Under the pieces are notes generated by a model. It was not told where the DNA came from. It was given only the letters and a program-made list of their open reading frames with translations, and made no database searches. Both the position numbers and the translations under genes were made by a program. Source: Polyangiaceae bacterium (GTDB lineage: Bacteria > Myxococcota_A > Polyangia > Polyangiales > Polyangiaceae). Taken from it: DNA of 37,154 bases. The stretch is from assembly GCA_022842465.1 (NCBI GenBank), contig JALHPN010000076.1, positions 1 to 37,154 of the forward strand, in the 5' to 3' direction. Within the stretch, counting starts at the first letter, position 1. Each line of letters starts with the position of its first letter. Positions 1-37,154 of this stretch are shown here, piece by piece.

Positions 1-1
1 G

Positions 2-445
2 CTCGCAGCGGCCGTCGTCGTCGCCGCGGGGATCCGGCTCGCCTGGATCGGGAAGAGCACGCTCGTGCAGGTCGGCGGCGTGGCGATGGCCCTCGGGGCG
101 CTCGTGGTCGCCTTCGTGATCGCGCGGCGAGGAGGGAGCGGGCCGGCCCCGCCGCCGACGGCGCCGACATCCGAGGTGGTCGAGCACGAGCGCGCCGAGC
201 TCGAGCGGCAAGCCGAGCTGCTCCAGCGCGTGTGGCTCTGGTACGTCGCGCCGCTCCTGCCGGCGATCGTCGCGATCTATGTGGACGCGTTCCGGCGCGC
301 GCCCGACGGGCGGGGAACGGTCGTGGCGCTCGCGGCGGGCACGGTCGCGTTCCTCGCGGGTGTGGTCGTCTTCAACCGTCGCGCGGCGCGAGCGCTACGG
401 CAGCGGACCGACGCGGTGCTTCCGCGCGCTCCACGCCCGGGATGA
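2..445 (+). CDS. Membrane protein of unknown function, 5' end outside window
   Basis: The reading frame is open from the first bases of the window, so the true start lies upstream; an internal GTG at 65 is the first start codon visible. At least two hydrophobic membrane segments are visible before the last third: one at the extreme N terminus of the fragment (LVQVGG...VVAFVIARR) and one after a charged stretch rich in Glu/Arg (WLWYVAPLLPAIVAIYV). A third follows (ALAAGTVAFLAGVVVF). The tail is Arg-rich (RRAARALRQR) and probably cytoplasmic. This order, with short loops and an Arg/Glu-rich linker, suggests a small inner-membrane protein. I do not recognise the family and propose no function. 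Confidence 0.6.
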   Translation, partial: LAAAVVVAAGIRLAWIGKSTLVQVGGVAMALGALVVAFVIARRGGSGPAPPPTAPTSEVVEHERAELERQAELLQRVWLWYVAPLLPAIVAIYVDAFRRAPDGRGTVVALAAGTVAFLAGVVVFNRRAARALRQRTDAVLPRAPRPG

Positions 446-466
446 CGTCGGCCGAGAAAGGCGTAG

Positions 467-1861
467 ATGTTTGGGAGAGACGTGATCGCCCTTTCCTCCC
501 GCAACGAAGCCCTCCGCTCTTCCCTCGTGCTCGCGATCCTCGCGACGGCGCTCGCCGCGTGTGGCGGCCGCGCCGCACCGAAGCCGGCCGCAGCGCCGCA
601 GGCCTCTGCGGCGCCCGACGACGCGGTCCCCGAGGCGCTCGCCGCGAATGCCGAGCGTGATCGTCGGGGCGACGCCGGCGTGCGCGCGGCCGCGAAGCCG
701 CTCGTCCAGGGCGGTGAGCGTGGCATTCCGCGCTGCGGAAAGCTCGGTCCTGCCGTGCTCGGCAAGGGGAGCGCGAGAGCCGCCGCGCCGCAGACCGAGG
801 CGCCTCCGAGCGGCGTCAAGAAGGTGGGGAAGGGGTCCAAGCGCGGGCGCGGGAGGGGCAACGCGACGGCGGCCGCACCCGCACCCGCACCCGCACCCGA
901 GCAGTCGTCCACTGACGCGCCGGTCGATCTCCTCTCCGGCCGACTCCGCCTGGGTCCGCTCCCGCGGAGCCGAGCGCTCCCGCCGCCGAAGGACGGGCCC
1001 ACGCTCGAAGAGGAGTCACGCCTCGTCGTCGATGCAGGCGGCGAAGGACTCGCCATCGTCACGAAGGAGCTCTTCCAGCTCGATCCCGATCGCTATGCGC
1101 CCGAGCCCGACGCGAAGCCGACGCCGGGCACCCTCGACGAGGAGGCGCCGAAGTTCCTGAAGGCGACGTTCCCGAACGAGGAGTCGCTCGAGATCACCCC
1201 CGTCGAGATCGGCGAGGCCAAGCTCCGTGCCTATGCGGCGCGGCCGAAGGAGCCGAATGCCCCGCCCGGCCAGGACGTTGCCCTGGCGCTCGCGCTCCTC
1301 GTCGCTCACCCGGACGGGACGCTCCAGAGCGTGGCGTTCCACGTGAAGGGGGAGATGGTGCGGGTCGCGACGGGGAATGCGCTCGTCGGATGCACGCGCC
1401 TCGCGGAGAAGGTCGCGAGGACCATCACCTCCGGACCGCGAGCCCTCGAGCGCTCCGCGGGCACGCGTCACCTCCTCGGCGTTCCCGGTGGAGACAAGGA
1501 GCTCGTCGCGCGCGTCCCCGACGACTACGTCGCCGTGAAGGGCGAAGACTTCGTCCGCCTCTACAAGCTTCGCCCGCTCTCGCTCTACGCCGGCAACGTC
1601 GCGGTCGCCGTCGGACCGAAGAAGGACAGTCGCCCCACGGAGGACGGAGGCGGCGACGCCGTCCCCGGCAAGCTCCTCGGCCGCGACGTGACGTGGCAGA
1701 AGAAGACGCTCCCGAAGGGGGGCGGCTGGCTCCATGCGAGCGAGCCGCTCGAGCCGGGCGGCGCCACCTTCGCCGACGTCCTCGTGAAGACGCGCCAGGC
1801 GAAGATGCTCGACGAGATGCAGAAGGTCGCCGAGACGATCGCTCTCGTGCCGAGGCCCTGA
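467..1861 (+). CDS. Putative lipoprotein, low-complexity N-terminal half
   Basis: This is a 464-residue product with a lipoprotein signal peptide: a charged N terminus, the hydrophobic stretch SSLVLAILATALAAC, and a lipobox LAAC with the lipidated Cys at residue 32. It is therefore probably exported and anchored in the outer membrane. Residues 33 to about 150 are Ala/Pro/Arg-rich low complexity with an (AP)n run. The C-terminal 270 residues look folded, with alternating charged and hydrophobic segments, but match no domain I know. A second possible start is the GTG at 482, preceded at good spacing by GGGAG (473-477); that start would give a more typical signal-peptide length. It converges on the leftward gene ending at 1880, with an 18-bp gap. 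Confidence 0.7.
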   Translation: MFGRDVIALSSRNEALRSSLVLAILATALAACGGRAAPKPAAAPQASAAPDDAVPEALAANAERDRRGDAGVRAAAKPLVQGGERGIPRCGKLGPAVLGKGSARAAAPQTEAPPSGVKKVGKGSKRGRGRGNATAAAPAPAPAPEQSSTDAPVDLLSGRLRLGPLPRSRALPPPKDGPTLEEESRLVVDAGGEGLAIVTKELFQLDPDRYAPEPDAKPTPGTLDEEAPKFLKATFPNEESLEITPVEIGEAKLRAYAARPKEPNAPPGQDVALALALLVAHPDGTLQSVAFHVKGEMVRVATGNALVGCTRLAEKVARTITSGPRALERSAGTRHLLGVPGGDKELVARVPDDYVAVKGEDFVRLYKLRPLSLYAGNVAVAVGPKKDSRPTEDGGGDAVPGKLLGRDVTWQKKTLPKGGGWLHASEPLEPGGATFADVLVKTRQAKMLDEMQKVAETIALVPRP

Positions 1862-1879
1862 TCTCCCTTCACCTCGGCC

Positions 1880-2263
1880 TCAGCTCGCCGCCGGGCTCGC
1901 CTTCGTCGCGCAGAGCTCGAGGACGCGAGCGAGGGAGGCCTCGTCGACGAGGCGATCCCCCCAGAACACGATGCGGGCGCCGCCCAGCTGACGACCGAGC
2001 TCGAAGCCGAACGTCCCGTCCTCCGTGCGGAAGGTCGTGATCCAACCGTCCGTCGTCGTCTCCTCGCGTAGGAACGTCTCGACGTAGGAGCGCCCTGCGA
2101 TGATCTCGCGGCGGAACGGGAGGTCCGCGCGCGGCGTCTCCTCGACGCTCTCCTTGTAGAGCGCGAACTCCTCCGAAGGACCGAAGACGGAGCCGTCGGT
2201 GCTCGCCTCGAAGCCCTCGGGGAGATCGAGCGTGACGCCGTGGTCCGAGATGACATGCAGCAT
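1880..2263 (-). CDS. Small cytoplasmic protein of unknown function
   Basis: This is a 127-residue protein starting MLHVISDHG. The start at 2263 is chosen because GGAAGG lies 7-8 bases upstream; an in-frame start at 2293 would overlap the preceding gene and lacks such a site. There is no signal peptide or membrane segment. The pattern (an N-terminal strand LDLPEGF, a central Tyr/Phe-rich antiparallel-strand region, and an amphipathic C-terminal helix) resembles DcrB/DUF1795-like small alpha-beta proteins, but the similarity is too weak to assign. It is probably co-transcribed with the lipoprotein gene at 2290-2919, whose stop is 26 bp upstream. Confidence 0.65.
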   Translation of the reverse strand: MLHVISDHGVTLDLPEGFEASTDGSVFGPSEEFALYKESVEETPRADLPFRREIIAGRSYVETFLREETTTDGWITTFRTEDGTFGFELGRQLGGARIVFWGDRLVDEASLARVLELCATKASPAAS

Positions 2264-2289
2264 GCGTGACCTTCCTTTCCTTCCGACTC

Positions 2290-2919
2290 TCACCAGAGAC
2301 CGACCGCCGAGGCGTCACGGGGATCGATCCCGTGGCGCTCGAAGACGCTCCGCATCGCCGCCGCCGCCGCGCTCTCCTCTTGCTTCGCGGCCTCCCAGCG
2401 TGCCTGGTACTCGAGGACCCGAGGGTTCCGCTCGCGCTTGGCGATCTCCCAGTTGTCGCTCGCGACCGTGAGGGCGTGCTCGGCGCTCTTCCACGCCTCC
2501 ATCTGCTTCACGTACTCGGGGTCGGCGCGCACGATGGCCACCTTCCCGCGGACCTTCGGGAGCCTCTGCGCCTGCGCCGCGTTCTCCTGCCCGATGCTCG
2601 CGTCGAGACGAGCGGAGCATGCGTCGAGCTCCGCGAGCTTGGGGGCGACCGAGGGGTGGCGCTCGCACTGCGCGTGGAGGGCGGCGGCCTGCTGCTTCAC
2701 CGGGTTCACCTGGGACTGGGCTGCGCTGCGCTCGTTCTCGAGGGTGCAGTAGGTCGCGAGGAGCTGTGTGGCCGTCCCGCTGCAGTGGTCGGCGAGGCGC
2801 GCGTTCGTGCTCTCCGCTTGCGCCGCGAATCCTTCGTGGAGACCGGGGGCGCCGCAGCCGACGAGCACGAAGGCGAGCGTGGTGACGGAGGCGAGCACGC
2901 AGCAGCGGAGGATCATCAT
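2290..2919 (-). CDS. Putative lipoprotein with helical coiled-coil body
   Basis: This is a 209-residue product with a clear lipoprotein signal: MMILRCC, a hydrophobic run LASVTTLAFVLVGC, and a lipobox LVGC with Cys at residue 22. AGGAG lies about 6 bases before the first of two adjacent ATG codons, supporting the start. The mature part is rich in Ala, Glu, Gln and Arg and looks almost wholly alpha-helical, with several regularly spaced Cys (C46, C58, C86 and C100 region) that could form disulfides in the periplasm. No enzymatic motif is visible. It is probably the first gene of a two-gene leftward operon with the 127-residue protein. Confidence 0.7.
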   Translation of the reverse strand: MMILRCCVLASVTTLAFVLVGCGAPGLHEGFAAQAESTNARLADHCSGTATQLLATYCTLENERSAAQSQVNPVKQQAAALHAQCERHPSVAPKLAELDACSARLDASIGQENAAQAQRLPKVRGKVAIVRADPEYVKQMEAWKSAEHALTVASDNWEIAKRERNPRVLEYQARWEAAKQEESAAAAAMRSVFERHGIDPRDASAVGLW

Positions 2920-2929
2920 GACGATTCTC

Positions 2930-3097
2930 CTACGGCGTCGAGCGCGCCGATCTACCTCGCTCGGACTGCGGCTTCGTCAGCGCAGATCGAGAGTTCGGGC
3001 GCCGCCATGCGGAGCGCATCACGCAGTGCGCGACGAGCGGCGCGAGCGTCTGGAAGTCCGCGTCGGGGGTCGCGCCGCGGCGCGCGACGTCCGCCAT
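2930..3097 (-). other. Coding-like stretch, possible 55-residue ORF or gene remnant
   Basis: On the minus strand, the frame read from about 3215 down to a TAG at 2930-2932 shows high G/C at third codon positions and plausible protein composition between about 3170 and 2990 (for example LDAWMADVARRGATPDADF). The first ATG in that frame is at 3097 and gives 55 residues; no ATG or GTG in frame precedes it. The last 20 residues lose the coding signature. The TAG overlaps the ribosome-binding site of the lipoprotein gene starting at 2919. It may be a decayed gene whose start has been lost, or a short upstream cistron. Protein identity is unknown. Confidence 0.25.
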
Positions 3098-3142
3098 CCA
3101 TGCGTCGAGCTCCCCCTCGACACGGCGGAGGGCGGGCGAGCC

Positions 3143-3169
3143 CCGGCCCGTATCCCGGACACGGGCCGG
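3143..3169. repeat. Perfect 9-bp inverted repeat (hairpin)
   Basis: CCGGCCCGT and its reverse complement ACGGGCCGG flank a 9-base spacer. No T-run follows on either strand. The rest of 2920-3442 holds the coding-like remnant, the DnaA-box-like site, the promoter and the MraZ boxes listed separately; I see no further gene in this stretch of about 520 bp. Confidence 0.45.
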
Positions 3170-3208
3170 AGGGTCGCATGCGGCGTGCCCCGGCGACGCA
3201 TCCTTCCC

Positions 3209-3228
3209 TGTGGATAACTTGTGGTGAA
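3209..3228. promoter_or_regulatory. DnaA-box-like sites upstream of the dcw operon
   Basis: TGTGGATAA at 3209-3217 is an exact reverse complement of the consensus DnaA box TTATCCACA. A second, degenerate copy TGTGGTGAA (7 of 9 matches) starts 11 bases later at 3220. They lie about 100 bp upstream of the predicted mraZ promoter -35. Whether DnaA binds here is inference; one exact 9-mer plus one weak copy is suggestive, not proof, and is too few for an origin. Confidence 0.4.
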
Positions 3229-3325
3229 CCGCGAAAGCGTGGCTTTCTCGGCCAAACCGGCCGCGCTCCCTTGTCGCGCGGCCGCCCCGCGCAAGGTAAT
3301 CGGTGGGCCTACATCATGGAAATGT

Positions 3326-3354
3326 TTGACGCTCCGCCGGGGTCAAAATATCTT
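3326..3354 (+). promoter_or_regulatory. Predicted sigma70-type promoter of the dcw operon
   Basis: TTGACG (3326-3331) as -35 and TATCTT (3349-3354) as -10 are separated by exactly 17 bp in a locally AT-richer patch of an otherwise GC-rich region. Transcription would begin near 3361, just ahead of the MraZ boxes and about 80 bp before the mraZ start codon. The position fits a main promoter for mraZ and the coupled genes downstream. Confidence 0.6.
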
Positions 3355-3365
3355 CGCGCTGCTAC

Positions 3366-3395
3366 GTGGGAAGAAGTGGCGGAGAGTGCCAAGAA
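3366..3395 (+). promoter_or_regulatory. MraZ operator: three 10-bp direct repeats
   Basis: Three head-to-tail units, GTGGGAAGAA, GTGGCGGAGA and GTGCCAAGAA, occur at exact 10-bp (one helical turn) spacing. Known MraZ sites, for example upstream of E. coli mraZ, consist of TGGGN-type repeats separated by 5-bp spacers, the same 10-bp period. The first unit matches best and the later two are degenerate. The site sits between the predicted transcription start and the mraZ ATG, where bound MraZ would repress its own operon. Confidence 0.65.
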
Positions 3396-3442
3396 ACGGC
3401 ACGACTGCCCGAGGGCCCCCCACGTCGCGAGGGCGCGGCCGC

Positions 3443-3886
3443 ATGTTTCGGGGTCGGTACGAGCACACGATCGACGCGAAGGGGCGGACGAGCCTCCCCG
3501 CGCGCTATCGCGACGTGCTCTCGTCGATCGGCGAGCGCCGCATCATCCTCACGAGCGCGCTCGACCCGTGCCTCGTCGCCTACACCGCGCCCGAGTGGCA
3601 CGCGTTCGAGGAGCGGCTCGCGAAGCTCCCGCAGTTCGACAAGGCCGTCCAGAAGCTGAAGCGGCTCTACGTCTCGGGCGCGGTCGAGTGCGAGGTCGAC
3701 GACTCGGGGCGCGTCCTCGTGCCGCCGACCCTTCGCGAGCACGCCAGCCTCAAGAAGGACGTCCTCTGGGCCGGCAGCGGCAAGTACGCCGAGCTCTGGG
3801 ACGCCGGCCTCTGGAAGCAGCACTTCGAGACCACGGACGAGGAGCGCGCCGAGATCGGCTCGCGCCTGGCGGAGCTCGGCCTGTGA
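3443..3886 (+). CDS. mraZ: Transcriptional regulator MraZ
   Basis: This is a 147-residue protein of the usual family length, first gene of the dcw operon. It shows the two MraZ/AbrB-like (SpoVT-AbrB fold) repeats: MFRGRYEHTIDAKGRTSLPARYR at the N terminus (key residues DAKGR and LP.R) and VSGAVECEVDDSGRVLVPPTLRE in the second half (DSGR, PP.LR). MraZ forms ring oligomers that bind tandem TGGG-type repeats and repress the operon. The ATG at 3443 begins the conserved N-terminal motif; longer in-frame starts upstream would run through the promoter and operator. The DNA just upstream carries a matching three-unit operator, so autoregulation is likely. Confidence 0.95.
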   Translation: MFRGRYEHTIDAKGRTSLPARYRDVLSSIGERRIILTSALDPCLVAYTAPEWHAFEERLAKLPQFDKAVQKLKRLYVSGAVECEVDDSGRVLVPPTLREHASLKKDVLWAGSGKYAELWDAGLWKQHFETTDEERAEIGSRLAELGL

Positions 3887-3993
3887 CGGCGGGACCCGTC
3901 AGCATGGGCCAGGCCCAGCTCGCGTTGCCGGGCGTCGCGTCCGAAGCTGCCGCCGAGTGGACGTGGACCGAGGAAACGGGAGAGGAGGCCGAG

Positions 3994-4977
3994 GTGACGA
4001 GCTTCGTCCACGAGACCGTGCTGAAGGCGGAGGTCGTCGCCGCGCTCGCGCCGAAGGACGGCGTCTATGTCGACGTGACGCTCGGCGGCGGAGGTCACAC
4101 CGAGGCGATCCTCGAGGCCCACCCTGCCGCGCGCGTGATCGGCCTCGACCGCGACGAGAACGCCCTCGAGGCGGCTCGCGGTCGCCTCGTGCGCTTCGGC
4201 GATCGCCTCACCCTCGTCCGCACGTCCTTCGGGCGGGTCGCGGACGTGCTCGCCACGCTCGGCGTCACGCACGTCGCGGGGCTCTGCGCCGACCTCGGCG
4301 TGAGCTCCCCGCAGCTCGACGAGGCCGGCCGCGGCATGAGCTTCCGTCGCGAGGGGCCCATCGACATGCGGATGGACCAGTCGTCCGGCGAGACCGCGCT
4401 CGATCTCATCGAGCGCCTCGGCGACGACGAGCTCGCCGACGTGCTCTTCAAGTACGGAGAGGAGCGCCGGTCGCGTCGCATCGCGCGGAGCGTGAAGCGC
4501 GCGCTCGCCGACGGTCAGCTCCTCACGACGCTCGACCTGCGTCGCGCGATCGTCCGCGCCGTCGGGCCGGTGCGCGTCGGCGGCGTCGACCCCGCGACGC
4601 GCACGTTCCAGGCGCTCCGCATCGTCGTGAACCGCGAGCTCGAGGAGCTGGAGGAGCTCCTCGCCGCGCTTCCCGCCGTCCTCGCTCCGCGCGGCGTCGC
4701 GGCGATCATCAGCTTCCACTCGCTCGAGGACCGCCTCGTGAAGCGCGCGTTCGGCGATCGCACCGTGTGGTCGCCGCTCTCGAAGAAGCCCGTCGTCGCC
4801 GCCGACGAGGAGAGCAACACGAACCCGCGCGCGCGGAGCGCGAAGCTCCGCTCGGCCGCCCGCTGTACGGCAGAGGAGCAGCGCGGCTACTACCGGCGCG
4901 ATCGCGACCCGGCGCCGGAAGTCGACTCCGAGCCGGAGCTCGGCGAGGGCGACGCCGAGAGCGAAGGCGAGCCGTGA
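3994..4977 (+). CDS. rsmH: 16S rRNA (cytosine-1402-N4)-methyltransferase RsmH
   Basis: RsmH (MraW) methylates N4 of C1402 in 16S rRNA using S-adenosylmethionine. The SAM-binding glycine motif VDVTLGGGGHTEAIL, the acidic LDRDENAL strand, DLGVSSPQLDEAGRGMSF, and the C-terminal IISFHSLEDRLVKRAF are all present. The GTG at 3994 is chosen because a perfect AGGAGG lies 5 bases upstream and translation then begins at the family-typical FVHETVL; this gives 327 residues. In-frame ATG 3904 or GTG 3883 (the latter overlapping the mraZ stop as GTGA) would add 30-37 residues of Ala/Glu-rich sequence, and I cannot exclude them. The C terminus has an acidic tail. Confidence 0.93.
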   Translation: MTSFVHETVLKAEVVAALAPKDGVYVDVTLGGGGHTEAILEAHPAARVIGLDRDENALEAARGRLVRFGDRLTLVRTSFGRVADVLATLGVTHVAGLCADLGVSSPQLDEAGRGMSFRREGPIDMRMDQSSGETALDLIERLGDDELADVLFKYGEERRSRRIARSVKRALADGQLLTTLDLRRAIVRAVGPVRVGGVDPATRTFQALRIVVNRELEELEELLAALPAVLAPRGVAAIISFHSLEDRLVKRAFGDRTVWSPLSKKPVVAADEESNTNPRARSAKLRSAARCTAEEQRGYYRRDRDPAPEVDSEPELGEGDAESEGEP

Positions 4978-5333
4978 ACGCCCGCCGCGCTCGGATCTTC
5001 CTCACCCACTGGACGCTCGCCGTCACGGCCGCCGTCTGCGCGTTCGTCGTCCATCTCGCGCTTCGGGGGCGCACCGTCTCGCTCGGCTACGAGATCGGCA
5101 AGGCGCGCCAGGAGCAGGCGCGTCTCCGCGAGGTGAAGCGCGTCCACGAGCTCGAGGCCGCGAGCTACAAGACGCCCGAGCGCGTCGAGATCGTCGCGCG
5201 CTCCCTCCTCGGGATGGAGCCGCCCGGCCCGGATCGCATCGTCCCGGTCGGCATGCGTGTGGACGTCGAGGGAGAGGCGGCGAAGACGGCAGCGGGCGAG
5301 AAGTCCGCGCGAACGCCTTCACTCCTGCCATGA
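4974..5333 (+). CDS. ftsL: Cell division protein FtsL
   Basis: This is a 119-residue bitopic protein in the canonical position between rsmH and ftsI. A short basic cytoplasmic N terminus (VNARRARIF) leads into one membrane helix (residues about 12-30, WTLAVTAAVCAFVVHLAL). A periplasmic coiled coil follows (about 38-64, with regularly spaced Leu/Val and many Arg/Glu), then the YKTPERVEIVARSLLGMEPP segment typical of FtsL-type proteins. FtsL pairs with FtsB/DivIC and activates FtsWI. The GTG start overlaps the rsmH stop (GTGA), implying translational coupling. Sequence conservation in this family is low, so position and topology carry the call. Confidence 0.85.
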   Translation: MNARRARIFLTHWTLAVTAAVCAFVVHLALRGRTVSLGYEIGKARQEQARLREVKRVHELEAASYKTPERVEIVARSLLGMEPPGPDRIVPVGMRVDVEGEAAKTAAGEKSARTPSLLP

Positions 5334-7420
5334 AGAACCTCGACCCCGCGCGCGCCAAGTGGATCCGCTTCCGCATGGGGCTGCTCTGCGGGACCATGGC
5401 GGTCGGCCTCGGCGCGTTCGTGTCCGGGGCCTTCCGCGTCCAGGTCGAGGACGGCCAGACGTGGAAGGACACGGCCGAGAACCAGCGGCAGCGGCGACTC
5501 CACATCGAGCCGAAGCGCGGCGCGATCTACGACCGGACCGGCGCCGCCCTCGCCGCGAGCGTCGAGGTGCCGAGCGTGAGCGCCGACGTCGTCGAGATGC
5601 TCCGCGCGTACGAGCAGCCTGCGGTCCGAGAAGCGATCGTCGAGGACTTCTCCGTCCGCCTCGCGAAGACGCTCTCGCTCGACGTCGCCGACGTCCGCCA
5701 GAAGATCGCCTCGAAGCGTCGCTTCGTCTGGCTGAAGCGGCGCGTGACGGCCGAAGAGGCGCAGGCGATCCGCGATCTCGCCGACCCGAAGAAGCAGACG
5801 CACACAATCAAGGGCCTCGCGATCGAGGGCGAGGGCCGCCGCTACTATCCGGGCCGCGAGCTCGCCGGCCCGGTGCTCGGCTTCGTCGCCCCCGACGGCT
5901 TCGGCAAGGACGGGCTCGAGCTCGCGCTCGACGAGGAGCTCCGCGGCAAGGCCGAAGAGGTCAAGGGCCTGCGTGACCGGAGCGGTCGCCTCATCTTCTC
6001 CGAAGGAACGACGGACGAGTCGGCGCTCCGCGGCCATGACGTGCACCTCGCCGTCGACGAGGGCATCCAGCACGTCGCCGAGCGCGAGCTGAACAGCGCG
6101 ATGCGAACGTACGAGACGAAGGGCGCTTCGCTCGTCGTCATGGAGCCCCACACGGGCGAGATCCTCGCGCTCGCATCGGTGCCCGACTACAACCCGAACG
6201 ACTACGGCGGGAGCGAGGTCGACTCGCGCCGCAACCGCGCCGTCAGCGATCGCTTCGAGCCGGGCTCGGTCATGAAGGTCTTCACGGTGGCCGCGGCGCT
6301 CGCGGCGGGGACCCTGAAGCCGACGGAGACGATCTACTGCGAGCACGGCACCTACCGGCTCGCGAACGTCACGATCCACGACACGCACCAGAACGACTGG
6401 CTCTCGCCCACGCAGGTCCTCGCGAAGAGCTCGAACATCGGCGCGCTCAAGATCGGGCTCGGGCTCGGGGAGGCCGGCCTCCACTCCGCCTACCGGCGCT
6501 TCGGCTTCGGGGAGCCCGTCGGCCTCCCGCTCCCGGGCGAGGCCTCCGGCGTCCTCCGTCCGAAGGGAAGGCCGTGGTTCGACGTCGAGACGGCGAACGC
6601 GTCGTTCGGTCAGGGCATCAGCGTCACGACGGTCCAGCTCGCGCAGGCGATGTCGGCGATCGCGAACGGCGGCAAGCTCGTCGAGCCGATCCTCGTCCGG
6701 CGGATCACGGACGGGCGGGGCAACGTCGTGAAGGAGTGGACCCCGCACGTGAAGCGCGAGGCCGTCCCGGGTCACGTCGCGCGGATGGTGGCGGAGATGC
6801 TCACGGCCGTGGTCGAGGAGGGCGGCACCGGCGTCGAGGCGTCGATGAACGGCTTCCGCGTCGCCGGGAAGACCGCGACCGCGCAGAAGGTCGACCCGGC
6901 GACCGGGAAGTACTCCGAGGACAAGTACACGGCCTCCTTCGCGGGATTCGTGCCCGCGGAGAAGCCGCGGCTGGTCGTCGTCGTCGTGCTCGACGAGCCG
7001 ATGATCGGGCGCTACGGAGGAGATCTGGCCGGACCGGTGTTCCGGCGCGTGGCCGAGGCGAGCCTGCGCTACCTCGGCGTACCTCCCTCGAACGCAGCAC
7101 CCAAGCTCAAGTCCGTGGCCGCGAACGCGAACGCACAGAAGGTGGTGGCCGAGGCCGTCGACGCGCCCGAAGGCGGCGTCGGCACGACCACGACCACGAG
7201 CGGCAACGTCCCGGAGACGATCGGGCCGCCGGCGCCGAGCGGGATCAAGGTGCCCGACGCGAGCGGGATGGGCGCGCGCACCGCGATCAAGGCAATCGGC
7301 GCCGCGGGCCTCGTCCCCGTGGTCGAGGGTACGGGCAAGCTCGTGAAGCAAGTGCCCTCGGCGGGCTCCCAGGTGCCGAAGGGCACGCCGGTGCGGCTCG
7401 TCTTCGAGCCCGCCTCATGA
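5330..7420 (+). CDS. ftsI: Septal peptidoglycan transpeptidase FtsI (PBP3) with PASTA domain
   Basis: This is a 696-residue class B penicillin-binding protein that crosslinks septal peptidoglycan with FtsW. It has one N-terminal membrane anchor (residues about 16-36), a pedestal domain beginning near PKRGAIYDR (61-69), and a transpeptidase domain with SVMK (catalytic Ser313, Lys316) and SSN (367-369). The third motif is K514-T-A rather than the textbook KTG (GKTATAQK). A linker rich in Thr/Ser/Pro then leads to one C-terminal PASTA domain (about 638-694). PASTA tails occur on SpoVD/PBP2x-type enzymes; E. coli FtsI lacks one. The ATG overlaps the ftsL stop by 4 bp, and the stop overlaps the murE start. 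Confidence 0.95.
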   Translation: MKNLDPARAKWIRFRMGLLCGTMAVGLGAFVSGAFRVQVEDGQTWKDTAENQRQRRLHIEPKRGAIYDRTGAALAASVEVPSVSADVVEMLRAYEQPAVREAIVEDFSVRLAKTLSLDVADVRQKIASKRRFVWLKRRVTAEEAQAIRDLADPKKQTHTIKGLAIEGEGRRYYPGRELAGPVLGFVAPDGFGKDGLELALDEELRGKAEEVKGLRDRSGRLIFSEGTTDESALRGHDVHLAVDEGIQHVAERELNSAMRTYETKGASLVVMEPHTGEILALASVPDYNPNDYGGSEVDSRRNRAVSDRFEPGSVMKVFTVAAALAAGTLKPTETIYCEHGTYRLANVTIHDTHQNDWLSPTQVLAKSSNIGALKIGLGLGEAGLHSAYRRFGFGEPVGLPLPGEASGVLRPKGRPWFDVETANASFGQGISVTTVQLAQAMSAIANGGKLVEPILVRRITDGRGNVVKEWTPHVKREAVPGHVARMVAEMLTAVVEEGGTGVEASMNGFRVAGKTATAQKVDPATGKYSEDKYTASFAGFVPAEKPRLVVVVVLDEPMIGRYGGDLAGPVFRRVAEASLRYLGVPPSNAAPKLKSVAANANAQKVVAEAVDAPEGGVGTTTTTSGNVPETIGPPAPSGIKVPDASGMGARTAIKAIGAAGLVPVVEGTGKLVKQVPSAGSQVPKGTPVRLVFEPAS

Positions 7421-9021
7421 CCGGCGCGTCCGCGGACGACGCCCTCTCCCGCGAAGCGAAGCCGGCCGAAGGGCTCGGGCTCCTTTCGATCGCGCGCGAG
7501 ATCCCGGGCGAGGTCACGATCGAGCCGCCTCGCCCCGATGCGCGGGTCACCGGCGTCTTCCACGACTCTCGTCGCGTGGGGCCGGGCGATCTCTACGTCG
7601 TCCGGCTCGGCGCGAGCCACGATCCGCGCGCGTATCTCGACGACGTGGTCGCGCGCGGCGCCGTCGCGGTCCTCGCCGAGCGCGGCCTCGCGCTGCCGCC
7701 CTTGCCGATCCCCGTCCTCCGCGTGAGCGACGTCGCAGAAGGGCTCGCGCACGCGTCGGCGGCCGTCTACGGACACCCCGCCTTCTCGCTCGACATCACC
7801 GGCATCACGGGCACGAACGGGAAGACCACGACGAGCCATCTCGTCCGCGCCGCCATCGACGGAGCCGTCGGGATGCCGTGCTGCGGCGTCGTCGGCACCG
7901 TCGGGCACACCTTCGCCGGCCGGACCGTGGCGGCGTCGCACACGACGCCCGAGGCCGACGAGCTCGCGCGCGTGCTCGCCGTCATGCGGAAGCGCGGCGC
8001 GACGAACGTGGCGATGGAGGTCTCGTCGATCGCGCTCGTCCTGGGGCGCGTGCTCGCCGTGCGCTTCCGCGTGGCGGCCTTCACGAACCTCACCCAGGAT
8101 CACCTCGACTTCCACGGCTCGATGGAAGACTACGCGGAGGCGAAGATGCGCCTCTTCACGGCGGCCGCGCCTGGCCTCGCGGTGGTGAACGTGTCGGATC
8201 CGTTCGGCGAGCGCGTCGCGAAGGCGGCGCGTTGCAAGGTGCTCCGCGTGCGGACGGAGCCCGGAGCGACGGACGCGGACGTCGTCGCCGAGCGGGTGGA
8301 GGAGAGCGCCGCGGGGATGCGCATCCTCGCGAGGACGCCGAGCGGCGCCGCCGAGATCACGACCCGGTTCGTCGGCCGCCACAACGTCGAGAACCTCCTC
8401 GTCGCGATCGGCATCGCGAGCGCGCTCGAGCTCGACGTGGAGCGCGCGGCAGCGGGCCTGTCGGCCGAGCGCGGCGCGCCGGGGCGCCTCGAGCGATGCG
8501 ACGGCCCCGGGGACGACGTGGTGGTGCTCGTCGACTACGCCCACACGCCGGACGCGCTCGCGCGCGTGCTCGAGGCCGTCAGGCCCGCGCGAGCGAAGGA
8601 CACGTCGCGCGTGATCTGCGTCTTCGGCTGCGGAGGCGATCGCGATCCGACGAAGCGCGGCCCCATGGGCAAGGCCGCGGCCACGCGCGCGGAGATCGTC
8701 GTGGTCACGAGCGACAACCCGCGGACGGAGGATCCCGCCGCGATCGCCTCGCCCGTCGAGGTCGCCGTCCGCGACGCAGGGCTCGCCGCGCTACCTGCCG
8801 ACCACCTCGAACGGCACGATCGCGGCTACGTCGTGGAGCTCGATCGGGCCGCCGCGATCGAGCTCGCCGTCCGCGGCGCGCGCGCGGGTGACGTCGTCGT
8901 GGTGGCGGGGAAGGGCCACGAGGACTACCAGATCGTAGGCGCCGAGAAGCGGCCGTTCGACGATCGCGTCGAGGCCAAGGCCGCGCTCGCGAGGCGACGC
9001 GTCCGGAGCGGGGCCCCGTAG
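7417..9021 (+). CDS. murE: UDP-MurNAc-tripeptide synthetase MurE (meso-DAP type)
   Basis: This enzyme adds the third stem-peptide residue to UDP-MurNAc-L-Ala-D-Glu in the cytoplasm, with ATP hydrolysis. The 534 residues show the Mur ligase P-loop GTNGKTTT (132-139), the central-domain EVSSIAL and NLTQDHLDFHG motifs, the C-domain substrate loop, and DNPRTEDP (433-440). DNPR is the signature that selects meso-diaminopimelate over lysine, indicating a Gram-negative-type A1-gamma peptidoglycan. The ATG at 7417 overlaps the ftsI stop (ATGA). Confidence 0.96.
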   Translation: MTGASADDALSREAKPAEGLGLLSIAREIPGEVTIEPPRPDARVTGVFHDSRRVGPGDLYVVRLGASHDPRAYLDDVVARGAVAVLAERGLALPPLPIPVLRVSDVAEGLAHASAAVYGHPAFSLDITGITGTNGKTTTSHLVRAAIDGAVGMPCCGVVGTVGHTFAGRTVAASHTTPEADELARVLAVMRKRGATNVAMEVSSIALVLGRVLAVRFRVAAFTNLTQDHLDFHGSMEDYAEAKMRLFTAAAPGLAVVNVSDPFGERVAKAARCKVLRVRTEPGATDADVVAERVEESAAGMRILARTPSGAAEITTRFVGRHNVENLLVAIGIASALELDVERAAAGLSAERGAPGRLERCDGPGDDVVVLVDYAHTPDALARVLEAVRPARAKDTSRVICVFGCGGDRDPTKRGPMGKAAATRAEIVVVTSDNPRTEDPAAIASPVEVAVRDAGLAALPADHLERHDRGYVVELDRAAAIELAVRGARAGDVVVVAGKGHEDYQIVGAEKRPFDDRVEAKAALARRRVRSGAP

Positions 9022-9024
9022 GTC

Positions 9025-10524
9025 ATGGCGACTCCCATCCCCGAGAACCGCGCGCGCTTCACGACCGACGAGGTCGCGCGTGCGACGGGCGGCGCGGTCG
9101 TCCTCGGCAGAGGCGGCGTCCACGAGGGCGTCGTGTCCGACAGCCGCGCGGTGCGTCCGGGCTGCGTGTTCGTCGCGCTGAAGGGCGCGAGCTTCGACGG
9201 TCACGCGTTCGTCAGCGCCGCCGTCGCGGCCGGGGTGTCGGCCGTCGTCGTCGAGCGGGGACGCGGCGCGGGGGTCACGGGTGCCGCCGTCGTCGAGGTC
9301 GACGACACGCTGGTCGCGTGGGGAGCCCTCGCGCGCTTCCATCTCGAGCGCTGGCGGGGGGCGCCTTGCGCGAGCGGCGCGCGTCGGGTCGTCGCCATCA
9401 CCGGTAGCGCCGGCAAGACGACGACGAAGGAGCTCGCCGCCGCGCTCCTCCGCACGGTAGCGCCTTGCCACGCCACGGCCGGGAACCTCAACAACCGGAT
9501 CGGCGTGCCAGCGGTCGTGCTCGCCCTCGAGGACGCGCATCGCTTCGCGGTCGTCGAGATGGGGATGAGCCTGCCCGGGGAGATCGCGGCGGTCGCCGCC
9601 ATCGCCCCGCCCGACGTCTCCATCGTCACGAACGTCGGGGTCGCCCATGCGGAGGGTGTCGGCGGTCGCGAAGGCGTCCTCCGCGAGAAGCGCGCCGTGT
9701 TCGAGGCGCTCGGTCCTGGCGGGACCGCAATCGTGAACCGCGACGACGCGTGGTCGCTACGCGCGCTCGAAGGCGCGCACCGCGGCCCTTCGCTCGGCTT
9801 CGGTCGCGAGCGGTCCGCCGACTATCGCCTCGTCGGGCGCATGCCGCGGGGCGCGTCGGGGGCGACGGTCGTGCTGGCGGTCCCCGAGGGCCGCAAGCTC
9901 GCCGTCGTCCTCCCGCTGCCCGGCGAGGCCGCCGCGATCGACCTCGCCGCGGCGCTGGCCGCCGCCGAGGCGGCGAGCGGTGTCGTGCTCACGGCCCCTG
10001 TCGTGGACGCCGCCCTCGCCACGGTCCACCTGCCCGGCCGCGCCGAGATCCGGACACTGGGCGACGGCACGCTCGTCGTCGACGACACGTACAACGCGAA
10101 CCCGTCCAGCGTCCGCGCCGCGCTCGCGTCACTCGGCGAGATCGGCTCCGGCCGCCGGGTCGCGATCCTGGGAGAGATGAAGGAGCTCGGCGATCTCGCC
10201 GCCGCCGAGCACGAGAGCCTCGGCGATGCCATCGCGAGCGCCGGCGTCGCCCTCGCGATCGGCTGCGGCGGCCTCGTCGGCCTCGCCCTGGCCCGGGCGG
10301 CCGCGGTCTCCTCCACCCCGATCGAGGTCGTCTGCGCCACCTCGACCGACGACGCGGCGCGGGAGGCCTCGGCCCGCGTCTGTGCGGGAGACGTCGTCCT
10401 CGTGAAAGGATCCCGCAGCGTCGGGGCCGAGAAGGTCGTGTCGGAGCTCGTCCGGAGCCGGGGGGAGAAATCGCCGGAATCTTTGCCCTCTTCCGGAAAA
10501 TCTGCATCGTCTGAGGCGGAATGA
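9025..10524 (+). CDS. murF: UDP-MurNAc-tripeptide D-alanyl-D-alanine ligase MurF
   Basis: MurF adds D-Ala-D-Ala to complete the UDP-MurNAc-pentapeptide. The 499 residues carry the N-terminal substrate domain (DSRAVRPGCVFVALKG), the ATP loop ITGSAGKTTTKE (about 125-136), NLNNRIGVP, EMGMSLPGEI, VTNVGVAHAEG and the C-domain motif VDDTYNANPSS. All are family hallmarks. The Ser/Glu-rich tail after VSELVRSRG is not conserved in the family. The gene starts 3 bp after the murE stop and ends overlapping the mraY ATG. The D-Ala-D-Ala ligase gene ddl that supplies its substrate is not in this window. Confidence 0.96.
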   Translation: MATPIPENRARFTTDEVARATGGAVVLGRGGVHEGVVSDSRAVRPGCVFVALKGASFDGHAFVSAAVAAGVSAVVVERGRGAGVTGAAVVEVDDTLVAWGALARFHLERWRGAPCASGARRVVAITGSAGKTTTKELAAALLRTVAPCHATAGNLNNRIGVPAVVLALEDAHRFAVVEMGMSLPGEIAAVAAIAPPDVSIVTNVGVAHAEGVGGREGVLREKRAVFEALGPGGTAIVNRDDAWSLRALEGAHRGPSLGFGRERSADYRLVGRMPRGASGATVVLAVPEGRKLAVVLPLPGEAAAIDLAAALAAAEAASGVVLTAPVVDAALATVHLPGRAEIRTLGDGTLVVDDTYNANPSSVRAALASLGEIGSGRRVAILGEMKELGDLAAAEHESLGDAIASAGVALAIGCGGLVGLALARAAAVSSTPIEVVCATSTDDAAREASARVCAGDVVLVKGSRSVGAEKVVSELVRSRGEKSPESLPSSGKSASSEAE

Positions 10525-11675
10525 TCTACGAGCTCCTCTACCCGCTGCGGCATTCCGTGAGCTGGCTCGGGTGGCTCAACGTCCTCCGCTACGTCCCGTT
10601 CCGCGTGATCGCGTCGACGATCACCGCGATGCTGATCTGCTTCCTCCTCTCGCCGTGGTTCATCCGCGAGCTGCAGCGAAAGCAGATCGGGCAGGTCGTC
10701 CGCGAGGACGGCCTCATCCCCGAGGGGCACAAGGTGAAGGTCGGTACCCCGACCATGGGCGGCGCCCTCATCCTCCTCGCCGTCCTCGGCTCCACGATCC
10801 TCTGGTGTGATCTCCGGAACGTCTTCGTCCTCGCGACGACGGCGGTGACGGCGGGGTACGGCGTCATCGGCTACCTCGACGACTACCTGAAGATCCGGAT
10901 GAAGCACTCGAAGGGCCTGTCCGCCCGATACAAGCTCACCGGACAGTTCCTCGTCGCGGCCGCCGTCCTCACCTACGTCTACACGGCGCAGGATCACGTC
11001 CCGCCGGACTGGTGGGAGATCCGGAACCGCCTCGGTGTCCCGTTCGTCGCCTTCGCGAAGCATCCGATCACGATGCCGGTCGGCATCTACGTCGCGTTCG
11101 CCGTGCTCACCGTCGTCGCGATGTCGAACGCGGTGAACTTCACCGACGGGCTCGACGGCCTCGCGATCGGGCCCGTCATCTTCAACGCCGGCACCTACCT
11201 CGTCTGGGCGTACCTCTCCGGCGCGACCTTCGGCATCGTCAACGTCGCGCAGCGCTTCGTCGTCGCGAAGTACCTCGACATCCCGTACCTCGCGAGCTCC
11301 GGCGAGCTCGCCGTGTTCTGCGGCGCCATGGTCGGCGCCGGGATCGGCTTCCTCTGGTACAACACGTACCCCGCGCAGGTCTTCATGGGAGACGTCGGCG
11401 CGCTGGCTCTCGGCGGCGGGCTCGGCATGTGCGCCGTCTTCACGAAGAACGAGCTGCTCTCCGTCATCCTCGGAGGGATCTTCTTCCTCGAGGGACTCTC
11501 CGTCGTCACGCAGGTCGTCTCGTTCCGGCTGACGGGCAAGCGCATCTTCCTCATGGCGCCGATTCACCACCACTACGAGAAGAAGGGGTGGCCAGAGCCC
11601 AAGATCATCGTCCGGTTCTGGATCGTCTCGATCCTCCTCGCGCTCGTGAGCCTCGCGAGCCTGAAGCTCAGGTGA
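10521..11675 (+). CDS. mraY: Phospho-N-acetylmuramoyl-pentapeptide transferase MraY
   Basis: MraY is an integral inner-membrane enzyme that transfers phospho-MurNAc-pentapeptide to undecaprenyl phosphate to make lipid I. The 384 residues contain about ten hydrophobic segments and the catalytic landmarks: GTPTMGGAL (75-83), the Mg-binding YLDDYLKI (D120, D121), NFTDGLDGLA (206-215), and the C-terminal HHHYEKKGWPE with three His at 349-351. Length is close to the E. coli enzyme (360), with a modest insertion after TAQDHVPPDWW. The start is ATGA coupled to the murF stop. Confidence 0.97.
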   Translation: MIYELLYPLRHSVSWLGWLNVLRYVPFRVIASTITAMLICFLLSPWFIRELQRKQIGQVVREDGLIPEGHKVKVGTPTMGGALILLAVLGSTILWCDLRNVFVLATTAVTAGYGVIGYLDDYLKIRMKHSKGLSARYKLTGQFLVAAAVLTYVYTAQDHVPPDWWEIRNRLGVPFVAFAKHPITMPVGIYVAFAVLTVVAMSNAVNFTDGLDGLAIGPVIFNAGTYLVWAYLSGATFGIVNVAQRFVVAKYLDIPYLASSGELAVFCGAMVGAGIGFLWYNTYPAQVFMGDVGALALGGGLGMCAVFTKNELLSVILGGIFFLEGLSVVTQVVSFRLTGKRIFLMAPIHHHYEKKGWPEPKIIVRFWIVSILLALVSLASLKLR

Positions 11676-13024
11676 CGTCCGTGGTCGATCTGTCCGGCAA
11701 AACCGTCGTCGTCGTGGGGCTCGGTACGAGCGGCGTCGCCGCGTGCCGCCTCCTCGCGTCGCGCGGCGCAAAGGTGACCGGAACGGATGCGAAGCCCCGG
11801 GCGCAGGCGTCGCGCGGAGTCCTGGAGCTCGAGTCGTGCGGCGTGCGCCTCGTCCTCGGCGGTCATGCGGACGCGAAGATGGCGGAGGCCGAGCTCGTCG
11901 TGGTCTCTCCGGGGGTCCCGTCCTTCGCCGAGCTCGCGGACGCTTCGCGAGCCGGGGTGCGGATCTGGGGCGAGGTCGAGCTCGCCGTGCAGGCCCTCCG
12001 TCAGCCGACGCCGATCGCGGCGATCGGCGGCACGAACGGCAAGAGCACGACGACCGAGCTCACGTCCGCGATGCTCGTCGCCTCCGGGCTCGCGACCTTC
12101 GCGGGGGGAAACCTCGGTGAGCCGCTCGCCGACCACGTCGACGAGCGCTTCGACGCGATCGTCCTCGAGGTCTCGAGCTTCCAGATGGAGCGGGTCGAGG
12201 CGTTCCGACCGCGCGCCGCGGTGCTCCTCAACGTGACGCCCGATCACCTCGATCGCTACGAGGGCATGGCGGAATACGCCGCCGCCAAGGGCAACGCGTT
12301 CGTGCGGCAGACCGAGGACGACGTCGCGATCGTGCCCGTCTCGGACGAGGTCTGCGCGGCCCAGGCGCGGCGCGGGCGCGGTCGGCTCGTCACGTTCGGG
12401 CCCGGCGGCGACGTCGACGTCACGGCCGAGCGCATCACGGATCGCGGGACGGGCATCTCGGTCCGCCGCGCCGACCTCTCCCTCTCCGGGGAGCACAACG
12501 CGATGAACTTCGCGGCCGCGATGGCCGCCGCGATCGCCCTCGGCGCGAAGCGCGAAGCGATCGAAGACGTCGCGCGCACCTTCCGCGGGCTGGCTCATCG
12601 GATGGCGTTCGTCGCGGAGCACCGCGGGGTGCGCTTCTACGACGACTCGAAGGGAACGAACGTGGGCGCCTCCGTCACCGCGCTCCTCGGCGCGAAGGAG
12701 CCGAAGGTCGTGCTCCTCGCGGGCGGGCGGGACAAGGGCGGGAGCTACGCGCCGCTCGCCTCTGCCCTCCGCGCGAAGGGGCGCGCCGCCGTCCTCTTCG
12801 GCGAGGCCGCCGAGCTCATCGCGGAGGCGGTCGGGGACGCCGTCCCCACGTCACGCGCCGCGTCGATGGACGACGCCGTGCGCGCGGCCGCCGAGCTCGC
12901 CCGCGAAGGCGACGCGGTGCTCCTGTCGCCGGCGTGCTCGTCGTTCGACATGTTCAGGGACTACAAGCACCGCGGGGACGCCTTCGTCACCGCCGTACGG
13001 AAGCTCGTCGGAGGTGGGTCGTGA
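11672..13024 (+). CDS. murD: UDP-MurNAc-L-alanine--D-glutamate ligase MurD
   Basis: MurD adds D-Glu to UDP-MurNAc-L-Ala. An N-terminal Rossmann motif VVVVGLGTSGVA (12-23) is followed by the ATP loop GGTNGKSTTTEL (119-130), GGNLGEPL, LEVSSFQME, LNVTPDHLDRY, and the C-terminal DDSKGTNVGA and GGRDKG motifs. The 450-residue length is typical. GTG 11672 overlaps the mraY TGA by 4 bp; a second GTG at 11681 is an alternative that would remove three residues. The end overlaps the ftsW start. Confidence 0.96.
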   Translation: MTSVVDLSGKTVVVVGLGTSGVAACRLLASRGAKVTGTDAKPRAQASRGVLELESCGVRLVLGGHADAKMAEAELVVVSPGVPSFAELADASRAGVRIWGEVELAVQALRQPTPIAAIGGTNGKSTTTELTSAMLVASGLATFAGGNLGEPLADHVDERFDAIVLEVSSFQMERVEAFRPRAAVLLNVTPDHLDRYEGMAEYAAAKGNAFVRQTEDDVAIVPVSDEVCAAQARRGRGRLVTFGPGGDVDVTAERITDRGTGISVRRADLSLSGEHNAMNFAAAMAAAIALGAKREAIEDVARTFRGLAHRMAFVAEHRGVRFYDDSKGTNVGASVTALLGAKEPKVVLLAGGRDKGGSYAPLASALRAKGRAAVLFGEAAELIAEAVGDAVPTSRAASMDDAVRAAAELAREGDAVLLSPACSSFDMFRDYKHRGDAFVTAVRKLVGGGS

Positions 13025-14271
13025 ACATGGTGAAGAACGTTCGCCGCCTCCCCGCGGTGAAGCTCGTCGCTCCGCTCGACGCGAAGCCCGACGTCGCGCG
13101 CGCACACGGTCCCGTCGACGTCGTCCTCGCCGCGATCGTGGTCGGCCTCGTCGGCTTCGGCGTCGTGATGGTCTACAGCGCGTCGGCGGTCCAGGCGACG
13201 CTCCACATGCACGACCCGCAGTTCTTCTTGAAGCGCCAGGCGGCGTACGCGGCGGTGGGGCTCGCGCTCTTCTTCGGAATCGGTGTCATCGACTATCACC
13301 GCCTCTACAAGCTCACGTACCCGGTCCTCGTCTCCGTCGGCCTCCTCCTCCTCGCCGCCGTCGTCGGCTTCGGCCACTCGGGCGGCGGCGCGACGCGCTG
13401 GCTCGCGGTCGGGCCGATCCACGTGCAGCCGGCGGAGATGGCGAAGCTCGCCCTCGTCACGTGGCTCGCTTACTCGCTCGCGAAGAAGGCCGAGCGGGTG
13501 AAGACCTTCACCGTCGGCTTCCTCCCGCACCTCCTCGTCGCAGGCGTCTTCATGTTCCTCTGCATGAAGCAGCCGGACTTCGGCTCGAGCGTCGTCCTCC
13601 TCCTGCTCACCTTCACGATGCTCTTCGTGGCGGGGGCGAAGGTCGGGTACATCCTCGGCGCCTCGATCCTCGGCGCGGCCTTCGGCGCCGCGGCGATCCG
13701 CTTCCGCGAGTACCGCTACGAGCGCTATCTCGCCTGGCTGAACATGGAGCAGCACAAGGGCGACCTCGCCTACCAGCCGTTCCAGTCGGTCATGTCCTTC
13801 GGCTCGGGCGGAACCTGGGGCACCGGCATCGGCAAGGGCCTCCAGACGCTCTACCTCCCGGAGGCGCACAACGACTTCATCGCCGCCATCATCGGCGAGG
13901 AGCTCGGCTTCGTAGGCATCCTCTCGCTCTGCATCGTCTACCTCGCGCTCGTCGCCCGCGGCGTGCGCGCGGCCTATCGCGCGCCGGACGACTACGGCTC
14001 GTACCTCGCCTTCGGCATCTCGACGATGTTCGGGGTACAAGCGCTCGTGAACCTCTCCGTCGCGCTCGCGATCCTGCCGACGAAGGGCCTCACCTTGCCC
14101 TTCCTCAGCTTCGGCGGCTCGTCGCTCCTCGTGAACGCGGCGGCGGCGGGCATCCTCCTCAACATCTCGAGGCAGGGCGAGCGCGACAAGCTCGAGTCGG
14201 AGATCGTGACGCCGGAGCCTCCCGCGGCCGACCTCGGGGACGTGCTCGCCGAGTCGGAGGTCGCCGGCTGA
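13021..14271 (+). CDS. ftsW: Septal peptidoglycan polymerase FtsW (SEDS family)
   Basis: FtsW polymerises lipid II into glycan strands at the septum together with FtsI. The 416-residue product has about ten membrane helices after a 35-residue cytoplasmic N terminus. SEDS hallmarks are present: VMVYSASA in the first helix, the ATRWLAVGPIHVQPAEMAKLALV loop, QPDFGSS, YQPFQSVMSFGSGG, HNDFIAAIIGEELGF and the LPFLSFGGSSLL ending. The GTG at 13021 overlaps the murD stop and has GGAGGTG at 13010-13016; the ATG at 13027 is the alternative. Placement in dcw, next to murG, favours FtsW over RodA. The C-terminal tail is acidic and short. Confidence 0.95.
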   Translation: MNMVKNVRRLPAVKLVAPLDAKPDVARAHGPVDVVLAAIVVGLVGFGVVMVYSASAVQATLHMHDPQFFLKRQAAYAAVGLALFFGIGVIDYHRLYKLTYPVLVSVGLLLLAAVVGFGHSGGGATRWLAVGPIHVQPAEMAKLALVTWLAYSLAKKAERVKTFTVGFLPHLLVAGVFMFLCMKQPDFGSSVVLLLLTFTMLFVAGAKVGYILGASILGAAFGAAAIRFREYRYERYLAWLNMEQHKGDLAYQPFQSVMSFGSGGTWGTGIGKGLQTLYLPEAHNDFIAAIIGEELGFVGILSLCIVYLALVARGVRAAYRAPDDYGSYLAFGISTMFGVQALVNLSVALAILPTKGLTLPFLSFGGSSLLVNAAAAGILLNISRQGERDKLESEIVTPEPPAADLGDVLAESEVAG

Positions 14272-15443
14272 TGCGCGTGAACCCGATCATCCTCGTCGCC
14301 GGCGGCGGCACCGGCGGACACGTCTTCCCCGGCCTGGCCGTGGCCAAGGCGCTCGCGGCGATCTCCGACGTGGACGTCGTCTTCGCCGGCACCCCGCGCG
14401 GGCTCGAGAGCAAGGTGCTCCCGCCGCAGGGCTACACCGTGGAGCTCCTCGACGTGGAGCCGATGAAGGGCGGGGGCCCGGCGCGCGCGATTCGTGGCGC
14501 GCTCGTCGCCGCGAAGGCGATGCGTCACGCGACGGGCCTCATGGGGCGGATCCGCCCGGCGGCGATCCTCTCCGTCGGCGGATACGCCGCGGGGCCGGCC
14601 GCGCTCGCGGGCGTGCGGATGCGGATCCCGCTCGCGATCCTCGAGCCGAACAGCGTCCTCGGGCTCGCGAACCGCCTGCTCGCCCCCTTCGCGAAGCGCG
14701 CGTACGTCGCATGGGACGAGACGGCCCGCGTCTTCCGCGGGGACAAGGCGCGAATCTACGGCGTGCCGCTCCGGCCCGGCTTCTCGCCGCGAGCGTACGG
14801 CCCGTCCAAGGGGCCGAAGCGCGTCCTCGTCCTCGGCGGGAGCCAGGGCGCGACGGCGCTCAACGAGCGGCTGCCGGTCGCGTTCGGTCGCGCGAAGGCG
14901 AAGGCCCACTTCGACGTCCACATCGTCCACCAGACGGGGCCCGAGCGCGTGCCGGACGTCCGCAAAGCCTATGACGCAGCCGGGCTCGAGGGCGCGGTCG
15001 TGGTCTCGTTCCTGGAGGACGTCGCGCACGAGATGGCGCGGGCGGATCTGATCGTCGCGCGGGCCGGTGCCGTGACCGTCGCGGAGATCGCGGCGATCGG
15101 TCGAGCCTCGCTCCTCGTCCCGTTCCCGCACGCCGCCGACGATCACCAGGCGAAGAACGCCCGAGCGCTCGCGGATCTCGGGGGCGCCGTCTGCCTGAGG
15201 CAGGAGGCGGCCGACGAGGGTCGGCTCGCGGTGGAGCTCGAGCTCCTCCTCGGCGACGACGATCGACGAATGCGGATGGCATCCGCGGCGCGCTCGCACG
15301 GGAGGCCGCACGCCGCCGACGACGTCGCGAAGGATCTCCTCGCGCTGGCGGGGCTCACGCGGCGCAAGGCGTCTCCGCACGGGAAGACGAACGGCTCGAA
15401 CGGCTCGGCGACACACAAGAACGCCGGCAAGGAGGTGTCCTGA
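14271..15443 (+). CDS. murG: Lipid I to lipid II GlcNAc transferase MurG
   Basis: MurG is a membrane-associated GT28-family glycosyltransferase that adds GlcNAc from UDP-GlcNAc to lipid I. The N-terminal GGGTGGHVFPGLAVA (11-25), SVGGYAAGPAALA, LEPNSVLGLANRLL, the C-domain VLGGSQGATALNE, VVSFLEDVAHEMARADLIVARAGAVTVAEI and the base-contacting PFPHAADDHQAKNA are all present. Its 390 residues include a basic low-complexity tail (HGKTNGSNGSATHKNAGK) beyond the usual family end. The ATG shares one base with the ftsW stop (TGATG). Confidence 0.96.
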   Translation: MRVNPIILVAGGGTGGHVFPGLAVAKALAAISDVDVVFAGTPRGLESKVLPPQGYTVELLDVEPMKGGGPARAIRGALVAAKAMRHATGLMGRIRPAAILSVGGYAAGPAALAGVRMRIPLAILEPNSVLGLANRLLAPFAKRAYVAWDETARVFRGDKARIYGVPLRPGFSPRAYGPSKGPKRVLVLGGSQGATALNERLPVAFGRAKAKAHFDVHIVHQTGPERVPDVRKAYDAAGLEGAVVVSFLEDVAHEMARADLIVARAGAVTVAEIAAIGRASLLVPFPHAADDHQAKNARALADLGGAVCLRQEAADEGRLAVELELLLGDDDRRMRMASAARSHGRPHAADDVAKDLLALAGLTRRKASPHGKTNGSNGSATHKNAGKEVS

Positions 15444-16852
15444 TGTTCCGCGGACGCGTGAGGCGCGCTCACTTCGTGGGGATCGGCGGCATCGGGATGA
15501 GCGGGCTCGCGGAGATCCTCCGGACGCGCGAGTTCGAGGTGTCGGGCTCGGACCTCAAGCCGAACGACATCACGCGCCGCCTCGAGACGATGGGCGTGCG
15601 AGTCTTCGTCGGTCACCGCGCGGAGAACGTCGAGGGGGCGGACGTCGTCGTCTACTCGTCGGCGATCGACCCGAAGAACCCCGAGATCCAGCGGGCGCAG
15701 GCGCTCGACATCCCGATCATCCCCCGCGCGGAGATGCTCGCCGAGCTGATGCGCGTGAAGTACTGCGTCCTCATCGCAGGGTCGCACGGCAAGACGACGA
15801 CGACCTCGCTCGTCGCGACGGTCCTCCGTCACGCCGGCCTCGACCCCACGGTGGTCGTCGGCGGTAAGGTCAACGCGCTCGGCTCGAACGCGCGGCTCGG
15901 AGAGGGCGACCTCTTCGTCGCGGAGGCGGACGAGAGCGACGGGTCGTTCCTCAAGCTCACGCCCACCATCGGCGTCATCACGAACATCGACGCCGAGCAC
16001 CTCGACCACTACGGCACGCACGAGGCCGTGAAGGACGCGTTCGTCTCCTTCGCGAACAAGATCCCGTTCTACGGCCTCGCGGTCGTGTGCATCGACCACC
16101 CCCACGTGCAGGCCATCCTCCCGCGCATCGGCCGGCGCCACGTCACCTACGGCGTCTCCCGCCAGGCCGACTACCGCGCGAAGAACCCCCGGTTCTCCGG
16201 GCTCGAGACCCACTTCGAGGTCTTCCGCCGCGGCGATTCGCTCGGCGACTTCACGGTGCGCATGCCGGGGGCTCACAACGTCCTCAACGCCCTCGCGGTG
16301 ATCGCCGTCGCCGACGAGCTCGAGGTGCCGCTCGACGCCGTCCGCGAGGGCATCTCCGGCTTCCACGGCGTGCAGCGGCGCTTCACGGTCGTGGCGCAGC
16401 CGACGCTCGTGAAGGACGGCGCGAAGGGCGACGTGATGATCGTCGACGACTACGGCCACCACCCGGCGGAGATCGAGGCGACGCTCGACGCAGCCCAGGG
16501 GGGCTTCGACCGGCGCGTCGTCGTCGCCTTCCAGCCCCACCGGTACACGCGCACGCGGGACCTCTTCGAGGACTTCACGCGCGCCTTCAACAAGGCGGAC
16601 GTGCTCTTCGTCACCGAGGTCTATGCCGCCGGCGAGAAGCCGATCGAAGGCGCGAACGGCAAGGCGCTCGCCGACGCGATCAAGGCGCACGGCCACCACG
16701 CCGTCCGCTACATCGAGGACAAGAAGAAGCTGGGCGCGGTGCTCGAGGCGGAGGTCCGGCCGGGAGACCTCGTCATCGCCCTCGGCGCCGGAGACATCAA
16801 CGCGAGCGCCCGCGAGCTCGCGGCGATGCTCGAGAAGAAGGCGGCGGGATGA
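15443..16852 (+). CDS. murC: UDP-N-acetylmuramate--L-alanine ligase MurC
   Basis: MurC adds L-Ala to UDP-MurNAc, the first ligase of the stem-peptide pathway. It has 469 residues with N-domain HFVGIGGIGMSGLAE (10-24), P-loop AGSHGKTTTTS (112-122), EADESDGSFL, ITNIDAEHLDHYG, GAHNVLNALA, VDDYGHHPAEI and FQPHRYTRT. GGAGG upstream and a start ATG sharing one base with the murG stop support the coordinates. murB and ddl, which often follow murC in proteobacterial dcw clusters, are absent; ftsQ follows directly with a 4-bp overlap. Confidence 0.97.
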   Translation: MFRGRVRRAHFVGIGGIGMSGLAEILRTREFEVSGSDLKPNDITRRLETMGVRVFVGHRAENVEGADVVVYSSAIDPKNPEIQRAQALDIPIIPRAEMLAELMRVKYCVLIAGSHGKTTTTSLVATVLRHAGLDPTVVVGGKVNALGSNARLGEGDLFVAEADESDGSFLKLTPTIGVITNIDAEHLDHYGTHEAVKDAFVSFANKIPFYGLAVVCIDHPHVQAILPRIGRRHVTYGVSRQADYRAKNPRFSGLETHFEVFRRGDSLGDFTVRMPGAHNVLNALAVIAVADELEVPLDAVREGISGFHGVQRRFTVVAQPTLVKDGAKGDVMIVDDYGHHPAEIEATLDAAQGGFDRRVVVAFQPHRYTRTRDLFEDFTRAFNKADVLFVTEVYAAGEKPIEGANGKALADAIKAHGHHAVRYIEDKKKLGAVLEAEVRPGDLVIALGAGDINASARELAAMLEKKAAG

Positions 16853-17748
16853 AGAACGTTCTCACGCCGCCGCCGCCGCGCACCGCGCGCAACGTCCGGA
16901 GGCTCTCGGCCGCTCCCGTCCACGGTCTCGAGTCCGTCGCGCCGCCGTCGAACAGCCCCGTCTCGGAGCCGCCGCGCGTCTCGCCCGAACGTCTCGGCGC
17001 CGCGATGCGGATCCTCCGCGGCGTGGTCGGGTTCGCGCTCGTGGTCGGGATCGGGATCGCCGTCGCCTGGGCTGCGCGCCGGTACATCAAGACGAGCCCG
17101 CGCTTCGCCGTCCGCGAGATCGTGACGACGGGCGGTAAGCGCCGGAGCCCCGACGAGCTCGCGACCATCGCGGGCATCGCGAAGGGCGACAACGTCTTCA
17201 CGACGGACCTCGATCGCGCGCGGGCGCGTCTGCTCGCCGACCCATGGGTCAGCGAGGCGACGCTCGCGCGCCAGCTGCCGGGCACAGTGTTCCTCCGCGT
17301 GGTCGAGCGCGAGGCGGCGGGGGTCCTCGGCACGGGCGACGGGACGTACCTCGTCACGCGCGAAGGGACGATCATCAAGAAGCTCGAGACGGGGGATCCC
17401 ACGGACCTGCCGGTCGTCACGGGGGTGTCGCTCGAGCAGCTCACGGCCGATCGCGAGGGCGCGACGCGCACGGTGAAGCGCGCGCTCGACCTCGCCTTCG
17501 ACGTCGAGCGGTCGGCGCTCGCGCATCGCTCCGCCCTCGAGGAGGTCCACGTCGAGGCGAACGGCGAGATGACGCTCGTGATCGGCAAGAGCGGCGTCCG
17601 TCTCTACATGGGTCCGGCGCCGTACCGCCGGAAGATCGACCAGGCGGTGCGCGTGCTCGGAGAGATCGACCGGCGCGGGGGCAAGGCCGAGAGCGTGATG
17701 CTCGACAACGAGGGCCGCCCGGACCGCGTCGTCGTGCGGATGCGCTGA
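16849..17748 (+). CDS. ftsQ: Cell division protein FtsQ
   Basis: This is a 299-residue bitopic membrane protein. A Pro-rich cytoplasmic N terminus of about 52 residues is followed by a membrane helix (about 54-76), a POTRA domain (about 86-154: FAVREIVTTGGKRRSPDEL, GDNVFTTDLDRARARLLADPWVSEATLARQLPGTVFLRVVEREA) and the FtsQ beta domain. FtsQ recruits FtsB/FtsL and links early to late divisome proteins. The start is ATGA coupled to murC. The last residues, GRPDRVVVRMR, resemble family C-terminal strands. It is the last gene of this operon here: the next gene, on the opposite strand, ends 4 bp downstream, and I see no terminator between them. Confidence 0.92.
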   Translation: MKNVLTPPPPRTARNVRRLSAAPVHGLESVAPPSNSPVSEPPRVSPERLGAAMRILRGVVGFALVVGIGIAVAWAARRYIKTSPRFAVREIVTTGGKRRSPDELATIAGIAKGDNVFTTDLDRARARLLADPWVSEATLARQLPGTVFLRVVEREAAGVLGTGDGTYLVTREGTIIKKLETGDPTDLPVVTGVSLEQLTADREGATRTVKRALDLAFDVERSALAHRSALEEVHVEANGEMTLVIGKSGVRLYMGPAPYRRKIDQAVRVLGEIDRRGGKAESVMLDNEGRPDRVVVRMR

Positions 17749-17752
17749 CGTC

Positions 17753-20700
17753 TCAGCTCGTCGCGACGCGCGGCGCGCTCTCTAGGATGCGCTCCACGCG
17801 CGAGACGAGGTCGGCGTTCGAGAACGGCTTCTGGAGGAACATCGCTCCCTGCACCTGCCCCGCGTCGGCCGTCGGGAGCGTCTCGGGGGAGAACCCCGAC
17901 ACGAAGAGGACCTTCGGAGGCTTGTCGAGCTCGGCCTTCCAGCGGCGGTCGAGCTCGGGTCCGGTCGCCCCGGGCATGAGCACGTCGAGGATGACGAGCG
18001 CGATCTGCTGCGCGCGCTCCCGGACGATCACGGTCGCCTCCTCCGACCCGCTCGCGACGATGACCTCGTAGCCCTGCCGGCGGAGCATGCGCTGGAGGGA
18101 CGAGCGGACGAGCGGGTCGTCGTCGACGACGAGGATGAACTCGCCCGCGGCCTGGCGCGCGACCCGCGGCGCAGGCGTTCGTTCGACGATCGTGCTCGCC
18201 GGCTGCGTCTGCACGGCCTGGTCGACGGGGAAGTAGAGGGAGAACGTCGTCCCCGACCCCGGCGTGCTCGTCACCTCGATGTGGCCGCCCGAGCGCTTGA
18301 TGAAGGTGTAGACCATCGTGAGGCCCAGGCCTGTCCCGGCGCCCGTCGGCTTCGTCGAGAAGAACGGGTCGAAGATGCGCTGGAGCACCTCGCGGGACAT
18401 GCCCTCCCCGCTGTCCGTCACGTCGATCGCCACGTAGATCCCAGCGGCCGGAGCTCCGCGCCGGACGGCTTCCGGCCCGAGCTCCACTTCGCGGGTGCGG
18501 AGCGTGAGCTTGCCGCGCTTCTTCATCGCGTCTCGCGCGTTCGTCGCGAGGTTCACGAGCGCCTGCTCGAGCGCCGGAGGATCGGAGAGCACGGCCGGAA
18601 GCTCGTCCCCGAGCAGCGTCTCGACCTGCACACGCTCGCCGACGATGCGCTTGATCATCGGCACGAGGCCCGTGAGCACCTGCTTCGTGTCCACGCGCTC
18701 GAGGGGGAGCGGCCTGTGCCGCGAGAACGAGAGGAGGCGCTTCGTCAGATCCGCGGCGCGCGTCGCGGCGTCGCGGATGACCCCGAGCTCTTCGGCGAGG
18801 AGCGGATCGTCGGACGGAAGGTCGCCGAGCGCCTCGACCGAGCCGAGGATCGCCGCGAGCATGTTGTTGAAGTCGTGGGCGATGCCGCCCGCGAGCTGCC
18901 CGACGGCCTCCATGCGCTGCGCCTGGAGGAGCGAAGCCTGGAGCTGCTCGCGCTCCTCGAGGAGGCGCGCGAGCTCGAGCGCGACCGGGACCTGTCCCGC
19001 GAGCCCGCTGAGCACGGCGCGATCGGTGCCGTCCGTGGCGTCGTCGTCGCCGAGCTCCACGCCGAGCGCGCCGACGATGCGATCGAAGAGGTGCAGCGGC
19101 GTGACGATCGTACGGCCGCGAAGGACCGGCGTCTTGGCGCCGCTCTCGACCGGCATCTCGGAGCGACGCGCGCTGTCTAGGAGCTCGCGGTCCTCCTCGG
19201 ACAGCTCGAACGGCGCGCCCCCTGCGCTCACGCCGACGAGGATCTCGCCGATCCGCGCGTCGGGCTCGTAGAGGAGGAAGCAGCGCTCGGCGTGGACGAC
19301 GCGGAGGATCTCCTCGGCGATGAGGGCCGCCTGCTCCGGGACGCTCGCGTCGCGCCGAGGGCCGTGCGCCAGGCTGACGAGGCTCCTGAGCTGGCCGCGC
19401 GACTCGTTCGAGGAGCGCTTCTGGGAGGCCTCGGACGTCGCGGCGAGAGGCGTCAGGCCGAGCTCCTCCGCGATGCGCCGGGCGCGCGGCCGGGCGCCCT
19501 GCTCGAGCGCGATGGCCTCTGCGATGCGGGCCTGATCGCGCGCCGCGCTCGTCGCGCCCCGTGCCGCCAGCGCGTGGGCGCGGGTGCGGGCGACGGCGTA
19601 GAGGACGGCGGGGGCGTCCGCGTCCTGCGCGAGTCGCTCGGCGCGTGCGAGGCGCTTCTCGGCGTCGCGGTGTCGTCCCTCGAGCCACGCGAGGTGACCC
19701 TCTGCGGCGGCGACGTGCGCGAGGATCGGGGCGTGCTTCGAGGTCTTCCGGAGGTCGTCGATCGCGACGCGGAGAGGGCCCGCGAAGGCGGCGCGTCGTT
19801 CGGCGGGTACGGCGAGGCTCTGGTGGACCCGCGCGTCGACGACCGCCATGTAGAACTCGGCGAGCATGGGGTGGGCCCGCCGCGGGTCGATCCGCTCGCC
19901 TTCGAACTCGCGCATGAGCATCTCGAGCTCGTTGCCGATCTCGCCGCGCTCGACGAGATAACGGGCCTGCGGCCCCCACGTGAGGGTGCGGATCCACCCC
20001 TTCGCGAAGTCGGCGGGTCGGAGCTGGAAGAGCTGCGCCGAGAGCGCCGTGTTCTCGGCCTCGTCGAGGCCGAGCGCGGCGAGGCTCGCCCGCATGCGGA
20101 GGAGGACTAGGGGTGTGATGCCGTCCGCACGCTGGCGCCGCCGGACGCGGTCGTAGGCCAAGGTCGCGCAGGCGAGGGAGCTCCGCGCGTGGCCGCGAAC
20201 GGTCTCGATGAAGTCCGCGGTCAGCGCGTTGATGCAGTACTCCGAGTGCTCGAGCCAGAGGCCGTGCTGATCGACGCACGCGCGGATCCGAGCGAGGCTT
20301 CCGCCCCAGTCCCCCGCGAACAGCGTTGCGAGCGCCCGGGCCTGCGCGCAGAACGCGACGATGCTCGGATCGCCCAACCGCGCGGCGACGGCTTCGGCCT
20401 CGTCGGCGACCCGTCGACCGGCGTCGCCGCGCCCTATCGCGGCGTAGACCAAGCCAAGGGTCGCCTTGGCGCGCGCGAGCGCGGTGGACTCCCCGAGTGG
20501 TCGGCTCACGCCGATCGCGCGCACGGTGCTCTGGACCAGGCGCGCCGGCCGCGCGTACTCGCTTCCGAGACGTGCGTTCTGGTAGTGGAGCTGGCAGAGG
20601 AGCTCGATGTCCGCGGTCGGGAGCGTGCGCCCCTGCGGGAGGGGGAGCTCGAGCCGCGCGAGCGCCCGCGCCGTGTCGAACGCGGAGCCCACGCTCTCGA

Positions 20701-23098
20701 CCGGCATCCGCTCGCCGAGGAGCTCGAAGGCGCGCCCGAGCGAGATCCACGCGAGCTCGGGCTCGCTCCGCGCCTGATCGACCCATGCGAGCCGGCCGAG
20801 GAGGCGCGCGCGCTCGCGGGCGGCCGTGACGACGCGGAGGGCTTCCTCGAACGCGGCGCGCGCCGCGTCGAGGTCCCCGAGGCGCAAGTTGGCCTCCCCG
20901 AGCCCGGCGTGGAAGCGCTCGTCGAGCGCGACGCCGCTCGCTGCGGCAGATACCTTCGCGAGGAGGAGGAACTGGAGCGCGCTCTCGTTGGCGCCTCGTG
21001 AGAGCGAGGCGTCTGCTGCGGCGCGCTGCGCCCAGTAGGCGCGTGCGGGCGTGTTCGCGAGGCGACCGCTCGCGAAGTGCAGCGCGGTCGAGCAGAGGGA
21101 CTCGAAGTCGGGGCGCCCGAGCTCGTCGAGCACCTCCGCGAGCCGCTGGTGGAGGTCTCGGCGCGCGTCCTCGTCGAGCCCGTCCACGAGGGCTTCGCCG
21201 ACGCTGTGGTGGACGAAGCGGGGTCGGCCCGCCGCCGAGAGGTCCACGAGGCGGGCCCGGCGCGCATCGGCGAGGGCGTAGCCGACGTCCTCGACGGTGA
21301 GGCCGAAGACGCGCGCGAGGACCGCCTCGTCCCAGGTGTGGTCGTGGACGGCGGCGGCCTCCATCACGCGCCGCGTCGCGGGCGGGACGTCCTCGAGCCT
21401 TCGCCTCACGAGCGGGGTGACGCCACGCGGGAGCGCGATCTTGGCCGCGCGCTCCTCGTCGAACACCCACCCGCCCCCGCGTGGCCGGAGCGCCCCCGCG
21501 TCCTGGTAGGCCTCGAGCACCTCGAGGACGCCGAGGGGGGTCGCCTCCGCGAGGGCGTCGACCCGCTCGGCGAGGAGCGCGGGGGGCTCGACGCCGAGGT
21601 GGTTCGTGAGGATCTCGCGGACCGCCTTCGGGGTGAGGCCGGGGACGTCGAGCCGCGACGCGCGCGCGCCGGCTGCCGCGACGACGGCGTCGTAGGTGAT
21701 CTCGTGCGCGTCCGGCCGCGCGCCGAGCACGAGCGTCAGCGGAAGCCTCGCGATCTGGTCGGCGAGCGCGATGAGCACGTGGCGGCTCAGCGGGTCGATC
21801 CAGTGGACGTCGTCGATCGCGAGGAGCATCGGCGCCCGGAGGCGAACGAGCGCCGCGAGGAGCTCCGCGGTCGCCTCGGTGAACGAGTCCGTCGTCGCGT
21901 CGTGGCGCGCGTCCGCGGCGCCGAGGAGGGCGGCCAGGGCGGGCGCCGCGAGCGAGACGAAGGGGAGGAGCTCCGGGCCGACGGCCGCGCGGAGCGCCTT
22001 CGCGAGCGCGACGTCGTCGCCGTCCATCTCGGCGCGCATGTCGGCGATCAACGCGTCGCAGAGACGGCGCACGAGGGCTAGGGGCGCGTCCCCCTTGTTG
22101 CACGCGACCTGGCTCGCGAAGCCGAGCCTCGGTCGGCGCGCCGCCGCGACGGCGGCGGCGAGGAGCCTCGTCTTCCCGGAGCCTCGATCGCCGACGACGC
22201 AGAGCAGCGACCCGCCGCGCTTCTCGACGTCACGCGTCTCGCGGAGGATGCGCTCGAGCTCGCGCATGCGTCCGGGGAGCGCGAACGTCTTGCGATGGAT
22301 GTGCTGGTAGCGTCCGGCTCGGGAGGACGGGCCGGCCCCCGAGCCGTCCCGCAGCGGGAGGAGCGCGTCGACGACATCGGACGCGGTCCGCGGCCGGCCC
22401 TCGGGAGCCTCGGCGACGAGGGAGACGAGGAGGCGCGTCAGCGCCGCCGACGCGCGGCCTTCGAGCGCCTTCGCGACGTCGGCCGCGGACCGCTCCGCGG
22501 GGACCTTCCCCGTGAGGCACTCGACGAGCACGAGGCCGAGCGCGTAGAGGTCGGCCCTCCCGTCGAGTCGGCTCGGGGCGCGTCGCTGCTCCGGCGCCGC
22601 GTAGAGCGGCGTCCCGGCCGTGGACGGCTCGCGTCCGATGCGCTCGAGCCCCATCGCGAAGCCGAAGTCGACGAGGCGGGCCCGCCCCCCGGCCTCGAGC
22701 ATGATGTTCCGCGGCTTCACGTCCCGATGGACGAGGCCGACGGCGTGCACGGCCGCGAGGGCGGCGGCGAGCTGGAGCCCCAGCTCGACGGTCTCCGCTT
22801 CCGGGAGCGAGCCGCGCGCGAGGCGCGTCGCGAGCGGCTCGCCGTCCACGAGCTCCATCGCGAGGTACGGCAGATCGTTCGCGTGCCCCACCTCGAGCAC
22901 GCGGGGGAGGCCCGGGTGGCGGACCCGCGCGAGGGCGACGGCCTCGCGGTAGACCCACCGTGTCCACCGCCCGCCGACGGACGGGATCTTGACGGCGCAC
23001 GGAGCGCCGTCCAGCACGCCGCGGTAGACGACGGAGCTCGCGCCGCGACCGAGCTCGGCGTCGAGCGTGACGCCCGGGATCCACACGGCAGCGGCCAC
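17753..23098 (-). CDS. Giant hybrid: Ser/Thr kinase - AAA ATPase - helical repeats - GAF - histidine kinase - receiver
   Basis: This is a 1781-residue signalling protein with domains in order. The Ser/Thr kinase (about 8-250) has glycine loop GRGASSV, K37, HRDVKPRN (124-131), DFG (144-146) and APE (168-170). The AAA/STAND ATPase (about 275-560) has Walker A GDRGSGKT (303-310) and Walker B LLAIDDVHW (D429, D430). A long helical TPR-like region spans about 570-1215 and a GAF domain about 1235-1385. The HisKA domain has phospho-acceptor H1408 (GGIAHDFNN). The HATPase domain includes N1520, DSGEGM and GTGLGL, and the receiver domain (about 1653-1777) has D1705 and K1757. All catalytic residues seen are intact, and no membrane segment is seen. 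GTG 23098 has a stop two codons upstream; GTG 23086, with GAGGG nearby, is an alternative. Its ligand and output are unknown. Confidence 0.93.
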   Translation of the reverse strand: MAAAVWIPGVTLDAELGRGASSVVYRGVLDGAPCAVKIPSVGGRWTRWVYREAVALARVRHPGLPRVLEVGHANDLPYLAMELVDGEPLATRLARGSLPEAETVELGLQLAAALAAVHAVGLVHRDVKPRNIMLEAGGRARLVDFGFAMGLERIGREPSTAGTPLYAAPEQRRAPSRLDGRADLYALGLVLVECLTGKVPAERSAADVAKALEGRASAALTRLLVSLVAEAPEGRPRTASDVVDALLPLRDGSGAGPSSRAGRYQHIHRKTFALPGRMRELERILRETRDVEKRGGSLLCVVGDRGSGKTRLLAAAVAAARRPRLGFASQVACNKGDAPLALVRRLCDALIADMRAEMDGDDVALAKALRAAVGPELLPFVSLAAPALAALLGAADARHDATTDSFTEATAELLAALVRLRAPMLLAIDDVHWIDPLSRHVLIALADQIARLPLTLVLGARPDAHEITYDAVVAAAGARASRLDVPGLTPKAVREILTNHLGVEPPALLAERVDALAEATPLGVLEVLEAYQDAGALRPRGGGWVFDEERAAKIALPRGVTPLVRRRLEDVPPATRRVMEAAAVHDHTWDEAVLARVFGLTVEDVGYALADARRARLVDLSAAGRPRFVHHSVGEALVDGLDEDARRDLHQRLAEVLDELGRPDFESLCSTALHFASGRLANTPARAYWAQRAAADASLSRGANESALQFLLLAKVSAAASGVALDERFHAGLGEANLRLGDLDAARAAFEEALRVVTAARERARLLGRLAWVDQARSEPELAWISLGRAFELLGERMPVESVGSAFDTARALARLELPLPQGRTLPTADIELLCQLHYQNARLGSEYARPARLVQSTVRAIGVSRPLGESTALARAKATLGLVYAAIGRGDAGRRVADEAEAVAARLGDPSIVAFCAQARALATLFAGDWGGSLARIRACVDQHGLWLEHSEYCINALTADFIETVRGHARSSLACATLAYDRVRRRQRADGITPLVLLRMRASLAALGLDEAENTALSAQLFQLRPADFAKGWIRTLTWGPQARYLVERGEIGNELEMLMREFEGERIDPRRAHPMLAEFYMAVVDARVHQSLAVPAERRAAFAGPLRVAIDDLRKTSKHAPILAHVAAAEGHLAWLEGRHRDAEKRLARAERLAQDADAPAVLYAVARTRAHALAARGATSAARDQARIAEAIALEQGARPRARRIAEELGLTPLAATSEASQKRSSNESRGQLRSLVSLAHGPRRDASVPEQAALIAEEILRVVHAERCFLLYEPDARIGEILVGVSAGGAPFELSEEDRELLDSARRSEMPVESGAKTPVLRGRTIVTPLHLFDRIVGALGVELGDDDATDGTDRAVLSGLAGQVPVALELARLLEEREQLQASLLQAQRMEAVGQLAGGIAHDFNNMLAAILGSVEALGDLPSDDPLLAEELGVIRDAATRAADLTKRLLSFSRHRPLPLERVDTKQVLTGLVPMIKRIVGERVQVETLLGDELPAVLSDPPALEQALVNLATNARDAMKKRGKLTLRTREVELGPEAVRRGAPAAGIYVAIDVTDSGEGMSREVLQRIFDPFFSTKPTGAGTGLGLTMVYTFIKRSGGHIEVTSTPGSGTTFSLYFPVDQAVQTQPASTIVERTPAPRVARQAAGEFILVVDDDPLVRSSLQRMLRRQGYEVIVASGSEEATVIVRERAQQIALVILDVLMPGATGPELDRRWKAELDKPPKVLFVSGFSPETLPTADAGQVQGAMFLQKPFSNADLVSRVERILESAPRVATS

Positions 23099-23198
23099 CC
23101 TCTACGGATAGGCGAACCTCGCCGTGAGGTCGAGGGGTGCCGGCGGTTTGGGCGGGAGAGCGGAGCGAGCGGGGCCGCGAGGCATGCTGCCGCGCTGA

Positions 23199-24164
23199 TC
23201 ACGCGATGGGATGCACCCGAAGCGGCAGCGGCAGCGCTTCGACCCAGGGCGGTGATCCGAACACGAGCGGAACCGCGCTGTCGCAGCGCGCCCGGACGAC
23301 GTGCATCGGGGCGGCCCAGGCAGGCGTGATGTCCTCGAACGTCACGGGGGCGTCCGGTCCCGCGAGCGCGAGAGCCTTCGCCAGCGCCCCCCGGAAGGGC
23401 AGGTGGCCGCCGTCGAGCCAGGCCTCGAGCGCCGCGTGGCGCGAGCGGTGCTGGTAGTACTCGAGATGGTGGAGGGGAGACGGGCCGACGGCGGGAGCCG
23501 CGGCGGGGAGGTCCTCACCCCAGAGAAAGGCCGCGTTCTGTACGGCTTCGCCGAGCGCGCTCGCGAGCGCATCGGTCTCCGTCGGGCGCGCGGCGAAGCC
23601 CATCGCGAGCGGGAGGTCGTCCTTCCGCGGGAACGCGAAGACACCCGCACCGACGACCCCGCACGCGGCGCGCGACGCCCCGTCGTCGCGGAAGGCGTAG
23701 GCTCGGACGTCCCAGCCGTCGACGCCGCGGAACGCCGTCTCCCTCACGTCGAGCGAGATGCGCTCCGGGCGGATGTCGCCGAACCACGCCTTGAGGACGA
23801 GATGCCGTTCGCCGAGCTCCCACTGCGCGCGCGCGCGGGCCTCCTCGAGCGAGTCGTGGAGCGCGACCCCGTTCGAGCGGGCGTAACGGAACGCCGGGTC
23901 CTGCGCGGCCGCGGTTCCGCGACCCTCGGCCTCCAGCGTCGCCACGCGCTCGAGGAGCTCGAAGAGGGCGCGCGCGTGGGGCGGTTCGCCGACCTGGGCG
24001 GCGGAGCCCGTCACCTCGAGCCCTCCGGGCCCGGCGACCGCGAGGCCGACGCGGCCGACGACCGTCTCGCCCAGCGACACGGTGTCCGCGAACGTCTGCG
24101 GCGCCGACCAGCCCTCAGGAAGGCGTGGCGTGGGCAGCGATGCGGCGGGCGGAGGGAGCGACAT
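23199..24164 (-). CDS. Compact YcaO-domain protein, putative RiPP-modifying ATPase
   Basis: The 321 residues show the YcaO pattern: an acidic helix ARALFELLERVATLEAEG (64-81), the diagnostic SNGVALHDSLEEAR followed by ELGERH (97-121), ALASALGEAVQNAAF (199-213), and a C terminus ending in VHPIA, like the Pro-rich HP-type ends of YcaO enzymes. YcaO proteins use ATP to activate peptide amide carbonyls, giving azolines, thioamides or amidines. There is no fused partner or leader-binding domain, so it would be a stand-alone type. It overlaps the 3' end of the diiron-enzyme gene by 50 bp, and its own Shine-Dalgarno is poor, suggesting coupled translation. Substrate is inferred to be the nine-residue peptide upstream. 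Confidence 0.75.
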   Translation of the reverse strand: MSLPPPAASLPTPRLPEGWSAPQTFADTVSLGETVVGRVGLAVAGPGGLEVTGSAAQVGEPPHARALFELLERVATLEAEGRGTAAAQDPAFRYARSNGVALHDSLEEARARAQWELGERHLVLKAWFGDIRPERISLDVRETAFRGVDGWDVRAYAFRDDGASRAACGVVGAGVFAFPRKDDLPLAMGFAARPTETDALASALGEAVQNAAFLWGEDLPAAAPAVGPSPLHHLEYYQHRSRHAALEAWLDGGHLPFRGALAKALALAGPDAPVTFEDITPAWAAPMHVVRARCDSAVPLVFGSPPWVEALPLPLRVHPIA

Positions 24165-24828
24165 GGCTGGTACCCATCGGGGTGTTGACGAGCTCTTCGC
24201 AGAACCGGTCGAACTGCGCGATGCTCCCTTCGAGCACGCGCCGCAGGGCGGGCAGCTTCTCGGGTGCCGCGACGAGGTCGTCGATCTTGTCGAGCGCCTC
24301 CTGCACGTGCGTCTTGTCGAGCTCGGCGTGCTTCGCGATGACGGTCATCGCGGAGCGCGGGATGCCGCAGCGCTCTTCGAGCACGTCGAGCCAGTCGGGC
24401 CCGACGAGCACGATGAGGTACTCCGCGAACATGATGTAGGCGAGATACAGCGTCGGATCCTCGTCGATGACGCTCTCGATGTACTCGAGCATGCCGCGCA
24501 TGCTCGGGAGCACGTCGGTGCGTCCGTTCTTCGCGCGCTGCGAGACCTTCGCGAGGTCCTCGACGGCCCAGGCTTCGTGGCCGTCCTCCTCACGGATGCG
24601 CTCGTCGTAGTGCGCCGCGAGCGCGTAGTCCTTCCGGATCGTGGCTGCCTCGCGCGCCCGCGCCAGGTGGAGCGGCGTATGGGCGACGAGGGCGCGTACG
24701 TTCGCCAGGTAGAGCGTGACGTGCTCCGCCGTCATCGTTCCTTTCGCCGCGCTCGTGAAGAGTGCGTTCCTTTCCTTCGACGAGGCCGCGTAGGTCTCGA
24801 TGCGTGCGCGAAGCGCGTCTCCGATCAT
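24115..24828 (-). CDS. Haem-oxygenase-like diiron (HDO-type) enzyme
   Basis: This is a 237-residue all-helical protein. It carries ligands typical of iron-containing haem-oxygenase-fold oxidases: EDGHE (E81, H84) followed by a helix ending in ED (90-91), E136 in the FAEYLIVLVG helix, and HAELDKTH (H167, D171, H174). This HxxxDxxH plus ExxH arrangement marks enzymes that use O2 and two irons to oxidise amino acids or acyl chains, rather than true haem oxygenases. The ATG at 24828 has GGAG 8 bases upstream. It lies between the nine-residue ORF (with hairpin and heptamer repeats in its leader) and YcaO, with which it overlaps. A role in oxidising the modified peptide is inference. Confidence 0.72.
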   Translation of the reverse strand: MIGDALRARIETYAASSKERNALFTSAAKGTMTAEHVTLYLANVRALVAHTPLHLARAREAATIRKDYALAAHYDERIREEDGHEAWAVEDLAKVSQRAKNGRTDVLPSMRGMLEYIESVIDEDPTLYLAYIMFAEYLIVLVGPDWLDVLEERCGIPRSAMTVIAKHAELDKTHVQEALDKIDDLVAAPEKLPALRRVLEGSIAQFDRFCEELVNTPMGTSHVAPSARRIAAHATPS

Positions 24829-24863
24829 GATGCTGACTCCGATGGAAGGTGGGGAGGAGGGAC

Positions 24864-24919
24864 GAGAAGCGAGAAGCGAGAAGCGAGAAGCGAGAAGCGA
24901 GAAGCGAGAAGCGAGAAGC
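24864..24919. repeat. Eight perfect tandem copies of GAGAAGC
   Basis: Eight identical 7-bp units run without interruption from 24864 to 24919 (GCTTCTC on the transcribed minus strand). They occupy the untranslated leader between the nine-residue ORF and the diiron-enzyme gene, starting 36 bp upstream of its start codon. A perfect heptamer array of this kind is prone to slipped-strand copy-number change. Here that would alter leader length or structure, not a reading frame. Confidence 0.95.
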
Positions 24920-24930
24920 GCAGGAACAGC

Positions 24931-24960
24931 GGCGTGACCTCGTCGTCACGAGGTCACGCC
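24931..24960 (-). promoter_or_regulatory. Perfect 12-bp hairpin between nine-residue ORF and enzyme genes
   Basis: GGCGTGACCTCG and its exact reverse complement flank a 6-base loop. The stem is strong, but neither strand has a T-run after it, so it is more likely a processing, stabilising or partly terminating element than a classic intrinsic terminator. It lies 26 bp after the stop of the nine-codon ORF, and would favour more transcript for the peptide than for the downstream enzymes. A weaker hairpin (GATCC-GAAA-GGATC, 24975-24988) overlaps the peptide stop codon. Confidence 0.7.
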
Positions 24961-24986
24961 GGCGTCCTTGGTCCGATCCGAAAGGA

Positions 24987-25016
24987 TCAGAAGCAGCCGA
25001 GGGCGAACTTCTTCAT
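24987..25016 (-). CDS. Nine-residue ORF MKKFALGCF, candidate RiPP precursor
   Basis: ATG AAG AAG TTC GCC CTC GGC TGC TTC TGA encodes MKKFALGCF. A perfect AAGGAGG (25022-25028) lies 5 bases upstream, the best ribosome-binding site in this block. The ATG overlaps the stop of the GNAT gene (ATGA), so translation is probably coupled. A dibasic N terminus followed by a hydrophobic core ending Gly-Cys-Phe leaves one Cys as an obvious YcaO/oxidase target. The precedent for so short a precursor gene is mccA of microcin C (seven codons). Alternatives are a regulatory leader peptide or translation of no consequence. Readthrough of the TGA would add only about ten residues. Confidence 0.6.
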   Translation of the reverse strand: MKKFALGCF

Positions 25017-25654
25017 GACAGCCTCCTTGAGGGTTGGGGGTTGACGAACGACATCGAAGAGAACTGACGGTCGAAGACCGCGCGCGCTTCGGGGACGAGG
25101 AACTTGGTGAGGCGGAGGAGGACGCCGAACCGCTCGGAGGCGACCGTCGACGTCACGAGGTAGCCCTGGCCGGTGAGCATCTTCACCATGCGGAGGTTTC
25201 CAGGCAGGCATTCCCCTTCGAGGCGCGCGACGCCGGCAGCGCGGAGGGGAGCATCGGTGAGCTCGAGCACGCGCGTCGCGATCCTCCGCTCCTGCATCTC
25301 GGGCAGCAGCGCGATCGTGCGCCAGTAGTAGGTGCTCCAGTCGACGGGATGGCCCATCATCACGCCGACGATGCGCGCTCCGTCGCGGAACACGAGCACG
25401 TCCATCTCGTCGCAGAAGCGACGTTTGGCATCGGTCATGGGCTCCGCGAGAAAGCGTGATTGATTGTCGTTATTGTGTCCGAAGATGGAGGGGTACTCTT
25501 TCGTCATGAACGGAAGAGCTTCGGCGAAGCTTTCGGCATTCACGGTCACCCCGTCGACCGTCAGGATAGGCCACGACAAGCCCCAGATTCGGGCCGAGAA
25601 AGAGCTCTTCGGCGAACGTCGTGAGAGCTCCGAATTCGTGTCTGTCGTCGCCAC
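25013..25654 (-). CDS. GNAT-family acetyltransferase-like protein
   Basis: This 213-residue product has a GNAT-like C-terminal half: a beta strand VLVFRDGARIVGVMMGHPV, then TIALLPEMQERRIATRVLE corresponding to acetyl-CoA-binding motif A, a helix, and a NLRMVKMLTGQGYLV segment resembling the usual motif-B N..a...y...Gf. The GTG at 25654 is chosen because AAGAGG lies just upstream; the frame stays open to a TTG at 25702, but that start would include the inverted repeat at 25676-25702. Acceptor is unknown; modification of the peptide encoded by the overlapping ORF, or self-protection as by the acetyltransferase MccE, are possibilities by analogy. It is the first gene of the putative leftward peptide operon. 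Confidence 0.7.
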   Translation of the reverse strand: MATTDTNSELSRRSPKSSFSARIWGLSWPILTVDGVTVNAESFAEALPFMTKEYPSIFGHNNDNQSRFLAEPMTDAKRRFCDEMDVLVFRDGARIVGVMMGHPVDWSTYYWRTIALLPEMQERRIATRVLELTDAPLRAAGVARLEGECLPGNLRMVKMLTGQGYLVTSTVASERFGVLLRLTKFLVPEARAVFDRQFSSMSFVNPQPSRRLS

Positions 25655-25675
25655 GGAAACCCTCTTACCGCGCGG

Positions 25676-25702
25676 TTGATCGGGCGGGCAATGCCCAATC
25701 AA
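25676..25702. promoter_or_regulatory. Inverted repeat just upstream of the GNAT gene
   Basis: TTGATCGGGC and GCCCAATCAA form a 10-bp inverted repeat with one mismatch (a G-T wobble if RNA) and a 7-base spacer, 22 bp before the GTG at 25654. It could be an operator for a dimeric repressor or a 5'-UTR hairpin. The DNA just beyond (25700-25716) is unusually AT-rich for the window and could hold the promoter, but I find no convincing -35/-10 pair. Confidence 0.5.
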
Positions 25703-25792
25703 TCACAATTAATTTGCCTCATGGCCGCGCTCGGTGTTAGGCGCCCGAAATCTGGGCGAAAACTCCTGTCGCTCGCGGGCGGAGAAAGCGAC

Positions 25793-25821
25793 AAAAAAAC
25801 GACATGCGTGCAATGTGCACG
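25793..25821 (-). terminator. Candidate terminator downstream of rsmE
   Basis: Read on the minus strand, a perfect 6-bp stem CGTGCA-CAT-TGCACG (25821-25807) is followed after 7 bases by seven T residues (25799-25793). It lies about 90 bp after the rsmE stop and before the GNAT operon. The gap between stem and T-run is longer than ideal. Confidence 0.4.
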
Positions 25822-25840
25822 TGTCGATCAAATCTCCAAT

Positions 25841-25875
25841 CATTCCCCCTAGGGGGAATGCCTCGCGACGAGGCA
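25841..25875. repeat. Perfect 20-bp palindrome plus adjacent hairpin
   Basis: CATTCCCCCT is followed directly by its reverse complement AGGGGGAATG (25841-25860), a palindrome with no spacer. Sharing its last two bases, TGCCTCG-CGA-CGAGGCA (25859-25875) forms a 7-bp stem. Both lie between the rsmE stop (25911) and the GNAT operon. A spacer-free palindrome of this size suits a dimeric DNA-binding protein; the second element may help terminate rsmE transcription. Confidence 0.6.
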
Positions 25876-25910
25876 ACGCGATTTCACGGCCCGTCGTCGA
25901 TCGCGATTTC

Positions 25911-26678
25911 TCAGCGCAGATCGCCGAGCCGGTGCTGCACGATCGCGAGGCCAGCAAAAACAGCGGTTTCTGCGCGCAGAACACGGGTGCCGAGCGCCAG
26001 CGGCGTGGCGCCCCGAGCCTCGAGCTCGCGTCGCTCGTCGTCGGACCAGCCCCCTTCGGGCCCCACCGCGAGCACCACGTCGCGGTGGGTCGCCGGTCGA
26101 GCCGCCGCGGCGAAGGGATCCACGCCGTGCGGCGCGCGGTCGTCGAGTACGTACCTGAGTACGGAGTCCGTCCAGAACGGGGACGCGAAGATCGTCGCGA
26201 GCGGAACGACGCGATGCACCTCGGGGACGCTCGCGCGCCGGGACTGCTTTGCGCCCTTCAGCGCTTGGCCCGGCCAAGCCCAGGGCTTCTCGTGCTCGAG
26301 GTCCTTCGTCTGGACGCTCTTCGCCGAGAGGACCGGGACGACCCGGATGCATCCGAGCTCCGTCGCCTTCTGGACGACGGTGATCATCCGCTGACGCCCC
26401 AGGACGGCGCAGACCAGGGTGACGCGGGCAGGGGACTCCGTCGAGCCCGCCATTCGCTCGTACGCGACGGCGTCCCCTCCCTTCGCCTCGAGCCGGCGCA
26501 GGCTCGCCCGGAAGAACGCGCCCTCCGCGTCGACGATCGTGAACGCCTCCTTGACGTTGATCTCGCGGAATCGGAGGCCTTTCGCGCAGGTCTCGTCGAA
26601 GGTGAAGGTCTCGCCCTCGACGAGGCGCGACGCGTGGACGAGCGGGGCGTTCGGGGGCGCGAGGGAGGGAAGGGGCAT
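25911..26678 (-). CDS. rsmE: 16S rRNA (uracil-1498-N3)-methyltransferase RsmE
   Basis: RsmE is a SPOUT-class methyltransferase acting on U1498 of 16S rRNA. Diagnostic sequence includes KATELGCIRVVPVLSAKSV, the C-terminal AVGPEGGWSDDE knot motif and LALGTRVLRAETAVFAGLAI, all in the expected order. The N terminus lacks the usual basic RFF(V) start; instead it reads PNAPLVHASRLVEGE, and the PUA-like domain is somewhat divergent. ATG 26678 is used; a GTG at 26699 adds seven residues. It is transcribed leftward, divergently from ftsA, across an 88-bp AT-richer gap that probably holds both promoters. Confidence 0.9.
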   Translation of the reverse strand: MPLPSLAPPNAPLVHASRLVEGETFTFDETCAKGLRFREINVKEAFTIVDAEGAFFRASLRRLEAKGGDAVAYERMAGSTESPARVTLVCAVLGRQRMITVVQKATELGCIRVVPVLSAKSVQTKDLEHEKPWAWPGQALKGAKQSRRASVPEVHRVVPLATIFASPFWTDSVLRYVLDDRAPHGVDPFAAAARPATHRDVVLAVGPEGGWSDDERRELEARGATPLALGTRVLRAETAVFAGLAIVQHRLGDLR

Positions 26679-26766
26679 CGCCGCGAGACCGTATCCCACC
26701 TATTTTCTGGACACGTCGGTCACTTATTTGGCCAAGCGTCGGCCGGTGTGCGAACCGTCCTGTGCG

Positions 26767-28077
26767 ATGAGCACGATGGCTTCGCAGGGAGAGATCGTCG
26801 TCGGTCTCGACATCGGCACCACCAAGGTGTGCGCCGTGGTCGGCGAGATCGCGGAGGACGGCATCACGATCCTCGGTGTCGGGTCCGTCCCGTGCCGGGG
26901 TCTTCGGAAGGGCATCGTCTCGAACATCGACTGGACCGTTCGCTCCATCAAGGACGCGATCGAGGCGGCCCAGACGATGGCGGGCGTCGAGATCCGGACC
27001 GTATATGCCGGAGTCGCCGGCAGTCACATCCGGTCGCAGAGCTCGGACGGCGTCGCGGCCATCGCCGGCGGCGAGGTCACCCAAAAGGACGTCGAGCGCG
27101 TCCTCGAAGGCGCCCGGGCCATCCCGGTCGACGCCGACCGCCAGATCCTCCACGTCCTCCCGCGGGAGTACATCGTCGACATCCAGGACGGCATCCGCGA
27201 CCCCATCGGGATGAGCGGCGTCCGCCTCGGCGCGAAGGTGAACCTCGTCACCGCCGCCACGAGCTGCGTCCAGAACGTCATCCGCTGCGCGGAGCGCTGC
27301 AACCTCGTCGTCGCCGACGTCGTCCTCGAGGCCCTCGCGAGCTCCGAGGCGGTCCTCTCCGACGACGAGCGTGAGATCGGCGCCGCGGTCGTCGACATCG
27401 GCGGCGGCACGACGGACATCGTCCTCTACGTCGACGGCGGGATCGCCCACGCGAGCGTCGTCCCCGTCGGCGGCAACAACATCACGAACGACATCGCCGC
27501 GGGTCTCCGGACGCCGATGGCGGAGGCGGATCGCCTGAAGCGCCTCTTCGGCTGCGCGCTCGGGCGCATGGTCGGAGGCGACGAGGAGATCGAGGTCCCG
27601 GGGGTCGGCGGGCAGAAGCCGCGTCGCACCCCGCGCCGCGTGCTCTCCGACATCATCGAGCCCCGCGTCGAGGAGATCTTCGCCGTCGTCCGGAAGCGGA
27701 TCGAGGACACGGGCATGCTCGAGCAGCTCTCGGCCGGCGTCGTCCTCACGGGCGGCTCCGTCCTCCTCGAAGGCACGCAGGAGCTCGCCGAGGAGATCCT
27801 CGGGATGCCCGTCCGCATCGGGTTCCCCACGGGCGTCCGCGGCATCACGCAGCTCGTGCACGGACCGCAGTACGCGACCGGCGTGGGCCTCGTGAAGTAC
27901 GGCGCCCACGCGATCAGCGAGGCGCACGCGCGCCGCGAGGCTCCGAAGGAGTCGATGATCCGCATGACCTCCGCGGCGCCGAAGAAGGGCGCGGCGGAGG
28001 AGCTCCGCGCCACCGGCACGGACGACGTGCCGCCGAAGTCCAGCAAGTTCTGGGAGTGGCTGAAGGCCGCTTTCTGA
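26767..28077 (+). CDS. ftsA: Cell division protein FtsA
   Basis: FtsA is an actin-like ATPase that tethers FtsZ filaments to the inner membrane. The 436 residues show the phosphate-1 motif VVGLDIGTTKVCAVVGE, the 1C domain (VYAGVAGSHIRSQSS), the phosphate-2 motif AAVVDIGGGTTDIVLYVDGG, the adenosine motif GVVLTGGSVLLEGTQEL and QYATGVGLVKYG. A C-terminal amphipathic tail SKFWEWLKAAF is the expected membrane-targeting helix. The ATG at 26767 precedes MSTMASQGEIVVGLD; a Met three codons later is possible. About 9 kb of opposite-strand genes separates it from ftsQ, so it needs its own promoter, probably in 26700-26760. Confidence 0.96.
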   Translation: MSTMASQGEIVVGLDIGTTKVCAVVGEIAEDGITILGVGSVPCRGLRKGIVSNIDWTVRSIKDAIEAAQTMAGVEIRTVYAGVAGSHIRSQSSDGVAAIAGGEVTQKDVERVLEGARAIPVDADRQILHVLPREYIVDIQDGIRDPIGMSGVRLGAKVNLVTAATSCVQNVIRCAERCNLVVADVVLEALASSEAVLSDDEREIGAAVVDIGGGTTDIVLYVDGGIAHASVVPVGGNNITNDIAAGLRTPMAEADRLKRLFGCALGRMVGGDEEIEVPGVGGQKPRRTPRRVLSDIIEPRVEEIFAVVRKRIEDTGMLEQLSAGVVLTGGSVLLEGTQELAEEILGMPVRIGFPTGVRGITQLVHGPQYATGVGLVKYGAHAISEAHARREAPKESMIRMTSAAPKKGAAEELRATGTDDVPPKSSKFWEWLKAAF

Positions 28078-28167
28078 GTCGTACGACACCCGCAGTCAAA
28101 CCGCCGTGACGAGGAAGAGGCGCCTCGGCTCGGTAGGACGAGTTCCATCCCCGGGAGACACAAGGCA

Positions 28168-29469
<1,302 letters not shown>

Positions 29470-29508
29470 TCGACCACGATCACATCCGAGAATCGAAGCG
29501 TCACTTGT

Positions 29509-29538
29509 GAGGCGTGCTCCATGTGGGGGGCACGCCTC
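29509..29538 (+). terminator. Strong hairpin after ftsZ
   Basis: GAGGCGTGC pairs exactly with GCACGCCTC; with a T-G wobble and two more C-G pairs the stem reaches 12 bp around a small loop (ATGT plus G). It starts 40 bp after the ftsZ stop and lies between convergent genes, so it may end transcription from both sides. Only a weak T-stretch (CATTTCGG) follows. Confidence 0.65.
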
Positions 29539-29555
29539 GCGTCATTTCGGCGTCC

Positions 29556-30089
29556 TCACGCGAAGAGCTTCGCCATCGCAGCTGGCGCGACGCGCTCGAG
29601 CAGGATCCGGGTGTCGTCGATGCGACGGGCGCCGAGCATCCGAGTCCTCGCGAACAGCGCGGCGCCGACGAGCGCGACGAGCCCGACAAGGGCGATCGTG
29701 GCATCCTCGAGAATCTTCACGCCGAGGACCCCACCGACGAGGAGCACCACCGCGCCGACGATCGCGTTCCGCGCCGTCGTCCATCGCGCGTCGCACGGGG
29801 CGCAGAGCGGGACGTCGAGGGCGGCCCGCTTCGTCGTCACGAGAAACGCGACGAGCCCGGGCAACGCGCAGAGGACGAGCAACACGCGCGCCCAGGCCGG
29901 CGTCCACTGGAAGCTCGCGCGTCGCTTGACGAGGTCGTCGACGGCGCCGCATCGGAGGCAGACGTCGGGGATCGTCGCGCCGAACGGAACGACGAGGACA
30001 TCGCCCTCGCGCTGGAGAGGTATCCCGGCCGCGCCGTGGAGCGGACCACGCCTCTGGACGGGCGGTGCGTACGGGTTCTCGGACATCAT
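29556..30089 (-). CDS. Small membrane protein with zinc-ribbon-like Cys pairs
   Basis: This is a 177-residue product starting MMSENPYAPP, an N terminus common in small bacterial membrane proteins of unknown role. Two Cys pairs, CLRC (C44, C47) and CAPC (C96, C99), flank the first hydrophobic segment (WARVLLVLCALPGLVAFLV) and could together bind one zinc on the cytoplasmic face. Two further membrane helices follow (IVGAVVLLVGGVLGV and TIALVGLVALVGAALFA). Either of two adjacent ATGs (30089, 30086) may start it; no good Shine-Dalgarno is visible. It faces the ftsZ terminator and is divergent from the repeat-protein gene at 30231. No function is assigned. Confidence 0.7.
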   Translation of the reverse strand: MMSENPYAPPVQRRGPLHGAAGIPLQREGDVLVVPFGATIPDVCLRCGAVDDLVKRRASFQWTPAWARVLLVLCALPGLVAFLVTTKRAALDVPLCAPCDARWTTARNAIVGAVVLLVGGVLGVKILEDATIALVGLVALVGAALFARTRMLGARRIDDTRILLERVAPAAMAKLFA

Positions 30090-30093
30090 GACA

Positions 30094-30117
30094 GCACCGT
30101 GTACGCAGCGACGGTGC
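30094..30117. repeat. Inverted repeat between divergent genes
   Basis: GCACCGT and ACGGTGC, a perfect 7-bp inverted repeat with a 10-base spacer, sit 5 bp upstream of the zinc-ribbon protein start and about 110 bp upstream of the repeat-protein start. It could be an operator in the shared intergenic region; nothing else in 30090-30230 stands out. Confidence 0.35.
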
Positions 30118-30230
30118 ACGTGCTTCCTGCGCACGAGAAGCCGCAGCCGCGACGACTTCCGCGACTTGCCGGTCCAGAGACGATTTTCGTTCACGAACCG
30201 TGCGGGACCGGGGACGTAGGGGACACTTAC

Positions 30231-31730
30231 GTGATTGCCCTTCGCTTCCTCCGCTTCCTGGTCGCGCTCGCGACGCTGGCCCTGGTCCGGCCTGCGCTCG
30301 GGGCGCCCGATGTGCCCCCCTCCGGTCCGATGCGGCTCGTCGTCTTCGGCGAGCTGCCCCGGGAGGTGCTCCGCGAGCGCCTCGCGAAGGCCCTCGACCG
30401 TCCTGTGGTGCTCGCCGCGGAGCGGGCTCCGGCGGATGCTGCCCCGCAGATCACCGTCACCTGGCGCGGGGACGAGCTCGCCGTCGCGTACGACGAGCCG
30501 GGGAGAGGGACCGTCAGCCGCGTCGTCCCCTCGCGTCCGAAGCCCGAAGACGCGGTCGACGATGCCGTCCTGCTCTCCACCTCGCTCGTGCGGAACGAGG
30601 CGGACGAGCTCCTCGGGCAGAAGCCGACGGCCCCGCCACCGGTCGACGAGCCGATCGACCGACCCGCTCCCGTGGCAGCTCCTCCTCCTGCACCAAAGGA
30701 GCGCGCGAAGGACGACGACGAGGTGCCAGCCGTCGTCTCGCTCGTCCATCCGCTCGCGAGCAACGCCCAGAAGCCGTACGCGCGCACCCGCTTCGGGCTG
30801 AACCTCGTCTACGGGCGGGCGGGGGAGCTCGATCACGGCCTCCAGCTCGGGATCGTGAACGTCGTCACCGGCGGCGATCGCGCCTCGGGTCGCATGTCCG
30901 GCGTCCAGCTCGCGCCGTTCTTCGGCGTCAACGTCGCGGGCGGCGTCGCGGAGGGGCTCCAGCTCGCCCACCTCGCGAACGTCGCGGGCGGCGGCCTCGC
31001 GGGCGCGCAGCTCTCCTTGCTCGGCAACGTGAGCGGCAAGGAGACGGACGGCGCCCAGATCGCGATGGGCCTCAACGTCTCGGGCTCCGCGTTGCGCGGG
31101 ACGCAGCTCGCGGCGGTGAACGTCGCGGGGGACGTCACGGGCCTCCAGCTCGGCTTCGTGAACGTCGCGAAGCGCGTGAACGGCGCGACGCTAGGCCTCG
31201 TCAACGTCGCGGACGACGTCGACGGCGTCCCGATCGGCCTCATCAGCGTGACGAAGAGCGGCGGGATCCACCCCGTGGTGTGGAGCGGCACCTCGACCTA
31301 CGCGAACGTCGGTCTGAAGTTCGCGACCCGCTACACGTACACGATGATCGCGGGGCACTGGGCGCGCGAGAGTGAACGCACGTACGACGAGGAGAACGCT
31401 CGGACGGTCACCCTCGAACCGCGCGACTTCCTCGGGGGAGGCTTCTTCCTCGGCGGCCACCTCCCGATCGACCGCGCGTTCGTGGACTTCGACCTGAGCG
31501 CCGCGCCTCACTACGCGACCCGATCCTCGGCGCGCTCGGACAACCCCCAGCTCCGCTACCACGAGGTGCTCGTCGACGCGCGCGCGCGGATCATGGGCGG
31601 CGTGACGCTCCTCCCTCACCTCAGCCTCTTCGTCGGCGCGTCCGCGCTCCTCCGGGTCCGCATCGTGGACGAAGGCAGAGACGGCCTCTACCGGGTCGTG
31701 CCCGAGCTCTTCGGAGGGGTGCAATTCTGA
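30231..31730 (+). CDS. Outer-surface beta-repeat protein of LA_2272 type
   Basis: This 499-residue exported protein has a signal peptide (VIALRFLRFLVALATLALVRPALGA, likely cleaved near residue 25). An N-terminal domain of about 100 residues and a Pro-rich acidic linker (about 131-165) are followed by a stretch of eight or so repeats (about 203-340) of the form G.QLG.VNVA (for example GLQLGFVNVAKRVNG, GATLGLVNVADDVDG). Such repeats are characteristic of the LA_2272 surface-repeat family. The C-terminal part contains alternating aromatic and glycine strands ending in F (GVQF), suggesting an outer-membrane beta barrel. The GTG start at 30231 has AGGGG upstream. The ECF sigma gene begins 26 bp downstream, on the same strand. 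Confidence 0.72.
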   Translation: MIALRFLRFLVALATLALVRPALGAPDVPPSGPMRLVVFGELPREVLRERLAKALDRPVVLAAERAPADAAPQITVTWRGDELAVAYDEPGRGTVSRVVPSRPKPEDAVDDAVLLSTSLVRNEADELLGQKPTAPPPVDEPIDRPAPVAAPPPAPKERAKDDDEVPAVVSLVHPLASNAQKPYARTRFGLNLVYGRAGELDHGLQLGIVNVVTGGDRASGRMSGVQLAPFFGVNVAGGVAEGLQLAHLANVAGGGLAGAQLSLLGNVSGKETDGAQIAMGLNVSGSALRGTQLAAVNVAGDVTGLQLGFVNVAKRVNGATLGLVNVADDVDGVPIGLISVTKSGGIHPVVWSGTSTYANVGLKFATRYTYTMIAGHWARESERTYDEENARTVTLEPRDFLGGGFFLGGHLPIDRAFVDFDLSAAPHYATRSSARSDNPQLRYHEVLVDARARIMGGVTLLPHLSLFVGASALLRVRIVDEGRDGLYRVVPELFGGVQF

Positions 31731-31756
31731 ACCTCTCCCTGGCATTCTTCCTCCGG

Positions 31757-32329
31757 ATGGACGACGCGGCGCCGAGCGAGCGGAGCGAGGGCACCTGCGT
31801 CCGCGCCGCTCGTGGCGATCGGGCTGCGCTCGTGGAGCTCTACGAGGCACACCACGCGCACGTTCGTGCGTTCGCGCGGCGCGTGGTCGGCGACGAAGCG
31901 CTGGCCGACGATCTCGTCCACGAGGTCTTCCTCGCGTTGCCGAAGGCGCTCCAAGGCTTCCGCGGCGAGTGCAGCGTGCGGAGCTACGTCGTCTCCATCG
32001 CAGCCAAGCGCGCGCACCGGCAGATCCGTTCGGCCGCCCGCCGCCGCGCGACCGAGGCGTCGTTCTCGCGTGAGCCGACGTCGGCACCGGAGCTCCCCGA
32101 CGATGCCGCCCTCCGCCGGGAGATGGCGGAGATCCTGACGCGCGCGCTCGACGAGCTCCCGGTCGATCAGCGGGTCGCCTTCGTGCTCTGCGAGGTCGAG
32201 GAACGGACGAGCACAGAGGTCGGGGCCATGCTCGGCGAGAAGGACGCGACGATCCGCGCTCGCGTGATGCTCGCGAAGAGGAAGCTCCGCGAGATCCTCG
32301 CGCGACCCGTGCGCGGAGGTGTCGCATGA
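31757..32329 (+). CDS. ECF-type RNA polymerase sigma factor
   Basis: This is a 190-residue sigma70-family protein of extracytoplasmic-function size. The sigma2 region (about 27-95) includes LVELYEAHHAHVRAFARRVV and DDLVHEVFLALPKAL; sigma4 (about 125-182) includes LPVDQRVAFVLCEVEERTSTEVGAMLGEKDATIRARVMLAKRKLRE, a helix-turn-helix for the -35 element. There is no region 1.1 or 3. Its stop overlaps the next gene's ATG (ATGA), the usual arrangement with a regulator partner. Target promoters are unknown; nearby envelope genes are the natural candidates. Confidence 0.9.
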   Translation: MDDAAPSERSEGTCVRAARGDRAALVELYEAHHAHVRAFARRVVGDEALADDLVHEVFLALPKALQGFRGECSVRSYVVSIAAKRAHRQIRSAARRRATEASFSREPTSAPELPDDAALRREMAEILTRALDELPVDQRVAFVLCEVEERTSTEVGAMLGEKDATIRARVMLAKRKLREILARPVRGGVA

Positions 32330-33018
32330 GCGAGCGACCCCACGACCTCGACGCGCTCACGCGTGCCCTCCGCGACGCACACGACCTGGAGGCCTCCGCG
32401 GACGGCGCGCTCGGTCGTCGTCGCCTCGAGCGCGCGCTCGTCGCCGAACACCGGACCAAGCGCCGTCGCGTCGGCGTCTACGTCCTCCTCGCCGCCTCCT
32501 TCGTCGGCCTCACCGCCTGGGCGGGCACGACCGGCCGCCTCCCGCGCGCCGTCCGCTACCTCGAGTCCCTCGCCACCACGGAGGAGCCGCCCCCCGTCTC
32601 CGCTCCTCTTCCCACCTTCGAACCGCCGGCCCCGGCCCCCTTCGAGCCGCCGCCCTCCGCCCCTCCCGCCCCTCCCCCCGCACCCGCCCCCGCACCCGAA
32701 CCCGCGCGTGTGCCGTCTCGCCTTCCCTCTTCCTCTCCACCCCCCACGCCGGACCCCGACGCGCTCTACCGCGAGGCCTCCGCCGCCCACTTCGATCGCA
32801 AGGACTACGCCCTCGCCCTCGCCGCCTGGGATCGGTACCTCGCCGCCGCTGGCCCCGCCGGTCGCTTCACCGTCGAGGCCCGCTACAGCCGCGCGATCGC
32901 GCTCCTCCGACTCGGCCGCCGCGAGGAAGCCCGCACCGCCCTCGAGCCCTTCGCGCGTGGCGAGTACGGTGGCTACCGCCGCGACGACGCGACGCGCCTC
33001 GTCGATTCCCTACGCTGA
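32326..33018 (+). CDS. Membrane-anchored Pro-rich protein, possible anti-sigma partner
   Basis: This 230-residue product is translationally coupled to the ECF sigma gene. A cytoplasmic N terminus of about 48 residues, rich in Asp/Glu/Arg (LDALTRALRDAHDLEASADG), is followed by one membrane helix (about 49-66, VGVYVLLAASFVGLTAWAG). A long Pro/Ala spacer (about 86-144) leads to a C-terminal helical segment (146-228) with TPR-like spacing (A..YDRKDYALALAAWDRYL). Order and coupling fit a transmembrane anti-sigma factor with a periplasmic sensing tail, but I see no zinc-binding HxxxCxxC motif, so the role is inferred from context only. Confidence 0.65.
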   Translation: MSERPHDLDALTRALRDAHDLEASADGALGRRRLERALVAEHRTKRRRVGVYVLLAASFVGLTAWAGTTGRLPRAVRYLESLATTEEPPPVSAPLPTFEPPAPAPFEPPPSAPPAPPPAPAPAPEPARVPSRLPSSSPPPTPDPDALYREASAAHFDRKDYALALAAWDRYLAAAGPAGRFTVEARYSRAIALLRLGRREEARTALEPFARGEYGGYRRDDATRLVDSLR

Positions 33019-33072
33019 CCGAAACCGACGCGGCGCCGTTCACGGACGCGCCTCGAGCGGGGACGACCATGC

Positions 33073-34356
33073 ATGAACGTCTTCCGCTTACTTCGCAGCC
33101 CCCTCCTCCTCACGCTCCTCGTCTCCTCCGCGTGTACCCTCGAAGGTCGGCTGGGCGGGAGCTCGCGCCGCGAGTCACACTCCTCCGAACAGGGATCCAT
33201 GCCGCGCGGCGAAGCCCAGGGCGAGGGCGCGTCTGCAGGTGCATGTGCAGTGCACGTGGATCGCGGGAAGGAGCTCCTCGTCGTCGACTCGAGCGTCATC
33301 CGCGGGCGCGAGTCGAAGAACGAAGTTCCCGGCGCCGCCTTCAGCTTCCGGTCGCAGATGGAAGCCCTCGCCGGCAGCCCCGACGGCGCGTACGAGCTCA
33401 CCTCGTCGTGGCTCGCGAGCTGGGCGTCGACCATCTCCGTCGGAGTCTCCGAGGCCCCCGTCACTCCGCGCCCCGCCGTCGAGGAGGTGCTCCTCGCGCC
33501 CTGGCGCACGGCGGCGCGGACCGCGGCCTCCCCGATGGGCGTCGCTCCCTTTCGCCTCGTCGCGATCGTGAACCGTGTCGACGTCGGCGAGCTCCGCTTC
33601 GTCTACACGGCGGTCGACCCGCTCCAGCGGAACGCGCTCGCGATGACGGCGATCGTCGAGCTCATGCTCCCCGACACGCGCACGACGCGCGAATGGGCGG
33701 AGGCCTTCCACGAGCTCGGCGGGCTCTCGTTCGACGACACGTACACCGCGAAGCTCGCCGCGCTCGCCCGCGAGGTGACCGAGGGTGCCGATCCGCGCCT
33801 GACGCGCATCCGCACGAACGAGGCCGCGTTCCACGACGACTGGGAGCTCCGCGAGTCGCGCCTCGAGCTCAGGTCCAGCCCACCGGCGCTCGCCTTCGTG
33901 CTCCTCCCCACGACGCCGAGGGACGGGCTCGATCGCTCCGCGGGCCTCCGGACGTGGCTCGTCGAGAACGAGGACGCGCTCCTCGCGGGCCGCACGCCCG
34001 AGCTCCCCCTCGCGATGCAGGCAGGCGCCGCGACGCTCGCGAGCCCCTACCTCACCTGGGCGCGCGGGATGCCCGTCGACGAGGAGGCGCGTCGCACCTT
34101 CTCCCTCGGGACCTGCAACGGCTGTCATGGAGGAGAGCGTTCGGGGGATCCGCTCCGCTTCCAGCACATCGCACCGTGGGACGCACCGGGGCCCTACTAC
34201 GCGCGCGACGGACGCACGCAGGTCTCCACCGACCTCGCCGACCCCGACGGCGGCGAAGACGAGCTCGGACGACGTGCGCGCTTCGTCGAGAAGCTCCTCT
34301 GCCGCGCGCCGATCGCGAAGGAGGCCCCCGCCTACGCGCGGCCCTCCTGCCGCTGA
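33073..34356 (+). CDS. Putative lipoprotein with a single CxxCH motif
   Basis: The 427 residues begin with a lipoprotein-like signal (MNVFRLLRSPLLLTLLVSSAC, lipid Cys at 21; the -3 residue is Ser, so the lipobox is weak). The body has PFRLVAIVNRVDVG and a long mixed region, then CNGCH (348-352) in GTCNGCHGG, a haem-c-type CxxCH motif. There is no obvious distal Met ligand in a cytochrome fold, so haem attachment is uncertain; two more Cys lie near the C terminus. I do not recognise the family. It is the fourth gene on this strand after the repeat protein, ECF sigma factor and its partner, and may share their transcript. Confidence 0.68.
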   Translation: MNVFRLLRSPLLLTLLVSSACTLEGRLGGSSRRESHSSEQGSMPRGEAQGEGASAGACAVHVDRGKELLVVDSSVIRGRESKNEVPGAAFSFRSQMEALAGSPDGAYELTSSWLASWASTISVGVSEAPVTPRPAVEEVLLAPWRTAARTAASPMGVAPFRLVAIVNRVDVGELRFVYTAVDPLQRNALAMTAIVELMLPDTRTTREWAEAFHELGGLSFDDTYTAKLAALAREVTEGADPRLTRIRTNEAAFHDDWELRESRLELRSSPPALAFVLLPTTPRDGLDRSAGLRTWLVENEDALLAGRTPELPLAMQAGAATLASPYLTWARGMPVDEEARRTFSLGTCNGCHGGERSGDPLRFQHIAPWDAPGPYYARDGRTQVSTDLADPDGGEDELGRRARFVEKLLCRAPIAKEAPAYARPSCR

Positions 34357-34416
34357 TCACTGCGGGCGTCCAGCATGCCGTAGATCGCTTCGCGCGCTGG
34401 CACGTACCCGGGGGTC

Positions 34417-37154
34417 ATGCGAGAGAACGACCCGGTCGCTGCCGCGAACCCTCCGTCCGACGAAGGCGCCCACCGGCCGGTCGACGGGCGCCCGCCTCCT
34501 CCGGAGCCGCCTCCGACCGAGCTCGTGCCTCGTGCAGCGCCTCCGCCTCCTCCGCTCCCCCTCGGGCGCCGGGTGCCGCTCCGCGTGGGAATCGCCGCTG
34601 CCGCCGCTGCGGTCGCCGTCGTCTCGCTCGCCGTGACCCTCGCGAGCCAGCCTGGTCTCCCGAAGCGCGCGCGCACGCTCGGCGCCCGGCTCGACCTCGC
34701 GGCCGGTGAGGTCACGGTGGAGGACACGGGGGGGAAGGGGAGCGCGCTCTCCGGCACGCCGCTCGGTACCGGCGCTCGGGTGAAGACGGCGCGTGGCGCA
34801 CGGGCGCTCGTCCGCACCGGCGAAGGGGCGTCGATCTTCCTCCGCGGCGAGACGGCCCTCGAGCTCCGCGAGCGGGACGTCGACGTCGCGAGCGGTGAGG
34901 TCTGGCTCGAGGCGCCGCGCGTCGAAGGCGACGCCCTCGCGTGCACCGTCGGCCCCTACAAGGTCTCCGCCTCGGACGCCGGGCTCGACATCCGGCGAGA
35001 CGGCGACGACATCGTCGTCTACGTCGCGCGCGGTCTCGCCGTGCTCACGTCGCCGGGGGGACGTGTCGAGATCGGCGCCGGCGAGCAGGCCGTCGCGAAG
35101 GCAGGTGGCAAGCCGGCCGTCGCCGCCGTCGCCTTCTGGCAGGACTGGACGGGCGGGATGGGAGACCAGCACGCGGCGCGTGGCGTCGCGACCGGGACGG
35201 GCCGCATCTACGGCATCGATCCCTCGGCTCCTGCCGGCGCCGCCGCGCACGAGCTCGGCATCGCGAAGCAGGTCGTGAAGGCCGTCGTCCGGGAGGGCAT
35301 CGCCGAGACCGAGGTCGACCAGACCTTCTCGAACCCGAGCAGCGCGCCGATCGAGGGCTGGTACTGGTTTTCGATCCCCGACGCGGCCACCGTGACGAGC
35401 TTCGCGCTGGAGACCAACGGCCAGCTGGTCGAAGGCGAGGTCATCGAGAAGCGGGAGGCCGCCGCGCAGTACGCGAACGCGGCCGCTGCGGGGCACGAGC
35501 CCGCCCTCCTCGAGTGGGTGAACGGCCGCACCTACCGCGCGCGCATCCATCCCGTGCCCGCGAGCGGAACGCGTCGCGTGGTGCTGCGTTACATGGAGAT
35601 GCTCCCGATGGTGGAGGGCAAGACGCGGTACGTCTACCCGCTCCGCTCGGACGATCCCGTCCGGTACGACGAGCTCGCGCTCTCGGTCGACGTCGGGGCG
35701 GACGAGGACGAGGTCGAGCTCGCGACGTCGCTCGACGCGCGCGTCGAGACGAAGGGGCGTCAGGTCTCGATGCGCCGGAGCGGCTACGTCCCGCGCGCCG
35801 ACTTCCAGCTGGAGATCACCGACAAGCGCAGGCGGCCTCCCGTGACGGCGTGGCGCTTCCAAGCGGGCGCGGATCAGGCGGACTACGTCATGCTCCGCTA
35901 CGCGCCCGACAAGGACTTCACGAAGGCCGCCCCCGAGAGCGCGGACGTCGTGCTCGTCGTCGACACCTCCGCCGGAGGCGACGAGGCGGCGCGCCAGCTC
36001 CGGACGCTCGCTGCCGAAGGCGCCCTCCGCGCGCTCAGCGATCGCGACCACTTCGCGCTCGTGACGCTCGATGTCTCGCCGCAGGTCGTCTACCCGAAGG
36101 ACGGGCTCGCCCCCGCGACCGAGACGGACATCGCTCGTGCCCTCGAGAAGCTCGCCGATCACGTCGCCGGCGGCGCGACCGATCTCGGCGCGATGTTCGA
36201 GCCTGCGCTCGCGCGGCTACACGGCAAGGAGCAGGCGGCTGTCGTCTACGTCGGCGACGGCGCTGCCACGTCGGGCGAGACCGCGAGTGAAGCGCTCGCC
36301 GAACGCCTCCGCCGGTCGCTCACCGGCTCCCGTGCGCGCTTCTTCGCCATAGGCACGGGGAGCGATGCGAGGCACGAGGTGCTCGCCCAGCTCGCGCGCA
36401 CCGGCGGCGGCCAGTACGCGCGGGTCGACGAGGCAGGGCAGACGACGGCGCAGGCGCTCCGCCTCGTCAGCTCGCTCAAGAACCCCGTCATCTCCGACCT
36501 CGCGATCGACCTCGGCGCAGGCCTCGATCAGCCCATGTATTCTGCAACGGGTAAGCTCTCGCGGGGAGAGGAGCTCGTGCTGCTCGCGCGGTCACATCAT
36601 CCGCTCCCCGACGCGGTCACGGTCCACGGCCGGATGAACGGCAAGGACTTCGAGACGAAGTACCCGGTGAAGGTCGACACGTCGTCCGTCACCTCGACGC
36701 TCGTGCCGCGCCTCTGGGCAGCGGAGTACGTGCGGCGCCTCCTCGGTCAGGGCGCGTCGCCGGAGGAGAGCCGCGCGCAGATCCTCCAGCTCGGGGTCGA
36801 GTACGGCCTCGTGACGCCGTTCACGAGCTCGATCGCGCTCGACAGCGAGCTCGCCTACGGCCAGCAGGGGATCGGCCGTCGCGCCTCGCGCCTCCGAGGC
36901 GTCCGGCTCACGTCGATCGAGCGCCCTGCCGACGAAGAGCATCTCGTCCGCGGCTTCGCCATCGGCCCCGGAGCGGTCGTGACCGGATGCAGCAAGCGCT
37001 CGGCGTCCGCCGAGGGAGCGCCGTCCGCGGCGCAGGCCGCGCCCCATCGCCCCAAGGCTGCCGAGGGGCAGAGCGTCGCCGCACCGGCGGCGACCCCCGA
37101 GGCCGTGACCGCAGGCGCCGTCGCCATGCCGTCGCCCGTGGCGAGCGCCGCTCC
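34417..37154 (+). CDS. FecR/VIT/VWA-domain membrane protein, 3' end outside window
   Basis: The frame is open to the window end (912 residues seen). A Pro-rich cytoplasmic N terminus (1-50) and one membrane helix (about 54-76) precede a FecR-like domain (about 88-235: TGARVKTARGARALVRTGEGASIFL). A VIT domain follows (about 285-395: EVDQTFSNPSSAPIEGWYWF, RVVLRYMEM) and then a von Willebrand A domain (about 508-690). The metal site of the VWA reads DTSAG (516-520) where DxSxS is usual, so metal binding may be altered. A low-complexity Ala/Pro-rich tail begins near 870. VIT-VWA proteins act as extracellular or periplasmic adhesins or scaffolds; a role here is not known. ATG 34417 is the only start after an in-frame TAG at 34381. 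Confidence 0.8.
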   Translation, partial: MRENDPVAAANPPSDEGAHRPVDGRPPPPEPPPTELVPRAAPPPPPLPLGRRVPLRVGIAAAAAAVAVVSLAVTLASQPGLPKRARTLGARLDLAAGEVTVEDTGGKGSALSGTPLGTGARVKTARGARALVRTGEGASIFLRGETALELRERDVDVASGEVWLEAPRVEGDALACTVGPYKVSASDAGLDIRRDGDDIVVYVARGLAVLTSPGGRVEIGAGEQAVAKAGGKPAVAAVAFWQDWTGGMGDQHAARGVATGTGRIYGIDPSAPAGAAAHELGIAKQVVKAVVREGIAETEVDQTFSNPSSAPIEGWYWFSIPDAATVTSFALETNGQLVEGEVIEKREAAAQYANAAAAGHEPALLEWVNGRTYRARIHPVPASGTRRVVLRYMEMLPMVEGKTRYVYPLRSDDPVRYDELALSVDVGADEDEVELATSLDARVETKGRQVSMRRSGYVPRADFQLEITDKRRRPPVTAWRFQAGADQADYVMLRYAPDKDFTKAAPESADVVLVVDTSAGGDEAARQLRTLAAEGALRALSDRDHFALVTLDVSPQVVYPKDGLAPATETDIARALEKLADHVAGGATDLGAMFEPALARLHGKEQAAVVYVGDGAATSGETASEALAERLRRSLTGSRARFFAIGTGSDARHEVLAQLARTGGGQYARVDEAGQTTAQALRLVSSLKNPVISDLAIDLGAGLDQPMYSATGKLSRGEELVLLARSHHPLPDAVTVHGRMNGKDFETKYPVKVDTSSVTSTLVPRLWAAEYVRRLLGQGASPEESRAQILQLGVEYGLVTPFTSSIALDSELAYGQQGIGRRASRLRGVRLTSIERPADEEHLVRGFAIGPGAVVTGCSKRSASAEGAPSAAQAAPHRPKAAEGQSVAAPAATPEAVTAGAVAMPSPVASAA

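Follow-up and report, generated by a model that had tools for sequence, protein, structure and literature searches.

The window (the whole stretch of DNA analysed; 37,154 nucleotides) contains a nine-codon open reading frame (ORF), MKKFALGCF, on the minus strand between positions 24987 and 25016. Its ATG lies at 25016, preceded at five bases by the Shine–Dalgarno sequence AAGGAGG, and overlaps the stop codon of a GNAT ORF as ATGA; its own stop codon ends at 24987. The nonapeptide gene, a hairpin, an HDO gene and a YcaO gene follow one another on this strand in that order. The anatomy described in an earlier, sequence-only reading (a nine-residue ORF with a good Shine–Dalgarno sequence and a GNAT overlap, then a hairpin and genes for an HDO-type enzyme and a compact YcaO protein on a common strand) is borne out by the sequence, the inverted repeat and the Pfam matches. 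The features are as follows.

17753–23098, minus strand: giant hybrid kinase of 1781 aa, proposed reader of the product (Pfam)
23199–24164, minus strand: stand-alone YcaO protein of 321 aa, overlapping the end of HDO (Pfam YcaO, 4.1e-14)
24115–24828, minus strand: HO-fold diiron oxidase, HDO (Pfam Haem_oxygenas_2, 1.2e-6, 28.9 bits, exactly the cut-off)
24863–24920, no strand: 7-bp tandem repeat of 8.3 identical copies between hairpin and HDO, part of the leader (Tandem Repeats Finder)
24921–24970, minus strand: hairpin behind the peptide gene, a proposed partial terminator (inverted repeat)
24987–25016, minus strand: gene for the nonapeptide MKKFALGCF, with its stop codon, proposed as the RiPP precursor (29 homologous ORFs, with Ala in 29/29 and penultimate [CST] in 29/29)
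25013–25654, minus strand: GNAT acetyltransferase gene with an assumed GTG start, immediately upstream of the nonapeptide gene (Pfam Acetyltransf_1, 3.4e-6)
25022–25028, minus strand: Shine–Dalgarno sequence AAGGAGG, five bases before the ATG of the nonapeptide gene (sequence)

The arms of the hairpin (24921–24943 and 24948–24970) are 83% complementary. Rfam gave no match at 24800–25800, and a known leader RNA was rejected on this basis. The genome of the window (G000) has an estimated contamination of 6%, and all named relatives are MAGs.

Conservation of the short ORF

In a search of 58 related genomes, GNAT and YcaO each match the identical 11 genomes; HDO matches 15 at E ≤ 0.001, with ten strong matches (E ≤ 8.9e-27) that all fall among the GNAT/YcaO genomes. 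Each of the first nine loci with contiguous GNAT and HDO genes contains one ORF of 9–10 codons when all ORFs in the gap are listed without a motif filter: MKKFALGCF, MKKFARATF (twice), MKKFATGTF, MKKFARATL, (V)KKFARTSL, (V)KKKFAHMSF, MKKRFALNCL and (V)KKRFALITH. Eight of the nine have a GGAG-type Shine–Dalgarno sequence, the exception being G032 (AAAGG). A YcaO-profile scan of a genome collection, in which one peptide pattern was used and contigs duplicating G-numbered loci were counted once, returned 15 loci from Labilithrix, Polyangiaceae, other myxobacterial MAGs, Bdellovibrionales and others; short-ORF listing in these and in split contigs gave ten further ORFs, and G384 and G325 were added later. 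A GNAT-profile search of 191 genomes from the phylum of the Bdellovibrionales locus gave nine genomes with strong matches (E ≤ 4.6e-37) and 11 with weaker ones; the ORF is present in every genome of the first set and in none of the second. From a third phylum (58 genomes) only G403 was found. A tblastn search of a plasmid collection with YcaO gave no match, and carriage on plasmids was rejected. One YcaO relative lies on an IMG/VR contig (L082); there is no GNAT on this record and no such ORF in the available stretch, and viral carriage was rejected and the contig not counted.

A DNA pattern (Shine–Dalgarno sequence, MKK(x)FAxx, the start of a C/S/T-type codon, x and a stop) matches seven of 377 genomes of the phylum, and the reversed pattern, used as a control, matches none. 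Six of the matches fall among the eight genomes with strong YcaO family members and one among the other 369 (Fisher p = 5e-11, the cut for 'strong' having been chosen after the gap between E = 1.5e-85 and 1.3e-8 was seen, with five first-look candidates scored per genome). The two strong YcaO genomes that the pattern missed (G032 and G325) were found to have the ORF on inspection; the 7 kb around the odd match (G071) contain no member of these GNAT, HDO or YcaO families. The recurrence of the short ORF exceeds chance.

The sequence-only reading had proposed looking for a conserved short ORF at this position in relatives, and it was found rather than missing: homologous ORFs of 9–10 codons recur in 29 loci of Polyangiaceae/Labilithrix-type and Bdellovibrionota-type genomes and of one genome of the third group. 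The family consensus is M-[KR]-[KR]-(K/R/Q)-[FY]-A-x-x-[CST]-x. The initial Met (29/29) is encoded by ATG in 25 cases and by GTG in four; Lys or Arg occupies positions 2 and 3, with an additional Lys, Arg or Gln in 17 ORFs, and the aromatic residue before Ala is Phe (26) or Tyr (three). Ala is invariant, uses all four codons (GCA, GCG, GCC and GCT) and is followed by two variable residues. The penultimate residue is Cys (10), Thr (10) or Ser (nine) in all 29 ORFs, through nine different codons; for 28 of these it was taken from listings unfiltered at that position (by script; G325 by eye), and the regular expression that compiled the final table required C/S/T, the ORFs having been found earlier without that filter except for G384, which, unlike the other 28, was found by pattern and regular expression. 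Ala is maintained through four codons and C/S/T through nine, so it is the peptide, not the RNA, that is under selection. The penultimate site has undergone at least 13 changes on the GNAT tree or at least 12 on the YcaO tree (the two trees conflict in places), all inside C/S/T, and the residue preceding it varies freely (19 changes). C/S/T is the residue set used by YcaO cyclodehydratases. The Cys before the last residue, earlier singled out as the likely site of modification, is thus supported in this role, which extends to Ser and Thr across the 29 loci.

GNAT lies directly upstream of the ORF in 28 of the 29 loci, overlapping it as ATGA in 14 and separated from it by no more than 128 nt in the others. 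The GNAT frame of G037 continues past the short ORF, which is in a different frame; G534 has two GNAT copies, a strong and a weaker one, and its ORF comes after the latter; and the GNAT of G403 is on a separate contig without the ORF. YcaO is found on the same strand within 2 kb of the ORF in 26 loci; in G325 it lies upstream, and in G019 and G044 it is on another contig. Conservation of an encoded precursor candidate with putative modifying enzymes, as seen in the 29 ORFs and their gene order, is what a RiPP would be expected to display.

The 70 nt after the peptide stop have a fold z < -2 in 21 of 28 loci. The succession of tiny ORF, hairpin and genes, with a hairpin this strong in most loci, also fits an attenuator, in which translation of a leader peptide and the hairpin would tune the enzyme genes and YcaO would act elsewhere. 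Such a leader would hardly be kept where YcaO lies upstream or on another contig, as in the three loci just mentioned, and the last codon varies too widely (Phe 15, Leu seven, Ile two, and His, Ala, Tyr, Met and Thr one each) to be a single regulated codon. Moreover, folds of the region behind the ORF contain one main hairpin, seven of the 28 loci have no significant one and no Rfam leader family was matched. We consider an attenuator improbable.

Enzymes of the cluster

The YcaO protein is assigned to its superfamily by the PF02624 match given above, by fold matches and by the conserved motif. Its invariant residues Glu69/Glu72/Arg73, Ser97/Gly99 and Glu116/Glu119/Arg120 are presumably those of the ATP-binding site. 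By profile it is closest to TruD, MusD and LynD; the predicted model is closest to the heterocycle-forming McbD, with an alignment that reaches the C-terminus, and its TM-scores against known YcaOs are only 0.36–0.57 over the query. The cut-off of NCBIfam TIGR03604 is not reached (35.6 bits versus 219.25). The Cys/Ser/Thr that an azoline cyclodehydratase of the SagD/McbD type requires in its substrate is provided by the penultimate position of all 29 peptides, and no RRE, E1-like or partner cyclodehydratase protein was recognised among the conserved neighbours listed.

YcaO enzymes can also make thioamides with a TfuA partner, as in the thiovarsolin cluster varA, varY, varT and varO, which, according to the accessible text of its description, combines YcaO and TfuA with a heme-oxygenase-like protein (PMC6511847). 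TfuA (PF07812) occurs in eight of 27 cluster genomes, is absent from the other 19, G000 included, and was not seen as a conserved neighbour among those listed; furthermore, thioamidation has no need of the conserved C/S/T. TfuA thioamidation was rejected as a general explanation in view of the 19 genomes that lack TfuA, and we regard it as very unlikely here.

HDO adopts the HO fold of the HDO superfamily. Residues His84, His167 and His174, together with Glu81 (or Glu80), Glu136 and Asp171, are invariant in 15 sequences and form a 3-His/3-carboxylate set of putative ligands. The oxidase, named earlier as the partner of YcaO, is indeed present in 22 of the 29 loci and is not constant: five (G402, G403, G407, G408 and G534; Pfam was run on four) have a B12-binding radical SAM gene instead, and none has both, where the absence of radical SAM from HDO loci is judged from flanks that are short in some loci. 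Nowhere in the five radical SAM-type genomes does the HDO profile give a match. Neither enzyme is found at G016, a contig end with HDO and YcaO at the end of another contig, or at G044; the HDO ORF of G384 is short (159 aa, E = 3e-13). With G016 counted as HDO and G044 given its own label, the oxidase labels change four and five times on the two trees, which implies at least three exchanges between HDO and radical SAM. The two look like alternatives for one pathway step, which would be taken either by an enzyme that depends on O2 or by a radical SAM enzyme. AcsF and BchE, an O2-dependent diiron and a radical SAM enzyme, are a parallel case.

That parallel, the HO fold that HDO has in common with PqqC (1otw) and a giant kinase with 0–1 TM-like segments (four checked) would also suit an intracellular redox cofactor or chemical sensor, derived from the C-terminal residues as PQQ is from PqqA, whose state the kinase reports. 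However, the conserved neighbours include no recognisable user protein or dedicated dehydrogenase, and a nine-residue precursor with a variable last residue would be unusual; we give this explanation little credence.

Companion kinases and a proposed pathway

The giant kinase consists of Ser/Thr kinase, AAA_16, TPR-like, weak GAF, HisKA, HATPase_c and receiver domains. Sixteen of the 29 loci contain its orthologue, downstream and on the same strand (in G032, G384 and JAICQO as a fragment at the end of the contig), and 12 of these relatives, including the G016 contig, align along nearly the entire kinase of the window. G016 and G405 end at contig edges, and the matching contigs (L023 and L081) carry the kinase. 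No full-length paralogue was found in G000 among 150 of 540 candidates scored; the best other match (240.7 bits) covers the histidine-kinase end. In ten loci (nine of Bdellovibrionota type and G403) a histidine kinase faces the cluster, with a response regulator nearby in nine of the ten, and G325 has a response regulator only. A sensor kinase or regulator is therefore located beside the cluster in 27 of the 29 loci (16 orthologues, ten histidine kinases and one response regulator alone), and the linkage of peptide gene, processing enzyme and sensor kinase that marks peptide quorum sensing is found in the same number. The facing histidine kinases contain 4–5 TM-like segments in the four checked. 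PADLOC has no match at 1e-5 for GNAT, HDO or YcaO; with 25 of 31 families listed, the giant kinase matches several models, PD-T4-6 among them, and its Ser/Thr kinase domain accounts for most of these matches. Anti-phage defence was rejected. The sequence-only reading had included neither the companion sensor kinase nor the exchange of HDO for radical SAM.

Regulation of the operon may be the kinase's only role. In that case, the product could be an antibiotic or metallophore-like RiPP, with GNAT for self-protection and a kinase that controls production only. An acetyltransferase, MccE, occurs in the microcin C cluster family. Predators belong to both main host groups, as far as the accessible sources describe them, and microcin C, in the accessible part of its description, has a seven-residue precursor and a terminator that favours the mccA message (PMC6495379). 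Nevertheless, an exporter is missing from the conserved neighbours listed, the precursor N-terminus varies little, and the kinase or regulator is more constant than HDO, all of which makes this rather unlikely.

We think it likely that the short ORF encodes a minimal RiPP precursor that would be modified at C/S/T and oxidised to a product probably read by the companion kinase. From the ORF, its conservation, the gene order, the folds, the conserved motifs and the kinase association, we infer its translation, each chemical step, the order of the steps and the signalling as follows. The nonapeptide would be the entire precursor of a ribosomally made, modified peptide, with the basic N-terminus (M-K-K, often with further Lys or Arg) probably acting as a very short recognition tag. 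YcaO with ATP would activate the backbone amide before the penultimate Cys/Ser/Thr, the side chain of which would then close to a thiazoline or (methyl)oxazoline. HDO, or the B12-binding radical SAM enzyme in other lineages, would subsequently oxidise this small molecule as well, the likeliest site being either the azoline or the C-terminal residue, the free carboxylate of which could bind iron. GNAT may acetylate the peptide or the product, and the hairpin behind the peptide gene would yield more peptide than enzyme message. No protease was seen as a conserved neighbour among those listed. The product would most likely be sensed by the cytoplasmic giant Ser/Thr-His hybrid kinase in Polyangiaceae-type loci and by the multi-transmembrane histidine kinase with its response regulator in Bdellovibrionota-type loci.

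We suggest, tentatively, that lineages related to predatory bacteria could use a new class of cell–cell or cell-state signal: a peptide of nine or ten residues that bears an azoline or azole, comes from a 30–33 bp gene, is made by YcaO and a swappable oxidase (HDO or B12-binding radical SAM) and is perceived by a dedicated kinase, the type of which depends on the phylum. If so, a RiPP class with genes below gene-caller length would be added. Nine-codon genes are usually skipped by gene finders, so that more of this kind may hide beside orphan YcaO and HDO genes. The cluster would also offer a chemically synthesisable substrate of nine residues for the study of YcaO action almost without a leader, and a natural swap of an O2-dependent diiron for a B12-binding radical SAM enzyme within one pathway. 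It would further supply a candidate ligand for a type of protein, the giant STK/STAND/histidine hybrid kinases, the signals of which are, to our knowledge, mostly unknown.

Comparison with known systems

The literature searched, with most subscription papers and bioRxiv outside its scope, contains no description of the precursor family, the HDO/radical SAM exchange or the kinase link. Tiny precursors (biarylitide and MccA) and the use of YcaO with a heme-oxygenase-like enzyme (thiovarsolin) are already known from the accessible parts of the respective reports. The recurrence of the tiny gene in distantly related bacteria, next to a sensor kinase and enzymes for peptide modification, points to a type of very small modified peptide not yet described, which may be a signal; the cluster probably represents a new RiPP class, of which the kinase is the most surprising part.

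The azol(in)e synthetases McbD, LynD and TruD resemble the present YcaO in fold, ATP-site residues and a Cys/Ser/Thr substrate residue. They work together with an E1-like/RRE partner in the form of a domain or subunit, whereas here a stand-alone protein of 321 aa is paired with a nine-residue peptide. Biarylitides, the precursor of which (BytA) has five residues encoded by an 18-bp gene (PMC13417212; PMC12951456), are similar in being almost leaderless and in having a gene short enough for annotation to miss; in the accessible text, they differ in a cytochrome P450 cross-link of aromatic residues rather than YcaO/HDO chemistry (PMC13417212). The peptides described here, with 9–10 residues and another motif, lack the five-residue, two-aromatic pattern. 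Microcin C likewise has a length-conserved tiny precursor (MccA) with a hairpin/terminator behind it (PMC6495379), but the ThiF-like MccB adenylates its C-terminus and, in what is accessible of its description, YcaO, HDO and radical SAM play no part; no MccB-type enzyme was recognised among the conserved neighbours listed here.

The statement of the sequence-only reading that it knew of no described pathway combining these enzymes on a nonapeptide has to be narrowed, as in thiovarsolin biosynthesis a YcaO/heme-oxygenase-like pair acts on a ribosomal peptide and the products are N-acetylated, there by an endogenous enzyme; it stands in so far as the thiovarsolin precursor is longer and repeat-containing, TfuA is needed and the accessible text reports no dedicated kinase (PMC6511847). 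Finally, the HDOs UndA, CtCADD and HrmI share the HO fold and the conserved 3-His/3-carboxylate set, and according to the accessible text the substrates of the known members are mostly amino or fatty acids (PMC13108848); the HDO described here differs from them in being a specialised subfamily tied to a peptide cluster.

Repeats in the window

24863–24920, the 7-bp unit CGAGAAG in eight perfect copies, in the stretch that separates the hairpin from the HDO gene
31119–31249, three 42-bp repeats inside the long ORF 29514–31730

The CGAGAAG repeat is absent from the other gap sequences compared, which come from loci with contiguous GNAT and HDO genes, and possibly represents a leader of variable length. 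The 42-bp repeats encode a repeated segment in the translated product of the ORF that contains them.

GNAT and YcaO genes in related loci

In locus L179 of genome G534, the radical SAM gene is flanked by two GNAT copies, both of the cluster GNAT family, and the peptide ORF comes after the weaker copy only. In the relatives G019 (L066, G019:C75) and G044 (L064, G044:C610), YcaO is no longer part of the cluster; in each it is located on a different contig from the peptide ORF. An orphan relative of the window YcaO was found on a 196-kb IMG/VR contig classed as viral.

L082, 3962–4957, orphan YcaO relative

Neither GNAT nor the peptide ORF was found in the stretch of this contig that was examined.

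TfuA and HDO-like pairs

G044:C590:9289–11089, TfuA match and HDO-like match
G019:C492:2361–5186, TfuA match and HDO-like match

Profile searches placed the TfuA match within ∼1–2.5 kb of the HDO-like match in each genome, and these pairs are perhaps separate clusters resembling that of thiovarsolin, a known RiPP that pairs YcaO and TfuA with a heme-oxygenase-like protein.
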